Below, in pieces: positions 1 to 64,000 of a stretch of 64,000 nt of DNA. Each line of letters starts with the position of its first letter. Within the stretch, counting starts at the first letter, position 1. Source of the DNA: Psychromonas sp. SA13A (GTDB lineage: Bacteria; Pseudomonadota; Gammaproteobacteria; Enterobacterales; Psychromonadaceae); the NCBI RefSeq assembly GCF_011378715.1, contig NZ_WTKU01000002.1:62001-126000 (forward strand), given 5' to 3'. The notes under the pieces are model-generated. The model worked only from the letters and a program-made list of their open reading frames with translations, was not told where the DNA came from and ran no database searches. The position numbers were made by a program, and so were the translations under genes.

Positions 1-1
1 G

Positions 2-1144
2 ATACATATAAAAGCAAGAAATTCATGGACATTCTATGCGTCTTCGTTTTTTTATAAACCACTTGCAAGTCTATTATTAGTACAGGAGATGTTTAACCAT
101 AACCAACAAAGCATCCAGGTAAGTATAGGTAAATTAATTCCTTTCAATAGCTATGCTAAAAATAAGTTATCAACTCAGGTAAAAGTAAACTTGTTACAAA
201 ATGAGGTCTCCAGAGTAGCTAAAGGTAAAGTTAGTTATTTCAAGACAGAATCGGTGATTGCACACCCTGTCCCGAGAGTTGATTTAAAGCAAGCAATTGA
301 AAAATGTAAACTGCTAGGTAATACGTCGGATAATAAATGTATATATTTACTAGAAAACCCACAACAGGGCGTGCTATTAAAAGAATTAGGTCGATGCCGT
401 GAAATAACTTTTCGGGCTGTTGGAGAGGGGACGGGTAAAAAACGTGATGTAGATAAATACGATCTAGAATATATGCACATTATTCTATGGGACCAAACAC
501 AGCTTGAGTTAGTTGGTGCTTATCGTTTTGCTAAGACATCAAAATTACTCGCTACGCAGGGATTAGATGGACTATACAGTCATAAACTATTTCAATATGA
601 GTCTGATATGCATCCCATATTTGAGCGAGGTATTGAGTTAGGGCGTAGTTTTGTACAACCTAAGTATTGGGGAAAACGCAGTTTAGAATCTTTATGGCAG
701 GGGATTGGTGCTTATTTAGCCATGAATCCGGATATACGTTACTTATTTGGAGCTGTTTCTTTAAGTGCTACTTTACCTAGGGCTGCTCATGCTTACCTTG
801 TTTATTTTTATCAGTTATATTTTCCTGCGCAGGGTACATTAGCAAGTGCACGTAATGGTTATTTAATATCAGATGAATTAGATAATGAGTTATGTAAGTA
901 TTTCACTGGAGAAAATTATGCAAAGGACTTTATGAAGTTAAAAACCATGATGCATGATCTGGGTGTTAGCGTACCAACACTTTATAAACAATATACTGAA
1001 CTTTGTAATGAAGGAGGTGTTCAGTTTGTTGATTTTAATATTGATCCGGACTTTAACCACTGTGTTGATGGTTTAGTGGTGGTGGATTTAAGTTATTTGA
1101 AACAAAAAAAGCAGCAACGTTATATTGATATTCACCTAAAGTAA
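2..1144 (+). CDS. GNAT-type acyltransferase (hemolysin/OlsB-like), C-terminal part of a truncated gene
   Basis: The reading frame is open from base 2, so the gene starts before the window; the ATG at 89 is internal (an AGGAG touches it with no spacer, unlike a real start). The residues before that ATG, including NSWTFYASSFFYKPLA and SLLLVQEMF, continue the same protein, as in large gammaproteobacterial proteins that join a PlsC/OlsA-like half to this GNAT half. The visible 380 residues contain the acyl-ACP-dependent N-acyltransferase signature (LGRCREITFRAVGEGTG, then LVGAYRF and GRSFVQPKYWG). Such proteins acylate lipid headgroups such as ornithine (OlsB, OlsF) or lysophospholipids at the inner membrane. 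Family is confident; the exact substrate is not readable from sequence. Followed by a 14-bp tandem duplication overlapping its stop. Confidence 0.75.
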   Translation: MHIKARNSWTFYASSFFYKPLASLLLVQEMFNHNQQSIQVSIGKLIPFNSYAKNKLSTQVKVNLLQNEVSRVAKGKVSYFKTESVIAHPVPRVDLKQAIEKCKLLGNTSDNKCIYLLENPQQGVLLKELGRCREITFRAVGEGTGKKRDVDKYDLEYMHIILWDQTQLELVGAYRFAKTSKLLATQGLDGLYSHKLFQYESDMHPIFERGIELGRSFVQPKYWGKRSLESLWQGIGAYLAMNPDIRYLFGAVSLSATLPRAAHAYLVYFYQLYFPAQGTLASARNGYLISDELDNELCKYFTGENYAKDFMKLKTMMHDLGVSVPTLYKQYTELCNEGGVQFVDFNIDPDFNHCVDGLVVVDLSYLKQKKQQRYIDIHLK

Positions 1145-1168
1145 CGCTAAAAAAGTAACGCTAAAAAA
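1141..1168. repeat. 14-bp tandem duplication at the stop codon
   Basis: The 14-mer GTAACGCTAAAAAA occurs twice back to back. The first copy supplies the last two bases of the acyltransferase stop codon, so the duplication arose across the gene end without changing the protein. Confidence 0.9.
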
Positions 1169-1198
1169 TAATAAATTTTCTTATAAATTTTGTTTGTT

Positions 1199-1227
1199 TT
1201 GCTGTTCACCTCAATGGACGCTATAAT
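1199..1227 (+). promoter_or_regulatory. sigma70-type promoter of the SulP gene
   Basis: TTGCTG (1199-1204), a 17-bp spacer and a perfect TATAAT (1222-1227) precede the SulP start by about 36 bp. Predicted transcription start near 1234. Confidence 0.6.
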
Positions 1228-1263
1228 ACGCGCCCTATATTTGCCCTTACAAGGAACTAATCG

Positions 1264-2826
1264 GTGTTCGAATTCCCCCAAATGAATAAAAGCAGTATTA
1301 AAAATGATGTGCTTTCAGGTTTAACCGTTGCATTAGCACTGGTACCTGAAGCAGTAGCCTTTGCCTTTGTGGCTGGTGTTGAACCTATGGTTGGTTTATA
1401 TGCCGCATTTATGGTGGGATTAATTACTGCTATATTTGGTGGTCGCCCTGGTATGATTTCTGGCGCAACAGGTGCAATGGCCGTAGTAATGGTTGCACTA
1501 GTGAGCGAACATGGACTGCAATACTTATTTGCAGCTGTCTTATTAACAGGTTTATTACAAATCTTATTTGGTGCATTTCATTTGGGTAAATTTATCCGCA
1601 TGGTGCCACACTCGGTAATGATAGGTTTTGTTAATGGATTAGCGATTGTTATTTTCTTAGCTCAACTTGGGCAGTTTAAGGTCAAAGATGCAAGTGGTAA
1701 CCTAAGCTGGTTACAAGGCGAAGCATTATATGTAATGCTGGGTTTAATTATTTTAACCATGGCAATTATTCATTTTTTACCAAAATTAACTAATGCAGTA
1801 CCTTCTACCTTAGTTGCAATTGTAGTCGTGACATTATTGGTTTATTTTGTACCTGCATTAGATACTCGTACGGTACTGGATTACCTGCAAAGTATGAGTG
1901 GCGATGAAAATGCAACCATTGCTGGATCTTTACCTACCTTTGCCATTCCTGCGGTGCCATTTAATTTAGAAACATTACAAATCATATTACCTTACGCGTT
2001 AATTTTAGCCGCGGTTGGATTAATTGAATCATTGTTAACATTAACCGTGGTTGATGAAATGACAGGTACGCGTGGTCGACCTAATAAAGAATGTGTTGCA
2101 CAAGGTGCTTCTAACATGGTAAATGGCTTGTTTGGTGGTATGGGCGGTTGTGCCATGATTGGACAATCAATGATCAATATTAACTCCGGTGGTCGTGGTC
2201 GTTTGTCGGGTGTTACTGCTGCTTTGGCATTACTTGCTTTCATTTTGTTTGCTTCAGGCCTGATTGAAATAGTGCCATTAGCTGCGTTGGTTGGGGTTAT
2301 GTTTATCGTCGTATTAGGCACTTTTGAATGGGCTTCATTCAAGATGATGCGTAATGTGCCGATTAAAGATGCATTTGTTATTGTGTTAGTAAGTGGTGTT
2401 ACCGTTGTTACTGACCTTGCGATTGCTGTATTTATTGGTGTGATTGTTTCTGCTTTAGTATTTGCATGGGAACATGCGCGTCATATCCATTCGAAGATTG
2501 AAGTGAGTGAAGACGGCAGTGAAAAATCTTACCGTATTAATGGTCCTTTATTCTTCGGTTCTGTAAGTAACTTTTTAGAGTTGTTTGACGTGAAAGACGA
2601 TCCTCGCCATGTCATTGTTGATTTTGCAGAGTGTCGTGTTGTTGACCATTCAGCTATCGAAGCGATTAGTGTGTTAAACGGACGCTATACTAAAGAAGGT
2701 AAAAAATTACATATTCGTCATCTAAGTAAAGATTGTCGCAAGCTATTAAACAAAGCGGGCGTATTAGTAGAAATGAATGTAATTGAAGATCCATCTTATG
2801 CGGTTGCATCAGACCAACTGGGTTAA
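1264..2826 (+). CDS. SulP family anion transporter with STAS domain
   Basis: Inner-membrane SLC26/SulP transporter of 520 residues. The N-terminal SulP core has the hallmark stretch LVPEAVAFAFVAG (about 25-38), GLYAAFMVGL, and GMISGATGAMAVV (about 62-74), followed by many hydrophobic helices to about residue 410; a cytoplasmic STAS domain fills about 425-515 (HVIVDFAECRVVDHSAIEAI). Family members import bicarbonate, sulfate or other anions, often with sodium or protons; the sequence does not settle which. The GTG start is supported by AAGGA about 8 bases upstream. Single-gene unit with its own promoter and a terminator at 2903. Confidence 0.9.
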   Translation: MFEFPQMNKSSIKNDVLSGLTVALALVPEAVAFAFVAGVEPMVGLYAAFMVGLITAIFGGRPGMISGATGAMAVVMVALVSEHGLQYLFAAVLLTGLLQILFGAFHLGKFIRMVPHSVMIGFVNGLAIVIFLAQLGQFKVKDASGNLSWLQGEALYVMLGLIILTMAIIHFLPKLTNAVPSTLVAIVVVTLLVYFVPALDTRTVLDYLQSMSGDENATIAGSLPTFAIPAVPFNLETLQIILPYALILAAVGLIESLLTLTVVDEMTGTRGRPNKECVAQGASNMVNGLFGGMGGCAMIGQSMININSGGRGRLSGVTAALALLAFILFASGLIEIVPLAALVGVMFIVVLGTFEWASFKMMRNVPIKDAFVIVLVSGVTVVTDLAIAVFIGVIVSALVFAWEHARHIHSKIEVSEDGSEKSYRINGPLFFGSVSNFLELFDVKDDPRHVIVDFAECRVVDHSAIEAISVLNGRYTKEGKKLHIRHLSKDCRKLLNKAGVLVEMNVIEDPSYAVASDQLG

Positions 2827-2850
2827 GTGGTTATATAAACCTTATTGATA

Positions 2851-2884
2851 TACTAACCGTTAACATTCAGATGAAGGGTTAGTA
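2851..2884. repeat. 8-bp inverted repeat downstream of SulP
   Basis: TACTAACC (2851-2858) is exactly complementary to GGTTAGTA (2877-2884) with an 18-nt loop, just before the terminator. Function unknown; perhaps part of the 3' end structure. Confidence 0.5.
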
Positions 2885-2902
2885 TTTAAGGTGTAGGGTA
2901 TT

Positions 2903-2928
2903 AAGCAGGATAATCGCCTGCTTTTTTA
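2903..2928 (+). terminator. Rho-independent terminator of SulP
   Basis: Stem AAGCAGG/CCTGCTT with a 7-nt loop, followed directly by a T run. Confidence 0.85.
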
Positions 2929-2979
2929 TTTGATGGTTTGATTCTTTTATAATATATGAAACTATTTTTTGAGCTTGTT

Positions 2980-3105
2980 TTAGCGGTTTGATTGGCGGGT
3001 AGGACGGTAGTCTGCATCACATTTAGGACTGAGTTGTGTGGATTTTGGATTCCAAACTGAAAACCATATGTGTTTATTTCGAAATGTTTTCTTTCTATTT
3101 TTCAT
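2980..3105 (-). CDS. small basic hypothetical protein (41 aa)
   Basis: I do not recognise this protein. Read on the minus strand it starts with an ATG preceded by a consensus AAGGAG seven bases upstream and runs 41 codons to TAA. It begins MKNRKKTFRNK, is strongly basic, has no membrane segment, and contains an aromatic patch (HIWFSVWNP) and a single cysteine (PKCDADYRP). It stands alone in a 700-bp region between SulP and pfkA, convergent with SulP, whose terminator lies just past its stop. The strong ribosome-binding site and ordinary amino-acid composition argue for a real gene, but conservation has not been tested. Confidence 0.5.
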   Translation of the reverse strand: MKNRKKTFRNKHIWFSVWNPKSTQLSPKCDADYRPTRQSNR

Positions 3106-3523
3106 TTTCTTCTCCTTTTAGTTAGTAAGTACAATAACCTGTAAAGGTTACAATTTTGTGACCATTAAAAAAGATTTGTAGTAAAAATTAAGATGTTAAT
3201 AAAATAATAAATAAACATCTTTTTAGTGAGAATCTTTATAATATTGTTATTGTAGTCGTCACAGTTATTGTATGCTTACCATTCAGAGTGTCATCGGTTG
3301 TTTACATGAAAAACCAATGATTAAAAAATAGCTATTTTAACCATTCAAAGTACGCAGTGATTTTTTGATGTCTATATTATTTATAGAAAACTGCATATAA
3401 GTTGAGTTAAAATAATAAAAGTTTTAATTTTATAGACAATAATCATTAACTGAAATTATTCATAAGTCGTAATAACGTAGTTTTATATTATTTGTCAATT
3501 AGTGTAATTGGTTGAGGTAAATT
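3106..3523. other. long AT-rich intergenic region before pfkA
   Basis: No gene seen. It contains the inverted repeat TAACCT-GTAA-AGGTTA (3135-3150), which could be an operator for the small minus-strand gene, and otherwise AT-rich sequence that should hold the pfkA promoter. No clear Cra site was found. Confidence 0.5.
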
Positions 3524-4486
3524 GTGATTAAAAAAATTGGTGTTTTAACAAGTGGTGGCGATGCGCCAGGTATGAACTCTGCAATACGTGCAGTAACGCG
3601 TACTTGTCTTTCACACGGTATTGAAGTGTTTGGTATTTACGATGGTTATGCAGGACTGCATGCAGGTAAAATTGAACAATTAGACCGTTATTCAGTTTCA
3701 GATATTATTAACCGCGGTGGTACATTTCTAGGGTCAGCTCGTTTCCCTGAATTTAAAGAAGAAAGTGTTCGTAAAGAAGCGATTAAACAATTAGAAAAAC
3801 ATGGTATTGAAGCTTTGATCGTAATCGGTGGTGATGGTTCATACATGGGTGCGTTGAAATTAAGCGAAATGGGCTTCCCATGTATTGGTGTTCCTGGGAC
3901 TATCGATAACGATATCGCAGGTACTGATTACACTATTGGTTTTATGACTTGTTTAAATACAATTGTAGAAGCGGTTGACCGTCTACGTGATACTTCTTCT
4001 TCACATAATCGTATTTCAATTGTTGAAATCATGGGCCGTCATTGTGGTGACCTAACACTATGGGCTGCTGTCGCTGGTGGTAGCGAGTATGTGATTGTTC
4101 CTGAAAAAGACTTCGATGAAGAAGGTTTGATTGAACAGTTACGAGTTGGTGAAGAAAAAGGCAAAAAACATGCGATTATTGCTATTACCGAGCATATCAC
4201 CGATGTTAATGCGCTAGCTAAACGTATTCAAGAAAGAACTAAGCGTGAAACACGCGCGACTATTTTAGGCCACTTACAACGTGGTGGGGCGCCAATGGCC
4301 TTTGACCGTATTTTAGCAAGTCGTATGGGTTCATACGCTGTTGAATTATTAAAAGAAGGACAAAGCGCACGCTGTATCGGTATTAAGAATGGTCAAATGG
4401 TTCATCATGATATTGCTGAGTGTTTACAAACAATGCAACGCCCATTCCGCCAAGATTTATACGACTTATCAAAAATATTATACTAA
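3524..4486 (+). CDS. pfkA: ATP-dependent 6-phosphofructokinase
   Basis: Cytoplasmic glycolytic enzyme phosphorylating fructose 6-phosphate to fructose 1,6-bisphosphate (EC 2.7.1.11). At 320 residues it matches E. coli PfkA in length. Visible motifs: [12 protein letters not shown] site (10-18), [13 protein letters not shown] (about 65-77), [10 protein letters not shown] (101-110), the catalytic loop [17 protein letters not shown] with the catalytic Asp at about 128, MGRHCGDL, and the [10 protein letters not shown] stretch. GTG start, supported by GAGG six bases upstream. Transcribed alone, closed by a strong terminator at 4541. The stop codon lies inside a 13-bp tandem duplication. Confidence 0.97.
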
Positions 4487-4517
4487 AACATAATACTAAA
4501 ACATAAGACTAAATCAT
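4481..4517. repeat. 13-bp tandem duplication across the pfkA stop
   Basis: TACTAAAACATAA is repeated exactly (4481-4493, 4494-4506), followed by a degraded third copy GACTAAATCAT. The first copy contains the final Tyr codon and the stop codon of pfkA. Confidence 0.9.
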
Positions 4518-4540
4518 CGGTAAGATTTAAGTGATCGGCT

Positions 4541-4568
4541 AAGCCTACCTTCGAGTAGGCTTTTTTTT
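4541..4568 (+). terminator. Rho-independent terminator of pfkA
   Basis: Perfect 8-bp stem AAGCCTAC/GTAGGCTT, loop CTTCGA, then a run of T. Confidence 0.93.
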
Positions 4569-4776
4569 GTCAATATTAATGAGACTCGTCACATTCAATA
4601 AATAGCCTATTTTTTTGTTAAAATAACTTAGTGCTTCGTTGTAAGTTTTTGTTTATATAGCATAAAATATTTTCACATCGATTTAACCTTGAACTAAGCC
4701 ATTTTTCCTTCGTGAAGCTTACAACCCTTATTTAATATAATAGTGGTTAAAATAGAAAGTATTAATAGGAATAACT

Positions 4777-5376
4777 ATGTCCGATCATAAAATCTGCATT
4801 TTTAAAGAATTCATTGATTATAACGAAAACTGCCAACAGTCACAGCAACTTCATCCCTCCTATTATCAGCTTGGTTTTATATGTAGCGTTCAAGCAATAC
4901 CCGAAATAGTGGACCTTGAGCAGTGGTTAACATATTTATGGCAAGAGGGGGCTGACATTAGTTTTGAAAATGAACTTCAAGCTGCTGAATTTGCAAATAA
5001 TGTATTAAAACTGGTTGCTGAACTGGAACGTTTATACGAACAAGCGACTCCGTTAAATGCACTGGATTGTGATTCCTGGATCCGAAGAGATCAAACATTA
5101 AGTAATGATGCTCACTTTTTTTCAGCAGGATTTTTAGCCGCCATTGAATTGTTTAATGCACAATGGTTAATGCTTGAAGATGATCCTGAGGCGCAAAACT
5201 TACTACAAACAACTATTTTACTGTTAACAAAAATGGCTCCAAGTGAAACCATTGATCCGGCACTGATAGAAGTTTTTGAGCAATTACCTGATGTTGCTGA
5301 AATAGTAAAAATATTACCACAACTGATAAGCAATTTGGCCTATAGTGCAGCCTCTACAAATACAGAACAGCAGTAA
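4777..5376 (+). CDS. UPF0149 (YgfB/YecA-type) family protein
   Basis: Acidic 199-residue cytoplasmic protein. The pattern LGFICSVQAIPE...WLTYLWQEG near the N-terminus and a central FFSAGFLAAIELFNAQW helix match the all-helical UPF0149 family (E. coli YgfB, YecA). No C-terminal SEC-C zinc motif is present, which favours YgfB-type over YecA-type. Molecular role unknown; YgfB in other bacteria has been linked to gene regulation. ATG start with AGGAA upstream. The coding tail is partly duplicated in the downstream spacer (5419-5468). Confidence 0.65.
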   Translation: MSDHKICIFKEFIDYNENCQQSQQLHPSYYQLGFICSVQAIPEIVDLEQWLTYLWQEGADISFENELQAAEFANNVLKLVAELERLYEQATPLNALDCDSWIRRDQTLSNDAHFFSAGFLAAIELFNAQWLMLEDDPEAQNLLQTTILLLTKMAPSETIDPALIEVFEQLPDVAEIVKILPQLISNLAYSAASTNTEQQ

Positions 5377-5468
5377 TTCTTGGATTCAGATTATAAGTAA
5401 GTAATTATTAATAAATAGTAAGCAATTTAGCTTATAGTGAGGCCACACTAATACAGGCCAACAAGAAT
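5327..5468. repeat. imperfect direct repeat of the UPF0149 gene tail
   Basis: The last ~48 bases of the UPF0149 coding region (from 5327) recur at 5419-5468 with substitutions and one indel; TAAGCAATTT, TATAGTG and TACAG are shared. The second copy still reads as SNLAYSEATLIQ against SNLAYSAASTNT in the gene. Confidence 0.8.
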
Positions 5469-5494
5469 AAGTTATTTAACGCTTGGAGCTAACA

Positions 5495-6205
5495 ATGATT
5501 GCACAGAATAAAACGGAAAATGGGTACTTTTCATTAGTGTCAGAAAATGAACACTTTGTTGTCATTAATAAGCAACCGGGTATTAACTTTCATAGTGAAG
5601 ATGGTGAATTTGGTGTTGTTGTTGCAGTAGAAAAGTTTTTGAATATAAAGCTGTATAGCGTACATCGTTTGGATAAGATGACTTCTGGACTATTGTTATT
5701 GGCAAAATCATCGCAGGTAGCGAATGGTCTGTCTGAATTATTCAAAGCACAGCAGGTTCAAAAGTATTACCTTGCTATTGCTGATAAGAAGCCTAAAAAA
5801 ACACAGGGTCTAATAAAAGGTGGTATGGATAAATCGCGTCGCTCGATGTGGAAACTGACACGTAATCAAGATAACCTCGCTATCACACAGTTTTTTAGTT
5901 ATGCCCTAGGTGAAGGTAAGCGATTATTTATTGTGAAACCTAAAACCGGTAAAACGCATCAAATTCGAGTGGCATTAAAAAGTGTTGGTAGTGCTATTTG
6001 TGGCGATCCTATTTATGCTACGGAAACCGCGCATCAATACGACAGAGGGTATTTACATGCTTATCAAATTCAGTTTAATTATCTAGGGCAAGATCATCAA
6101 TTTAGTGTAATGCCAGAATCGGGAGTAGAATTTCTATCAGATGCTTGTCAGCAAAAACTATTAGAATTGGGTAACTGTGACGGCTTACATTGGCCTAAAC
6201 TTTAA
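5495..6205 (+). CDS. RluA-family pseudouridine synthase (TIGR01621-like)
   Basis: Isomerises uridine to pseudouridine in a structured RNA; target not identified. The 236-residue protein has the RluA catalytic motif HRLDKMTSGLLLLAKS (Asp about residue 58) and the later KTGKTHQIRVALKSVG and GDPIYA motifs. It lacks an S4 RNA-binding domain, as in the short RluA subfamily TIGR01621. The start is ATG 5495: TTGGAG (5483-5488) is its ribosome-binding site at a spacing of six, so an apparent TTG start at 5483 is only that site. Convergent with xthA. Confidence 0.85.
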   Translation: MIAQNKTENGYFSLVSENEHFVVINKQPGINFHSEDGEFGVVVAVEKFLNIKLYSVHRLDKMTSGLLLLAKSSQVANGLSELFKAQQVQKYYLAIADKKPKKTQGLIKGGMDKSRRSMWKLTRNQDNLAITQFFSYALGEGKRLFIVKPKTGKTHQIRVALKSVGSAICGDPIYATETAHQYDRGYLHAYQIQFNYLGQDHQFSVMPESGVEFLSDACQQKLLELGNCDGLHWPKL

Positions 6206-6283
6206 TTCGTTTTATGAGAAGTTTTTAGAAATATTTACAGGATTTCATTGAATGATTTTTGCCTCTTCAATGATAATAACTTT

Positions 6284-6314
6284 AATAGTGACCAACAGCA
6301 TGTTGATCACTATT
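6284..6314. repeat. 14-bp hairpin between convergent genes
   Basis: AATAGTGACCAACA pairs with TGTTGATCACTATT around a 3-nt loop with one internal mismatch. It sits between the converging pseudouridine synthase and xthA genes; there is no T run on either side, so it is not a textbook terminator. Confidence 0.65.
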
Positions 6315-6341
6315 CATGGAAAGGTGATTTAATGTTCCGAG

Positions 6342-7148
6342 TTAAGCAAATTCCGTCCAAATAGGTGCATGATCAGAAGGTTTATCAATACCTCTTAGTT
6401 CATAATCTATATCGGCTTCTATCGTCTTTTCTGCTAATGAGTGTGTTGCTAATACGACATCGATGCGTAAACCTCGATTGTCATCAAAACCGCGAGAGCG
6501 ATAATCGAACCAACTGAATTTCTCATTTTCTTCCGGGTGCAATAAGCGGAAAGTATCTATGAAACCAAAGTCCATTAATGTGGCTAACCATTCACGCTCT
6601 TCCGGTAAGAAGCTACATTTTTTTGTTTGTAACCAACGTTTAGCATTGACTTCTCCGATCCCGATATCTAAATCTAGCGGAGATATATTGATATCACCCA
6701 TCACAATGACCTGTTCATCGGCATTATGGTTTTCATGTAAATAAGTATTTAAATCCTTATAAAACTGGCGTTTATAAGGATATTTAGTCTCATGGGTTTG
6801 GTTTTCACCCTGTGGGAAGTAACCATTCAAAATATGTACTGGCTGACCATCTTCATCTGCCACGGTGACCATGATTATGCGTTTTTGATGTTCTTCGTTA
6901 TCGCTAGGAAAGCCATACTGAACTGCGCTTGGTTTTTGTTTGCATAACATTGCAACGCCGTAATGGGCTTTTTGTCCATGAAAGTATACGTGGTAACCCA
7001 TTGCTTCTACTGCTTCAATTGGAAATGCATCATTGTGCACTTTGATTTCTTGCAAACCGATCACATCAGGTTGATGTTTATCGATAATTGCTTGTAATTG
7101 ATGTAGACGTGCACGTAGCCCGTTAATATTGAAGGAGATAACTTTCAT
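6342..7148 (-). CDS. xthA: exodeoxyribonuclease III
   Basis: DNA repair 3'-5' exonuclease and AP endonuclease (EC 3.1.11.2), 268 residues like E. coli XthA. The exonuclease/endonuclease/phosphatase fold is evident: [10 protein letters not shown] (5-14), metal ligand Glu34 in GLQEIK, the [14 protein letters not shown] stretch holding the Asp/Asn pair, and the terminal [12 protein letters not shown] with Asp259-His260. Monocistronic, convergent with the upstream pseudouridine synthase gene. Confidence 0.96.
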
Positions 7149-7377
7149 AAAATAATAGCCTTTACAGAATCGAAAGCCTGAATGTACCTTGTTGTGCTTA
7201 TTTACTCAACCGAGTAATAATAATTAAAGCCTACGCAGCTTATTTAACTGGCTTTATATAAATATTAGTCGCTATTGGCTGGGGGCTTTTTAAAGACTAA
7301 TATTTTACATTATTTTTACAACCACTCGCAATTGTAATCATTATAACAGTGCCGTTTATGGAATGATTATGATTGAG

Positions 7378-8283
7378 TTAGGAGGTGGTTCCAGTAAATT
7401 TATGAATATCTTGTTGCCAGTGTGTTGCTAAAAAGTCAATAAAAGCACGCACGACCGATTGTTGATAATTACGAGAAAGGTAAACGGCCCATAAGTTATG
7501 GCCGGGAGAATAATAGTCAGGTAGCACTTGAACTAGTTCTCCGCTTTGTAAATAGGTATTTGCTAAATCACACGGAATATTAGCAATGCCCATACCTCTG
7601 AGCGTCGCATTAATCAGGACGCCCATTTCATTACATTGCAAGTTCCCCTTGACCGTTATTTCTTGATCACTGTTGGCAGATGTAATCCGCCATTTAGTGG
7701 CACTGCTATGCACCAAACAGTTATGAGTGATTAAGTCTTGCGGTATTTTTAATGCCGCAGAATTTTTTAAATAAAGGCTAGAAGCACATAATACACTGTC
7801 GATGTGCATCAATTTACGAACAATAAGTTGCTCATCGGGCTGTTGCATATAACGAAGCGCAACATCAACGCGCTCATCAACTAACTGTGACAGGTTATCA
7901 GACAGAATAAGTTGAATGTTTGTATTAGGGTGTAATGTTAAAAATGCTGCAACTTTATCAAAAAGCAACGTTTGCCCAAGCCCAATGGGTGATGCAACTC
8001 GTATTGTCCCCACTAGTTCATTATTATGGCTATGAGCACGACTCTGCATGTCTGAAACCGTGCTGATTATTTGTTGGCAATACAGTAAAGCTTCTTCTCC
8101 TTGTAACGTTAGACTTACTTTACGTGTAGTGCGATGAAATAATCGAAGTGATAACCATTGTTCTATTTCTTGTACATGGCGGCTTACCTGTAGGCGACTT
8201 AAAGATAAATGTTCAGCTGCTTTAGTAAAACTGCCTGTTCGAGCAACTTCGATGAAGCTATTTATTGCCGTTATCTTATCCAT
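7378..8283 (-). CDS. LysR family transcriptional regulator
   Basis: A 301-residue LysR protein: N-terminal winged HTH (ITAINSFIEVARTGSFTKAAEHL, then LQVSRHVQEIEQWL), dimer helix, and a LysR substrate-binding domain from about residue 90. The start at 8283 (MDKITAIN) is chosen because AGGATACTA precedes it and the family begins here; an upstream in-frame ATG at 8331 adds an unrelated 16-residue tail. It resembles the group of LysR proteins that regulate neighbouring oxidoreductases. Divergent from the NAD(P)-binding protein gene at 8396, with a symmetric operator candidate between; likely autoregulated and controlling that gene. Confidence 0.88.
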   Translation of the reverse strand: MDKITAINSFIEVARTGSFTKAAEHLSLSRLQVSRHVQEIEQWLSLRLFHRTTRKVSLTLQGEEALLYCQQIISTVSDMQSRAHSHNNELVGTIRVASPIGLGQTLLFDKVAAFLTLHPNTNIQLILSDNLSQLVDERVDVALRYMQQPDEQLIVRKLMHIDSVLCASSLYLKNSAALKIPQDLITHNCLVHSSATKWRITSANSDQEITVKGNLQCNEMGVLINATLRGMGIANIPCDLANTYLQSGELVQVLPDYYSPGHNLWAVYLSRNYQQSVVRAFIDFLATHWQQDIHKFTGTTS

Positions 8284-8337
8284 TAGTATCCTAATTAGAA
8301 ACAATATGCATCTTGATTCAATATTTATCATTTTAAA

Positions 8338-8368
8338 TTGAACAAGTAAACTGTTTTTACTCGCTCAA
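8338..8368. promoter_or_regulatory. interrupted palindrome, candidate LysR operator
   Basis: TTGA-N3-AGTAAA-N5-TTTACT-N3-TCAA is perfectly symmetric about 8353 and lies in the 112-bp divergent spacer. LysR proteins bind interrupted dyads of this kind; the regulator match is inferred from position. Confidence 0.65.
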
Positions 8369-8395
8369 CAGTAAACATGAAAGAAGGAACATAAA

Positions 8396-9028
8396 ATGAA
8401 ATTAGCAATATTAGGTGCAACGGGTTGGATTGGTAGTCACATTATGGAGCAAGCTGTAAAGCGTGGTCATGAGGTGGTTAGTCTTGTACGTGATCCGACA
8501 AAAATCAGTAATTCAAAAACTAGCGTTGTCTCGTTTGACTTACAAAGCGAACAAGAGATAACACCTTTGATACGTGACGTTGAAGTCGTGATTGTCTCTG
8601 TAGGTGGACGTACTAACGATAATCACCAGCTAGTGGCTGAAACTGCACAACGTTTGATGACAGATCTTGATGGCAGTAGTACTCGCATCGTTTGGGTTGG
8701 CGGGGCTGGAAGCTTAGAAGTGGCACCCGGTGTTACACTCGTTTCATCACCTGAATTTCCAGAAGATTATAAGCAAGAAGCATTAGCACAAGTAGAGGCA
8801 TTAAATGTGTTCAAAGCCAGTAAAAGTAATGCATCATGGACATTTGTTAGTCCGGCTGCGATTATTTATCCAGGCGATAGCGAAGCTAAATACCGTATCG
8901 GTGATAACACATTTTTTACTAATACCGATGGTGAAAGTAAAATATCAGTGACTGATTATGCGATTGCTATGGTAGATGAAGCTGAAAATGCAGCGCATTT
9001 AAATCAACATATGAGCATCGCTTACTAA
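8396..9028 (+). CDS. NAD(P)-binding Rossmann-fold (NmrA/SDR-like) protein
   Basis: A 210-residue protein beginning with the dinucleotide-binding motif LAILGATGWIGSHI (3-16), followed by VSLVRDP and a VVIVSVGG strand, as in atypical short-chain dehydrogenase proteins of the NmrA/YwnB type. A classic YxxxK active site is not evident, so it may be a sensor or an unusual reductase; substrate unknown. AAGGA lies upstream of the ATG. Divergent from the LysR gene at 8283, which probably regulates it. A strong terminator follows about 200 bases after the stop, giving a long 3' untranslated stretch. Confidence 0.8.
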   Translation: MKLAILGATGWIGSHIMEQAVKRGHEVVSLVRDPTKISNSKTSVVSFDLQSEQEITPLIRDVEVVIVSVGGRTNDNHQLVAETAQRLMTDLDGSSTRIVWVGGAGSLEVAPGVTLVSSPEFPEDYKQEALAQVEALNVFKASKSNASWTFVSPAAIIYPGDSEAKYRIGDNTFFTNTDGESKISVTDYAIAMVDEAENAAHLNQHMSIAY

Positions 9029-9231
9029 TCTATTTATCGATAGTTTAACAGTACCAACAATATTGAAACGAGCTTAATAGTCTCTAGATTTAATCAAGTA
9101 CAATGATTAAAAAATACATTTATTTAATCTACGTTGAGTCAAAATACATTTGATAGAAGTGCATTTGTAAAATGCAGAATAGTTATCTAATTAAATGTCC
9201 GCTGTATATTCTATACAAAGTTACATTAACT

Positions 9232-9264
9232 ATTGGCTGATTATTTTAATCAGCCAATTTTTTT
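9232..9264 (+). terminator. Rho-independent terminator
   Basis: Perfect 12-bp stem ATTGGCTGATTA/TAATCAGCCAAT, 3-nt loop, then a T run. It ends transcription from the NAD(P)-binding protein gene; the 200 bases between stop and hairpin show no gene. Confidence 0.92.
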
Positions 9265-9318
9265 AATTAGTTATTTTAAGTTAATTCATTAACTGAGTTC
9301 ATCAATTTGATTGATTTA

Positions 9319-9555
9319 TTAATTTAACGCAATCAATACATGGTGTAAATGCTCGGCTGTTTCTAAACCACTGTCGGTTAAGTAACCTCCGTCATGCTGC
9401 GTAGTGAGACCTTTGTCAAAAAGAGATTGTGCGGCTTGGATAACTGACGGGGATGCTTCTTTGTGAATTTTTAATCCTTCTAATTGTGATTTTTGTGGGA
9501 ACTTAGCAAGTAATTTCATTTCTTCGAAAAAAGTATCAGAGTAAGTTTTAATCAT
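9319..9555 (-). CDS. TIGR02647 family protein
   Basis: A 78-residue acidic cytoplasmic protein matching the gammaproteobacterial TIGR02647 family by its conserved end: LFDKGLTTQHDGGYLTDSG followed by ETAEHLHHVL. The fold looks like a small winged-helix domain, so DNA binding is possible but not shown. Own transcription unit, start preceded by a purine-rich stretch. Confidence 0.75.
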   Translation of the reverse strand: MIKTYSDTFFEEMKLLAKFPQKSQLEGLKIHKEASPSVIQAAQSLFDKGLTTQHDGGYLTDSGLETAEHLHHVLIALN

Positions 9556-9775
9556 CTTTAATTCACTTCTATTGTATTAAGGAACTTTCATCATATGCTC
9601 TGTTATATAAAAAGCAAAATTTACTCGAAGGGAACATGGGCTAGATCAATTCTCTGTAATATTCTGTTATTAAAGGTGATTTAGCGCACTTAAACAGATA
9701 TTACTATGGAGAATATAATCTGTTTTATGGCTACGAAATGAGGTTTGTTAATTTCACTTTCATAATAATGCAATA

Positions 9776-9806
9776 AAAAAAGGAATGCCCTTGGCATTCC
9801 TTTTTT
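9776..9806 (-). terminator. bidirectional-type terminator of bamE
   Basis: AAAAAAGGAATGCC pairs perfectly with GGCATTCCTTTTTT around a CTT loop. On the minus strand the flanking A run becomes the U tract downstream of bamE. Confidence 0.92.
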
Positions 9807-9835
9807 CTAGTGACACTTTAACCGTATTATAAAAT

Positions 9836-10258
9836 TTATTCTGAGGTTAGAGGCACTTCGGTCTGATCACTTTGCGCAGCTTCATTAGGTGCATTTTTAG
9901 TTTTAGGGTTCTTAATTAATGGATTTTCAACAGAGGTATTGTCACTCACGATTTCAACTAATTGACCATTTTTGAAAGTAAGTAAAATTTCTGATTGCTG
10001 AATGTCTTCACCGCCTGGTTTGATATAACGAATGTAATACCATTTTGATGAATCAAACTGATCTATTAACATCGGCGAGCCTAAAACGTAAATAACTTGC
10101 TCCTGTGTCATGCCTATCTCAATTTTGGCTAGTTTTTCACTGTCAATATAGTTTCCTTGCACTACATCAATTTGGTAAACAAAGGTATCGTACAAATAAG
10201 AACAACCTGAAAGCGAAAAGGTAACTATAATACTAGCGAATATTTTTTTAATGTTCAT
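9836..10258 (-). CDS. bamE: outer membrane assembly lipoprotein BamE (SmpA/OmlA)
   Basis: A 140-residue lipoprotein of the BAM complex that helps BamA-BamD insert beta-barrels in the outer membrane. It has a signal peptide ending in the lipobox LSGC (Cys19), then the SmpA/OmlA domain: [29 protein letters not shown], and [11 protein letters not shown]. The low-complexity Asn/Pro-rich tail from about residue 108 is longer than in E. coli BamE (113 residues). The start is set at 10258 because the signal peptide begins there; an upstream in-frame start at 10321 would bury it. Divergent from hemA. Confidence 0.92.
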
Positions 10259-10504
10259 GGGCTCATCAATCGTTAAAGGGTGAAAATGATGAAGCAGATA
10301 ATACCCAAGCACAGCAGACAAGTAAAAATATAAGCGAAGAAATTTTGTGTTTCTGTTTTATCAAGCAGAACAAGTTAAGTAATTGTTTAAAAATAAGACT
10401 AATTAGGTGCTAGAAACAGAGTTAGCTTTAAATTTGTTGTAAATTTACGTAGAATTCAGCTCTTTTATTTTATCCCAATCTTTTTGACTCTGTGAATTAT
10501 ATAA

Positions 10505-11770
10505 ATGCCATTATTTGCGTTAGGAATTAATCATCAAACTGCATCAGTAGAGCTGAGAGAAAAGGTTGCTTTTTCGCCTGATTCTTTATCTATTGCCTAT
10601 GCTGATTTGTTGGCTCAACCCTTTGTCAAGGAAGCGGTCATTATCTCAACCTGTAATCGATGCGAAATCTATTGTCATTTTGAGCAGGAAGACCCCAGTT
10701 CAATATTATATTGGTTAACGCAGTTCCATGGTATTGAAACTGACAGCTTAAATGATAATTTTTACTGCTATCAAGATCAGCAAGCCGTAGCGCATTTATT
10801 TCGTGTTGCCAGTGGCTTAGATTCATTGGTGCTGGGTGAGCCGCAAATATTAGGGCAGATCAAACAAGAGTTTGCTACCGCTAGCCAATACAAAGCGGTC
10901 AGTAAAACACTAAACAAATGGTTTCAACATTCTTTTAGAGTTGCTAAACGAGTGCGTACTGAAACACAAATTGGAGCAAATGCGATTTCTGTGGCCTTTG
11001 CTGCGGTCTGTTTAGCAAGGCAAATATTTAGTGATTTAAAACAAAGTCGTGTTTTATTAATTGGCGCCGGTGAAACCATTGAACTAGTAGGTAAATATCT
11101 ACTTGAGCATGAAGTGCCTAATATCACTATTGCTAACCGTACCCTAGAACGTGCCATGGATTTAGTAGAACAGTTTGATGCCAAAGCAATCACACTGGGT
11201 GAAATTCCTAATCACTTATCTAAATCAGATATTATTATCTCTTCAACGGCTAGCCCTTTGCCCATTATTGGTAAAGGTATGGTGGAAAGTGCTTTAAAAG
11301 ACCGTCGTCATCAACCAATGTTATTTATTGATATTGCGGTACCTCGTGATATCGAGCAGCAAGTCTCAGAATTAAACGATGCTTATTTATATAGTGTGGA
11401 TGATTTGCAGGGCATAATAGAAGAAAACAAACAAGCTCGTGCCGAAGCCGCAATTGAAGCAGAAAAAATCATTGTCGGCTGTGTTGATATTTTCATGGCT
11501 TGGAGAGAATCTTTAAAAGCGGTTGAAACTATTCGTTTATATCGTCAAAACAGTGAGCAATTAAGAGATGAACTATTACAACGTGCTATTACTTCATTAG
11601 CGAATGGCAATGATAGCGAAAAAGTATTAAAAGAACTGGCGTTTAAATTAACCAATAAACTGATTCATCACCCTAGTCAAGCACTAACTACAGTTAGTCA
11701 GACCGGTAATGAACAAGATTTAGAGTTACTCAGAGTAACATTGGGTTTAAGCCAAAAAGATGATTTATAA
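10505..11770 (+). CDS. hemA: glutamyl-tRNA reductase
   Basis: First committed enzyme of the C5 tetrapyrrole (heme) pathway, reducing Glu-tRNA to glutamate-1-semialdehyde (EC 1.2.1.70). 421 residues. The start MPLFALGINHQTASVELREK is typical; the catalytic Cys is in STCNRCEIY (about residue 50), the specificity segment is GLDSLVLGEPQILGQ, and the NADPH fold shows VLLIGAGETIELVG. A C-terminal dimerisation helix follows. No clear Shine-Dalgarno sequence precedes the ATG, suggesting modest or regulated translation. First gene of the hemA-prfA-prmC-sirB2-sirB1-kdsA cluster. Confidence 0.97.
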   Translation: MPLFALGINHQTASVELREKVAFSPDSLSIAYADLLAQPFVKEAVIISTCNRCEIYCHFEQEDPSSILYWLTQFHGIETDSLNDNFYCYQDQQAVAHLFRVASGLDSLVLGEPQILGQIKQEFATASQYKAVSKTLNKWFQHSFRVAKRVRTETQIGANAISVAFAAVCLARQIFSDLKQSRVLLIGAGETIELVGKYLLEHEVPNITIANRTLERAMDLVEQFDAKAITLGEIPNHLSKSDIIISSTASPLPIIGKGMVESALKDRRHQPMLFIDIAVPRDIEQQVSELNDAYLYSVDDLQGIIEENKQARAEAAIEAEKIIVGCVDIFMAWRESLKAVETIRLYRQNSEQLRDELLQRAITSLANGNDSEKVLKELAFKLTNKLIHHPSQALTTVSQTGNEQDLELLRVTLGLSQKDDL

Positions 11771-11821
11771 AGAATATATTAAGTAGCTCGACTGCTTACC
11801 TGTTCATAAAAAGAGATAAAG

Positions 11822-12913
11822 ATGAAAGCATCAATTGTTGCAAAATTAGAAATTTTAGTTGAACGTTACGAAGAAGTTCAAGCGCTGTTAGGCGATCCTG
11901 ATACCATTAGTAATCAACAGAAATATCGTGAGTTAACAAAAGAGTATTCACAGCTAGAAGAAGTTGTGCTGTGTTTTAAATCATTTCAAACTGCACAACA
12001 AGACCTCGTCGCTGCTGAACTTATGTTAGAAGACGATGATGAAGATATGCGCGAAATGGCGGAAGACGAAGTTGTTGAAGCAAAGGCTAATGTAGAAAAA
12101 TTAGCTGACCAGTTACAAATTTTATTATTACCAAAAGATCCTAACGATGATCGCAACTGTTTTGTTGAGATCCGTGCCGGAGCTGGTGGTGATGAAGCTG
12201 CTATTTTTGCGGGTAACTTGTTCCGTATGTACAGTAAGTATTGTGATAGTAAAAAGTGGCGTGTGACGATCATGAATAGCAACGTCAGTGAGCAGGGTGG
12301 TTACAAAGAAGTAATCATGCAAATCGAAGGTGAAGGTGCTTACGGTTTAATGAAATTTGAGTCTGGCGGTCATCGTGTACAACGTGTACCTGAAACCGAA
12401 TCTCAGGGGCGTATACATACTTCCGCTTGTACTGTGGTAGTGATGCCTGAAATCCCAGAATCTGAAGCGATTTCAATTAATCCTGCTGATTTAAAAGTTG
12501 ATACATTCCGAGCATCAGGTGCAGGTGGTCAGCACGTTAATAAAACTGACTCTGCTATTCGTATTACGCACATTCCCACTGGGACCGTGGTTGAGTGTCA
12601 AGATCAGCGTTCGCAGCATAAAAATCGTGCTCAAGCTATGTCAGTATTACAGGCTCGCTTGCAACAAGCTGAAGATGAAAAAAATAATGCGGAAGAGCAA
12701 GATATTCGTCGTAGCTTAGTAGCCAGTGGCGATCGAAGTGAGCGTATTCGTACTTATAACTATCCGCAAGGTCGTGTTAGTGACCACCGTATTAACTTAA
12801 CTATTTATCGTCTAAATGAAGTCTTAGAAGGTGAGTTAGATGCACTGCTTGGCCCTATTTTACAAGAAGACCAAGCAGACAAATTAGCGGCATTGGCACA
12901 AGGTAATTTCTAA
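11822..12913 (+). CDS. prfA: peptide chain release factor 1
   Basis: Recognises UAA and UAG stop codons and triggers peptide release. 363 residues. The universal GGQ tripeptide is in [17 protein letters not shown] (about 235), and the codon-reading PxT loop is VPETESQGR (Pro-Glu-Thr instead of the common Pro-Ala-Thr, with both defining residues kept). An acidic N-terminal domain precedes it. It lies 51 bp after hemA and directly abuts prmC, which methylates its GGQ glutamine, the usual gammaproteobacterial arrangement. Confidence 0.97.
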
Positions 12914-13753
12914 TTGCGTATTGATGATGCTTTGGTATGGGCAGAGTTCACGCTTGTAAATAGTGATTCTGCACTTTTGGATGCTCAAGTATTGTTAGCA
13001 TTTGTACTTGGCAAAGAAACTATCTATTTAATAACATGGCCCGAGCGCGATATAAGTGTACAGCAAAAGGCACATTTTGAATCTTTAATAGAACAACGTG
13101 TTAATGGTCATCCCGTTGCTCATTTAGTCGGGCAGCGCGAGTTTTGGTCATTACCGTTAAAGGTCAATAATAGTACCTTGATACCGAGACCAGATACTGA
13201 AGTCTTAGTAGAGGTTACGCTTAATATAATACTTGAAAAAAATTACCTTGATGCGCATATATTGGACTTGGGTACGGGCACAGGAGCAATCATTCTTGCA
13301 CTCGCCAGTGAATTACCTAAAGCGCATTGCGTAGCGGTAGATTTTAGTGAGCAGGCAGTCAAACTTGCCACTGAAAACCGAGATAATTTAGAGCTTAAAC
13401 AAGTACAAATATACCAAAGCGATTGGTTTGAAAATGTGCATGAGTGTTTTGACGTGATTGTTAGTAATCCGCCTTATATTGACGCTAATGATAAACACCT
13501 TCACCTTGGTGACGTGCGTTTTGAACCGTTATCCGCTTTAGTGGCTAATGAACAGGGCTTATCTGATATAAGGCATATTTGCGAACAGGCAAAAAATTAT
13601 TTAAATAACGCTGGTTGCCTATTATTTGAGCATGGTTTTGAACAAGCTGAATTAGTGAGTCACATTTTGCATGAAAATGGCTTTACAGGTATACGAACTG
13701 AACAAGATTACGCAAATAACGACCGTGTGACGTTAGGATTTTTACCGAGTTAA
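12914..13753 (+). CDS. prmC: release factor glutamine N5-methyltransferase
   Basis: Methylates the GGQ glutamine of RF1 and RF2 (EC 2.1.1.297). 279 residues. The helical N-terminal domain ends at HPVAHLVGQREFWSLP; the SAM-binding fold has ILDLGTGTGAIILALA and the catalytic NPPY in VSNPPYIDAND. The start is a TTG directly following the prfA stop codon, with AAGG 11 bases upstream inside prfA, so translation is probably coupled to prfA. The alignment with other PrmC N-termini fits this TTG; no ATG is available early enough. Confidence 0.94.
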   Translation: MRIDDALVWAEFTLVNSDSALLDAQVLLAFVLGKETIYLITWPERDISVQQKAHFESLIEQRVNGHPVAHLVGQREFWSLPLKVNNSTLIPRPDTEVLVEVTLNIILEKNYLDAHILDLGTGTGAIILALASELPKAHCVAVDFSEQAVKLATENRDNLELKQVQIYQSDWFENVHECFDVIVSNPPYIDANDKHLHLGDVRFEPLSALVANEQGLSDIRHICEQAKNYLNNAGCLLFEHGFEQAELVSHILHENGFTGIRTEQDYANNDRVTLGFLPS

Positions 13754-13832
13754 CGTTCATATTATAAATTTGTATTTTCGAACAATATTAATAAAATAAC
13801 TGTAAGTTTAATGACTTACCTCTAGGATAAAG

Positions 13833-14219
13833 ATGTACTCAATTTTAAAACACACGCATATGACTTTCATTTTACTGGCTATAGTTATCTTTATTTTAAG
13901 GTTCTTTTGGCTAAAATCAGGGCATGCAAATGCACAGAAAGCCGTTTACAAAAAAATTCATTTACATACTCATTTAACAATTATCGTTTTAGGACTAGCG
14001 TTAATGGGACTTTTGCACTTTAATCCTTTTGTTGAAAGTGGATATTGGTTATTAGAAAAGCTCATTGCTTTTGTCGCTTATTTTGCAATGGTGCAAGTCG
14101 CATTAAATGAAAAAACTAAAAAACATATTCAATGGTTAGCGTTTATTGGTGCTTTCGGTTGGTTGGCCTACATAGCGAAATTAGCATTCACTAAACAAGC
14201 CATTTTATTAGTGGGGTAA
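13833..14219 (+). CDS. SirB2 family membrane protein
   Basis: A 128-residue inner-membrane protein with four predicted hydrophobic helices (about 10-26, 48-63, 74-92, 101-120) and a KHTHMTFI start, matching SirB2, a conserved family of unknown function always found near sirB1 and kdsA. It follows prmC by 79 bp and is followed four bases later by the sirB1-type gene, implying cotranscription. Confidence 0.88.
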   Translation: MYSILKHTHMTFILLAIVIFILRFFWLKSGHANAQKAVYKKIHLHTHLTIIVLGLALMGLLHFNPFVESGYWLLEKLIAFVAYFAMVQVALNEKTKKHIQWLAFIGAFGWLAYIAKLAFTKQAILLVG

Positions 14220-14222
14220 AAA

Positions 14223-15083
14223 GTGGAATTAGATGAACAAGATGCAATAGAACAGCCCATTCTTACTGCAAGTATTATTCATGAGGGTATTGACTATAGT
14301 GCATATTCGCTTTTGCAATTAGCGACTATGGTGGAATCTGAAATTACTGGTCAGTCTATTTTACAATTTCAAGATTCAATGCGTTTACAGATGATTGTGA
14401 TCAAATCACAAATAAAGAATGAAACAACGAACTGTCTAAATAAGTTAAAATTATTGTTAAATACACTTTATCAAGAGCAAGGTTTTAGCGGCGATTGGAA
14501 AGCATTTTTCGAAGTTAAAAATGCCTTGGTTTCTAAAGTATTAGCACGTCGTAAGGGGGTTCCTATTAGTTTAGGGATTTTATTGATTGAAATGCTAAAA
14601 GAGACAGGTTTTTCTGCGCAGGGGATCTGCTTTCCAAGTGGGTTCATTGTAAAAGTTGAATTAGAGCACGATGTTATTTATGTTGACCCCTTTAATGGTG
14701 AACTGGTCAGCTTTAAGCAACTAGAGCTAAAAGTACGTGGTCAGTTGGGTAATCATGCACGACTAACTGCTGAAATGCTCAATGCAGATACTAATGAAGT
14801 GATTATAAAACGTTATATTAGTGTTTTGAAAGCGGCTTATATTCAAGCGGAAAATATCGAGTTGGCCTTATTGTGTAGTGATATTTTATTACGCCTGGAT
14901 CCCGAAGATGCTTTTGAAGTAAGAGATCGAGGCTTCTTATTTCAGCAACTAGAATGTTTTCAATTAGCGTGCAATGATTTCTCCTATTTTATAGAACAGT
15001 GCCCAGAAGACCCGATTGTTAATTTATTAAAACAACAAATTAAGCAAATGACAGATGAGCACAGTGCTCAGACAATTCATTAA
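14223..15083 (+). CDS. SirB1 family protein (transglutaminase-like fold with TPR tail)
   Basis: 286-residue cytoplasmic protein. The central block KVLARRKGVPISLGILLIEMLKETG then GICFPSGFIVKV and DVIYVDPFNG is the SirB1 transglutaminase-like core; the C-terminal third carries tetratricopeptide-like helices (LLCSDILLRLDPEDAFEVRDRG). Family function is unsettled. GTG start four bases after sirB2; conserved position just before kdsA. Confidence 0.88.
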   Translation: MELDEQDAIEQPILTASIIHEGIDYSAYSLLQLATMVESEITGQSILQFQDSMRLQMIVIKSQIKNETTNCLNKLKLLLNTLYQEQGFSGDWKAFFEVKNALVSKVLARRKGVPISLGILLIEMLKETGFSAQGICFPSGFIVKVELEHDVIYVDPFNGELVSFKQLELKVRGQLGNHARLTAEMLNADTNEVIIKRYISVLKAAYIQAENIELALLCSDILLRLDPEDAFEVRDRGFLFQQLECFQLACNDFSYFIEQCPEDPIVNLLKQQIKQMTDEHSAQTIH

Positions 15084-15149
15084 TCACGCACCGGTTTATC
15101 GAGAATACTTAGCGACCCAGTAATGAATTTACTGCAAAAATTGGCATAG

Positions 15150-16022
<873 letters not shown>

Positions 16023-16030
16023 GAACACTT

Positions 16031-16435
16031 GTGTTATTAACTAAACAATCTCGTACTTTTATCGCCGTTGCAGCCTTCTTGGGTGCAACGGCGGTTATGT
16101 TTGGAGCGTATGCTAGTCATGGTTTAGCGCTATGGGCAACACCTGCTCAAGTGTCACAAGTACAACTTGCTGCGCAATATCAGTTATTCCATGCCATCAT
16201 ATTATTGTTGATTGCGGTGTTAGGTAGTGTGTTTGCATTGCCGGCAGGTTCTAAACGTTTACTCACAATAAGTCAGTATTGCTTTACGCTAGGCACTTTA
16301 TGCTTCAGTGGAAGCTTGTATTACTTGGTGTTTTTAGGTTCAAAGCTGCTGGTGTTAATCACACCTGTCGGTGGTTTATTACTGATTTTTGGCTGGCTAG
16401 CCATTATTATTTCTATGATTTTTAAACAAAAATAA
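16031..16435 (+). CDS. DUF423 membrane protein (YgdD-like)
   Basis: 134-residue protein with four hydrophobic helices and the DUF423 signature GAYASHGL near residue 27 plus YQLFHAIILLLIA. Function unknown. GTG start eight bases after kdsA, so probably in the same transcript; followed by rlmM exactly as ygdD-rlmM in E. coli. Confidence 0.85.
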   Translation: MLLTKQSRTFIAVAAFLGATAVMFGAYASHGLALWATPAQVSQVQLAAQYQLFHAIILLLIAVLGSVFALPAGSKRLLTISQYCFTLGTLCFSGSLYYLVFLGSKLLVLITPVGGLLLIFGWLAIIISMIFKQK

Positions 16436-16462
16436 AGGTTTATTTATAAACAATAAACTAAG

Positions 16463-16490
16463 GGTTCTATGTTAGAGGTTCTATGTTAGG
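16463..16490. repeat. 14-bp tandem duplication of the rlmM ribosome-binding/start region
   Basis: GGTTCTATGTTAGA is followed directly by GGTTCTATGTTAGG. Each copy carries an ATG with a G-rich stretch four bases upstream; only the second ATG (16483) is in the rlmM frame. The first opens a six-codon reading frame ending at TAG 16487-16489, overlapping the rlmM start. Confidence 0.9.
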
Positions 16491-17568
16491 TATTTTATTA
16501 TATTGTCGTCCAGGTTTTGAAAACGATTGTGCCAACGAAATTCAAGCTAAAGCCAGTGAACTTGAAGTCTTTGGCTATATTAAAACGCTGAAAAACAGTG
16601 GCTTTGTTTTATATCACTGCTATGACCCATCACAAGTTGAAGTATTAGCCGAGCAATTAAACTTTGCGCAATTAATTTTTGCACGTCAGATGATTGTGGC
16701 AGTTGCATTAGTAGATGAGTTGCCTGCTGAAGACCGTATTACGCCTATTTTAGCGATCACTCGCCAATTACCTATGGCCGGCGATGTTTATGTTGAATGC
16801 CCTGAAGGTGATGAAACAAAGCCTCTGCTTACTTTTTGTCGTAAATTTACTGTGCCTTTTAGACAAGCATTAAAAAAACATAATAATCTGACCAATAAAG
16901 AAAACCTTAAAAAACGACGTACGCACGTTTGCTTTATGGATTATGAAACTGCCTATGTGGGCTACTCTTTACCAAATAATCGCAGCGAAGAACATATGGG
17001 GATCACTCGTTTAAGATTCCCCAATGAAGCTCCAAGTCGATCTACATTGAAGTTGGATGAAGCGTTTCAAACTTTCTTGACTAAAGAAGAACAAGCTTTA
17101 CGTGCTCATTCTGGTTTACGCGCAGTCGACTTAGGTGCATGTCCCGGTGGTTGGACTTATCAATTAGTAAGACGTGGTATGTTCGTTAGCTGTGTTGATA
17201 ATGGGGCGATGGCCGATAGCTTAATGGAAACTGGCCAGGTGACCCACTACATGGAAGATGGTTTTAAATTTGAACCAGAACGTAAAAACATTCACTGGTT
17301 AGTGTGCGACATGATTGAGAAGCCTAAACGTGTAGCAAAATTAATGGCGCAATGGTTGATTGATGGTTGGTGTAAAGAGGCGATTTTTAATCTCAAGCTA
17401 CCCATGAAACAACGTTACCAAGAAGCTACTGACGATTTAAAAATCTTAACTGATATGATTGATCAAGCTGGTTTTAACTATGAATTACAAGCTAAGCATT
17501 TATACCATGATCGAGAAGAGATAACTGTGCATGTGCGACTAACGGATAAAATTTACGGTCCATTATAA
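16483..17568 (+). CDS. rlmM: 23S rRNA C2498 2'-O-ribose methyltransferase
   Basis: 361 residues, the size of E. coli RlmM (YgdE). Predicted N-terminal THUMP-like RNA-binding half and C-terminal Rossmann methyltransferase with SAM motif DLGACPGGWTYQLV (about 219-232), then the catalytic-site region VCDMIEKPKRV and IFNLKLPMKQRY (catalytic Lys). Modifies C2498 in the peptidyl transferase centre of 23S rRNA. Adjacent to the ygdD-type gene as in enterics. The start region is duplicated, which may tune initiation. Confidence 0.94.
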   Translation: MLGILLYCRPGFENDCANEIQAKASELEVFGYIKTLKNSGFVLYHCYDPSQVEVLAEQLNFAQLIFARQMIVAVALVDELPAEDRITPILAITRQLPMAGDVYVECPEGDETKPLLTFCRKFTVPFRQALKKHNNLTNKENLKKRRTHVCFMDYETAYVGYSLPNNRSEEHMGITRLRFPNEAPSRSTLKLDEAFQTFLTKEEQALRAHSGLRAVDLGACPGGWTYQLVRRGMFVSCVDNGAMADSLMETGQVTHYMEDGFKFEPERKNIHWLVCDMIEKPKRVAKLMAQWLIDGWCKEAIFNLKLPMKQRYQEATDDLKILTDMIDQAGFNYELQAKHLYHDREEITVHVRLTDKIYGPL

Positions 17569-17588
17569 TCATTTTCTTGCTTTAAATG

Positions 17589-17623
17589 AGTGACTAATTT
17601 GTGCATCAGCAATCTTAGTCACT
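17589..17623 (+). repeat. hairpin after rlmM
   Basis: AGTGACTAA pairs with TTAGTCACT across a 17-nt loop, 20 bases after the rlmM stop. No T tract follows, so it may protect the mRNA end or aid Rho-dependent termination. Confidence 0.45.
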
Positions 17624-17700
17624 TATACTCATTGAGCTAAAATGCTCATTGCGTTAACAAACATGTTGCCTATTATATAGCCGACTACATAGTGTACATT

Positions 17701-17725
17701 ACATCTAGTACATAACATCTAGTAC
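17701..17725. repeat. 11-bp direct repeat, 14-bp period
   Basis: ACATCTAGTAC occurs at 17701-17711 and 17715-17725 in the spacer between rlmM and the VanZ-like gene. Confidence 0.85.
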
Positions 17726-17776
17726 TTTACGTCGCCACTACATATCCTATTATAAATTCCATTATAGTGATTAAAT

Positions 17777-18688
17777 TTATTGCAAATACATTGAATCTAA
17801 ATATAAATGGATTGGGCTTTTCAACTTATACATATAAAAATCCACACCAGCTATCTTACTTAAATCCATTTCTCTCAATTCAACACCAGCTTGAATAGTA
17901 GTAAGCAAAATACTTTGTTCACTATAACCTGGGGCAATTGTTAAATGTTGATCGTAACGGTCACGGTAATTTGGGTGCCCTTTTTCATAGTGTTGATCAA
18001 TGATAATTAAGGTTACAGGTAACGCGTTTGGGTTAGGATTATAAAAGCGCATAGTTATCTTGTTGTAATCCTGCCAATCACCGGGAAAATAACGTAGCGC
18101 CACTCCGCTATACTGCCGCGGCACAAAAGTGATTTGCATCATACTGCTTGAGCCTGTTTGTATCATTGGCTTTTTAATCATTAATGGTTGATCTGCTTTC
18201 CAGCGAGTCAGTTCGATCTCTTGGTCAAATGAGGCTAAAGCAGGAAAATCGATTTGTGCTTTTGCTTCATCATAAATCAATAAAGCAGAACGGTGCAGAA
18301 CTAAACCTATTAACAGCAAGTAGGCGACTTTAAATAGCCAATGGATAGGGTGTTTGCTAAATAAAATTAAGCTTAATAATACTCCCATGTAATTGAGAAA
18401 TAGGTCTTGTACCTCCATTTCACGTGAAAAATACGGTTGTATTATTTCAATGCTCAATCCAAAAGCAAAACATAAGAGTGTCAGTGTGAAGCATTGTTTA
18501 AGCAGGGGAAGTGATCTGATTGACGGGTGGTATTGTAGTAGTAAGAAACTCCAAAAACAAAAAACACTAAGATGACCAATGGGCCATAATGCTTCAATTA
18601 ATCGTTGAGAAAATAAGCTACCCACATCAATAAATAGTAATAAAAAAGCACAGACTGCCAAAGCAGCGAAAATTATTTTTTTAAACAT
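17777..18688 (-). CDS. VanZ-like membrane protein with C-terminal extracytoplasmic domain
   Basis: 303 residues. The first ~135 hold four to five hydrophobic helices with the VanZ-like pattern GHLSVFCFWSFLL and FGLSIEIIQPYFSREMEVQD (acidic residues after a helix, then DLFLNYMGVLLS). The remaining ~165 residues form a soluble beta-rich domain (SGVALRYFPGDWQDYNKITM, DFYMYKLKSPIHLYLD) resembling carbohydrate-binding modules of the CBM11/CIA30 kind. Function unknown; a cell-envelope sugar-binding role is only an inference. Stands alone between rlmM and alaA. Confidence 0.65.
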   Translation of the reverse strand: MFKKIIFAALAVCAFLLLFIDVGSLFSQRLIEALWPIGHLSVFCFWSFLLLQYHPSIRSLPLLKQCFTLTLLCFAFGLSIEIIQPYFSREMEVQDLFLNYMGVLLSLILFSKHPIHWLFKVAYLLLIGLVLHRSALLIYDEAKAQIDFPALASFDQEIELTRWKADQPLMIKKPMIQTGSSSMMQITFVPRQYSGVALRYFPGDWQDYNKITMRFYNPNPNALPVTLIIIDQHYEKGHPNYRDRYDQHLTIAPGYSEQSILLTTIQAGVELREMDLSKIAGVDFYMYKLKSPIHLYLDSMYLQ

Positions 18689-18808
18689 CTTTTAACTCAA
18701 AGGGAATGAAGTGATAAAAGTTAGTGAACAGAAGGTCTTTGTTAAATTATAGAGTATTTACGTATTGTCTCTGTCTACTTTATATCGCGATGAAATACTG
18801 TTAATACG

Positions 18809-18840
18809 TAATGTTGCCAAATGATAATGTTACCAAATAC
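18809..18840. repeat. 16-bp near-perfect tandem repeat
   Basis: TAATGTTGCCAAATGA is followed by TAATGTTACCAAATAC in the spacer upstream of the VanZ-like gene. Confidence 0.8.
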
Positions 18841-18961
18841 TGCTACTACATATTAACTATTTGAATATGGAGCAGCATCTTTTCAAACAACATTGATTAT
18901 CTAATGTTGTGCAAAAAGACACTTTTATTTTAGGAAAAATTAACCTGTAACAGCATTAATC

Positions 18962-20176
18962 TTATTGACTATAACCTTCTAAGAAATTGCCTATTTTTTT
19001 GATCGCGATAGCCATTTCATCAACGCGAGGTAGACAAACGATACGGAAATGATCGGGTTTATGCCAATTAAAGCCAGTACCTTGCACAATGAGTATTTTT
19101 TCTTCAACTAATAAATCCATAGCAAAGCGTTGGTCATCTTTAATATTAAAACGCTTTTGATCTAACTTAGGAAAAAGATATAACGCGCCATTGGGTTTAG
19201 TGCAGCTAATACCCGGAATATCATTTAATAATTTCCAAGCCGTTTGTGTTTGATCGTATAAGCGCCCACCCGGCACTGTTAACTCATTAATACTTTGGTA
19301 GCCGCCCAGTGAAGTCTGTATCGCGTGTTGCATCGGTACGTTGGCACATAAACGCATACTGGCTAAAATCTCTATGCCCGAAATATAATCACGCGCTTGT
19401 TTTTTAGCGCCGCTGATCATCATCCAGCCTACTCTAAACCCACACACGCGATAGGCTTTAGACAAACCATCAAAGGTCACAATCAAAATATCATCGGCTA
19501 AGGTTGCAAGCGGAATATGAACAGCATCGTCATAAACAATTTTTGAATAAATCTCATCGGAAAAAACAATTAAGTTGTGTTGACGTGCTAACTCAACTAT
19601 TTGCTCTAATAGCTCTTTACTATAAACAGCACCGGTTGGATTGTTAGGATTAATTAGCACAATACCTTTAGTGCGAGAGGTGATTTTTGATTTAATATCG
19701 TCAATATCTGGAAACCAGTCAGACTCTTCATCACAAATATAATGAACAGCTTTACCACCTGATAGATTAGCCGCCGCAGTCCATAATGGATAATCTGGTG
19801 CAGGGACTAATATCTCATCACCATTATTGAGCAAACTCTGCAACGCCATTACGATTAACTCACTGACACCATTACCAATATAGATATCGTTGGTATCTAA
19901 AGATAATAAACCTTTTGCTTGGTAGTGTTGCATTACCGCTTTACGTGCAGAAAATAGACCTTTACTGTCACAATAACCTTGGCTATTTGGCAAGTTTTTG
20001 ATCACGTCCATTAATACTTCTTCTGGGGCTTCAAAACCAAATTGGGCGGGATTACCTATGTTCAATTTAAGAATGCGTTGGCCTTCATCTTCTAATTTCA
20101 TCGCTTGCTTTAATACTGGTCCACGAATGTCATAACAGACGTTATCTAGTTTGTTTGAACGAACAATTGAATACAT
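18962..20176 (-). CDS. alaA: alanine-synthesising aminotransferase AlaA
   Basis: Class I PLP-dependent aminotransferase (EC 2.6.1.2 type) forming alanine from pyruvate and glutamate. 404 residues, one shorter than E. coli AlaA (YfbQ). Motifs: LNIGNPAQFGFEAPE, IYIGNGVSELI, PAPDYPLWTAA, INPNNPTGAVY, FSDEIYSKI, and the Schiff-base lysine in FDGLSKAYRVCGFRVGW (about residue 240). Divergent from metR, with a 206-bp spacer that includes a MetR-type site. Confidence 0.94.
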   Translation of the reverse strand: MYSIVRSNKLDNVCYDIRGPVLKQAMKLEDEGQRILKLNIGNPAQFGFEAPEEVLMDVIKNLPNSQGYCDSKGLFSARKAVMQHYQAKGLLSLDTNDIYIGNGVSELIVMALQSLLNNGDEILVPAPDYPLWTAAANLSGGKAVHYICDEESDWFPDIDDIKSKITSRTKGIVLINPNNPTGAVYSKELLEQIVELARQHNLIVFSDEIYSKIVYDDAVHIPLATLADDILIVTFDGLSKAYRVCGFRVGWMMISGAKKQARDYISGIEILASMRLCANVPMQHAIQTSLGGYQSINELTVPGGRLYDQTQTAWKLLNDIPGISCTKPNGALYLFPKLDQKRFNIKDDQRFAMDLLVEEKILIVQGTGFNWHKPDHFRIVCLPRVDEMAIAIKKIGNFLEGYSQ

Positions 20177-20292
20177 TTAAACCCCTTAAACCCTAATTTC
20201 CATAATGCTTTTGATAGTGAGTTAAAGTACCTTATCTCATTGCGTTAGTGAAGATGAAATGAAAAATATGTAGGGCTAAATACAACTAATAG

Positions 20293-20305
20293 TGAATTTA
20301 ATTCA
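20293..20305. promoter_or_regulatory. MetR binding site candidate
   Basis: TGAATTTAATTCA fits the established MetR consensus TGAA-N5-TTCA exactly and lies 78 bp before the metR start, in the alaA-metR spacer. It suggests metR autoregulation. Confidence 0.6.
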
Positions 20306-20382
20306 ATTAATAACAAAAAAGCTTTAATATAATTAATTCTTAAAATAGAATTTCTGCCTGTTTGCTTTTAGTAGGAAAAAAT

Positions 20383-21321
20383 ATGATTGAATTTAAACAC
20401 TTAAAAACATTATCAGTATTAAGTAAAGCAGGGAGCTTAGTAGAAGCAGCAAAACAATTACATTTAACCCAGTCAGCGTTATCGCATCAGCTAAAAGAAT
20501 TAGAGCAACGGCTTGATTGTTCATTATTTATTCGTAAATCTCGGCCGATCCGTTTTACTATTTCTGGACTCCGTATATTGGAACTTGCAGACCAAGTATT
20601 GCCTCAAATTCGTCAAGCAGAACGGGATCTGTCGCGTTTTGCTTCCGGTGATGCAGGACGTTTGCACATGGCAATAGAATGTCATTCCTGCTTTCAATGG
20701 TTGATGCCTGCCATTGATAAATTCAGGGACAGTTGGCCAGAGGTAGAATTAGACTTTTCCAGTGGTTTTAGCTTTTTACCATTACCAGCATTAAAACGAG
20801 GTAATTTAGACTTGGTGGTAACCTCAGATCCACAACAAATTCCCGGGATCACTTATATTCCATTATTTAGTTATCAATGTATGTTGGCGTTAAGTCGCCA
20901 CCATCGCTTAGCAAACAAAACCTACATCGATGCTGAAGACCTGAGCGAAGAAACATTGATTACTTATCCTGTTGAAAAAGAACGATTAGATATTTTTAAT
21001 GGCTTCTTGATGCTTGAAGGCGTGTCTCCAGCCAATATTCGTCATGCAGATATGACGTTGATGATGTTACAACTAGTAGCAAGTGGCAGAGGTGTTGCCG
21101 GTTTACCTGACTGGGCACTATTTGAGTATTTACAAAAAGATTATGTGGTTGCCCGTCGTTTAGGAAAAGAGGGCGTCTGGAAAACCTTATATGCAGCAGT
21201 ACGAGAAGAACAACAATCCTTGGCATTTATTGAGGATTTTATCTCAACGGCTATCGATAGTTGTTTTGAAAACTTAAAAGGCATAAAAGTGCCTTGCTCA
21301 AGTTTCCAGAGGAATAATTAA
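20383..21321 (+). CDS. metR: methionine biosynthesis regulator MetR
   Basis: 312-residue LysR-type regulator that uses homocysteine as co-effector and controls methionine genes. N-terminal HTH FKHLKTLSVLSKAGSLVEAA, LTQSALSHQLKELEQRL; the effector domain has the MetR-characteristic RLHMAIECHSCFQWLMPAI and ASGRGVAGLPDWAL. ATG 20383 is preferred over the TTG at 20362 because AGGAA sits about six bases upstream. metE is not adjacent, unlike in E. coli. Confidence 0.92.
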   Translation: MIEFKHLKTLSVLSKAGSLVEAAKQLHLTQSALSHQLKELEQRLDCSLFIRKSRPIRFTISGLRILELADQVLPQIRQAERDLSRFASGDAGRLHMAIECHSCFQWLMPAIDKFRDSWPEVELDFSSGFSFLPLPALKRGNLDLVVTSDPQQIPGITYIPLFSYQCMLALSRHHRLANKTYIDAEDLSEETLITYPVEKERLDIFNGFLMLEGVSPANIRHADMTLMMLQLVASGRGVAGLPDWALFEYLQKDYVVARRLGKEGVWKTLYAAVREEQQSLAFIEDFISTAIDSCFENLKGIKVPCSSFQRNN

Positions 21322-21370
21322 GTTTTTAGTGTTAAGAGCCTAGATTTAAGCCAGTAAAGCTTATGTTTAA

Positions 21371-21387
21371 GCTAAAGGTCAAGGGTA
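21371..21387. repeat. dispersed repeat copy A
   Basis: GCTAAAGGTCAAGGGTA, preceded by TGTTTAA, resembles GCTAAAGGTCATAGGTA at 54790-54806, also preceded by TGTTTAA. Only two copies were noticed. Confidence 0.4.
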
Positions 21388-21572
21388 TTATCGGGGGAGA
21401 TTTGTTATCCTGTTTATCCTGTAATTAACTGAATGAAAAATAGACACTTAACGTTTTATATTCAGTTTAATTGATCTAAAAGGCATTTATTTCAGTTGTT
21501 CAATTGCACGCTATAGTAGAAAAAGACACAATAATAATACTGCTATTTAACTAATTAAAAGAGTAACCAAAT

Positions 21573-22820
21573 ATGAGTTGTTGTGATGTAAAAGGCTTAA
21601 TGCCGCTCTCTGATGCACTACAAAAGATGCAATCGTCCCTCTCTAACGTTTGTGAACAAATCGTTTTACCTTTGCCTAAGGCGCTAGGTTTTACGCTAAG
21701 TGAAAATATAATTTCAGAAAAAAATGTCCCTTCATTTAATAATTCAGCAATGGATGGATATGCACTTCATGCTAGCGATTTAAAAAACTGTGATGCGGGT
21801 AATCCTGTGCATTTAACGCAAATAGGTAAATCCTTTGCGGGCGCACCTTTTGACGGAAATATTCCTAAAGGCAGTTGTATTAGAATAATGACCGGCGCCG
21901 TTGTGCCTGACGATTTAGATTGTGTGGTAATGCAAGAGCGTACTGTGGCAGAAGGTACGAAAATCACCTTTAACCACGCACCTAAACAATACAACAATGT
22001 GCGTTTTGCTGGTGAAGATTTAAGTATTGGGCAAGCGGTATTGCAACAGGGGCATAAATTAACACCCCGTGACATTCCATTACTTGCTTCATTAGGTATT
22101 CCAAACGTCGCAGTATACCGTCAATTAAAAGTGGCGGTTTTATCCTCGGGTGACGAATTAACAAGTTTAGGTGAACCTTTACAACAAGGGCAGATATACG
22201 ACACTAATCGTTATAGCATCATGGCTTTATTATCACGTTTAAATGTTGAAATAATTGATTTTGGTATTATCAAAGATGATTATGAAACTATTAAGCAGGC
22301 AATGGTTAGTGCAGATCAACAAGCTGATGTTGTGATCACTAGCGGTGGTGTGTCTGTTGGTGAAGCTGATTTCATTAAAGAAGTACTCAATGAAATTGGT
22401 GAAATTGGCTTTTGGAAACTGGCTATTAAGCCTGGAAAACCATTTGCCTTTGGTAAGTTGAAAAACAGTGTCTTTTTTGGGTTGCCAGGAAATCCTGTTT
22501 CCGCTATCGTGACTCTATACCAATTAGCAGTGCCAGCAATGGCAAAAATGAGTGGTGAAGTTGTTAAACCCGCTATTCGCTTCAATGCAATCTGTACCGA
22601 TGCATTGTCTAAAGCACCAGGAAGAACTGATTTTCAACGCGGGAACTATTCTGTCAATGAACAAGGCCAACTAGTTGTCAATACAACCGGTAATCAAGGC
22701 TCTGGTGTGTTTAGCTCAATGAGTCAGTCAAATTGCTTTATTGTGCTTGAGCAAGACCGTGGCAATATCAGCGTAGGTGAAACAGTGGTGATTGAACCGT
22801 ATAGTCCCCTAATGGATTAA
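21573..22820 (+). CDS. moeA: molybdopterin molybdenumtransferase
   Basis: Inserts molybdate into adenylylated molybdopterin, completing molybdenum cofactor (EC 2.10.1.1). 415 residues. Landmarks: VPSFNNSAMDGYALHA, IRIMTGAVVPDDLDCVVMQE, VAVLSSGDEL, the MoCF-binding ITSGGVSVGEADFI, IKPGKPFAFG and FGLPGNPVSAIVT, and a C-terminal domain IV (FQRGNY). The partner moeB/moaA-E genes are not in the window. The N-terminal MSCCDVKG gives two adjacent cysteines, as in several marine gammaproteobacterial MoeA proteins. Confidence 0.95.
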   Translation: MSCCDVKGLMPLSDALQKMQSSLSNVCEQIVLPLPKALGFTLSENIISEKNVPSFNNSAMDGYALHASDLKNCDAGNPVHLTQIGKSFAGAPFDGNIPKGSCIRIMTGAVVPDDLDCVVMQERTVAEGTKITFNHAPKQYNNVRFAGEDLSIGQAVLQQGHKLTPRDIPLLASLGIPNVAVYRQLKVAVLSSGDELTSLGEPLQQGQIYDTNRYSIMALLSRLNVEIIDFGIIKDDYETIKQAMVSADQQADVVITSGGVSVGEADFIKEVLNEIGEIGFWKLAIKPGKPFAFGKLKNSVFFGLPGNPVSAIVTLYQLAVPAMAKMSGEVVKPAIRFNAICTDALSKAPGRTDFQRGNYSVNEQGQLVVNTTGNQGSGVFSSMSQSNCFIVLEQDRGNISVGETVVIEPYSPLMD

Positions 22821-23243
22821 TACGTTTAAAATGCCATAAATATAACGAAAAAAGACCAATTCCATTAATCATGTGGAGCAAGTAACACAGGGAAAAGTAA
22901 GCGAGTTTTAAGGTTATATTTTATAGCTTTTGATGGGGGACTGCTGTTAACCCATTACAAGAGGAACAATCATAAAAAATTAATTTTTTACTGATTATGC
23001 CATTTATAAAAATGTTAGTAGCTTGCTTGTTTATTTATTCCTATGAAAGTTGATGATTTTAATCAACATCGTTGCTTGTTTATTGATGGTATTAGTCAAA
23101 AAGCACCATGTAAAAGGTGCAATGCAAAAAAGTAAAATGCATAAAAGATACTTATATCCGCAAGGTAAAAATGTAACGGGTATAATTAATAAAAATATAT
23201 TAAATACTAACTATAAGCACAACGATGTGCCTCAGGAAAAATT
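22821..23243. other. intergenic region upstream of aroG
   Basis: No convincing gene. A TATAAT at 23191-23196 could be the aroG -10 element. A small hairpin GCACA-ACGA-TGTGC (23217-23230) lies just before the aroG ribosome-binding site. A 30-codon frame from 23043 has a short C-x2-C end but no ribosome-binding site. No good TyrR box (TGTAAA-N6-TTTACA) was found; TGTAAA near 23109 lacks a matching right half. Confidence 0.45.
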
Positions 23244-24293
23244 ATGATCAAAACAGATGACGTGAATATAACTGCAATTAAAGAACTATTACCCCCTATT
23301 GCACTTTTAGAGAAATTTCCAGCTACATCTGCAATCAGCCATACGGTTTCTGATTCACGTAAAGCAATTAGCAAAATTTTAAGTAACCAAGATGACCGTT
23401 TATTAGTGATCATCGGACCATGTTCAATTCACGATACAGAAGCAGCACTTGATTACGCAGCAAAATTAATGCCTTTACGTGAAAAATATAAAGATTCTTT
23501 AGAAGTAGTCATGCGTGTTTATTTTGAAAAACCACGTACGACTGTTGGATGGAAAGGTTTGATCAATGATCCTGAAATAAATGGTACTTTTAATATTAAT
23601 AAAGGCTTACGTAAAAGTCGTAAACTTTTATTAGATATTAATGCAATGGGCCTACCTGCTGCGACTGAATTTTTAGATATGATCACACCGCAATATGTTG
23701 CTGATTTAATGACATGGGGTGCAATCGGAGCACGTACTACAGAGTCACAGGTTCACCGTGAATTAGCTTCTGGTTTATCTTGCCCAGTTGGTTTTAAAAA
23801 TGGTACTGACGGTACTATTAAAGTAGCCGTTGATGCAATTGGTGCAGCTAATGCTTCTCACCACTTCTTATCTGTTAATAAATTTGGTCATAGTGCGATT
23901 GTTGAAACAGCAGGTAACCCTGACTGTCACATTATTTTACGTGGTGGTAAAGCGCCTAACTATAGCGCAGAAGACGTTGCAGCTATCAAAAAAGATCTTA
24001 AAAAATCAGGATTAACTGAAACATTAATGATTGACTTCAGTCATGCAAACTCAGAGAAAAAATTCGAAAATCAAATGAAAGTTTGTACTGATGTTTGTGG
24101 TCAAATTGCAGCGGGTGACCGTGCAATTTCAGGTGTTATGGTTGAAAGCCATTTAGTCGAAGGTCGTCAAGATCTATGTGAAGGTGTTACACCTACTTAT
24201 GGTCAAAGTATTACTGATGCATGTATTGGTTGGGATGCAACTGAAACATTATTAGCACAATTATCTGAGGCTGTTATTGCTCGTCGTGGTTAA
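23244..24293 (+). CDS. aroG: 3-deoxy-7-phosphoheptulonate (DAHP) synthase, class I
   Basis: Joins phosphoenolpyruvate and erythrose 4-phosphate, the entry step of the shikimate pathway (EC 2.5.1.54). 349 residues versus 350 in E. coli AroG, which it resembles more than AroF or AroH (LLPPIALLEKFPAT, VVMRVYFEKPRTTVGWKG, GARTTESQVHRELASGLS, GFKNGTDGT, MIDFSHANS). The metal ligand Cys is in IIGPCSIHD. Phe-type feedback control is inferred from that similarity. AGGAAAA precedes the ATG; a strong terminator follows. Confidence 0.95.
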   Translation: MIKTDDVNITAIKELLPPIALLEKFPATSAISHTVSDSRKAISKILSNQDDRLLVIIGPCSIHDTEAALDYAAKLMPLREKYKDSLEVVMRVYFEKPRTTVGWKGLINDPEINGTFNINKGLRKSRKLLLDINAMGLPAATEFLDMITPQYVADLMTWGAIGARTTESQVHRELASGLSCPVGFKNGTDGTIKVAVDAIGAANASHHFLSVNKFGHSAIVETAGNPDCHIILRGGKAPNYSAEDVAAIKKDLKKSGLTETLMIDFSHANSEKKFENQMKVCTDVCGQIAAGDRAISGVMVESHLVEGRQDLCEGVTPTYGQSITDACIGWDATETLLAQLSEAVIARRG

Positions 24294-24312
24294 TGACGTA
24301 TTAACGGTTATT

Positions 24313-24342
24313 AAAAGCACTGTTTAGACAGTGCTTTTTTTT
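24313..24342 (+). terminator. Rho-independent terminator of aroG
   Basis: AAAAGCACTGT pairs with ACAGTGCTTTT around TTAG, followed by T residues. Confidence 0.94.
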
Positions 24343-24449
24343 GTCTTTTAAACTTAAGCCCAAGCAATTATGTACTTGGTTTTAGATAATCGACCGAGTC
24401 GTTTGTGACCTTTACCCTTAATTGACGAGACTATTTGCAAGTGAGTGAA

Positions 24450-25850
24450 ATGACTGTACCACATAAACCGATCATGATTTTAGGGTGTACCAGTGATGCT
24501 GGAAAATCGCTGATTGTCACGGCTATTTGCCGATTATTAGCGAATAGAGGTGTCAGTGTTGCGCCTTTTAAAGCACAAAACATGAGCAACAATGCCGCTA
24601 TTACTGAAGATGGATTAGAAATAGGGCGAGCGCAATATCTGCAAGCATTGGCTGCAAAAGTGAAACCTTCAGTATTAATGAATCCTATTCTATTAAAACC
24701 AAGTGCCGATACATTTAGCCAAGTCATTGTGAATGGCAAGGTCGATACTGAAATCTCCAATATGCCGTGGATGGCAAGAAAAAAGCTATTATGGCCAAAA
24801 GTAATACAGTCTCTTGAGTTGTTACAAGTACAATACCAACAAGTTGTTATTGAAGGTGCTGGAAGCCCCGCAGAAATAAACTTGCGCGAAGGCGACATCG
24901 TTAATATGAGTGTTGCATTAGCTTGCAAAGCGGATGTCTATCTTGTCTCTGATATTGACCGAGGCGGATCTTTTGCTCATTTATTGGGTACCTGGGCATG
25001 TTTAGCTGAAGAAGAACAAAAACTGATCAAAGGATTTGTACTGAATAAGTTTCGAGGAGACCCCAAGTTGTTAGGTAACGCAATGGACTGGTTAGAAGAA
25101 AAAACCGGTATACCTACCGTTGCAAACTTACCTTATCACCGCCATCAATTGCCAGAAGAAGATAGTTTTAGATTAGGCACAACTTGGCAACAGGGCGCAA
25201 TTAATGTTGCACTAATATATTATCCCTATGCATCCAATATGGATGAATTCGATGCTTTAATTTATCAAGATGATATTAACTTAGTCCCAGTGCAGTTAAA
25301 TCAAGACTTATCTGTTTTTGATGCTGTGATTTTACCCGGTAGTAAAAACAGTGGTAAAAGCCTGCATTTTTTACAACAAACAGGGTTAGACAAGACTATT
25401 AAGACATTTGCTGAAAGTGGTAAACTAGTACTTGGAATCTGTGGTGGTTTGCAAATATTAGGGCATGAAATCAAAGACCCTTTACAATTAGAGGATGGTG
25501 ATAAAAGTGCACTTGGCTTAATTGGACTAACAACCACTCTCGCGCCAAATAAAGCAACGCAGCAGAGAAATATAGATTGGTTGGGGCAAAGTATAGAAGC
25601 ATATGAAATTCATCATGGTGAAAGCCAACTATTAAATGATGCAGTCACTCCCTTTATCAGTGATAATATTGGCTGGCAACAGGGTAATATTTATAGCTCT
25701 TATTTACATGGATTATTTGATAATGCCGCCTTTTATAATTGGTTTATGCAGCAGCTGGGTGCTGCACAAAATGGCATTAGTTGGAAAACACATGTTGATA
25801 AAGAATTGGATAAACTAGCATTAATGTTTGAACAGCATGGGTGGTTGTAG
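24450..25850 (+). CDS. cobQ: cobyric acid synthase
   Basis: Glutamine-dependent amidation of adenosylcobyrinic a,c-diamide at four side chains (EC 6.3.5.10). About 466 residues. N-terminal P-loop-like IMILGCTSDAGKS, then PFKAQNMSNNA, VIEGAGSPAEINL, DIDRGGSFAHLLGT; the C-terminal class I glutamine amidotransferase has LGICGGLQILG (nucleophile Cys) and SSYLHGLFDN (His). The start is taken at ATG 24450; upstream in-frame TTG 24435 and GTG 24441 are possible. No other cobalamin gene or B12 riboswitch is nearby, so it may serve salvage or be separated from its pathway. Confidence 0.93.
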   Translation: MTVPHKPIMILGCTSDAGKSLIVTAICRLLANRGVSVAPFKAQNMSNNAAITEDGLEIGRAQYLQALAAKVKPSVLMNPILLKPSADTFSQVIVNGKVDTEISNMPWMARKKLLWPKVIQSLELLQVQYQQVVIEGAGSPAEINLREGDIVNMSVALACKADVYLVSDIDRGGSFAHLLGTWACLAEEEQKLIKGFVLNKFRGDPKLLGNAMDWLEEKTGIPTVANLPYHRHQLPEEDSFRLGTTWQQGAINVALIYYPYASNMDEFDALIYQDDINLVPVQLNQDLSVFDAVILPGSKNSGKSLHFLQQTGLDKTIKTFAESGKLVLGICGGLQILGHEIKDPLQLEDGDKSALGLIGLTTTLAPNKATQQRNIDWLGQSIEAYEIHHGESQLLNDAVTPFISDNIGWQQGNIYSSYLHGLFDNAAFYNWFMQQLGAAQNGISWKTHVDKELDKLALMFEQHGWL

Positions 25851-26842
25851 TCTTGTATTATCATCGAAATTTAAAAATCATTTCACCATTAATTTTAACA
25901 TCGGCCTTAACTTCGACCTTAACGACGCCTGTTTATGGTGAGTCCTTAGGTGTTGCAGTGCGTTCAGTAGAGCAAGCTTTGGCGATTGCTACGTTGATGT
26001 CCGACAGCGAGGCACTGACTTTTGGATTTGCTAATGTAGATTTAGAAGTCGAAGACCCAGGCTTTGGCAACGAAAAAAGCACCAACCTTAAAAATAGCTT
26101 GGATGTGTTTGTGATCCCTTATACCTGGGATTTAGAGCCTAAAAGTAAAGCTTGGGAGCATGCGATAACAGTACGTGCTTTTTACATCGCTTCTAAACGA
26201 GATAGCCAGTTATTTAGTGATGTCAGTGATAAATTAAAGCAAAATACCTATGGTATTTACGGTAATTATTCTCAGTTTTACCATATTACTCATCAATGGT
26301 ATGTCACTTCCGCCTTAGGCGCACATCTCAGTTATTATAAAAACTCTTACTCTTACGGCGATGGTTTTCCAGAAGAAACAAAAGCAGAATTGGATAATAT
26401 CGCGTTTAATGTCACTACCTTGGCTTTAATTGCTGAGCCGGAAGTAGGCATTGGGTATGAAAGAGATGAGCAATGGGGAAAATGGCGAGCACATAATCAA
26501 ATCAATTATATTTATGGTCATGGTTTGTCTGGTTCAATTGATAAACCAAGTAGCATCAATCCTGAAGGATGGCGAATTACCAACGGTGTTGAGTTTACGG
26601 TTAACGTCCCAGAATTATGGGGTGTTAATGACTTTATCACCGTCGACTTTAAGCGAATTGATTTGATGGGTGACTTAGAGGCAATGGCAGATAATGGTTA
26701 CTATTATGAAACAACAGTCGGTTGGGTCATCGATACTCAAGATAAAATTCCATTTTTGGATAATATAGGTATTGGACTTTCAGTCAATTATGGCAGTTCA
26801 ATCAGTGGTGCGACCTTGGTGCTATATTGGAATGAAGAATAG
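25841..26842 (+). CDS. solitary outer-membrane autotransporter-type beta-barrel protein
   Basis: 333 residues with a signal peptide (hydrophobic IISPLILTSALTSTL, cut site near PVYGES), then alternating beta strands typical of a barrel (VFVIPYTWDLEP, ITVRAFYIASKRD, TYGIYGNYSQFYH, GIGLSVNYGSS, GATLVLYW). It matches the Omp_AT family, a lone autotransporter barrel without passenger, common in marine gammaproteobacteria. Function unknown. The listed GTG start overlaps the end of cobQ by ten bases; TTG 25853 is an equally possible start, with GGGTGG about nine bases before it. Confidence 0.72.
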   Translation: MVVVLYYHRNLKIISPLILTSALTSTLTTPVYGESLGVAVRSVEQALAIATLMSDSEALTFGFANVDLEVEDPGFGNEKSTNLKNSLDVFVIPYTWDLEPKSKAWEHAITVRAFYIASKRDSQLFSDVSDKLKQNTYGIYGNYSQFYHITHQWYVTSALGAHLSYYKNSYSYGDGFPEETKAELDNIAFNVTTLALIAEPEVGIGYERDEQWGKWRAHNQINYIYGHGLSGSIDKPSSINPEGWRITNGVEFTVNVPELWGVNDFITVDFKRIDLMGDLEAMADNGYYYETTVGWVIDTQDKIPFLDNIGIGLSVNYGSSISGATLVLYWNEE

Positions 26843-26860
26843 CGATGTCGGTTCGTATTA

Positions 26861-26896
26861 TTGCTTTGTTTACAATAATGATTGTAAACAAAGCAA
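26861..26896. repeat. perfect 16-bp hairpin between convergent genes
   Basis: TTGCTTTGTTTACAAT is exactly complementary to ATTGTAAACAAAGCAA across the 4-nt loop AATG. Lies between the converging barrel gene and pdxH. Without a T tract it is not a standard terminator, but would block or stabilise both transcripts' ends. Confidence 0.9.
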
Positions 26897-26930
26897 CATG
26901 ACCATTAAACCTATCTAAGAAGGAATTGTC

Positions 26931-26955
26931 TTAGGTTAAGGTTTAAGGTTTAAGG
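26931..26955. repeat. short tandem GGTTTAA repeats
   Basis: About three to four copies of a 6-7 bp unit related to GGTTTAA, with degraded echoes up to 26974, directly downstream of pdxH. Confidence 0.8.
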
Positions 26956-26977
26956 AATAAAAGTTAACGGGTAAAGT

Positions 26978-27631
26978 TTAAGGATTAAGTCGAGTAATAA
27001 CCCATTTACCTTCTTCATTTTTATATACAAAACGATCATGTAAACGGTCTGCTTTACCTTGCCAAAACTCTATTGATTCTGGAATAACTCGGTAACCTCC
27101 CCAAAACTCAGGTAACGGCACGGGTTCACCCTTAAACTTTTCTTCGTAATATTTAACGGTATCAACTAATGTTTGGCGTTCATTAAGTTCCTGGCTTTGT
27201 TTTGAAGCCCATGCCCCTATTTGACTACCACGACCGCGAGAATGAAAGTAGTCTTCAGACTCTTGATGACTAACACGTTCAATTCGACCTTCTATTCGCA
27301 CTTGACGTTGTAACATATTCCAATGAAATAACAGCGCAGCAAAGGGGTTTTGTTCTAATTCGCCAGCTTTTCTACTGCCGTAGTTAGTAAAAAACACAAA
27401 ACCCTGCTGATCTACCTCTTTTAATAGCACCATTCGAGATGAAGGGCGGCCTTCGCTAGTACAAGTTGAAACAGACATTGACTCAGGCAATACAATACCC
27501 GTTGTTTCTGCTTCCTTTAACCACGCCTTAAAAAAAGCAATAGGGTCGTCAGTAGTGGTTAATGCTTTGTTCTCGATTAAAACACCTTGCCCCAAGGTGA
27601 ATGCACAACGAAGTTTAGTGAGTAATGACAT
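26978..27631 (-). CDS. pdxH: pyridoxine/pyridoxamine 5'-phosphate oxidase
   Basis: FMN enzyme forming pyridoxal 5'-phosphate (EC 1.4.3.5). 217 residues, like E. coli PdxH (218). Motifs: PSSRMVLLKEVDQQGFVFFTNY (FMN and substrate contacts), SRKAGELEQNPFAALLFHW, RQVRIEGRIERVS, GSQIGAWAS, and the C-terminal WGGYRVIPESIEFWQG with DRLHDRFVY. Monocistronic. Confidence 0.96.
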   Translation of the reverse strand: MSLLTKLRCAFTLGQGVLIENKALTTTDDPIAFFKAWLKEAETTGIVLPESMSVSTCTSEGRPSSRMVLLKEVDQQGFVFFTNYGSRKAGELEQNPFAALLFHWNMLQRQVRIEGRIERVSHQESEDYFHSRGRGSQIGAWASKQSQELNERQTLVDTVKYYEEKFKGEPVPLPEFWGGYRVIPESIEFWQGKADRLHDRFVYKNEEGKWVITRLNP

Positions 27632-27875
27632 AGCGTATCTTAATTAGTTAGATTGAATGAGATCTGAAGTGTATAATTTGTATTTAACCTTGTCGAACTT
27701 AATGTCTTTATCTTGATAGCTAAGTTTGAACATTTTATCCTTTTACTCTTTTATTAATGAATCTCATCAATGATGGGAAAATACAGGCGTTTATGAACAC
27801 ACTTGCGCTTTATTTTTATAGAACATTATTGAGTATTATTGAGGTCACATACAATTGAACGAGAATTTTTAGTGT

Positions 27876-28442
27876 ATGCCTAAGTTATTGAATGAAGCCT
27901 TTTCAAGCGAAGATATCATTAATATCTTTAATCAAACTTTTTACACTTCTCACCAGACTAAATTAGTACTAGGTGGAAATGAGCCTCTGTACCAACCCGC
28001 TAATGAACAGTGTGATTACCATCAAATCATATTTGCCCATGGTTATTTTTCAAGTGCTCTTCATGAGATAGCACATTGGTTAGTTGCTGGCGACAAACGT
28101 CGGTTACACCTTGATTATGGTTACTGGTATGAACCCGATGGCCGTGATCAACAACGCCAAGCTGAATTTGAAAAAGTTGAAATAATGCCTCAAGCGATCG
28201 AATGGGCATTATCAGTGAGTTGTGGGCTTGAGTTCGATGTCAGTAGTGATAACCTAAGTGGTATTGTTATCAACCGTTTAGCTTTTAAACAAAAAGTATA
28301 TCAACAAGTTTTAAGTTTATTAAGCAATGGGTTTTCAGCACGTACTAAGACCTTACTATCAGCATGTCAGCAACACTATAAAACACCGGATTTAAGTGTT
28401 GAAGATTTTGAATACCAAGGTATGTATCAATTAGTGAGTTAA
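27876..28442 (+). CDS. epmC: elongation factor P hydroxylase
   Basis: 188-residue YfcM/EpmC family enzyme that hydroxylates the beta-lysyl-modified lysine of EF-P. A metal-binding HEIAHW (63-68) sits in SSALHEIAHWLVAGDKRR, followed by DYGYWYEPDGRD and a conserved Glu-Val-rich helix. epmA and epmB are not in the window. Weak ribosome-binding site. Confidence 0.88.
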   Translation: MPKLLNEAFSSEDIINIFNQTFYTSHQTKLVLGGNEPLYQPANEQCDYHQIIFAHGYFSSALHEIAHWLVAGDKRRLHLDYGYWYEPDGRDQQRQAEFEKVEIMPQAIEWALSVSCGLEFDVSSDNLSGIVINRLAFKQKVYQQVLSLLSNGFSARTKTLLSACQQHYKTPDLSVEDFEYQGMYQLVS

Positions 28443-28526
28443 TAAAGCTTATTCAAAAACCATGTACATAGTTAATTAAATAAGATTTATTGAAATTACA
28501 TATTAGGTGGTTTTTAGAGGTGCATA

Positions 28527-28979
28527 ATGAAGAAAATATTAATAGTCTGTTTAGGTAATATCTGTCGCTCTCCAACAGCTGAAGCAGTGCTTCGGGCGAA
28601 AGCTAAATTGCGTGGTATTGATATTGAAGTCGATTCGGCGGGCACCATTGATTATCATCAAGGTAAAGGCCCTGATAGTAGGGCCAAAGCGGCAGGGGAG
28701 AAGCGTGGATACAGCTTTCGAGGGATCACTTCTCGTCCTGTTAAAGCTGAAGACTTTGTTCACTTTGATTATATTTTAGCTGCAGATGAACAAAACAAAT
28801 GCGATTTATTAGCGCGTTGTCCATTACAATTTAAAACTAAAGTGGATCTATTCTTGAGCATGGCCGAAGTTGATGAAATTGAAATACCCGACCCCTATTA
28901 TGGTGGCGAGCAAGGGTTCGAATTAGTGTTAGATTTGTTAGAAACCGCCAGTGACCAATTATTAGACAAAATAAGTTAA
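28527..28979 (+). CDS. low molecular weight protein-tyrosine phosphatase
   Basis: 150-residue cytoplasmic phosphatase (EC 3.1.3.48). The P-loop C-x5-R is CLGNICRSPTAE with Cys8 and Arg14; the general acid is in the IPDPYYGG loop. Length is typical. Its usual partner, a BY-kinase for polysaccharide export, is not near, so it may be a housekeeping type. Seven bases before the thioesterase gene, implying an operon. Confidence 0.92.
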   Translation: MKKILIVCLGNICRSPTAEAVLRAKAKLRGIDIEVDSAGTIDYHQGKGPDSRAKAAGEKRGYSFRGITSRPVKAEDFVHFDYILAADEQNKCDLLARCPLQFKTKVDLFLSMAEVDEIEIPDPYYGGEQGFELVLDLLETASDQLLDKIS

Positions 28980-28986
28980 TCATTTT

Positions 28987-29391
28987 ATGAGCAATAAAAC
29001 CTACCATCATGCAGTACAAATTTATTATGAAGACACCGACCACTCTGGTGTGGTGTATCACCCAAACTTTTTAAAGTATTTTGAGCGTGCTCGTGAACAC
29101 GTGATTGATAGTCAAGTGCTTAATAGGCTATGGAATGAACAAGGGATCGGCTTTGCTGTTTACAAAGCTAATATGATTTTTCAAGATGGGGTAGAGTTTG
29201 CTGAAATCTGTGATATTCGCACTCACTTTGAGATTGAAGGTAAATATAAAACGGTATGGCGTCAGGAAGTTTGGCGACCTAATGCAATTAGACCAGCTGT
29301 GATTGGTGATATTGAAATGGTCTGCTTGGATAAAAATAAACAACTTCAACCATTACCCTTAGCGATTATTAATTTATTAAACAAAGTGTGA
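28987..29391 (+). CDS. acyl-CoA thioesterase, YbgC/4-hydroxybenzoyl-CoA family
   Basis: 134-residue hot-dog fold protein. The catalytic region IYYEDTDHSGVVYHPNFLKYFERARE (Asp18 as the acid) is characteristic. It cleaves acyl-CoA thioesters; the preferred acyl group is unknown. It is not in a tol-pal cluster, unlike ybgC. Follows the phosphatase gene by seven bases without its own strong ribosome-binding site. Confidence 0.88.
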   Translation: MSNKTYHHAVQIYYEDTDHSGVVYHPNFLKYFERAREHVIDSQVLNRLWNEQGIGFAVYKANMIFQDGVEFAEICDIRTHFEIEGKYKTVWRQEVWRPNAIRPAVIGDIEMVCLDKNKQLQPLPLAIINLLNKV

Positions 29392-29550
29392 TCAAGGTTT
29401 TTAATGCTAATTCAATGCGTAAACTTTTTCGTTGATCTCACTTTATAGGTAAAAAATTATATCAATGTTATCTTTCTCCCAAACACCATGGATTAAACTT
29501 GCGAAATTATAGTTTATAGGTAATTTTGTGATTTTATAAAGGAGACGAAT

Positions 29551-29844
29551 ATGTATTTTGCACAAAATGATCAACGATCATTTCATAGAATGGAACTTAA
29601 CTTACCTATTAAGATCACCAAAGATGAGATTGAACATGAAGGGCTATGTATCGATTTAAGTAGTACCGGAATGCGTATTTCTTTTTCTGCTGAGTTGCTA
29701 AAAACCGATGATATGGTGCATATTCAATTGAACACTGGTGACGAACGTTTCCCTCCTCTTGATGCAGAAGCTAAATTAATTCGTGTGACTGAGCTTGGAC
29801 CTAGTAATTATACGGCCGCAGTGGAGTTTATATCATTAACGTAA
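29551..29844 (+). CDS. PilZ domain protein
   Basis: 97-residue single-domain c-di-GMP receptor candidate. Both PilZ motifs are present: RxxxR (Arg9 and Arg13, RSFHR) and DxSxxG (Asp35-Gly40, DLSSTG), so binding is likely. Such stand-alone PilZ proteins modulate motility or biofilm targets. AAAGGAGA precedes the ATG. Not linked to flagellar genes here. Confidence 0.88.
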   Translation: MYFAQNDQRSFHRMELNLPIKITKDEIEHEGLCIDLSSTGMRISFSAELLKTDDMVHIQLNTGDERFPPLDAEAKLIRVTELGPSNYTAAVEFISLT

Positions 29845-29936
29845 TAACGATACATTAGCGTATTGCATTCTTATTACGTTTATTAATGAGTTTCATCATA
29901 GCTGCTGATTCATAGCTACTTGTACATAGGTAATAG

Positions 29937-30776
29937 TTAAATGCCAAGTAATGAAGTCGCATCGCGATAAATAATAGTTTGATTAAGTTTACTCGCACGA
30001 CAGATTGACATGGTTTGTTGTTTAAAAAAAGTGTGATAAAACTGCCACGGCGTATCTTTGCTCAAGGGATAATGTGAATTGAAATGTATTGCAATGTTAT
30101 CCTTTAAATTCAATTGTTGAGTTTTTTTAGCCACTGTTTTTGATGGATCACTTTGGTTACCTGTGGTGGTACTGGTAAAGCTAAAATAAAATGTATCTAA
30201 ACCCAAACTAATCCCTACACCCGTTGCTTTAACGAAAGCTTCTTTCAATGTCCAACATCTAAAAAATTGTTGCTGTTGTTCCACTCCTGTTAATTCACTT
30301 AACTGTTTATGTTCTTGTGCTGCAAAATAACGTTTAGTTATCGTCGCAATATTAACTTTACGCAGCGGATCTTCAATATCACAACCAACTTCATCCCCAG
30401 CACATATAGCCATAATAATGAGTTGATTATTATGGCTTAGATTAAAACGTATATCATTGTTGTTATTAACTAGGGCAGGTTTACCCTGTGAATTACGGAC
30501 AAATTCTAATGCGGCGGGCGAACAGTTTGTATAGTGGGATAAGACTAAACGGCATAATGAGCGTGTAATTAAGGCAGTATGTTGAGCTTCTTTATGCTTA
30601 TATTTTAATAATTTTTCAGATTCTTCTGTTGTTAACAGACTAGTTAAAAATGTGATTGATTGTTGACACAACTTGGTAGGGTCAATAGACCATAAATCAA
30701 TATGATTAGTTTTTAAGGCATGTAAATTTGAAATAAATGTATCCACTGAGTAGACCTTGTTAGGTAAGGGCAACAT
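29937..30776 (-). CDS. 4'-phosphopantetheinyl transferase, Sfp type
   Basis: 279 residues; transfers phosphopantetheine from CoA to a carrier-protein serine (EC 2.7.8.7). The Sfp-type motifs are VGCDIEDP (Mg-binding Asp and Glu) and CWTLKEAFVKATG with the catalytic Glu-Lys. The long variable tail ends with a beta strand. No polyketide, peptide or PUFA synthase is near; in related marine bacteria such transferases (PfaE) activate omega-3 fatty acid synthases, which is a possible but unproven role here. Confidence 0.88.
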   Translation of the reverse strand: MLPLPNKVYSVDTFISNLHALKTNHIDLWSIDPTKLCQQSITFLTSLLTTEESEKLLKYKHKEAQHTALITRSLCRLVLSHYTNCSPAALEFVRNSQGKPALVNNNNDIRFNLSHNNQLIIMAICAGDEVGCDIEDPLRKVNIATITKRYFAAQEHKQLSELTGVEQQQQFFRCWTLKEAFVKATGVGISLGLDTFYFSFTSTTTGNQSDPSKTVAKKTQQLNLKDNIAIHFNSHYPLSKDTPWQFYHTFFKQQTMSICRASKLNQTIIYRDATSLLGI

Positions 30777-30918
30777 TATAAAGTTTATTAAATCTTAGAT
30801 TAGCATAAATAACTTAAGCCACCATTTTGAAATAAATAGTTAACATATTTATGTTTAATGATTAGGGAGCAACAACACATTGAGCACTGAAAACAGTCAA
30901 TTTGCTTCGCTAGAAATG

Positions 30919-30945
30919 AAAAAAGATAGCTAAGCTATCTTTTTT
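30919..30945 (-). terminator. Rho-independent terminator of tmaR
   Basis: AAAAAAGATAGC pairs with GCTATCTTTTTT around a TAA loop. It works for the minus-strand tmaR gene just upstream in that reading direction; the symmetric A/T ends allow both directions. Confidence 0.9.
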
Positions 30946-30969
30946 CTAGTCACACCAACAAACTATTAT

Positions 30970-31272
30970 TTATTTAGTTGGTTCAGGACGCTTGAATGAA
31001 TTAATTTTTTTATTCACTTCACGGCGTTCTTTAGATAATTCAGCACCTGTGATGATGTGGTCATCAACACGATCTTCGTAATCAGACTGCATATTCTTGA
31101 TGATATTCACAATATCTTCGTGCGTCATACTAGGAGTGATGTATTCAGCTAAGTTTGTTAATAGATCAACACGTTTACGGTTATCACGGATTTTCTTTTC
31201 GTTATCAATGATTTCGCGTTTTAATTTATTTTTACGGCGTGTATTTTTTACTAATTCTAGAACGTTACTCAT
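30970..31272 (-). CDS. tmaR: TmaR (YeeX, DUF496), PTS polar localisation regulator
   Basis: 100-residue highly charged coiled-coil protein, close to E. coli YeeX/Tma[34 protein letters not shown], and [22 protein letters not shown]. In E. coli TmaR clusters at a cell pole and sequesters enzyme I of the sugar phosphotransferase system, limiting its activity. The same role here is inferred. Single-gene unit with terminator. Confidence 0.88.
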
Positions 31273-31476
31273 TTATGACACCTTTTGATTTATATACTTA
31301 ATGACAGTTACATAATAACAAATAGAGCTATTCGTTAAAATCAATTAAGAAATTAATGATTTATATTAATAACTTAATTATACCCAGCATAAACATTTAC
31401 GAAACAGATTTTTTGATTTAAATGTCGAAAATTGCAAATTATTAGAAGTAACAATAATTTATTGTCGTTAATGACT

Positions 31477-31511
31477 CCGTCATAAAAATGTCATCCTGAG
31501 CTGTTTATATA
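31477..31511 (+). promoter_or_regulatory. Pho box and -10 element before phoH-type gene
   Basis: CCGTCATAAAAATGTCAT (31477-31494) matches the PhoB consensus of two 7-bp repeats separated by four A/T bases at 16 of 18 positions. A -10-like TATATA at 31506-31511 lies 11 bp downstream, the normal PhoB promoter geometry in which the box replaces the -35 element. AGGAG and the start codon follow. Confidence 0.7.
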
Positions 31512-31538
31512 AAAGTTCACTTACCTGAGGAGCAAACT

Positions 31539-32918
31539 ATGACAGACGTTGCGCGTAAATACTACCTACTCGATACGAACGTTTTATTACATGAACCTTT
31601 AGCTATTTATTCCTTTGAAGAACACAATGTTGTTATTCCGATGACGGTTTTAGAAGAGTTAGACCGTATTAAAGATCGACAAAAAGATGTCAGTCGTGAT
31701 GCCCGTGTTGCGATTCGTTGCTTAGAAAAATTGTTTCAAGATGCAAGCTCAGAGCAAATTACGCAAGGTGTACCAATTGACCACAAAGGAATGTTATTAG
31801 GCGGAGTCATTTCTATTTTTGCTGACCACCATGCTTCATTTATGCAGGAAGCTTTCAGTGAAGATGAGCCGGATAATCGCATTATTAATGCCGCATTATA
31901 TCTGCAACAAAGTAAAGCGCCTGCCAAAGTCGTGTTAGTGACCAAAGACATCAACATGCGCCTCAAAGCAAAAGGGGCGGGACTTAAATGTGTCGAAGAT
32001 TATAGAACCGATCAATTAATTGAAGATGTCCATTTGTTGAGCAAAGGCTATCAGCAAGTGGAAGGTACTTTTTGGGACAATATAAAAAAATGTGAAACAT
32101 TCAATCGTGGTGAGGATACCTACCATCAATTAACCTCTGATAAAATAAATGATCCCTATCCGAACCAATATATTGTCGATGAGAAGTATCAATTTGTTGG
32201 TAAAGTGACGGATCATCTTAAACATAATATTGAGTTATTAGATATTGGTTATGACCGTTTAATGGGACAGCAAGCATGGGGAGTTAATCCAAAAAATATT
32301 TATCAAGGCATGGCGCTTAATGCTCTGCTAGATCCAACCGTGGATTTAGTCATTTTAACTGGACCAGCGGGGTGTGGGAAGACACTTTTGGCTGTCGCTG
32401 CAGCGTTAGAACTCGTTATCGAAAAAAAGCAATATGACAAAATAATTGTTACACGTAATACACCCGATGTGGCTGAAAATATCGGTTTTTTACCTGGGAC
32501 CGAAGAAGAAAAAATGATGCCATGGTTAGCCTCTGTTACCGATACCTTGGAAGTATTACATAAAAATGATAATTGCAGTACAAGCTCAGTTAACTACATA
32601 ATGGATAAGGCAAATATACAATTTAAGTCGGTCAATTTTATGCGTGGTCGAAGCATTCAAAATAGTTTTGTTTTACTCGATGAATGCCAAAACCTAACCG
32701 CCTCGCAACTTAAAACTATTATCACTCGCTGTGGAGAGGGCACTAAAATTGTATGCTCAGGTAATTTAGCACAAATCGACAGCAATTATTTAACCCCAGT
32801 CACTTCAGGTTTAACCTATATCGTTGAGCGTTTTAAACAATTCGAAGGCAGTGCAAATATCTACCTTAATGGCGTGATCCGCAGCCGTTTAGCTGAGTTT
32901 GCAGAGGAACATTTGTAA
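31539..32918 (+). CDS. PIN-PhoH fusion protein (PhoH2-type RNA helicase/ribonuclease)
   Basis: 459 residues in two parts: an N-terminal PIN nuclease domain (acidic site Asp12 in LLDTNVLLHEP, Asp in LEELDRIKD, later VTKDINMRLKA) and a C-terminal PhoH ATPase domain with Walker A GPAGCGKT (about 275-282) and Walker B VLLDECQN (about 378). PhoH2 proteins of other bacteria unwind and cleave RNA. A Pho box just upstream suggests induction by phosphate starvation. AGGAGC precedes the ATG. Ends with a terminator-like hairpin. Confidence 0.93.
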   Translation: MTDVARKYYLLDTNVLLHEPLAIYSFEEHNVVIPMTVLEELDRIKDRQKDVSRDARVAIRCLEKLFQDASSEQITQGVPIDHKGMLLGGVISIFADHHASFMQEAFSEDEPDNRIINAALYLQQSKAPAKVVLVTKDINMRLKAKGAGLKCVEDYRTDQLIEDVHLLSKGYQQVEGTFWDNIKKCETFNRGEDTYHQLTSDKINDPYPNQYIVDEKYQFVGKVTDHLKHNIELLDIGYDRLMGQQAWGVNPKNIYQGMALNALLDPTVDLVILTGPAGCGKTLLAVAAALELVIEKKQYDKIIVTRNTPDVAENIGFLPGTEEEKMMPWLASVTDTLEVLHKNDNCSTSSVNYIMDKANIQFKSVNFMRGRSIQNSFVLLDECQNLTASQLKTIITRCGEGTKIVCSGNLAQIDSNYLTPVTSGLTYIVERFKQFEGSANIYLNGVIRSRLAEFAEEHL

Positions 32919-32960
32919 TAATAAATAACGTTCTTCATGCCGTTAGTTATGTAAACTATG

Positions 32961-32994
32961 TAATTCCGTATTTTGGTACGGAATTATTCTGTTT
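32961..32994 (+). terminator. terminator-like hairpin after phoH-type gene
   Basis: TAATTCCGTA pairs with TACGGAATTA around TTTTGG, followed by TTCTGTTTATT, a broken T tract. Confidence 0.65.
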
Positions 32995-33147
32995 ATTCAC
33001 ATGATTAAGGTTTTAGTTTGATATTTAACACATTCTCTGGTGCGCTAGTTGTGGACACACCAATTTAGTGGAAGTGGCGTTCGTTACAGACGTCTATCAG
33101 TTTACCTTCAATCAGCCTCTTTCAACGAACCTTTCTACACCCCTATT

Positions 33148-34062
33148 TTAAAGTAACAACATGCCTAACAATGGCATAAGAATAAACGCGAGTAAGGTTT
33201 GCATTGTAATAATGGAAGCCATTGATTCGATATCTCCTCCTAATTGGCGAGCTAATATATAAGAAGAGGGAGCGGTGGGCGTTATAAACGCAATAAGTAA
33301 AACGGCTGCGGCAACGCCATTTAGGCCGGTATAGGTTATCAGTGCGACTGCTATTAATGGCTTTAACCCGAACTGTATCAGTGATGAGTACACAATCGCT
33401 TTGAAGTGACCATGAATAGATTCTAGTTTTAAAGCTGCTCCAACGGCTAATAGCCCAAAAGGTAAAGCAGCTCGTCCTACTATCTCTAGGATATCTCCAG
33501 CAATACTCGGAACACCGATACCACTTAAACTTAAAAACCAACCAATAGTGCAACCGATAATCAGTGGATTAAACATAATTGATTTTATAAATTGTAACGT
33601 GCCTGTGATCGATGTTTTTCCCCAAATAACAAAAATCGATATACACCAAAGGTTAATCAATACGATCATAAATCCTGCTGCAACTGAGCTCATTGCCACA
33701 CCCGTTGCCCCATACAAGCTTTGCGCAACAGCAAAGGCGATGTAGGTATTGAAGCGAATACCACCTTGGAACACTGATGTAAAGTTTGCGTTGTCTTCTG
33801 TTAGTTTAGGACGCAACAGTATTAATAAAATGGCAGAAACCGTTAAGGTACCAAATATAACTAATAGCATTGAAGCCCAAGGCATACCTGTAATAGATTG
33901 CTGGCCAAGTGTTCTAATTAGGAGCGCTGGAAACAGGATAAAATAGGTGAGTTTTTCTATACCTGGCCAAGTATCTTCAGGTAAGAATTTAGTGCGTTTT
34001 AAAATAAATCCAAGAATAATAAGCGCTATTATGGGAATTAGTGTGTAAATAAAAGTTATCAT
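33148..34062 (-). CDS. AEC family transporter
   Basis: 304-residue inner-membrane protein with about ten hydrophobic helices in two inverted repeats, the auxin efflux carrier-type fold. N-terminus IPIIALIILGFILKRTKFLPED and the central YVGCTIGWFLS-like helix (PLIIGCTIGWFLSLSG) are typical; the second half has TPTAPSSYILARQLGGD. Members export or import carboxylates such as malonate or malate. Substrate not readable. Flanked upstream by an 8-bp tandem repeat. Confidence 0.88.
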   Translation of the reverse strand: MITFIYTLIPIIALIILGFILKRTKFLPEDTWPGIEKLTYFILFPALLIRTLGQQSITGMPWASMLLVIFGTLTVSAILLILLRPKLTEDNANFTSVFQGGIRFNTYIAFAVAQSLYGATGVAMSSVAAGFMIVLINLWCISIFVIWGKTSITGTLQFIKSIMFNPLIIGCTIGWFLSLSGIGVPSIAGDILEIVGRAALPFGLLAVGAALKLESIHGHFKAIVYSSLIQFGLKPLIAVALITYTGLNGVAAAVLLIAFITPTAPSSYILARQLGGDIESMASIITMQTLLAFILMPLLGMLLL

Positions 34063-34080
34063 TGTTTACTCATTATTTAT

Positions 34081-34112
34081 TGATTTATTGATTTATTGAT
34101 TTATTGATTTAT
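34081..34112. repeat. 8-bp tandem repeat, four copies
   Basis: TGATTTAT is repeated four times exactly, about 18 bp upstream of the AEC transporter start (minus strand), within its likely promoter region. Confidence 0.95.
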
Positions 34113-34519
34113 AGATTATTACTTGATTACAAGAAATAAAAAAAGCTGCTTGTATAGTCGTTCTACTGTCGGGATGTGGGAATATCACGATGTCTCGCAT
34201 GCTTTATTACGCTTATTACCACGTTATTTATTTTTTTACGTTTTATTCAGTTTATATTTTTGAGTTTACATTTTTTATTTGAATAAATGTTAATTTTTAA
34301 GTTATTTTAGTAACAAATTATGCCTCTTTTTTTAACAAAAGTATTGAGGCTTACTATCAATGCATAAACATTAGAGCTGTTCGTAAATTAATTACAATAT
34401 TGTTCTGCAATTGTTTGTTATTAAGGCGTATTCCACCATTTATAATGGAACTTTTAAACCTTTCCTATCTTTTACGCTGATGTATGATTATTCATTAAAA
34501 TTTTTTAGAGGAATGTAAT
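34113..34519. other. AT-rich intergenic region
   Basis: No gene seen on either strand. It holds a weak stem TGCCTC/GAGGC (about 34321-34349) with a long loop and must contain the divergent promoters of the AEC and SnoaL-like genes. Confidence 0.5.
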
Positions 34520-34906
34520 ATGGCAGATCAGTTACAGCAAAATAAAAGTAATGCTCAAGCGTTTTATGACATGATGTTTAATCAATGTAAACCACGTGAA
34601 GCGATTGAATTGTATGCTGGTGATGAATATATCCAGCATAACCCGCATGTTGGAAATGGTAAGGAAGCATTCATTGAATACTTTGAACGCATGGCTAAAG
34701 AATATCCGGAAAAGCATACCTATTTTAAACGTGTGATCGCCGAAAATGACTTAGTAGTACTTCATTGTCACCAACTGTGGCCTGGCTCCCAAGATTATGC
34801 TGGAATCGATATTTTTAGATTTGACCATAATGGCAAAATAGTAGAACACTGGGATGTATTACAAGTAGTGACGTCTGATTCAAAAAACACTAACGGCTTG
34901 TTCTAA
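34520..34906 (+). CDS. SnoaL-like / NTF2-fold polyketide-cyclase family protein
   Basis: 128-residue cytoplasmic protein with the NTF2-like cone fold signature of the SnoaL group: AFYDMMFNQCKPREAIELYAGDEYIQHNP, VLHCHQLWPG, DIFRFDHNGKIVEHWDV. Members include small hydrolases, isomerases and binding proteins, so no specific reaction is assigned. AGAGGAATG precedes the start. Confidence 0.8.
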   Translation: MADQLQQNKSNAQAFYDMMFNQCKPREAIELYAGDEYIQHNPHVGNGKEAFIEYFERMAKEYPEKHTYFKRVIAENDLVVLHCHQLWPGSQDYAGIDIFRFDHNGKIVEHWDVLQVVTSDSKNTNGLF

Positions 34907-35056
34907 GTTCCTGCCATCATCGCTTCTTGAATACCAAAACTATTAATAATTTCTTGAATTTTTGTGTTTGAAAGAGTTTGCTGTGTTAGCGGATCCGCTG
35001 TTTGTAAGGCAATATATAATTACAAACAGTTGTTTAAGCATAGTGAAGGAAAAGTA

Positions 35057-35581
35057 ATGAACACATTACATATTGGTGAGTGCGTACTTGATACTGAGCA
35101 GATTAAACGGGGCGTGAGTAACGTTGCGTTGCAATTGAATCAAAAATTTAATAATGAAAGCGTGGTTATTATTACCGTGATACCTGGGGGTATAATATTT
35201 ACAGCTGATTTAGTTCGTGAATTAAAGTTTGATATTAGTATGGATTATATTTCCTGTTTACATACACCGGGAGATAGAAATAATAGCTCAGAGATTATAT
35301 TTCATCATAATATTAATTTAAAAAATCAACATGTTGTATTGATTGATGATGCCATTGAGTCCGGCGGCACCATGAAACGAATTTGCCAATTTCTAACAGA
35401 TAATTTTGAACTTAGCTCTTTATCGATTGCTACACTTTTCGTTAAACCGGGGCGAGTTTTGATTCCAGTTGAACAATACTACGCTGTCGAAATGGATAAT
35501 GATGATTTGCTGGTGGGTTATGGTTTACCTTGGCAGAATAAGTTTCGTAACATTCCCTATATTTCAAAGTTAATTAAATAA
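35057..35581 (+). CDS. phosphoribosyltransferase family protein (hypoxanthine PRT-like)
   Basis: 174 residues. The PRPP-binding motif is present in a modified form, VVLIDDAIESGGTMKRI (usual pattern VLIVEDIxDTGxTL), and the distribution of strands and the VVIITVIPGGIIFTADLVREL segment match Hpt-type enzymes that salvage hypoxanthine or guanine. Divergence from canonical Hpt means the base specificity is uncertain. ATG 35057 is chosen because AAGGA lies six bases upstream; an upstream in-frame TTG (34964) adds a Cys-rich tail unlike the family. Confidence 0.75.
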   Translation: MNTLHIGECVLDTEQIKRGVSNVALQLNQKFNNESVVIITVIPGGIIFTADLVRELKFDISMDYISCLHTPGDRNNSSEIIFHHNINLKNQHVVLIDDAIESGGTMKRICQFLTDNFELSSLSIATLFVKPGRVLIPVEQYYAVEMDNDDLLVGYGLPWQNKFRNIPYISKLIK

Positions 35582-35674
35582 TTCTATCGCTAAAAAATTC
35601 AACACGAGTTTAATATAAGCTTAATTCCAAAGGCTTTCTTGTTAATAACTTTCTTACTTATAAAAGGTGGAGAT

Positions 35675-35791
35675 ATGTTCGAAAAGATTAAAGCCCAAAC
35701 AAATATAAGCTATTTTTACATAAATACAGAGTTGGCAGGTAAACCAACTCTGTTATACGAAGTCTTAATACCAAATAGTGCGAAGTATTAA
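35675..35791 (+). CDS. possible small protein (38 aa)
   Basis: Not recognised. A strong ribosome-binding site AAGGTGGAG precedes an ATG opening 38 codons (MFEKIKAQTNISYFY ... LIPNSAKY). The second half of the frame contains a perfect 10-bp hairpin (35726-35753), so the region could instead be a structured 3' end of the convergent MFS gene. No membrane segment. Confidence 0.35.
   Translation: MFEKIKAQTNISYFYINTELAGKPTLLYEVLIPNSAKY
35726..35753. repeat. perfect 10-bp hairpin
   Basis: ACAGAGTTGG pairs with CCAACTCTGT around CAGGTAAA, about 40 bases past the stop of the minus-strand MFS gene. No adjacent T tract; may be a transcript-end structure for that gene. Confidence 0.75.
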
Positions 35792-35793
35792 TC

Positions 35794-36990
35794 CTAAATT
35801 GCAACTGCTAGTTTGTTTTTAGTATTTAATTGCATGTAACTTAATGCCCACATTATAAAGCCACCAAAAAATAAGACAGCAGCAACATAACCAGTTTGGT
35901 TGGGTTGTGCACCCTGTGCAATGGCCATTCCACCTACCCAAGGTCCGATAGCATTCGCCACATTAAATGCACATTGAACTAGTGCGCCAATCATGGCATG
36001 CCCATCGGGTGATACGTCCATTAATAATGTTTGAATCAAAGTAGCTAAACCAATACTGCAACCAATTAAGAAAATAACGGCGTATAACTGCCAAATATTA
36101 TGACTAGCGTTGACGTAGGCGATAGCAAATATAATCGCGCAAATTAAGCTTAAACCAGTGGCTTTGATAGCAGAAACATCTGCCGCTTTACCCAAGAAAT
36201 AATTGCCTAAAGTACAACCGATACCGAACATAACCATTGCAATCGAAATAGTGTAAGCAGGTGTTTGAGTAACATCTAGGATCGTGTCAGCAATGTAGGT
36301 ATAAATACAAAATACGCCACCAAAACCAATGATCACAATACCTAGAATCGACCATACTAATTTATCTTTTAATACACTGAATTCATTGATCAAGTTAGAC
36401 GGTTTACTGTTGTCGATGTTAGGTACTACTTTATAGACAAATAATAACGCAATCAGTGATAAAACGGATGCACCACCTAGGCAGTAACGCCAGCTTAGGT
36501 TTTGTCCAACTAACGTGACTAATGGTACGCCAACAATGGTTGCAATGGTTAATCCCATAAATATTTTAGACATAAAAGAGGCGCGTTTTCCCTTTGGGGC
36601 AATATCTGCAGCCAACAGAATTGCGGCCCCAAAATATGCACCGTGCGGCAAGCCACTTAGAAAACGAAAAAATATTAATTGATTTAACGAATTTGACAGG
36701 GCACTTAATCCGTTGGCAATAAACATTAATGTTAAGAAAATAAGTAATGCTTTACGTTTACGCATGTTAGCAGTGGTTAACATTAAGATAGGAGCGCCTA
36801 CTACAACGCCCATTGCATAAGCACTAATAGCGTAACCAGATTGTGTCGGGGTAACATTAAAGGTTTCACTGATTAAAGGCAGCATTGGCATCATAGAGAA
36901 TTCGGTTAACCCTAAAATAAAGGTCCCTAACGCCAATACGAACATAATTGCAGTTCTATTTAGTGGTTGTGTTGTGTTAGAAAAAATCAT
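35794..36990 (-). CDS. MFS transporter, DHA1 (AraJ-like) family
   Basis: 398-residue inner-membrane antiporter with 12 hydrophobic helices. The N-terminal AIMFVLALGTFILGLTEF and MMPMLPLISETF, the loop motif near residue 75 (NMRKRKALL), and RFLSGLPHGAYFGAA are typical of the AraJ/YdhP sugar or drug efflux branch. Substrate unknown. AAGGAT precedes the start. Likely monocistronic; a heptamer repeat array lies 226 bp upstream. Confidence 0.88.
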   Translation of the reverse strand: MIFSNTTQPLNRTAIMFVLALGTFILGLTEFSMMPMLPLISETFNVTPTQSGYAISAYAMGVVVGAPILMLTTANMRKRKALLIFLTLMFIANGLSALSNSLNQLIFFRFLSGLPHGAYFGAAILLAADIAPKGKRASFMSKIFMGLTIATIVGVPLVTLVGQNLSWRYCLGGASVLSLIALLFVYKVVPNIDNSKPSNLINEFSVLKDKLVWSILGIVIIGFGGVFCIYTYIADTILDVTQTPAYTISIAMVMFGIGCTLGNYFLGKAADVSAIKATGLSLICAIIFAIAYVNASHNIWQLYAVIFLIGCSIGLATLIQTLLMDVSPDGHAMIGALVQCAFNVANAIGPWVGGMAIAQGAQPNQTGYVAAVLFFGGFIMWALSYMQLNTKNKLAVAI

Positions 36991-37215
36991 GAATATCCTT
37001 GCAGGGATGCTTACTTATGACACTCATCTATTAACAGGAGCACTGATCGTGAACTCAATTGATAGAATGTTAAAAGTAATGATGTAATAAAGCGCGTATG
37101 TTAAATCTTAATGTGATCTTAGTCACTCATAAACTGTGTTTTATTACATAATTTTTTATCTAGAAGGGCTGGCTTTGTTTGTTACTTATTTTTCTATATT
37201 CCGATATGTCAGTAT

Positions 37216-37284
37216 TTCTTGATTCTAGGTTCTAGGTTCTAGGTTCTAGGTTCTAGGTTCTTGATTCTAGGTCTAGGTTCTAGG
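37216..37284. repeat. heptanucleotide TTCTAGG repeat array
   Basis: TTCTTGA, five TTCTAGG, TTCTTGA, TTCTAGG, TCTAGG (one base lost) and TTCTAGG in direct succession. The array lies in a 540-bp gene-free region between the MFS gene and the duplicated ABM-domain gene; apart from the array this region shows only a possible 12-codon frame from GTG 37049. Perfect tandem copies suggest recent slippage. Confidence 0.95.
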
Positions 37285-37531
37285 TTTTATTTTTTATAGC
37301 GAGGGTTAAGCTGTTCATAATGTTTTGTTTTATCTGTTTTAGGAATGACACCATATAATGCACTTTAATTATCAATATATTTTATAAACTGATTCAATTT
37401 TATCGTTATTATAAAATATTACTTAAAGGATTAAACTTTATTTCAAGTTGTGAAACGCTTAAAAGCAGTGTTTAGAGTAACTCCATTGCACCTAATCGTT
37501 GAACTCAATATCTAATAAGTAAGGAAAAAAT

Positions 37532-38272
37532 ATGTTTAAGAATTTTGGTTGGATAGTAGAAGCAAAGTTAAATGCAGGGCAGTTAGAACAATTCAAAGCG
37601 GTAATGAACTCTCAAGTCAATAGAGCGCTCACAGAAAAAGGTACCTTAAATTATCAGTATTATATGTCTGATGATGGTGACATTATGGTCTATGAAAGGT
37701 TTGCGGATGCTGATTCTTCACACGAACATATTGAAAACTGGGATGCTCATGCAGAGCGATGGTTGGCTGCTGCTCCTGCTACTCGTATGGTGCATTTAGG
37801 TGATTTGCCCGATGACGTTAGAGAACGGCATGCAGTTCTTTCGCCTCTATGGTTAAAACCCTTCGGCGGTTTTGCTCGTGAACAAGCTGAAAGCAGTCTT
37901 ATTGAAAAAGATGGCAATACTAGTTTTGAGAACTTTGGTTGGATTGTAGAAGCAAAATTAAACGAAGGGCAATTAGAGGCTTTTAAAGCAGTAATGAACT
38001 CGCAAGTTGACAGGGCTAAAGCAGAAGAGGGTACATTGAATTACCAGTATTACATGTCCGATGATGGTGACATTTTAGTATATGAGCGTTTCAAAGATCT
38101 GGAAGCCGCTTATATTCACATTGAAAACTGGAATGACCACGCTGAACGTTGGATTGCAGCTGCGACACCAACCAGAATGGTACATTTAGGTGATTTGCCA
38201 CAGGCACTTCGAGATAAACATGCGGCACTTTCTCCATTACTATTAAAACCACTCGGCGGCTTTGCTAAGTAG
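37532..38272 (+). CDS. internally duplicated ABM-like (antibiotic biosynthesis monooxygenase fold) protein
   Basis: 246 residues made of two copies of one ~114-residue domain: residues 2-115 and 132-245 align at a constant offset of 130 with 86 of 114 identical (about 75 percent), joined by a 16-residue linker. Each copy has FGWIVEAKL, FKAVMNSQV, GTLNYQYYMSDDGDI, YERF, HIENW and TRMVHLGDLP, the dimeric alpha/beta-barrel fold of ABM/quinol monooxygenase proteins. Fusing two copies would make the usual dimer in one chain. Substrate unknown. AAGGAAAAA precedes the ATG. Confidence 0.8.
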   Translation: MFKNFGWIVEAKLNAGQLEQFKAVMNSQVNRALTEKGTLNYQYYMSDDGDIMVYERFADADSSHEHIENWDAHAERWLAAAPATRMVHLGDLPDDVRERHAVLSPLWLKPFGGFAREQAESSLIEKDGNTSFENFGWIVEAKLNEGQLEAFKAVMNSQVDRAKAEEGTLNYQYYMSDDGDILVYERFKDLEAAYIHIENWNDHAERWIAAATPTRMVHLGDLPQALRDKHAALSPLLLKPLGGFAK

Positions 38273-38512
38273 ACGATTTAAGCTCGTGTAATCTAATGTT
38301 TGAAATGCATTTGGCAGATTCAACATTGAAAGATACGAGGCTATTCAAATGGTAATGTCTGACAATGCTTATTACTTTGTGGAAATAGGCTTTGTCAGGT
38401 TGATTGTCATTGTAACGGGCTGATTATTAGTAGCCATTCCCAGTCAGTGCAAGAGACGATAATATAGCAATGCTAACTGATAAAAAATTAAACAGAAAAA
38501 GAATCAAATGGC

Positions 38513-39121
38513 TTAATTGCTGGCGTTTAACTTTTCTAGCTCAAGTCTTTTTGCTTCTTTTATTGCATTCTTTTGATACTTTAATTCTTTTACTTTAATC
38601 TTATTGTTTCTATCACGACTTTTTTTAATTAAATCGTTATCTAATTGATGTTGTTGGGATTTAGCTAATTTATCGTATAACACTACGTTGACTGAGGCAG
38701 CTAAATTCATACAACCTATGGTTGGAATGTACACCACGGCATCGGCTTTATTAATCACCTGTTGCTTAATGGTGCCATCTTCAGGACCAAATAAATACAT
38801 CGCATTTTCTGGGTGCTCAAAATTTGGTAACGGGATTGCACCTTCAATCAAATCAACGCAAACTAATTTCATGCCTGGCTCTAAGGCAGTTAATAAGTCT
38901 TCATAATGTACTAGAGGCACTATTTCATGAACTTTTTGTGTATCTGCCGCTAAACGCACTGCACGATTAAATCTATCACCGGAATAAACGACTTTTTGGG
39001 CGTCATAACAGCCTGCTGCACGCATTGCGCCGCCAACATTAGATGAGCTTTTCGGATTAGTGAGGGCAATGATAGTGCGCGTTGTCGAATCTGTTACTGA
39101 TGTTGTTTTATTTTCTGACAT
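38513..39121 (-). CDS. TrmH/SpoU family RNA methyltransferase
   Basis: 202 residues. SPOUT knot motifs: NPKSSSNVGGAMRAAG (motif 1), YLFGPEDGTI (motif 2), and IPTIGCMNLAASVNVVLYD (motif 3), which bind SAM and the 2'-hydroxyl of the target ribose. The C-terminus is a basic, helical tail (KKSRDRNNKIKVKELKYQK) likely to contact RNA. Target RNA unknown; tRNA or rRNA. No N-terminal substrate-binding extension as in RlmB. Confidence 0.85.
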   Translation of the reverse strand: MSENKTTSVTDSTTRTIIALTNPKSSSNVGGAMRAAGCYDAQKVVYSGDRFNRAVRLAADTQKVHEIVPLVHYEDLLTALEPGMKLVCVDLIEGAIPLPNFEHPENAMYLFGPEDGTIKQQVINKADAVVYIPTIGCMNLAASVNVVLYDKLAKSQQHQLDNDLIKKSRDRNNKIKVKELKYQKNAIKEAKRLELEKLNASN

Positions 39122-39385
39122 AACTTTATAACCATAACTTTTATGTAGTCACATTTGAACGTGTTAAATGGGGATATAAGCGGAAACAATAGTTTGTTTG
39201 GCTATCAAAGCAATGGCTTAATAGTGCGACTTATTGTATCGGTTTATTTAAAATTTCAGTGCTTTGTTTAAGCGTGCTTGCTTATTATATGGCACTGCAT
39301 CTATTTTTTACTAGCTGTCTATTGTTTTAACTATAAGATTTTATATTTAAAGTCTTATAGTAAATACTTTTTATTAGATATTTTA

Positions 39386-39406
39386 TGCTAGCCGCTACAG
39401 CTAGCA
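39386..39406 (-). terminator. terminator-like hairpin after the DUF2750 gene
   Basis: TGCTAGC pairs with GCTAGCA around CGCTACA; in the minus direction an AT-rich stretch follows. A second hairpin ACTATAAGA/TCTTATAGT lies at about 39331-39362. Confidence 0.5.
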
Positions 39407-39422
39407 CATCCAAAATAGTAAA

Positions 39423-39782
39423 CTATAGCGCTTCGATTTGACCTAGTGATTCTGTAAATTCAGACAAACCTAACTCGATATCATCTTCATCACCTACCCA
39501 GTTAAGACCAACAATCACATCGTCTTCAACCAAGTCTTCAAGCCAAAATTCGAACCACTCAGCAAGTGGGATAGATGCTGGTACATAATCATCCCATTCT
39601 TCAATACAATGTATTTTTGCAAGAGCTTCAGAAGACCATAATGGCATTACTTCAGTTTCTTCGTAATTCATTGAGTCCATCACAACCCAATCACCACTCG
39701 CTTTGTCTTGCAGAGCCCATAAAAGTTGACTTTCTTTAACGTCATCTTGGAATTTTTCTAATGCGGCTGTGTTTTCAGTCAT
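39423..39782 (-). CDS. DUF2750 family protein
   Basis: 119-residue very acidic cytoplasmic protein. LLWALQDKASGDWVVMDS near the start and the central FEFWLEDLVEDDVIVGLNW match DUF2750, a family of unknown function, here ending in DIELGLSEFTES. Monocistronic, divergent from the site-2 protease gene. Confidence 0.82.
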   Translation of the reverse strand: MTENTAALEKFQDDVKESQLLWALQDKASGDWVVMDSMNYEETEVMPLWSSEALAKIHCIEEWDDYVPASIPLAEWFEFWLEDLVEDDVIVGLNWVGDEDDIELGLSEFTESLGQIEAL

Positions 39783-39975
39783 GGTGCTTCTCTCTTATCA
39801 TGAAATGGTAGAACTAAAAACGCTTAGTATACGGGTTAAGTTAATAATTGATAGTGACAAATAGTGACGATTTTTTGCCTTTATAGCTTGTGTATTTTTA
39901 CTCAATGAAGATGAACGCCTATAGGTTGTTGTTTTTATTTCTGGCATAATCGCGCTGACTTTAAAAGGAAAAATA

Positions 39976-41166
39976 ATGGAATTATTGCAATTAACACATT
40001 TTGGAAAAACATTAAGACTCGAAGCATCGATGGCAGGGTGGCAACAATTGTATTGGGGCGAACAAATTGTTTCGCAAATTAGTGCTAGTGAATTTGCACA
40101 GGGCAAACGTTCACACCAATTTGAAATGCGTCAGCATAGAGCGACTAAAGAAACAACACAAGACCAGTTGTCTTTGGATAAGGCAAGCCCAAATAACGAG
40201 ATATTCGATGCTGCCCAATCAGACAATGAATCAGACCAATCCAGTGTGCGTATTATTACCTGCCAGTTAGATGTTGACGTTGTTTGGCAGCCTTTTTTAG
40301 TAAGTTATTCGTTTTATGTTGATCAACAGCTTGTGGCCCAAGATTCGCGTAATGAAAAAGATATTGAACAACAAACTCCGGTTAAAGTGGTTGCCGACCC
40401 TAAAAAGTTAAGCCTGATAGGAATAGGGTCTTTAGCACTGAAATTATTTAAGAGTGCAAAACTGATTAAAGTCGTGCTCGCTGGCGCAAGTATCGCGGCA
40501 TACAGTTGGTTCTTTTCTTTTCAATTCGCAGCTGCATTGATCGCCTGTTTAGTGTTTCATGAGTACGGGCACATACGAGCAATGCAATACTTTGGAATGA
40601 AAACAAAAGGTATCTATTTAATCCCTTTTGTTGGCGGACTTGCGGTTTCCGATGAAAAAATTAATACCCGCTGGCAAGATGTGGTGATTTCTATTATGGG
40701 GCCAACTTTTGGCCTGATCATGTCGATTGTTTGTGTGATCATCTACTGGCTAACGGATAGTACGTTTTTTGCGGGGCTAGCGGCATTTAATGCACTTTTG
40801 AACCTATTTAATTTACTACCTATTTTACCGTTAGATGGTGGACATATTTTAAAAAGCATTAGTTTTTCAATGAATAGCAAAGTGGGGTTATTAGCCTGTG
40901 TTGTAGGCGCTGCTGCCGGTGTTTTCATTAGTTACGCATTGGGGTTAGCTTTATTAGGTTTTATGCTTTTGATCGGGAGTGTGGAAATCATCTTTGAATG
41001 GAGAGCAAGGTTTAACAGTCATTTATTACCTTTAGACCGTTATGGTCAGATCTTTTCAACCGCTTGGTATTTACTGACCGTAGCTGGACTAGTGGGTATT
41101 ATTTTTTACTTTGCAAAAACGGGTGACCAATTATTATCCTTACCGTTAATGATATTAGGTAGCTAA
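39976..41166 (+). CDS. site-2 protease family (M50) membrane metalloprotease
   Basis: 396 residues. An N-terminal soluble region of ~150 residues precedes a polytopic domain with the zinc motif HEYGH in VFHEYGHIRAMQYF (about residue 195) and the second motif LDGGH in LPILPLDGGHIL (about residue 290). Members cut substrates within the membrane, often anti-sigma factors, but the substrate here is unknown. The low-complexity acidic stretch 50-85 is a likely linker. Confidence 0.88.
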   Translation: MELLQLTHFGKTLRLEASMAGWQQLYWGEQIVSQISASEFAQGKRSHQFEMRQHRATKETTQDQLSLDKASPNNEIFDAAQSDNESDQSSVRIITCQLDVDVVWQPFLVSYSFYVDQQLVAQDSRNEKDIEQQTPVKVVADPKKLSLIGIGSLALKLFKSAKLIKVVLAGASIAAYSWFFSFQFAAALIACLVFHEYGHIRAMQYFGMKTKGIYLIPFVGGLAVSDEKINTRWQDVVISIMGPTFGLIMSIVCVIIYWLTDSTFFAGLAAFNALLNLFNLLPILPLDGGHILKSISFSMNSKVGLLACVVGAAAGVFISYALGLALLGFMLLIGSVEIIFEWRARFNSHLLPLDRYGQIFSTAWYLLTVAGLVGIIFYFAKTGDQLLSLPLMILGS

Positions 41167-41368
41167 CTGTTTTACAAAACACAATCTTTTTTAAATCGTA
41201 TATGCTATTACCTGCAATGAAAAACTAAAATAGTTTCAATAAATTGCATAATTTTTTACTCTTATAACTATTTTCTATATTCTATTTGAATTTATTACTG
41301 CATATTTATAGAATAACTCTGCATAATAGCTTCAATTATTTATATCCTGTGACTTTGTAAGGAAACAC

Positions 41369-42277
41369 ATGAACAATAAAAGACTAACTCACCTTAAGGC
41401 TCTTGAGGCTGAATCAATTCAAATTATGCGTGAAGTAGCCGCTGAATTTGATAACCCGGTTATGTTATATTCGATTGGTAAAGATTCATCTGTTTTATTA
41501 CACCTTGCGCGTAAAGCATTCTACCCAGGCAAAATCCCTTTTCCTCTATTACATGTTGATACAGATTGGAAATTCAAAGAAATGATCGAATTTCGTGATA
41601 ATCTTTCAAAAAAATATGATTTCGATTTATTAGTTCATAAAAATCCTGAAGGCATTGCGATGGGTATGGGACCATTTACTCATGGTTCTGCAAAGCACAC
41701 TGATGTGATGAAAACACAAGGTCTTAAGCAAGCACTAGACCATTATGGTTTTGATGCCGCCTTTGGCGGCGCTCGTCGTGATGAAGAGAAGTCTCGTGCC
41801 AAAGAACGTGTTTATTCTTTCCGTGACAAGAAACATCGTTGGGATCCTAAAAATCAACGTCCAGAATTATGGAATATTTATAACTCTAAAGTAGACCGTG
41901 GTGAAAGTATTCGTGTTTTCCCACTTTCTAACTGGACTGAGCTTGATATTTGGCAATACATCTACCAAGAACAAATTGAAATGGTGCCTTTGTATTTCTC
42001 TGCACCGCGTCCTGTTGTTGAACGTGATGGTTCTTTAATTATGGTGGATGATGAGCGTATGCCACTTGAAGAAGGTGAAGTACCTCAGATGAAAAATGTG
42101 CGCTTCCGTACATTAGGATGTTACCCATTAACGGGTGCAATCGAATCTGAAGCGAAAACATTACCAGAAATCATTCAAGAGATGCTGTTAACAACAACAT
42201 CTGAGCGTCAAGGGCGAGTAATCGATAACGATTCTGCTGGTTCGATGGAAAAGAAAAAAATGGAAGGTTACTTTTAG
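41369..42277 (+). CDS. cysD: sulfate adenylyltransferase subunit 2
   Basis: Catalytic subunit that forms adenosine 5'-phosphosulfate from ATP and sulfate (EC 2.7.7.4) with CysN. 302 residues as in E. coli. The PP-loop motif is [30 protein letters not shown] is the CysD signature; C-terminal [12 protein letters not shown] and RQGRVIDND. First gene of the sulfate-activation operon. Confidence 0.97.
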
Positions 42278-42323
42278 GCCATTGCTTAAATAACCCTGTC
42301 CTATAAAGAGTTAAGGAAAAAAA

Positions 42324-43733
42324 ATGACTAACGATACAAATCTAATCGCATCGGACATCGAAGAATACTTACGCGTTCATGAGAACAAAGACATGATGCG
42401 CTTTATTACTTGTGGCAGCGTAGATGACGGTAAATCAACATTAATTGGCCGTTTATTATATGACAGCAAGATGATCTTTGAAGATCACATGGCTGCCATT
42501 GAAAAAGATTCTAAAAAATTCAATACCACTGACAATACTTTTGACCTAGCGTTATTAGTAGACGGTTTACAATCAGAGCGAGAGCAAGGTATTACCATTG
42601 ATGTTGCATACCGTTACTTTGCAACCGAACAACGCAAATTCATTATTGCAGATACACCTGGACATGAACAATATACGCGTAACATGGCGACTGGTGCATC
42701 TACTTGTGACTTAGCGATTATTCTGATTGATGCGCGCCACGGTGTGCAAGTTCAAACACGTCGTCATTCTTACATTTGTTCTTTATTGGGTATTAAGCAT
42801 GTTGTTATTGCTATCAATAAAATGGATGCAGTGGATTACGATCAGGAAGTATACAAAAAAATCAAAGCGGATTACCGCGAGTTTGCTAAGCAATTAAATA
42901 TTACAGATGTTCGTTTTGTACCTATTTCAGCACTTAAAGGTGACAATGTAGTAAACCAAAGTGAAAATATGCCTTGGTATCCAGGCTCTCCATTATTACG
43001 TTTACTTAATACAGTTGAAATTAGCAGCAATGCAAATGATCAATTCCGTTTAGGTGTGCAATATGTAAATCGTCCAAACTTAGATTTCCGTGGTTTTGCA
43101 GGTACCATTGCGTCAGGTGAAATCCGTATTGGTGATACGATTGAAGCACTTCCTTCAGGTAAACAAAGCAAAGTAAAAGAGATTGTTACGTTTGACGGTA
43201 ACTTAGATGTTGCTTACCAAGGTATGGCGATTACGCTAACACTTGAAGATGAAATTGATATCAGCCGTGGTGACATGATTGTTCGTCCACATGAAAAACC
43301 TCAGTCGACTAAAACTTTTGAAGCAGATGTTGTTTGGATGGATGAAACGTCACTAAAAGTGGACCGTGAATACATCATTAAAGTAGGTAGTAATGCGACG
43401 GTTGGTTGTGCTACTTCAATTAATTATCAAACAGATGTTAATACGATTGAGCAGAAGCCTACTACACAATTGGCTTTAAATGAAATTGGTAGCTGTAATT
43501 TTGAAGTTGCAAAAGAAGTTCAATTTGATGCTTACTCAGAAAACAGAGCAACGGGTGCATTCATCATTATTGACCGTTTAACCAATGGTACTGTTGGTGC
43601 TGGTATGATTAAACGACCACTTGACGCTAAAGTTTCTCCTAAAACTGCTTACAGTGATTTTGAAGTCGAATTCAATACCCTCGTTCGTAAGCATTTCCCG
43701 CATTGGGAAGCAAAAGATATCCTGAAAGGGTAA
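42324..43733 (+). CDS. cysN: sulfate adenylyltransferase subunit 1 (GTPase)
   Basis: 469-residue EF-Tu-like GTPase that drives CysD. GTPase motifs: P-loop [13 protein letters not shown] (about 31-43), [16 protein letters not shown]; then two beta-barrel domains and the C-terminal [18 protein letters not shown]. The fused CysC kinase domain found in some bacteria is absent, and cysC is a separate gene here. 46 bp after cysD. Confidence 0.97.
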
Positions 43734-43780
43734 CACACTAGAAAGTGTTCAGTTGACAGTTTACCCTGACTTCTGAACAC
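43727..43780 (+). promoter_or_regulatory. alternative RNA hairpins between cysN and the transporter
   Basis: AGGGTAA (43727-43733) can pair with TTACCCT (43761-43767), ACACT with AGTGT inside it, and alternatively GTGTTCAG (43745-43752) with CTGAACAC (43773-43780). The two folds exclude each other. No T tract follows. Confidence 0.4.
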
Positions 43781-43800
43781 GCCTCATTGATGGCGTATTC

Positions 43801-45528
43801 ATGACATTCCAATCTTATTTTGTACTTGCCGTTTTCATTTTTACCATCATCGGTTTAATTAAATTTCAACAACGCCCAAGTTTAGTGTTTGGTGTGGCAT
43901 TGTTATCTCTCTTCTCCACGCAAATGGTCAGCACAGACCAAGTTATTAAAAGTCTCTCCAATCAAGGTTTACTGACATTAATATTATTAATGTTATGTTC
44001 TATTGCCCTTGAAAAAACTCGATTATTACGTTTAGTTGCCATGAAGGTGATTCGACCCAATTACAGTGCAACATGGTTACGTTTATTTAGTTTTACCGTT
44101 GTATCATCTGCCTTTCTTAACAACACTGCCGTTGTATCAACCATGCTAGCACCCATTCGCAACAACCCTAATCATTCCGCCAGTAAGTTATTAATACCAC
44201 TATCTTATGCAGCTATTCTAGGGGGGACTTTAACGTTAGTAGGTACCTCAACCAACTTGATTGTTAATAGTTTAGTCTTAGATGCTAATTTACCTTCACT
44301 TGGTTTTTTTGATTTTACATTGGTAGGGTTAGCACTGGTTATTACTTGTGGGATTACGCTATATTTTTGCCGTTCACTGTTACCTAATCACAAAATAAAA
44401 AGCAGTAAAGCCCAGTCTTACTTTATTGAAGCAAAGGTTAGCCCTGAGTCTAGTTTGGTCGGTAAAAGTATTGATCAAAATGGATTACGTCATTTACAGT
44501 CTTTATTCCTAGTCGAAATAATGCGTGGGGATTCACAGCTAACGGCCATCACTCCCAATGAAGTGATACAGGCTAATGATAAATTAATTTTCAGTGGCGA
44601 TATATCGAAAGTGAGTCAATTACGTTTATTTGATGGTTTATCTATTTTTGCCGAAAATAGTGGCTTACCATTAGGGAATTTACGAGAAGTCGTTGTTCGT
44701 TCTGAAAGTATTTTAAATGGTAACACCTTAAAATCAGTCGGCTTCCGTTCTTTGTTTGATGCCGCGGTTGTGGCCATCAAACGAGATGGTGAAAAAGTAT
44801 CTGGTAAAATCGGTAAACTAAAAATTAAACCTGGTGATTTTTTAGTTTTAGCGGTGGGTGAAGATTTTAAGTCTCGTCGAAATATCCGTAAAAACTTTAT
44901 ACTCCTGTCAGACGTAGAGTTAGATTCTCGTTTGTCGGGTAAAAAAGAAATATTAGCGATTGTAGGGTTTATTGTTGCTATTGCTTTAGCTGCGATGGGT
45001 ATTCTTCCTTTGTTTAAAACCGTATTATTACTACTTGGTGTTTTATTGCTCAGTGGATGTGTAACAACCAATGAGTTACTAAGGCGTTTTCCAACTGACA
45101 TTTGGTTGATCATATCTTCTGCTATTGTATTGTCATATGCACTACAAAACAGTGGTGTGATCGAAGTATTTAATCAAGTGATGAGTGAAAATTCGTACTT
45201 ATTTAGTCCGTTAGTAGCTTTAATTGTTGTTTATGCGCTGACATTATTGCTAACTGAATTAGTGACCAACAACGCAGCTGCAGCATTAATTTTCCCAATT
45301 GCTTATGGCCTTGCTACTAGTATTGACGCGAATCCGATTGCCTTTATTATGGCAGTTGCTTTTGGAGCGAGTGCTAGCTTTATTAGCCCTTATGGATATC
45401 AAACTAATTTAATGGTATTTAACGCCGGACAATATAAGCTGAATGATTTTATCAAGATAGGTGTGCCTGTTAGCATTGTTTACAGCATCACCTGTGTGAC
45501 TTCCATTGTGTTTGTATTTGGCTTGTAA
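43801..45528 (+). CDS. SLC13/DASS family transporter with TrkA-C (RCK_C) domains
   Basis: 575-residue inner-membrane protein: helices 1-190 and 390-575 with a central cytoplasmic part (about 200-375) holding two TrkA-C-type domains (SSLVGKSIDQNGLRH, SILNGNTLKSVGFR). SNT signature motifs GTSTNLIVNSL and TNNAAAALIFPIAYG flank a duplicated SLC13 fold. Position inside the cysDNC operon makes sodium-coupled sulfate uptake the likely role; this is inferred from context. Preceded by hairpins after cysN. Confidence 0.9.
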   Translation: MTFQSYFVLAVFIFTIIGLIKFQQRPSLVFGVALLSLFSTQMVSTDQVIKSLSNQGLLTLILLMLCSIALEKTRLLRLVAMKVIRPNYSATWLRLFSFTVVSSAFLNNTAVVSTMLAPIRNNPNHSASKLLIPLSYAAILGGTLTLVGTSTNLIVNSLVLDANLPSLGFFDFTLVGLALVITCGITLYFCRSLLPNHKIKSSKAQSYFIEAKVSPESSLVGKSIDQNGLRHLQSLFLVEIMRGDSQLTAITPNEVIQANDKLIFSGDISKVSQLRLFDGLSIFAENSGLPLGNLREVVVRSESILNGNTLKSVGFRSLFDAAVVAIKRDGEKVSGKIGKLKIKPGDFLVLAVGEDFKSRRNIRKNFILLSDVELDSRLSGKKEILAIVGFIVAIALAAMGILPLFKTVLLLLGVLLLSGCVTTNELLRRFPTDIWLIISSAIVLSYALQNSGVIEVFNQVMSENSYLFSPLVALIVVYALTLLLTELVTNNAAAALIFPIAYGLATSIDANPIAFIMAVAFGASASFISPYGYQTNLMVFNAGQYKLNDFIKIGVPVSIVYSITCVTSIVFVFGL

Positions 45529-45613
45529 TTATTTTAAAAACTTACTCATTTATTTTCAGCATCTCTAAATAAGATATAAGACTGAAGTTTAAAAACATTA
45601 AGAGAGAATTAAT

Positions 45614-46246
45614 ATGAACAACCCCTATATAGAAAAAGATGTTGATGGCGAAAAATCATCGGATGTAGTTTGGCATCAAGCAAGCGTCTCTCATCAAGAT
45701 CATTGTCACTTAAATGGCCATAAAGCCGCAGTGTTATGGTTTACCGGGTTAAGTGGATCAGGCAAATCAACAGTTGCTAATGCAGTGGATTTGATGTTGT
45801 TTCAGCATCAAGCTAAAACTTACGTATTAGATGGTGATAATGTACGCCATGGTTTGAATGGCGACCTGGGTTTTTCAGATAAAGATCGCGTGGAAAATAT
45901 CCGCCGAGTAGGTGAAGTTGCTACGTTATTTGCTGATGCGGGGTTATTAGTGTCGACGGCTTTTATTTCACCCTTTGTTGCCGATCGCGAAATGGTTCGT
46001 TCACAGTTACCTGAAGGTCAGTTTATTGAAGTGTTTATCGATACTCCATTAGCGGTGTGTGAGTCACGTGACCCAAAAGGTTTATATAAAAAAGCACGTG
46101 CAGGTGAGATAAAAAACTTCACGGGTATTGATAGTGCCTATGAAAAACCCGTTAATCCTGAAATACATGTGCAAACTGATCAAAAATCTATACAAGCCTG
46201 CGCTCAACAAGTAATTGATTACTTAAAAGAAAATGAGTATTTATAA
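45614..46246 (+). CDS. cysC: adenylyl-sulfate kinase
   Basis: Phosphorylates APS to PAPS (EC 2.7.1.25). 210 residues. P-loop [17 protein letters not shown] (about 44-60), [41 protein letters not shown], and [19 protein letters not shown]. Its stop codon overlaps the start codon of the DHH gene (TAATG), implying translational coupling. Confidence 0.96.
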
Positions 46247-47205
46247 TGCATTATGATGTCTTTAATGGTGATGCAGATGGCATTATATCTTTAATTCAAT
46301 TGCGCCTTAGTAATCCTATACCCGCAACCTTGGTGACCGGTGTTAAAAGGGATATTCAATTATTGAAAAAGATTGAAATAGCAGCACAGGATACTGTCAC
46401 CGTGTTGGATATTTCAATGGAGAAGAATAGTGCCTCTTTAATTGAAATGTTAAATAAAGGGCATGATGTATTTTATGCGGATCATCACCGTTGCGGTGAT
46501 ATTCCTGGCAATAAAAACTTAACTGCCCTAATAGATCTCGATGCAAATACTTGTACTGCTTTGATAATTGATCAGCATTTACAGGGGAAATTCCATAGTT
46601 GGGCTATTTGCGCAGCCTACGGAGATAACTTAATTGCTAAAGCAGATCGGCTTGCAATAGCTGCAGGTTATGGTCAACAGCAAAGAGCACAATTACAAGA
46701 GTTAGGTACGTTAATTAATTATAATGGTTATGGTAGTCACTTATCGGATCTGCATTATGATCCTGCTGAGTTATACCGTTTGCTGTTAAATTACTCCTCT
46801 CCCTTTGATGTGATAGCTGATCCAAACTCACCATTTTCCAAGCTGCAATCTGCTTACCAAGAAGATCTTGATAAGGCATTAGCGATTTCATCGCAATACA
46901 GCTCAGCATTATTAAGTATTTTTGAATTACCAGACCAAGCTTGGTCTCGCAGAATTAGTGGTGTTTTCGGTAATTTATTAGCCAATCAACAACCTGATAG
47001 TGCCTTTGCCGTATTAACTGAGAACTCAGACAAAAATTATCTCGTTTCACTTAGAGCGCCGCTTAATAATAAACAAGGTGCTGGTGATATTTGTAGTCAA
47101 TTTGAAACTGGAGGGGGTAGGGCTGCCGCTGCGGGTATTAATAATTTATCGAGAAATGAGTTATCACGGTTTATTGAATTAGTAGAGTTACAGTATAAAA
47201 GTTAA
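46246..47205 (+). CDS. DHH family phosphoesterase in the sulfate-activation operon
   Basis: 319 residues with the DHH motifs: FNGDADGIISLIQL (metal-binding Asp residues), VLDIS, YADHHRCGD, DLDANTCTALI, and the C-terminal DHHA1 GGGR loop ETGGGRAAAAG. The family includes oligoribonucleases and NrnA-type 3',5'-ADP phosphatases. Because it is translationally coupled to cysC and no cysQ is in the operon, conversion of the PAP by-product of PAPS reduction to AMP is a plausible job; this is an inference. It is unlike RecJ in being short and lacking an OB domain. Confidence 0.82.
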   Translation: MHYDVFNGDADGIISLIQLRLSNPIPATLVTGVKRDIQLLKKIEIAAQDTVTVLDISMEKNSASLIEMLNKGHDVFYADHHRCGDIPGNKNLTALIDLDANTCTALIIDQHLQGKFHSWAICAAYGDNLIAKADRLAIAAGYGQQQRAQLQELGTLINYNGYGSHLSDLHYDPAELYRLLLNYSSPFDVIADPNSPFSKLQSAYQEDLDKALAISSQYSSALLSIFELPDQAWSRRISGVFGNLLANQQPDSAFAVLTENSDKNYLVSLRAPLNNKQGAGDICSQFETGGGRAAAAGINNLSRNELSRFIELVELQYKS

Positions 47206-47391
47206 TGCGATAAAGCGTTTATATAAGTGCTAGCTATAAAAACCATGTATAAAAAACCTAGCTGTACAAGCTACTACCTGATAAAGCATAGGTAGTAGCA
47301 GACAAGTCTATGCCCGACTGTTTATGCTTTTTAGCTATTTTAATTTTTAGTAATTTCAATTGATAACTATTAATTTACTTTTATGAAAGTA

Positions 47392-47913
47392 TTAAGGTTT
47401 CCGACAAACAATCTGTGCAATCGCTCGGTCAGGGTTGTGCTGGATGCCTTCAAAGTAAAATAATATTTCCCAATCTTGAAAAAGTGATTTGAGTTCACCT
47501 TCTTTTAATAAAAATTGCTCGCTATTTGGTCGCCCAAATTGTTTGTTTTGTTTAGTGAATGTTTCATAAATGACAAAACCACCGGCTTTAACTGATTTTT
47601 TTAGCGCATCAAATAATGGTCGATGTAAGTACCTAAAAATTATCACACCTTGCAATTGCATTTTACTGAGTTTGATTGCATCATTTTGTGTCTCAGATTC
47701 AAAGTCAGCACACCAAATATTACCCTGAGCAACATCTTCATGTGTAACTAAATGATCTAGATGCAGTTGTTGAATATCGGCAAACAACATATCAATGTTA
47801 TGTTGCTTTAAATACAAACCATTTTGGCCTTTACCACAGGCTAAATCGAGCACTTGTCCTTGCTCAGGTTTGAAAAGATGTTGATGGTCTTGTAATAATT
47901 GCGCACTTACCAT
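47392..47913 (-). CDS. class I SAM-dependent methyltransferase (TehB-like)
   Basis: 173 residues. SAM motif VLDLACGKGQNGLYL (about 21-35) and a beta strand VIIFRYLHRPLF plus the conserved IYETFTKQNKQFGRP segment seen in small TehB-type methyltransferases. The N-terminal helix before the SAM fold is short. Substrate unknown. Upstream of radA in the minus direction but separated by about 100 bp. Confidence 0.75.
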   Translation of the reverse strand: MVSAQLLQDHQHLFKPEQGQVLDLACGKGQNGLYLKQHNIDMLFADIQQLHLDHLVTHEDVAQGNIWCADFESETQNDAIKLSKMQLQGVIIFRYLHRPLFDALKKSVKAGGFVIYETFTKQNKQFGRPNSEQFLLKEGELKSLFQDWEILFYFEGIQHNPDRAIAQIVCRKP

Positions 47914-48009
47914 TATTTAACCTTACTTGCCGTTAATATATTTTGTTTGATAAATCTTATTTGATTTACTTCAATGTCATTTACTTTATCGTCATTTACA
48001 TAGGATAAA

Positions 48010-49422
48010 TCACTGTAATGCCTCAATAAGTTCTTTTACGTTTTTAAGTGCTATGATTTTTTGGTCACCTTTAACAAATTGTTGCATTGACGCATGATAG
48101 GCAACTGAGGGAATGAATATTTGTTTTTTACCATGGCTTAAGGCTTCTCGTACGCGCGGTACAATTTGTGGAATTTGACGTAATTCACCGGTTAAGGCTA
48201 ATTCACCAATAAACACTGCATCGCTAGGTAAGGGTTTAGAGTTAATAGAGCTGAGTAACGCAGCAGTCACCGCCATATCCGTTGATGTTTCTGAATCAGC
48301 CATTTTTAAACCACCCACTAAACTGATATTAATATCGTAATAGGTGGGAATTCCGCCGTGTTTTTTTAATACGGCGGTAATTAATGATAAACGACTGTAG
48401 GAAACACCAATACAGTTACGAATAGATTTTTCACCTTCAACTTCAGTCGCTAATGCTTGAATTTCGATTAATAAATTTCGAGCGCCATCTTTAATCACTG
48501 AGATAGCAGAACCTTCAAAATGTTCTTCACTACCTGATAAAAATAAACGACTTGGATTATCAACGGAGCGCATACCTTTTTCAGTCATTTGAAAAATACC
48601 TACTTGCTCGGTATCACCAAAACGGTTTTTATCTGCACGTAAAATACGCACTGATGCATCATTAACCTCAATATGTATGGCAGTATCGATAATATGTTTA
48701 AGCGTTTGTGGTCCAGCCATTTGTGAGTTCTTGTTCACCTGGCCAACTAAAATTAATGTTATGCCGTGCTGCTTACACAATCGGTTTAATATTTTTGCAC
48801 AGGTTTTAACTTGTGTTACGCCACCAGCTGAACCATCAACAGAACTAGATTCAAATGCTTGTATTGAATCGGCAATTAAAAAACGTACGTTATTTTCAAT
48901 ACATTGGTCTACGATATCTTCAATACTGTCGGTGTCAGATAATAAAAAATTAGCTTCATTAAAATTTAAGTTTAAACGTTCGATACCGCGTTTTGCCCAT
49001 TGGCTTAAACTTTCTTCTGCTGTGACATATAAAGTGGACATAGTTTGTGACATAACTGATGCCACTTTAGTGAGTAGGGTGGTTTTGCCTGAACCCGGAT
49101 CACCGCTGATCAATACCACTGAACCTAATGTAATACCATCACCTAATACACGGTCTAATTCACTTAAACCAGTAGAAACACGTTGTGCATTTTCTACTTG
49201 TACCGATGAAATTCGCTTTACACCATTGGTGGTTACACCCGCGTATCCACCTGCTTGGTTACGATTGATAGCTGCATTAACAGATTTAGTGGTACTTGAT
49301 GCTTCACGGAATTCAGTGATCGTGTTCCAAGCTTTACATTCCCCACATTGACCTTGCCATTTGGTATAGTCTGCTCCACAGTCACTACATACATATGAAA
49401 TTTTTGTTTTTGCTTTTGCCAT
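48010..49422 (-). CDS. radA: DNA repair protein RadA
   Basis: 470-residue RecA-like branch-migration ATPase. N-terminal zinc finger C-x2-C...C-x2-C (VCSDCG, CGECK), Walker A SGDPGSGKTTL (about 106-116), the RadA-specific KNRFG in RADKNRFGD, and a C-terminal Lon-like domain (SDAVFIGELALTGELRQIP). Helps process recombination intermediates. Monocistronic between the methyltransferase and recX genes. Confidence 0.96.
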   Translation of the reverse strand: MAKAKTKISYVCSDCGADYTKWQGQCGECKAWNTITEFREASSTTKSVNAAINRNQAGGYAGVTTNGVKRISSVQVENAQRVSTGLSELDRVLGDGITLGSVVLISGDPGSGKTTLLTKVASVMSQTMSTLYVTAEESLSQWAKRGIERLNLNFNEANFLLSDTDSIEDIVDQCIENNVRFLIADSIQAFESSSVDGSAGGVTQVKTCAKILNRLCKQHGITLILVGQVNKNSQMAGPQTLKHIIDTAIHIEVNDASVRILRADKNRFGDTEQVGIFQMTEKGMRSVDNPSRLFLSGSEEHFEGSAISVIKDGARNLLIEIQALATEVEGEKSIRNCIGVSYSRLSLITAVLKKHGGIPTYYDINISLVGGLKMADSETSTDMAVTAALLSSINSKPLPSDAVFIGELALTGELRQIPQIVPRVREALSHGKKQIFIPSVAYHASMQQFVKGDQKIIALKNVKELIEALQ

Positions 49423-49527
49423 TATAGGTTCCGTATTTTAAAGCTGGTGTTGTTAATAAATAGTCAGCGTTTGAAGTCGCTATTCTTTTAAAGTCTGTCG
49501 TTCATATAAAGTCTGCTTAGATAAGTA

Positions 49528-50190
49528 TTATTCATCTAACGCTATATTTTCATTAAATAATTTAATCGCTTGGTTTGATTTAGCGTAGTCATAACCATGA
49601 GAAGTTAAATGACGTAACGCTTTACTCTTTTGCTTTTGATCGTCGATAGATACTCTGAATTTTTTAGAAAGTAATAAACATGCTTCGTCGAGATCGTTAA
49701 AGCTAGGCGTTGGAAAGTTTTCATTATGTGATTCAATGGCTAATGCAATATCACTAAAATTATGACCTTTGGCCTGTAAAAATCCCATCGCTTTTTGCTT
49801 TAGATGCTGAGTGACAATTGCCTCATTATATTTGTTGTCTAATAGTTGTTGCGCAGCATCAATATAATTAAACACATTTTCATCAAGCGTTTGTTTAATC
49901 AAACGTTCACTGATCCCTTTCTGTTTTAAGTCTTGTTTAATGCGTGTTTCACCATAACCTTTATTGCGAGAACTACGTAAAAAAGATTCAGTAAAACGTT
50001 GATCATCAAGATAATTATAATCTAAGCATTCATTAATGACCGCATCAATCCAGTCTTGATTGTCGGTTTTACGTTGTAATTTTTTTAATAACTCAGCTTG
50101 GCTATGATCTCGACGGGATAGATGCCAAAAAGCACTACGACGTACGCCTTCAATATCCTTTGCTATCTTAATGGGTTTATTAGCAAACAT
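49528..50190 (-). CDS. RecX family regulatory protein
   Basis: 220 residues of repeated three-helix RecX modules: ALLKKLQRK-type (HSQAELLKKLQRKT), DYNYLDDQRFTESFLRSSRNKGYGETRIKQDLKQKGIS, and a third module with AIVTQHLKQKAMGFLQAKGHNF, then a C-terminal extension. RecX proteins bind RecA filaments and curb RecA. Not next to recA, in contrast to E. coli recX, and longer than it. 105 bp upstream of radA. Confidence 0.8.
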   Translation of the reverse strand: MFANKPIKIAKDIEGVRRSAFWHLSRRDHSQAELLKKLQRKTDNQDWIDAVINECLDYNYLDDQRFTESFLRSSRNKGYGETRIKQDLKQKGISERLIKQTLDENVFNYIDAAQQLLDNKYNEAIVTQHLKQKAMGFLQAKGHNFSDIALAIESHNENFPTPSFNDLDEACLLLSKKFRVSIDDQKQKSKALRHLTSHGYDYAKSNQAIKLFNENIALDE

Positions 50191-50290
50191 AATTGACTCA
50201 CTTAAGTGTGTTTATATACAGTATAACGTTGTTGTGTGGAAAATTATACGCGCTTGTTTAGATGACATAAAATCAATGCCATCAAAGGAC

Positions 50291-50318
50291 TTGTATTGCC
50301 AAAAGATCCCCCTATAAT
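50291..50318 (+). promoter_or_regulatory. promoter of yhhQ
   Basis: TTGTAT (50291-50296), 16-bp spacer, TATAAT (50313-50318). Transcription would begin near 50325, about 20 bases before the riboswitch aptamer. Confidence 0.6.
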
Positions 50319-50345
50319 ATGCGACCCCATTTGGGATAAATAATA

Positions 50346-50382
50346 AGCGGGTTCCCTCACCCCGTTGTCATATATAAAAAGG
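50346..50382 (+). promoter_or_regulatory. class I preQ1 riboswitch (candidate)
   Basis: Compact aptamer layout: P1 stem AGCGGG/CCCGTT (50346-50351, 50361-50366), loop TTCCCTCAC, and an A-rich tail ending AAAAAGG (50376-50382). The GG of the tail, which is also the yhhQ ribosome-binding site, can pair with loop CC to form the H-type pseudoknot, so ligand would lower translation. It closely follows the Thermoanaerobacter class I example in layout (GGGU, C-rich loop, CCCC, A-rich AAGG). Confidence 0.8.
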
Positions 50383-50388
50383 TACAAT

Positions 50389-51048
50389 ATGTTATCACTT
50401 TCAAACACGCAAATTCGCCGTGCTATTACGCTATTGGTTGGATTTCACATCATTATAGTTTGTGCTAGTAATTACCTAGTTCAGCTACCTTTTACTTTAT
50501 TCGGTTGGCATACAACTTGGGGCGCATTTAGTTTCCCTTTTGTATATTTAGCAACAGATTTAACAGTAAGAATCTTTGGTCAGAAAGATGCTCGTCGCAT
50601 CATTTTTAAAGCAATGTTACCCGCATTGATAGTGTCCTACGTGATCGGTGTTTTATTCCATCAAGGCGTATTTCAAGGTATGGACGCACTGGCTGAATAT
50701 AATAGCTTTGTATTGAGGATTGCAGGGGCAAGTTTTGCTGCGTATCTTTTTGGACAGCTTTTAGATATTAAGGTATTTGCAAATCTGCGTTTAACTAAAA
50801 GCTGGTGGGTTGCACCTACCGCATCAACTTTATTAGGTAACCTTCTTGATACCCTAGTCTTCTTCTCACTCGCCTTCTATGCATCAACGGACAGTTTCAT
50901 GGCTGAAAATTGGCCTGAAATTGCAATGGTGGATTATGGATTTAAACTATTAGTTAGTTTGTGTTTATTCCTACCTGCCTATGGTGTGCTATTAAAAGTA
51001 TTAGAGAAGCGGATCATCAAATTACCTGCACAATCAGCCATTGCATAA
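50389..51048 (+). CDS. yhhQ: 7-cyano-7-deazaguanine/queuosine precursor transporter YhhQ
   Basis: 219-residue six-helix inner-membrane protein of the COG1738 family. It imports preQ0 or preQ1 for queuosine synthesis. FHIIIVCASNYLVQLPF, SFPFVYLATDLTVRIFG and the terminal KLLVSLCLFLPAYGVLLKVLE are typical. ATG 50389 is the start: AAGG is six bases upstream and the preceding sequence is the riboswitch, so an in-frame TTG at 50365 is excluded. Single-gene unit. Confidence 0.92.
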   Translation: MLSLSNTQIRRAITLLVGFHIIIVCASNYLVQLPFTLFGWHTTWGAFSFPFVYLATDLTVRIFGQKDARRIIFKAMLPALIVSYVIGVLFHQGVFQGMDALAEYNSFVLRIAGASFAAYLFGQLLDIKVFANLRLTKSWWVAPTASTLLGNLLDTLVFFSLAFYASTDSFMAENWPEIAMVDYGFKLLVSLCLFLPAYGVLLKVLEKRIIKLPAQSAIA

Positions 51049-51069
51049 GAATCGTTAAGGTTTAGCAAG

Positions 51070-51140
51070 GTTTTACTCTGAATTTAGTTATAGATTCAGA
51101 GTAAAACATCAGAGGTTCAAAGGGAGAGCCTCTTGATGTT
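51070..51140 (+). repeat. two consecutive strong hairpins after yhhQ
   Basis: GTTTTACTCTGAAT pairs perfectly with ATTCAGAGTAAAAC (51070-51083 with 51094-51107). The next hairpin, AACATCA-GAGG with CCTC-T-TGATGTT (51105-51115 with 51129-51140), overlaps its last bases. Likely a 3' end structure for yhhQ; T residues follow only loosely. Confidence 0.75.
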
Positions 51141-51266
51141 TATATTCACTCTATTTTTCTATTTTACTGAAAGACGTAATAAATCCGCTATTCAATCAAG
51201 AGACTATTTAATTGAGCCCTATTTAACTTAGCCTCTATTAAACTAGGTCGCTATCTAAATATGCTC

Positions 51267-52004
51267 TTAAGCAGAATATCTATTTTCTAGTTCTTGCCAA
51301 TCTTCATCTAACCAACTATCTGGTTTTGGCCAATGTTCTGGTGGTAATGTTAGAGCGAAGTGTTTGATATCACTTAATCGCTCACCCTCAAAAATATTAT
51401 CGAGTACTAATAATGACTGAGGTGCAGTAATTATCGTTATGTTGTCGCTTGGTTTTAACAAAGTACTAGGATCAATTTGATCCTGTTGACTTTGATAGTC
51501 ATAAATAACTCTGATCAGATTGGCTTTACAATGAATATTAGGGCTTTCTGTATCTGAGTTTGATTGTAATAATAAAAAATACAGCAACCCGCCATGTTCA
51601 GGTTCTTTAAAACATTTAACTGCCATCACTTGAAATGATTCTTTGCACACTTGTTGTGCTTTTATATCTGCATTTACTAATGTATATAAATTATCTGATT
51701 CAGCTAACCACTTTCTCGTTGAATTAATAGCAAAGGTGGCAGCTAATACGATGGCGGTTGGGAATATAAAGGCTGCATACTGGCTACTTATTCCGATATC
51801 CAAAGGACTAAAACTAGCCAGTAATAAGCTAGATACGAACCAAATGATACAAAAAGCAGCGAGAGAAAATACCCAAAATACTGCTGTATTTAATGCGGCT
51901 TTCAAGTAACGCTTTTGAGGAACGGGTAAAGTACTGAGAATGTCAGTTAATTGTTTGTGCTCGTGTGTTGATATTTTTTGTAATGTTTTATTTTGCGTTA
52001 GCAC
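51267..52004 (-). CDS. hypothetical membrane protein with two transmembrane helices
   Basis: Not recognised. 245 residues: two hydrophobic helices (about 38-65 and 75-93, AALNTAVFWVFSLAAF and YAAFIFPTAIVLAATF), flanked by soluble parts. The C-terminal ~140 residues form a mixed alpha/beta domain with Trp-rich end HWPKPDSWLDEDWQELE. Upstream on the same strand is the DUF2960 gene, 47 bp away, so the two may be cotranscribed. Confidence 0.6.
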   Translation of the reverse strand: MLTQNKTLQKISTHEHKQLTDILSTLPVPQKRYLKAALNTAVFWVFSLAAFCIIWFVSSLLLASFSPLDIGISSQYAAFIFPTAIVLAATFAINSTRKWLAESDNLYTLVNADIKAQQVCKESFQVMAVKCFKEPEHGGLLYFLLLQSNSDTESPNIHCKANLIRVIYDYQSQQDQIDPSTLLKPSDNITIITAPQSLLVLDNIFEGERLSDIKHFALTLPPEHWPKPDSWLDEDWQELENRYSA

Positions 52005-52051
52005 GTAATTTATTCCGTGAAAGGAGAGAGGCTTTGATCGCCTCTCTGAAT

Positions 52052-52327
52052 TTATTTATTGTCTTTATTGGTTTTTTTATCTTTTGTCTCATCACGTACA
52101 AACTTGATCTCAGAAAAACCCATACGTTCAAATTCATTTGCACGATAATTTTTCATTATTCCTTGGCCACGCGAGCTCATTTCTAGCTGTTTTTCCATTG
52201 CCCAAAATGATTTTAAATCAACACCTTCTGCCGCTGCAACCGCTTCAAAAATATCAAAGTGTTGGCTAAAAGAAAATGAGATTGTTTTTTTGGTGCCTTG
52301 GTAAAAATAGGTGACTTGACGTGCCAT
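52052..52327 (-). CDS. DUF2960 family protein
   Basis: 91-residue protein matching DUF2960: MARQVTYFYQGTKKTISF start, then FEAVAAAEGVDLKSFWAME, QLEMSSRGQG and FERMGFSEIKFV; a Lys/Asp-rich tail. Function unknown; restricted to marine gammaproteobacteria. The start at 52327 is supported by GGAATAATT upstream; an earlier in-frame ATG (52408) adds an unrelated hydrophobic tail. Confidence 0.78.
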   Translation of the reverse strand: MARQVTYFYQGTKKTISFSFSQHFDIFEAVAAAEGVDLKSFWAMEKQLEMSSRGQGIMKNYRANEFERMGFSEIKFVRDETKDKKTNKDNK

Positions 52328-52576
52328 AGAATTATTCCAATAAATAAAAAAAGAGGATTTTAGCACAGCTTGAAGTGTTGCTATAACTACCTTTTTCGAT
52401 TTAATCAAATTACTTTTTTTAATAAATTTGAGCTAAGACTCTGAAAAGCCGTTAATAACGCGTATTTTTGTCATTTTGTATTAATTTATTGGTGTAAAAT
52501 TAAAGTAACAATAAAATTAATTATCCAGAGAAGGGGTGTGCTAAAAAACACATTTCTTTCAACTTAAAGGTCAACT

Positions 52577-54301
52577 ATGTCGCTTAACCTCTCACACAAT
52601 AACTTAATGTCTTTAGCAGATTATACTTTTAAAAAGTATGCATCGAACACCTTTGTGACAAATGTAGGAGAAGAAGGATTCACCTATCAGCAAGCAGGAG
52701 AAAAAGTTATTCAACTGCAAGCAATGTTCAAAGATTTAGGGATAAAACAAGGCGATAAGGTAGCGATATGCAGTGAAAATATGCCACATTGGGGCATAGT
52801 GTACCTCGCAATAACTGCAATGGGAGTTATTGCTGTTCCTATTTTGCCTGATTTTCATAGTAATGAAATTCATCACATTATTAAACATTCGCAGGTGCAA
52901 GCTATTTTTGTTTCAAACAAAATATGTACACGTCTTAATGAAGATGATTTTAGTTCTAGCCTTTCTTATGTTTTTTCACTAGAAACCTTAGATATATTAG
53001 AGGATAAAACGCCTAAGCATTCAGATTTGTTTATTAAAGGCGCAGAAACTATTGCGCAGATGAAAGATAAAGCCATACAGTTTGCAAAGCAGAAAAAGCT
53101 CTTAAAAATGAGTGAAATTGATAATTCGTTAACCATCAATCCAAACGATGTTGCAGTTATCATTTACACTTCAGGCACAACCGGACAATCAAAAGGTGTG
53201 ATGTTAAGTCATTACAATTTAATGGCGCAGTTGTATCAAGCTAATACCTTAGCGGATATTATTGAGACAGATAGATTTTTATCGATATTGCCATTAGCGC
53301 ATACTTTTGAATGTTCAGTTGGACTTTTAGTACCTTTTGCAAACGGCGCTTCGGTACATTACATCAACAAAGTACCTTCACCAAAGATCATCTTGGCAGC
53401 AATGCAGCAAGTTAAACCAACCTGTATGTTGAGTGTGCCATTAGTCATTGAAAAAATTTATAAAAGCAAAGTTATCGCCGAAATCAATAAGAGTAAAGTA
53501 ACAAAATTTATGTATGAAAATATTAGCTTTGTACGTAAACAATTAAATAAAATGGCCGGTAAAAAATTGATGCAAAGCTTTGGCGGAGAAATTAAATTCT
53601 TTGGTATTGGTGGTGCTAAGTTATCAAAGTTTGTTGAACAATTTCTCTTAGAAGCTAATTTCCCTTATGCGATAGGTTACGGTTTGACTGAAACTGCGCC
53701 TATTATCGCTGGGGCCATACCAGGTAAAACTCGCATCGGTACAACCGGCGTTTTTGCTCCAGAAATAGAATATCGCTTTGCAAAACAAAACGAGCAGGAT
53801 CGAGATGGCGAATTACATGTGCGCGGACCTAATGTGATGCTCGGGTATTATAAAGAGAAGGAGCGTACTGAAGAGGTGTTAGATAGCGAAGGATGGTTTA
53901 ATACGGGAGATCTAGGTTATGTTGATGATATGGGCATTTTAACTATTAGCGGGCGTAGTAAAAATGTGATTATCGGTGCGAGTGGTGAAAATATTTACCC
54001 TGAATCGGTTGAGTCTGTGATTGAACAGCATCCTTTAGTTATTGATTCGATGGTCTACGAAGTAGATAAAAAGTTAGTGGCGAAAATTTATATTGATTAT
54101 GACCTGTTCGATGAACAGCATAATTTAAAAACACAAAGTGATTTTGATTTACATAAAGATATTGTGTCTTTATTGGAAAGCATTAGAAATGAGGCAAATG
54201 AAAGCTTAGCTTCGTTTTCTAAAATCAGTTCAGTAGTTGAACAGGCTGAGCCTTTTATTAAAACACCGACAAAAAAAATTAAACGCTATTTACATATGTA
54301 A
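52577..54301 (+). CDS. AMP-dependent acyl-CoA synthetase/ligase
   Basis: 574 residues. Adenylate-forming enzyme motifs: A3 IIYTSGTTGQSKGVMLSH (about 195-212), A5 GYGLTETAP, and A8 GWFNTGDLGYVDDMGILTISGRSKNVII. The C-terminal lysine is in TPTKKIKRYL. Long-chain-fatty-acid specificity is suggested by overall likeness to FadD/FAA-type enzymes but is not certain. GTCAACTATG precedes the start with a weak ribosome-binding site AAAGG. Confidence 0.9.
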   Translation: MSLNLSHNNLMSLADYTFKKYASNTFVTNVGEEGFTYQQAGEKVIQLQAMFKDLGIKQGDKVAICSENMPHWGIVYLAITAMGVIAVPILPDFHSNEIHHIIKHSQVQAIFVSNKICTRLNEDDFSSSLSYVFSLETLDILEDKTPKHSDLFIKGAETIAQMKDKAIQFAKQKKLLKMSEIDNSLTINPNDVAVIIYTSGTTGQSKGVMLSHYNLMAQLYQANTLADIIETDRFLSILPLAHTFECSVGLLVPFANGASVHYINKVPSPKIILAAMQQVKPTCMLSVPLVIEKIYKSKVIAEINKSKVTKFMYENISFVRKQLNKMAGKKLMQSFGGEIKFFGIGGAKLSKFVEQFLLEANFPYAIGYGLTETAPIIAGAIPGKTRIGTTGVFAPEIEYRFAKQNEQDRDGELHVRGPNVMLGYYKEKERTEEVLDSEGWFNTGDLGYVDDMGILTISGRSKNVIIGASGENIYPESVESVIEQHPLVIDSMVYEVDKKLVAKIYIDYDLFDEQHNLKTQSDFDLHKDIVSLLESIRNEANESLASFSKISSVVEQAEPFIKTPTKKIKRYLHM

Positions 54302-54312
54302 CTTATTAGTAA

Positions 54313-54450
54313 GCTTATGATACTAAAGCAGAACAACCAGCTATCGTTAAAGTATTGAAAGAAGGGGCTGTTACCATTTTTGAAGATATTCAATGGAGCT
54401 TTATTAACAATAAAAAGCAGTATATTCAATTTGAACGGTATTCTGCTTAG
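54313..54450 (+). pseudogene. 3' fragment of an unidentified protein gene
   Basis: Directly after the synthetase stop, a frame of 45 codons without a good start reads protein-like: AYDTKAEQPAIVKVLKEG, VTIFEDIQWSFINNKKQYI, ending QFERYSA and TAG. The only possible starts are weak (TTG). It looks like the C-terminal remnant of a deleted gene; source family not recognised. Confidence 0.35.
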
Positions 54451-54613
54451 ATTACTTTTTGACTAAATAACCGTATAAAGTGAGGTGTATAGCATCTTCC
54501 TGAAGTAATTATTATAACAATCCTTAAACTGATTTAAATCAAAGTCTATTTTTAGCTTCTTAACTACATTAACTATCAAGACATTTAATTATTAGTTAAT
54601 TTAGGAGGTAATA

Positions 54614-54751
54614 ATGGATTTTTTCTCTATGTTGTTGAATGACCCTATTGTTGGTGCTGGCGTTGCGGTTATCGCAGGGACGTGTTTAATTGTGGGCTAT
54701 ATTGCTTATTATTTTATTAAAAACATCATTAAAGCAGGTCCTCGTGAATAG
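54614..54751 (+). CDS. small membrane protein (45 aa)
   Basis: A perfect AGGAGG five bases before ATG 54614 starts 45 codons. The protein has an N-terminal amphipathic part (MDFFSMLLNDPIVG), one hydrophobic helix (about 12-36: AGVAVIAGTCLIVGYIAYYF) and a basic tail KNIIKAGPRE, the layout of a single-pass inner-membrane peptide with cytoplasmic C-terminus. It resembles in layout DUF3149-type small proteins, but the family assignment is not secure. Alone between the acyl-CoA synthetase and ppiC. Confidence 0.7.
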   Translation: MDFFSMLLNDPIVGAGVAVIAGTCLIVGYIAYYFIKNIIKAGPRE

Positions 54752-55165
54752 ACTATTAGATGCCTAATATACTGTGATCTTGTTTAAAAGCTAAAGGTCA
54801 TAGGTAAATATGTTGTTAAAGGCCATAGGCTGACAACAATTAAATTATATCGACTTGTGACTAGTTCAAATACTAAAGCGTATATGTAAGTTCATTACAT
54901 TGCTGGTTATTCGTTAACCTCGCATCGTTAACCCTGTAATATTTTTATAATGGGGCTACCTAGTCAGTCACAGCTAGTTAATAAATGTACCTTGAATTTT
55001 GATACCTGATCATAATATTTTCTTCTGTACTTTAATCTGCTTAGTATTTTTGAACAAACTGCTATAAAAAATATTTTGAAATAATCGTTTAACCTCAACA
55101 TAAATGCATCCATTTCGATCTGATTTGCTATCATAGCGAAGTTTTAATAATCAGAGATAAATAAC
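54752..55165. other. intergenic region with short repeats
   Basis: No gene seen. Contains a dispersed repeat copy B (54790-54806) and two exact copies of TCGTTAACC (54911-54919, 54925-54933, 14-bp period). The ppiC promoter should lie at its end. Confidence 0.5.
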
Positions 55166-55444
55166 ATGGCTAACACTGCATCCGCATTACATATTCTAGT
55201 AAAACACCAAGAGAAAGCTGAAGATATTCTTGCTCAATTAAAAAAAGGGGCAAAATTTCAGACTTTAGCAAAAAAATATTCAACCTGTCCTTCGGGTAAA
55301 AAAGGGGGAGATTTAGGTGAGTTTAAAAAAGGGCAAATGGTACCTGCTTTCGATAAAGTCTGTTTTAGTGCTGAATTGATCACTCCTCACTTAGTAAAAA
55401 CAAAATTCGGCTGGCATATCATAAAGGTCTTATATCGAACCTGA
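55166..55444 (+). CDS. ppiC: parvulin-type peptidyl-prolyl cis-trans isomerase
   Basis: 92-residue single-domain parvulin (EC 5.2.1.8), the size of E. coli PpiC (93). [57 protein letters not shown] and [12 protein letters not shown] are hallmarks. No signal peptide; cytoplasmic folding helper. Confidence 0.95.
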
Positions 55445-55906
55445 ATATTTGGATTTTGACTCGGTAAATAATAAGTGGGGTTATTAAACATTGCAGTACT
55501 CAATAACTCCATTAATTTTTATTAATATTAACGTTATTTTTAAATTTATTGATATTACTTTGGTATTAATAAAGCAGTTAAAATATATGTTTTATATGCC
55601 TTTTATTTGTCTTCGCTCGGATATGAAAATATAGTCGCAAGTATAATCTATCTCTTTATGAGTGTTTTTTAAGGCCCGTATTGATTGATGTTTGCCACTA
55701 GATAAGCAATAGCGTTTGAAAAATCACATTATTCATTATTTTTTTAAGATATTGATTTGTTTTGTGGTTTTTTTTTTGATTTTCTTTAAAGTGGATGTCA
55801 GAATCTAGCCATTAAAGATGGAACTTTATTATTAAATGGTTAAATAGATAACGTCATTTTAAGCGCATTAATTTCTTTTTTCCTAGTAGGTAAATACTTC
55901 ATAAAT
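55445..55906. other. AT-rich intergenic region
   Basis: No gene seen. GGGGTTATT (55477-55485) can pair with AATAACTCC (55502-55510) ahead of a T tract, a weak ppiC terminator. Contains long T runs before the J-domain gene. Confidence 0.45.
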
Positions 55907-56794
55907 ATGAATAACCATGATATTTTAGGGACAAATGACTCTTGGTCACAAAAAGCAATTCGTAGGCAATTTAAGCTACTATCATTAAAAATTCACCCTG
56001 ATAAATCGGGCACTAGTGAATTATTTAAAATAGTACATATAGCTTATAAAAATATCACCAGCGGGAAAGGTAATGAACATTTCGTTTATTTACCTTCTGA
56101 GGTGATTGTTGTTGATGAAGAAAAACTAGACGCAGAGTCTTTACGTATAAAAGTCCATCAGTTACTTGAAGACATCAAAATTAAAACAGATTGTTTAACA
56201 GAAGCCAATGCTGAAATCCGTAAACTAACTGCTGATTCTGATGTTGCTAAAGTCGCAAAGCAACTTAAGTTTGTATTAACAACGTTATTTATTGTGATGG
56301 TTTGTGGCTCGATTCTGCTAATGACATCATTAAATGAAGAAGAAGATTCAATCCTACCTACGCCTCGATTCTTTATTAGCTCAATGCCCGAAACATTACC
56401 GGTAAAACCTAAAATATTATTAAAGGCTAAAACTCGTAGCTGGAAGAATGTACCAGGATATTCTAAATCTAGTGACTTTGGTGAGTTTATTTTGATCACT
56501 GAGTTAGGCATTCCAACCCTGATGTTTCAAGTCGATAAGTCGCTTTATAATAACGAGCAAAGAGCGATGTTACGCAATGAAAAGCACGGTTCTTGTGAAG
56601 CTGCATTGAGCGTCAATAACTATCAACGTGTAGGGCTAATTAACCCCTTTGCAAGAGCAACGATAGATGAGAACTTTATTTTTTCTATTTGGTTATTTGA
56701 TAGTGTTGATTTAGCCATGTTTAAAGACTTTGAAGTATTAACGCTAATATGTGATGACATAAAATACAGCGCTCATTTAAAACTCGCTAAATAA
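55907..56794 (+). CDS. membrane-anchored J-domain protein
   Basis: 295 residues. The N-terminal J-domain (about 3-52) keeps the DnaK-stimulating His30-Pro31-Asp32 (IHPDKSGTSE) in a shortened form. A charged coiled coil (about 71-118), a single hydrophobic helix (about 122-142, FVLTTLFIVMVCGSILLM), then a periplasmic domain of ~150 residues (RSWKNVPGYSKSSDFGEFIL ... LICDDIKYSAHLKLAK) with two cysteines. This orders a DnaK recruiter on the cytoplasmic side with a sensor-like domain outside. I do not recognise the outer domain. Confidence 0.75.
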   Translation: MNNHDILGTNDSWSQKAIRRQFKLLSLKIHPDKSGTSELFKIVHIAYKNITSGKGNEHFVYLPSEVIVVDEEKLDAESLRIKVHQLLEDIKIKTDCLTEANAEIRKLTADSDVAKVAKQLKFVLTTLFIVMVCGSILLMTSLNEEEDSILPTPRFFISSMPETLPVKPKILLKAKTRSWKNVPGYSKSSDFGEFILITELGIPTLMFQVDKSLYNNEQRAMLRNEKHGSCEAALSVNNYQRVGLINPFARATIDENFIFSIWLFDSVDLAMFKDFEVLTLICDDIKYSAHLKLAK

Positions 56795-56916
56795 TAGTTA
56801 ATCGCTCGTAAGGTTATCATCTTTTGTTTTGCCTGATCTGTGAGTGGGCGACTGGCAGAATGTCTATTGGTTATTACGGGTATAGACTGTCTTTGCTATA
56901 GATTGAGGAAGCTGAA

Positions 56917-57336
56917 ATGATTTATGTGGTTGCACAATTTATACTCTTGGCTTTTATTGCCTGGCCTATCGCAAGCTTAAAGCTATCGATGTTAGGATTA
57001 CTGCTTATTTTGTGCGCTATGTTAATTGCACTTTCTGCTTTAATCACCAACCGTCCTGGAAACTTTAATGTTCGTCCAGATCCAAAATTAACTGGTACGT
57101 TAATCGTTCATGGGCCTTACCGATATATCCGTCATCCTATGTATACCTCACTATTTTTTGGTGGATTAGGAATACTGTGTTTTCAGTTTAGTGAATACAA
57201 ACTGATCGCATGGTTACTATTGATTATTGTGCTGTGCCTTAAAGCCCGCTACGAAGAAAAAGCTTTATCTCTGCATCATCCTGAATATCCTGCTTATCAA
57301 AAAAAATCCAAGGCATTTATTCCTTGGATTTGGTGA
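56917..57336 (+). CDS. isoprenylcysteine carboxyl methyltransferase-like (ICMT/PEMT) membrane protein
   Basis: 139 residues with four hydrophobic helices and the SAM-binding core HGPYRYIRHPMYTS (about 70-83) and the end KARYEEKALSLHHPEYPAYQKK (about 107-128). Bacterial members methylate small thiols, lipids or unknown acceptors. The last codons form a 10-bp hairpin (57304-57331). GAGGAAGC precedes the ATG. Confidence 0.82.
   Translation: MIYVVAQFILLAFIAWPIASLKLSMLGLLLILCAMLIALSALITNRPGNFNVRPDPKLTGTLIVHGPYRYIRHPMYTSLFFGGLGILCFQFSEYKLIAWLLLIIVLCLKARYEEKALSLHHPEYPAYQKKSKAFIPWIW
57304..57331. repeat. 10-bp hairpin inside the gene end
   Basis: AAATCCAAGG pairs perfectly with CCTTGGATTT around CATTTATT. 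It encodes the last residues of the methyltransferase (KAFIPWIW) and may be its transcript-end structure. Confidence 0.7.
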
Positions 57337-57432
57337 TTAGTAGGCAATGCTAATAGGCTATCTGTTTTTAAGTAACGAAAATCTAAGTTATTTTATAATT
57401 TCACCTTAACTTAATATAACTTCAGCAAAGCT

Positions 57433-59247
57433 TTAGTTTAACTGTTGGTGCAGACTGGCGTAATACTGATCATTTGCTAATAGTTCTTTATGTCTTCCAG
57501 AAATACGTAATAAGCCATCTTCCATTAAATATATTCGATCCATTTTTTCTATTGCTGTTAGTCGATGACTGATCATTAATAGTGTTTTATCTTTAGCAAA
57601 TTCAAATAAAAGCGATAAAATTTCTCGCTCTGTACGCTTGTCTAAACCTTCTGTCGGTTCATCCAGTAACAGCAATGGTGCATTACGTAATAACACGCGT
57701 GCAACGCCAATTCTTCGTTGTTCGCCGCCAGATAGTTGTCTTCCACCTTCACCTATCCATGCATCAAGTGGAGACTCTCCCTGTGTTAATGCAGATAAGC
57801 CAACTTTTTCAAGCACTGCTAATAACTGTTTGTCGTTGTTTATTTGCGCTTCAGCCTGCTGTTTGTAGGTATCAAATTTAATGGTCTCTGCTTGTGCCAG
57901 CGTTAAATTTTCTCTGAGGGTACCGGTAAATAAATAAATACGCTGACTTACTATTGAAAGGCCGCTGCTTAAAGCCTGTTGGCTGTATTGTTTAACATCG
58001 ACACCATCGATCAATAGATGCCCTGAATTCGCTTCCCATTCACGTGTGATCAAAGCTAATAGACTTGATTTACCACAACCCGTTTGGCCTAGTAATGCGA
58101 TTTTTTCGCCGGCATTAATGGTTAGTGAGATACCTTTTAGTACAGCTTGATCTACCTTTTTATCTGCGCTTTTTTCAGTGCAGTGATCCATATTTTGATA
58201 AGAAAAAACAATATCTCTCAAATCCAAAGCACCTTTATTGATAATACTGGTATTTTGATTATTAAAAACGATATCAGGCGTTTGTTGCACTAAGTCATTA
58301 ACCCGTTTGCCTGCATCAACACAGGAAGAAAGGTGTTGAAAAGCACCGGCAATAGGCATTAACATTTCAATACAAGCTAATACCATAAACGTTACCATCG
58401 CTAACATGGCGCCTGGAGGTTGATGCTCGCCCACACCGGAAGCGGCCACATAAAGTACCATTAACATCACAAAACCATGGCATAAGATTAATGCTGCTTG
58501 ACTCAATGCAGTTATATTAGCCATCGCACGTTGACTATTCAATAATGCAGCTTCTGATTGTGCTAATTTATCGCGAAAACGCTGCTCTACTCCAAATAAT
58601 GAAATTTCCGCAAGACCTTGTACAAATTCAAGTATTTGAATGCGTAATAGACGCTTACTTTGTAGTTGTTTGATACCTGGCGCTCGTCCGAGAAAATAAA
58701 AACACCAAGGTAATATTAACCAGATTAATAATAAGCTACCACAGATTAAAAGTGCTAGTTCTGCGTCTATCCAAGCAACAAAAAAGTATAAACAAAGCAG
58801 CATCAATAGGGCTGTAAATAGAGGCGTTATTAAACGTAGGTAAAGGTGGTCTAGTGTATCTATATCAGCGACTAAGCGATTTAACAACTCACCTTGTCGT
58901 AACCCCTGCATATTTCTGGCACTAAGTGGCATCACTTTTTTCCAAGCCCAAACCCTAAGTTGAGTCAATAACTTGAAAGTTGCTTCATGGGTGGCTAATC
59001 GCTCACCATAGCGGCTTGCTGTTCTCGCTATAGAAAGAAAGCGAACTCCGCCACTAGGAGTTAAATAGTTAAACGTTTGCGTAGCGAGTAATGTTAAACC
59101 TGCTACCGCCGAGGCGGACAAAAACCAACCTGATAGAGATAATAAACCGATACCTGCCATCAAAGAAGTAATACTCAATAGCAAGCCAATCGACATCATA
59201 AACCACTGATGTTTGAATAATTTTATAAAAGGAAGTAACGTTTTCAT
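57433..59247 (-). CDS. cydC: thiol reductant ABC exporter subunit CydC
   Basis: 604-residue half-transporter: six-helix transmembrane domain (about 15-325) then ATPase domain with Walker A GQTGCGKSSL (about 387), signature LSGGEQRRIGVARVLL and Walker B LLLLDEPTEGLD. With CydD it exports glutathione and cysteine to the periplasm and is required to assemble cytochrome bd. Start overlaps the cydD stop by four bases. Confidence 0.95.
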   Translation of the reverse strand: MKTLLPFIKLFKHQWFMMSIGLLLSITSLMAGIGLLSLSGWFLSASAVAGLTLLATQTFNYLTPSGGVRFLSIARTASRYGERLATHEATFKLLTQLRVWAWKKVMPLSARNMQGLRQGELLNRLVADIDTLDHLYLRLITPLFTALLMLLCLYFFVAWIDAELALLICGSLLLIWLILPWCFYFLGRAPGIKQLQSKRLLRIQILEFVQGLAEISLFGVEQRFRDKLAQSEAALLNSQRAMANITALSQAALILCHGFVMLMVLYVAASGVGEHQPPGAMLAMVTFMVLACIEMLMPIAGAFQHLSSCVDAGKRVNDLVQQTPDIVFNNQNTSIINKGALDLRDIVFSYQNMDHCTEKSADKKVDQAVLKGISLTINAGEKIALLGQTGCGKSSLLALITREWEANSGHLLIDGVDVKQYSQQALSSGLSIVSQRIYLFTGTLRENLTLAQAETIKFDTYKQQAEAQINNDKQLLAVLEKVGLSALTQGESPLDAWIGEGGRQLSGGEQRRIGVARVLLRNAPLLLLDEPTEGLDKRTEREILSLLFEFAKDKTLLMISHRLTAIEKMDRIYLMEDGLLRISGRHKELLANDQYYASLHQQLN

Positions 59248-61109
59248 ACGTCTTGCTCCTTCTCATTTTCCGTTATAAATTCAGATTGATCACTTTGCAT
59301 TTGTTTAAACAATCCATTTTCATGAGTCAATAAATCAATATTACCTTGTTGCACAATTTTGCCTTTATCAAGTACCAATATAGTATCCATTTTAGTTAGT
59401 TGATCTATACGATGGGTCACCATCAAACAACTTACTCCTTGCATGGCTTTGGCTAGAGAAGCAAGTACAGCATTTTCGCTAGGCCTATCTAGACTAGCAG
59501 TTGGTTCATCAAGTAAGAATAGAGAAGCTTTTTGACCTAAAGCACGTGCTAAGGCAATTCGTTGCGCTTGACCCACGGAAACACCAGCCATTTGTTCACC
59601 AATAGGGTAATTTAAACCTAATGGTTGTTGTTCAACGAAATCGAGTATTTTAGCTTTTGATAGCAGTGTTTTTATCTTGTCATCACTCATATTAGGATCT
59701 GCTAAAGCAACATTATCACGTACACTACCGTGAAATAGTAGAGGCTCTTGACCAAGCCAAGCGAGATTTGAGCGCCAATTTTTGACAGATAAAAGAGTTA
59801 ACTCAATGCCATTGACTGTGAGCGAACCTTGGTAAGGTAAAAAACCAAGTAAAGCATTCAGCAAACTACTTTTACCTGCGCCGCTAGGTCCAACCACTGC
59901 GATATGTTGACCTGCTTCGAGTTCAAATGAGATGGGGCCAACTAAGGTAGCGCCAGAGTGGCTTTTAACAATTAAATCAGAGGCAATTAATGTAATGCCT
60001 TGTTGGCTATTGACTGTCTTAGCCCCCACATTATTGTGTGGTTGTGTTACTATATTTTGCTTAACATCACCGTGTTCGTTGTCGGTTGTGAATGTATTGC
60101 TGTTATCCACCTCAACTTGATATTCAAGAAGTGCCTTTAATTCTTCTGCAGCGCCAATTGCTTGGGCCTTAGCATGGTAATGTGTGCCCATGTCACGAAG
60201 AGGTTGGTAGAATTCTGGCGCAAGCATTAATACAAACATACCTATAAATAAACTTACGCCTGCGTTATAGTCACCAAAATCGAGTTCACCTAAAAAGCTG
60301 AAGCCAAAATAGATTGCTAACACTGCAATTGAAACGGCTGCAAAAAACTCTAACACCGCTGAACTTAAAAAAGCCAAGCGTAATACTGCCATGGTTTTTT
60401 TACGAAAGGTTTCAGATGCCGCTTCTATCTCTTTACCCTCAGCATTACCCCTATTAAACAACTTTAACGTATTTAATCCTTTTAGACGGTCCATAAAATG
60501 ACCACTTAATTGTGATAATGCTTTAAAGTTTTTACGGTTTGCATCGGCAGCCCCAGTCCCCACTAGAATCATAAAAATAGGAATTAAAGGTGCTGTACAA
60601 AATAAGATCAAACCTGCTGCCCAGTTTAAAGGAAATACAACCACTAAAATGGTCAAAGGGATAAACCCAGCGAGTAACATTTGTGGTAAGTAACGGGCGT
60701 AAAAGTCATGTAAATCTTCAACCTGTTCAAGCACTATACTTGCCCAACTGCCGGCAGGTTTACCTTTGACAAATGCAGGACCTAATTCACTTATTTTATC
60801 TAAAACAGCAGCACGGATCTGTAAACGCAATCGCTTACCCGCTTCAAAGCTGCAACGCTCACGGGCAAAAGCTAACAAGGCTCGTATTGGAATTAATACT
60901 AATAGACATAAAAACTCCGTACTGAATGCAGACTTGGGTAAGTCGTTAATAATGATCCCATGCAAAATGGTAGAGATCAGGTAAGCTTGTAAAATCAGTG
61001 AAAAGCCAGTTAATAGACCAAACAATACGGTCAAATTTAGGAAAAAACCGCAGGCATTCTTTTGTTTTTTTAACCATGCAGTAAGCTGTTTTTCTAAGGG
61101 TTTATTCAT
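59244..61109 (-). CDS. cydD: thiol reductant ABC exporter subunit CydD
   Basis: 621 residues with a six-helix membrane domain and ATPase domain (Walker A GPSGAGKSSLLNALLGF, signature VSVGQAQRIALARALG, Walker B LFLLDEPTASLD). Partner of CydC. A Thr/Asn-rich insert (about 330-365) before the ATPase is longer than in E. coli. 91 bp after the marR gene, so probably cotranscribed from the marR promoter. Confidence 0.95.
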   Translation of the reverse strand: MNKPLEKQLTAWLKKQKNACGFFLNLTVLFGLLTGFSLILQAYLISTILHGIIINDLPKSAFSTEFLCLLVLIPIRALLAFARERCSFEAGKRLRLQIRAAVLDKISELGPAFVKGKPAGSWASIVLEQVEDLHDFYARYLPQMLLAGFIPLTILVVVFPLNWAAGLILFCTAPLIPIFMILVGTGAADANRKNFKALSQLSGHFMDRLKGLNTLKLFNRGNAEGKEIEAASETFRKKTMAVLRLAFLSSAVLEFFAAVSIAVLAIYFGFSFLGELDFGDYNAGVSLFIGMFVLMLAPEFYQPLRDMGTHYHAKAQAIGAAEELKALLEYQVEVDNSNTFTTDNEHGDVKQNIVTQPHNNVGAKTVNSQQGITLIASDLIVKSHSGATLVGPISFELEAGQHIAVVGPSGAGKSSLLNALLGFLPYQGSLTVNGIELTLLSVKNWRSNLAWLGQEPLLFHGSVRDNVALADPNMSDDKIKTLLSKAKILDFVEQQPLGLNYPIGEQMAGVSVGQAQRIALARALGQKASLFLLDEPTASLDRPSENAVLASLAKAMQGVSCLMVTHRIDQLTKMDTILVLDKGKIVQQGNIDLLTHENGLFKQMQSDQSEFITENEKEQDV

Positions 61110-61200
61110 CTTGTTCCTGATGTTTATAAGTAATAGTAAGTGAGGAATCGTTATTATTTACTGATTAAAGTATTCGCATAGTTTATCAATCAGTGTGTTT

Positions 61201-61716
61201 TTATGGTAGCTGTCGTGACTCTATATTATTCAATAATTTAGCAAGTAGTTTATCTAACAATGCTATTTCTTCAGCTGTGAATCCGGTTAATAACTGTTGC
61301 TGTATATTTTGTAATTCCATTACTGATTGGTCAACTATATCAAGCCCTTGCTCGGTCAATCGAATCATACAAATACGCTTGTCATCGTCACAATTAATGC
61401 GCGTTATGATCCCTTTGGACTCTAATCTTTTCATTGCTTTAGTTAAACCACCCCAGCTAAATAACATGTAGTTACATAATTCAGAGGGTTTTAATTCATA
61501 AGGAGGGCTACTTTTACTGCGCCTGATTGCGGTAATTAAATGAAAATCACTCGTTAATAAACCGCGCTCACTCATTGACTTACAAATATGACTATCAATG
61601 TTTTTTGCGATCCTTTCTACCCGAGGAAAAAGTAAATAAAGGCCTTGAAAGGCATTTGACCAATTTTTTTCCATCAAGCGAATAAAATTATCGAACTGTA
61701 ATTGTGTATGTGGCAT
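61201..61716 (-). CDS. MarR family transcriptional regulator
   Basis: 171 residues: winged HTH with LLTSDFHLITAIRRS, LKPSELCNYMLFSWGGLTKAMKRLESKGIITR (recognition helix), and the wing DDDKRICMIRLTEQG. Four cysteines (about 44, 81, 109 and 116) could make it redox-responsive like OhrR-type proteins, though this is an inference. It sits first in the minus-strand unit marR-cydD-cydC and diverges from katA. Its own promoter contains a palindrome in the spacer, so autorepression is likely. Confidence 0.88.
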   Translation of the reverse strand: MPHTQLQFDNFIRLMEKNWSNAFQGLYLLFPRVERIAKNIDSHICKSMSERGLLTSDFHLITAIRRSKSSPPYELKPSELCNYMLFSWGGLTKAMKRLESKGIITRINCDDDKRICMIRLTEQGLDIVDQSVMELQNIQQQLLTGFTAEEIALLDKLLAKLLNNIESRQLP

Positions 61717-61738
61717 AAAATTCCCTATATTTGTTTGT

Positions 61739-61767
61739 ACAATACCTTTCTAGAGAGGTATATTCAA
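61739..61767 (-). promoter_or_regulatory. predicted marR promoter containing operator 1
   Basis: On the minus strand TTGAAT (61762-61767) and TATTGT (61739-61744) are spaced by exactly 17 bp. The palindrome ATACCTTTCTAGAGAGGTAT (61742-61761) occupies the spacer, so a bound regulator would block polymerase. Confidence 0.6.
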
Positions 61768-61771
61768 TTAA

Positions 61772-61789
61772 TACCTTTCCAGAAAGGTA
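61772..61789. promoter_or_regulatory. MarR operator 2
   Basis: Perfect palindrome TACCTTTCCAGAAAGGTA, same half site as operator 1; centres are 29 bp apart. About 100 bp before the catalase start, in position to influence katA. Confidence 0.65.
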
Positions 61790-61889
61790 ATGGTTAAAGT
61801 GGATTGTCTTCATCAACAAGAAGTTGATTTTTTACGCTAAATTTAATCATTAACTATTAATCTATTAAATCTAATAAATGGAGATAATC

Positions 61890-63350
61890 ATGACCAATAA
61901 GCATAAATTAACGATGACAAATGGTGCCCCCGTTGCAGATAATCAAAATGCACAAACGGCTGGTCCACGCGGGCCAATGTTATTACAAGACCTCTGGTTC
62001 TTAGAGAAATTAGCGCACTTTGATAGAGAAGTGATTCCTGAAAGACGTATGCATGCAAAGGGCTCTGGTGCCTATGGCACGTTTACTGTGACACACGATA
62101 TAACGCAATATACAAAAGCAAATATTTTCTCTGAAGTCGGTCAACAAACTGATCTTTTTATTCGATTTTCAACCGTAGCGGGTGAACGTGGTGCAGCTGA
62201 TGCCGAACGCGATATTCGCGGTTTTGCGATCAAGTTTTATACACAAGAAGGCAATTGGGATCTAGTCGGTAATAATACGCCGGTTTTCTTTTTACGTGAT
62301 CCATTGAAATTTCCTGATTTAAACCATGCAGTAAAAAGGGATCCTCGTACCAATCTTCGTAATGCCAATACCAACTGGGATTTTTGGTCTTTATTGCCTG
62401 AAGCACTTCATCAAGTGACTGTTGTCATGAGTGACCGTGGTATCCCGAGTAGTTATCGTCATATGCATGGTTTTGGTAGCCATACATTTAGTTTTATTAA
62501 TGCAGATAACGAACGTTTCTGGGTTAAGTTTCATTTACAGACACAACAGGGTATTAAAAATTTAACTGACCAAGAAGCGGAAGCATTAGTTGGAAAAAAC
62601 CGTGAAAGTCATCAACAAGATTTATACGAAGCAATAGAACAAGGTGATTTTCCTAAATGGAACGTCAAAGTTCAAATAATGCCAGAGAAAGAAGCAGATA
62701 CCTATCAAGTACATCCTTTTGATCTTACTAAAGTATGGCCACACCATGATTATCCGTTAATTGATGTAGGTGTGATGGAGCTTAATCGTAATCCTGATAA
62801 TTATTTTGCTGAAGTCGAGCAAGCAGCATTTAACCCTGCCAACTTTGTACCTGGCATCAGTTATTCACCAGATAAAATGTTACAGGGACGTTTATTTTCA
62901 TATGGTGATGCGCAACGTTATCGTCTAGGTGTTAATCACATGCATATTCCAGTCAATCAACCTCGTTGTCCAGTTAATTCATATCATCGTGATGGCGCAA
63001 TGCGTGTTGATGGTAACTATGGCAGTACCAAAGCTTATGAGCCTAACAATTTAGGATTATGGCAGCAGCAGGAAGATCAAAAAGAACCTAAGTTAGCGAT
63101 TAATGGTGATGCTTATAATTGGGATTTCCGAGAAGATGACAGCGATTATTATAGCCAACCCGGTAAGTTGTTCAATTTAATGACTGCGCAACAACAACAA
63201 GTATTATTTGAAAATACAGCAAGAAGTATTGGTCCTGCTTTAATTGAAGTTAAACACCGTCATATTGCAAATTGTTACAAAGCAGACCCTGCTTATGGTC
63301 AAGGTGTTGCTAACGCATTAGACATTGATTTGAAAAGTATTGACTTGTAA
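61890..63350 (+). CDS. katA: monofunctional heme catalase
   Basis: 486-residue small-subunit catalase (EC 1.11.1.6). Catalytic His55 in [14 protein letters not shown], Asn about 128 in [12 protein letters not shown], and the heme Tyr in [14 protein letters not shown] (about 340). Clade 3-type size and no C-terminal flavodoxin domain. ATG 61890 is chosen since GGAGA lies five bases upstream; an in-frame ATG at 61878 overlaps that site. Divergent from marR; followed by an ankyrin gene, as in Pseudomonas katB-ankB. Confidence 0.95.
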
Positions 63351-63475
63351 AAAATTTACTTTTAAGTGATTTACTTCTTAATAAGTTGTTTATATACAAA
63401 GATTTATAGTTGTAACAAACAATAAAAGTGAATTAACTGTTGCAGGCCTAATTTTGTGGTGACGGGTCTGCTCGG

Positions 63476-63503
63476 TTATTCAATTTTCTTATTAATTGAA
63501 TAA
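63476..63503 (+). repeat. 10-bp hairpin just before the ankyrin gene
   Basis: TTATTCAATT pairs with AATTGAATAA around an 8-nt loop, ending one base before AGGAAA, the ribosome-binding site of the next gene. Region 63351-63511 otherwise shows no gene. Confidence 0.6.
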
Positions 63504-63511
63504 AGGAAAAA

Positions 63512-64000
63512 ATGAAAACCTGGAAAGCATACAAAGAAACCTATCGTACCGAGTCGACTATTTTTGATTTTGCTAGAATAGGTGATTTAAGAGGTTATGC
63601 AGATCTTTTAATGCGAGATAATTCTTTGGATCTTAATGCGACCAACGGTCGTGGTTATTCAGCTCTAATGTTATCTGTTTACAATGGTGAAAAAGATTTT
63701 TGTGAAGCTCTTTTGCGTTCCGGAGCAGATGTTAATTCTACTGATAGTATGGGGAATACAGTTTTGATGGGCGCCGCCTACAAAGGAGATATTGAAACAT
63801 TATTGCTTCTTTTAGAGTTTGGAGCAGACATCAGCCTTAAAAATAAAACCAACATGAATGTAAGAGATTGGGCTGTTATGTTCGGCCGTCATCATATAAT
63901 CACTTTTTTAGATCAACATTATCCTACCCAGCACGGGGCTTCAAAACTCATTAATAGTTGGCGATTTATTAAACTGGGTATGATCTTAATGCTTGATAAG
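63512..64000 (+). CDS. ankyrin-repeat protein (partial, runs off window)
   Basis: Reading frame open to the window end: 163 codons, no stop. AAAGGAAAAA precedes the ATG. Three ankyrin-type repeats are visible (GRGYSALMLSVYNGEKDFCE, ALLRSGADVNSTDSMGNT, VLMGAAYKGDIETLLLLLEF, GADISLKNKT). No signal peptide. Adjacent to a catalase on the same strand; the same pair exists in Pseudomonas, where AnkB is needed for full KatB activity. A role as catalase partner is likely but inferred. Confidence 0.88.
   Translation, partial: MKTWKAYKETYRTESTIFDFARIGDLRGYADLLMRDNSLDLNATNGRGYSALMLSVYNGEKDFCEALLRSGADVNSTDSMGNTVLMGAAYKGDIETLLLLLEFGADISLKNKTNMNVRDWAVMFGRHHIITFLDQHYPTQHGASKLINSWRFIKLGMILMLDK

Follow-up and report, generated by a model that had tools for sequence, protein, structure and literature searches.

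In the 64,000-nt stretch of Psychromonas sp. SA13A DNA analyzed here (the window), an open reading frame on the forward strand encodes a YhhQ transporter, which takes up precursors of the tRNA base queuosine (Table 1). Its identity rests on profile matches (NF008406, 350 bits with a cut-off of 252 bits; TIGR00697, 192 bits; Vut_1, 125 bits), in agreement with the target gene named in an earlier note on this DNA, and the closest named relatives are Psychromonas. The 5' leader of this gene contains a 37-nt element (positions 50346-50382, forward strand) located 6 nt upstream of the yhhQ ATG codon and ending in AAGG, the Shine-Dalgarno (SD) sequence, which bears out the claim of the note that an aptamer-like element of this length runs exactly into the ribosome-binding site. 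Its DNA reads, in order, AGCGGG-TTCCCTCAC-CCCGTT-GTCATATAT-AAAAAGG, exactly 37 nt, and the corresponding RNA AGCGGG UUCCCUCAC CCCGUU GUCAUAUAU AAAAAGG.

Table 1. Features of the yhhQ leader and gene, in positions of the window
Feature	Position	Strand	Basis
-35 candidate TTGTAT	50291-50296	+	16-nt spacer to TATAAT
Probable -10 box TATAAT	50313-50318	+	Sequence reading; same place in several close relatives
P1 helix, 5' strand AGCGGG	50346-50351	+	Pairs with 50361-50366; three outer pairs vary two-sidedly in 42 leaders
Pyrimidine-rich aptamer loop UUCCCUCAC, 9 bases	50352-50360	+	Loop conservation; predicted roles by correspondence with PMC10622847
Predicted anti-SD CCU in the loop	50355-50357	+	Correspondence with PMC10622847
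Predicted preQ1 specificity base C50360	50360	+	Equivalent to C15 in wild-type E. coli numbering, which is position 14 in the crystal construct (PMC10622847)
P1 helix, 3' strand CCCGUU	50361-50366	+	Covariation in 42 leaders; minimum-energy fold
False start codon TTG; overlaps the 3' strand of P1	50365-50367	+	Most relatives lack an open frame here, usually with a stop at -15
L3 linker GUCAUAUAU and A-run AAAAA	50367-50380	+	A-run conserved, linker length variable among leaders
A-run AAAAA, predicted in the P1 minor groove	50376-50380	+	Role from PMC10622847
A50379, counterpart of the preQ1-contacting SD adenine of E. coli	50379	+	PMC10622847
Shine-Dalgarno AAGG	50379-50382	+	Invariant in 42 leaders
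P2 helix, 3' strand A50380/G50381/G50382, paired with U50357/C50356/C50355	50380-50382	+	Double change at C50355-G50382, where U-A replaces C-G in other families of the order
yhhQ, 7-cyano-/7-aminomethyl-7-deazaguanine (preQ0/preQ1) transporter, 219 aa	50389-51048	+	Profile matches

The ORF finder had given an upstream TTG codon as the start of yhhQ. In a relative that is 98% identical (L010), and likewise in most relatives, an in-frame stop lies 15 nt upstream of the ATG codon, and the length of the L3 linker differs out of frame between species; for these two reasons the TTG codon is regarded as a false start, as the earlier note had maintained. Further upstream, the probable -10 box and its -35 candidate would place the start of the yhhQ transcript near position 50325. 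This promoter was not reported by a consensus promoter scan, because its -35 hexamer matches the consensus at only three of six positions. A short CCC..GGG hairpin was observed at positions 50325-50335, the probable 5' end of the transcript, and the leader L018 carries at this end a different sequence that could also pair (CUUCC..GGAA). Because a scan of the yhhQ leader found no terminator-like site, translational control was favored over transcriptional control, and transcription attenuation was rejected on the same ground.

The anatomy of the element is that of a type III class I preQ1 (preQ1-I) riboswitch. The P1 helix has 6 bp including one G-U pair, within the 5-6 bp of this type, and is followed by UU at 50352-50353; the short pyrimidine-rich loop UUCCCUCAC carries AC directly upstream of the P1 3' strand; the A-rich tail AAAAAGG (50376-50382) ends in the SD, which is complementary to the loop (P2); and the element precedes yhhQ in a gammaproteobacterium. 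The type III riboswitch of the E. coli yhhQ leader was crystallized with preQ1 in a study that also reports one-to-one preQ1 binding (KD 58 nM) and translational repression, which reached 6.1-fold in cells (PMC10622847). The E. coli leader, ATTGGGTTCCCTCACCCCAATGGTTAATCAAAAAGGTACAATATG, and that of the window have an identical nine-base loop, A-run, SD and GGTACAATATG start context, and they share the specificity C preceding the 3' strand of P1, the use of the SD as P2 strand, the 6-nt SD-ATG spacing and the target gene. They differ in the P1 helix (AGCGGG/CCCGUU in the window, AUUGGG/CCCAAU in E. coli) and in the L3 linker, of 9 nt in the window and 8 nt, GGUUAAUC, in E. coli. Type I and type II preQ1-I riboswitches (RF00522) have in common with the element the H-type pseudoknot formed by a hairpin and an A-rich tail and the control of a queuosine-pathway gene, but they show a longer loop and another loop consensus. 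The preQ1-II (RF01054) and preQ1-III (RF02680) classes share the ligand, and class II also masks the SD, but both are larger and adopt other pseudoknot folds. The element is a type III preQ1-I riboswitch, a real but ordinary member of an already known subtype, which a review describes as based on 293 sequences, nearly all of them from Pseudomonadota (PMC11625349). The proposal that a class I preQ1 riboswitch lies at this site is therefore supported and can be narrowed to type III, all the sequence features that could be tested being present.

To follow the element across species, yhhQ loci were collected by protein similarity. Nearly all of these protein-defined loci have the motif at the right place, in genera such as Psychromonas, Shewanella, Ferrimonas, Photobacterium, Vibrio, Oceanospirillum, Halomonas, Pseudomonas, Stutzerimonas and others, and the core recurs before yhhQ across the Gammaproteobacteria and in two Desulfobacterota. 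The loop is exactly UUCCCUCAC in 62 of the 82 distinct yhhQ leaders and UUCCCUAAC in 15 more, and AAAAAGG remains constant while the L3 linker varies in length. Among 42 aligned leaders, the outer P1 pairs showed two-sided changes (GC/CG, AU/UA and others), with a covariation score for P1 of 0.231 versus 0.075 +/- 0.013 (sd) in shuffles and 42 two-sided cells versus 17.9, and the score fell when the P1 strands were slid. Two further members of the class (L131 and L132) have an A-U pair in P1 where all 42 aligned leaders have G-C.

The P2 helix is invariant among these 42 leaders and never varies among the close relatives of the window, so that support for it comes from elsewhere in the order. 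Other families there combine the loop UUCUCUNAC (UCUCU) with a tail AAAAAGA, and the pair equivalent to C50355-G50382 is U-A in 12 loci (7 distinct sequences) from two families, U with G (wobble) in 6 further loci and C with A (mismatch) in one, counts that were enriched by a pattern search and include many closely related rows, L030 being the case found without enrichment. Because MAFFT had aligned the tail wrongly in alignment A2, these pairs were counted by anchored text matching. This two-sided change is natural-variation support for P2, which most leaders carry without variation, and it agrees with the view of the earlier note that the ribosome-binding site is itself a strand of the pseudoknot. 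The same comparison bears on the idea that the site is a DNA operator, or some other element, with an inverted repeat bound by a protein. Although the GGG/CCC repeats inside GGGTTCCCTCACCCC would suit such an operator, the position of the element is locked to the SD, AAAAAGG stays constant next to a linker of changing length, and in other families the pairing of the SD strand shows covariation, which is not required of an operator; we give this explanation practically no chance, and the lowest of those considered.

As for chance occurrence, GGGTTCCCTCACCCC is found only once in the 4.57-Mb genome, in the yhhQ leader and on the correct strand. With up to two mismatches allowed there was only one further match, which has two mismatches, compared with two such matches for a backwards control pattern. 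A covariance model made from the 42 leaders matched the element with 44.8 bits (E = 2.9e-8), partly by construction as the window's own sequence is in the model; the next-best site scored 19.7 bits (E 0.14), and that of yhhQ is the only confident one in the genome. When 369 genomes of the class were sampled, confident matches (E <= 0.0015) appeared in nine, including this one, always before a yhhQ-like gene; another match in the class (L133, E 0.006) was discarded, none of the three frames read showing a gene downstream. The folding energy of the element was ordinary (z = 0.25), an expected result for a stem of 6 bp with its specificity in the pseudoknot, and secondary structure alone would therefore have missed it.

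The next-best site belongs to the asnB leader (L123; G000:C23:44600-44639, minus strand) and was rejected as a preQ1-I riboswitch, since, as followed into relatives, its loop has no preQ1-I signature and conservation is absent at the base that precedes the 3' strand of P1. This leader and those of close Psychromonas relatives (L137-L143) present a hairpin with compensatory changes, and its loop, ACUUU or ACCUU, is complementary to the SD AAGGU, so that it is a candidate for a pseudoknot masking the SD.

The earlier note had proposed a search with the Rfam model RF00522 as a check. RF00522 gave no match to the element at E <= 10 in searches of 91 bases, of 1501 bases or of the whole genome, and its gathering cut-off of 39 bits was not reached. 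The E. coli yhhQ leader, used as a control for which a crystal structure exists, was missed as well, and the Ignatzschineria yhhQ leader (L114:739-783), with the other class I design, was detected with 51.8 bits. Given that RF00522 is blind to the E. coli leader, it does not cover type III and a low score refutes nothing, so the proposed check turned out to be uninformative. The models for preQ1-II and preQ1-III gave no Rfam match at the element, and nearby matches to other models (MIR7723, rliG, GibS and others) were ignored because they fell far under their cut-offs. In Ignatzschineria, the RF00522-type preQ1-I element occupies the same position in place of type III.

Genes for QueC, QueF and Tgt are present in the genome, which indicates that the cell both makes and uses preQ1 and that the transporter serves as a salvage route. 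We infer the ligand, the binding contacts and the direction of regulation from the E. coli homologue, and translational feedback on yhhQ is the most likely outcome. When preQ1 is scarce, the tail would be free and the SD exposed, and the transporter would be translated. Once preQ1 is bound, C50360 would pair with the guanine-like face of the ligand, the other edge of which would be read by the SD adenine A50379; the A-rich tail would pack along P1, and the CCU of the loop would pair with the AGG of the SD, excluding the ribosome and decreasing the uptake of preQ0 and preQ1. We consider it very probable that the yhhQ leader harbors a type III switch through which preQ1 masks the SD and lowers uptake.

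The pseudoknot could nevertheless form free of ligand, and what can be read directly from the sequence is the fold alone, which would also suit a hairpin or pseudoknot that masks the SD constitutively, e.g. a thermosensor-like one in the cold-adapted Psychromonas, and keeps yhhQ expression low without sensing preQ1. This alternative appears very improbable, because the loop positions outside P2 (the UU, and the AC next to the 3' strand of P1) match the paired bases in conservation and correspond to ligand contacts in E. coli (PMC10622847), and because the core is shared by mesophiles, E. coli and Pseudomonas among them. Slightly less probable still is a riboswitch of the same fold tuned to preQ0 rather than to preQ1. 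YhhQ transports both compounds and favors preQ0, and earlier in-line probing had left the ligand open, but the E. coli element, with the identical nine-base loop, favors preQ1 over preQ0 about 138-fold (PMC10622847).

Some leaders depart from the common arrangement. Extra hairpins within the L3-tail region were observed in three Psychromonas sisters (L011, L012 and L013), in a Thiotrichaceae MAG (L107) and, as a possible one only, in a Shewanella MAG (L051); their sequences are GUGGC..GCCAC, GAGAU..AUCUC and CCGUGAAAACGG, with the loop and AAAAAGG retained. Psychromonas sp. SP041 is among the carriers of such a hairpin. Leaders with the UCUCU loop and the AAAAAGA tail (L030, L181-L189, L191 and L199) have a downstream AGG in AAAAAGAUAGG or AAAAAGAAGG. 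This AGG may be the real SD, the P2 strand and the SD being then partly separated. Whether the type III aptamer tolerates both a stable L3 hairpin and a main SD shifted 3' of the P2 strand, as in AAAAAGAUAGG or AAAAAGAAGG together with the UCUCU loop, is close to an even question, and we lean slightly against it. In the two Desulfobacterota, Desulfopila aestuarii (L081) and Desulfogranum mediterraneum (L094), a type III element accompanies a yhhQ gene 65-71% identical to that of the window, which suggests that gene and switch were transferred together. L3 hairpins and a shifted main SD are not noted in the passages of PMC10622847 and PMC11625349 consulted here, and these two features, the presence in Desulfobacterota and the subtype swap in Ignatzschineria may be new.

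The literature searched contains no earlier description of the Psychromonas copy, which is new, although the kind of switch is already known. The finding supplies the correct yhhQ start and adds a regulatory annotation to the genome of a marine Psychromonas. Since type III is overlooked by the current Rfam model, this switch goes unnoticed in automated annotation, even that of E. coli. If the shift of the main SD beyond the P2 strand is true, ligand sensing would be partly decoupled from SD masking in the lineages that carry it.
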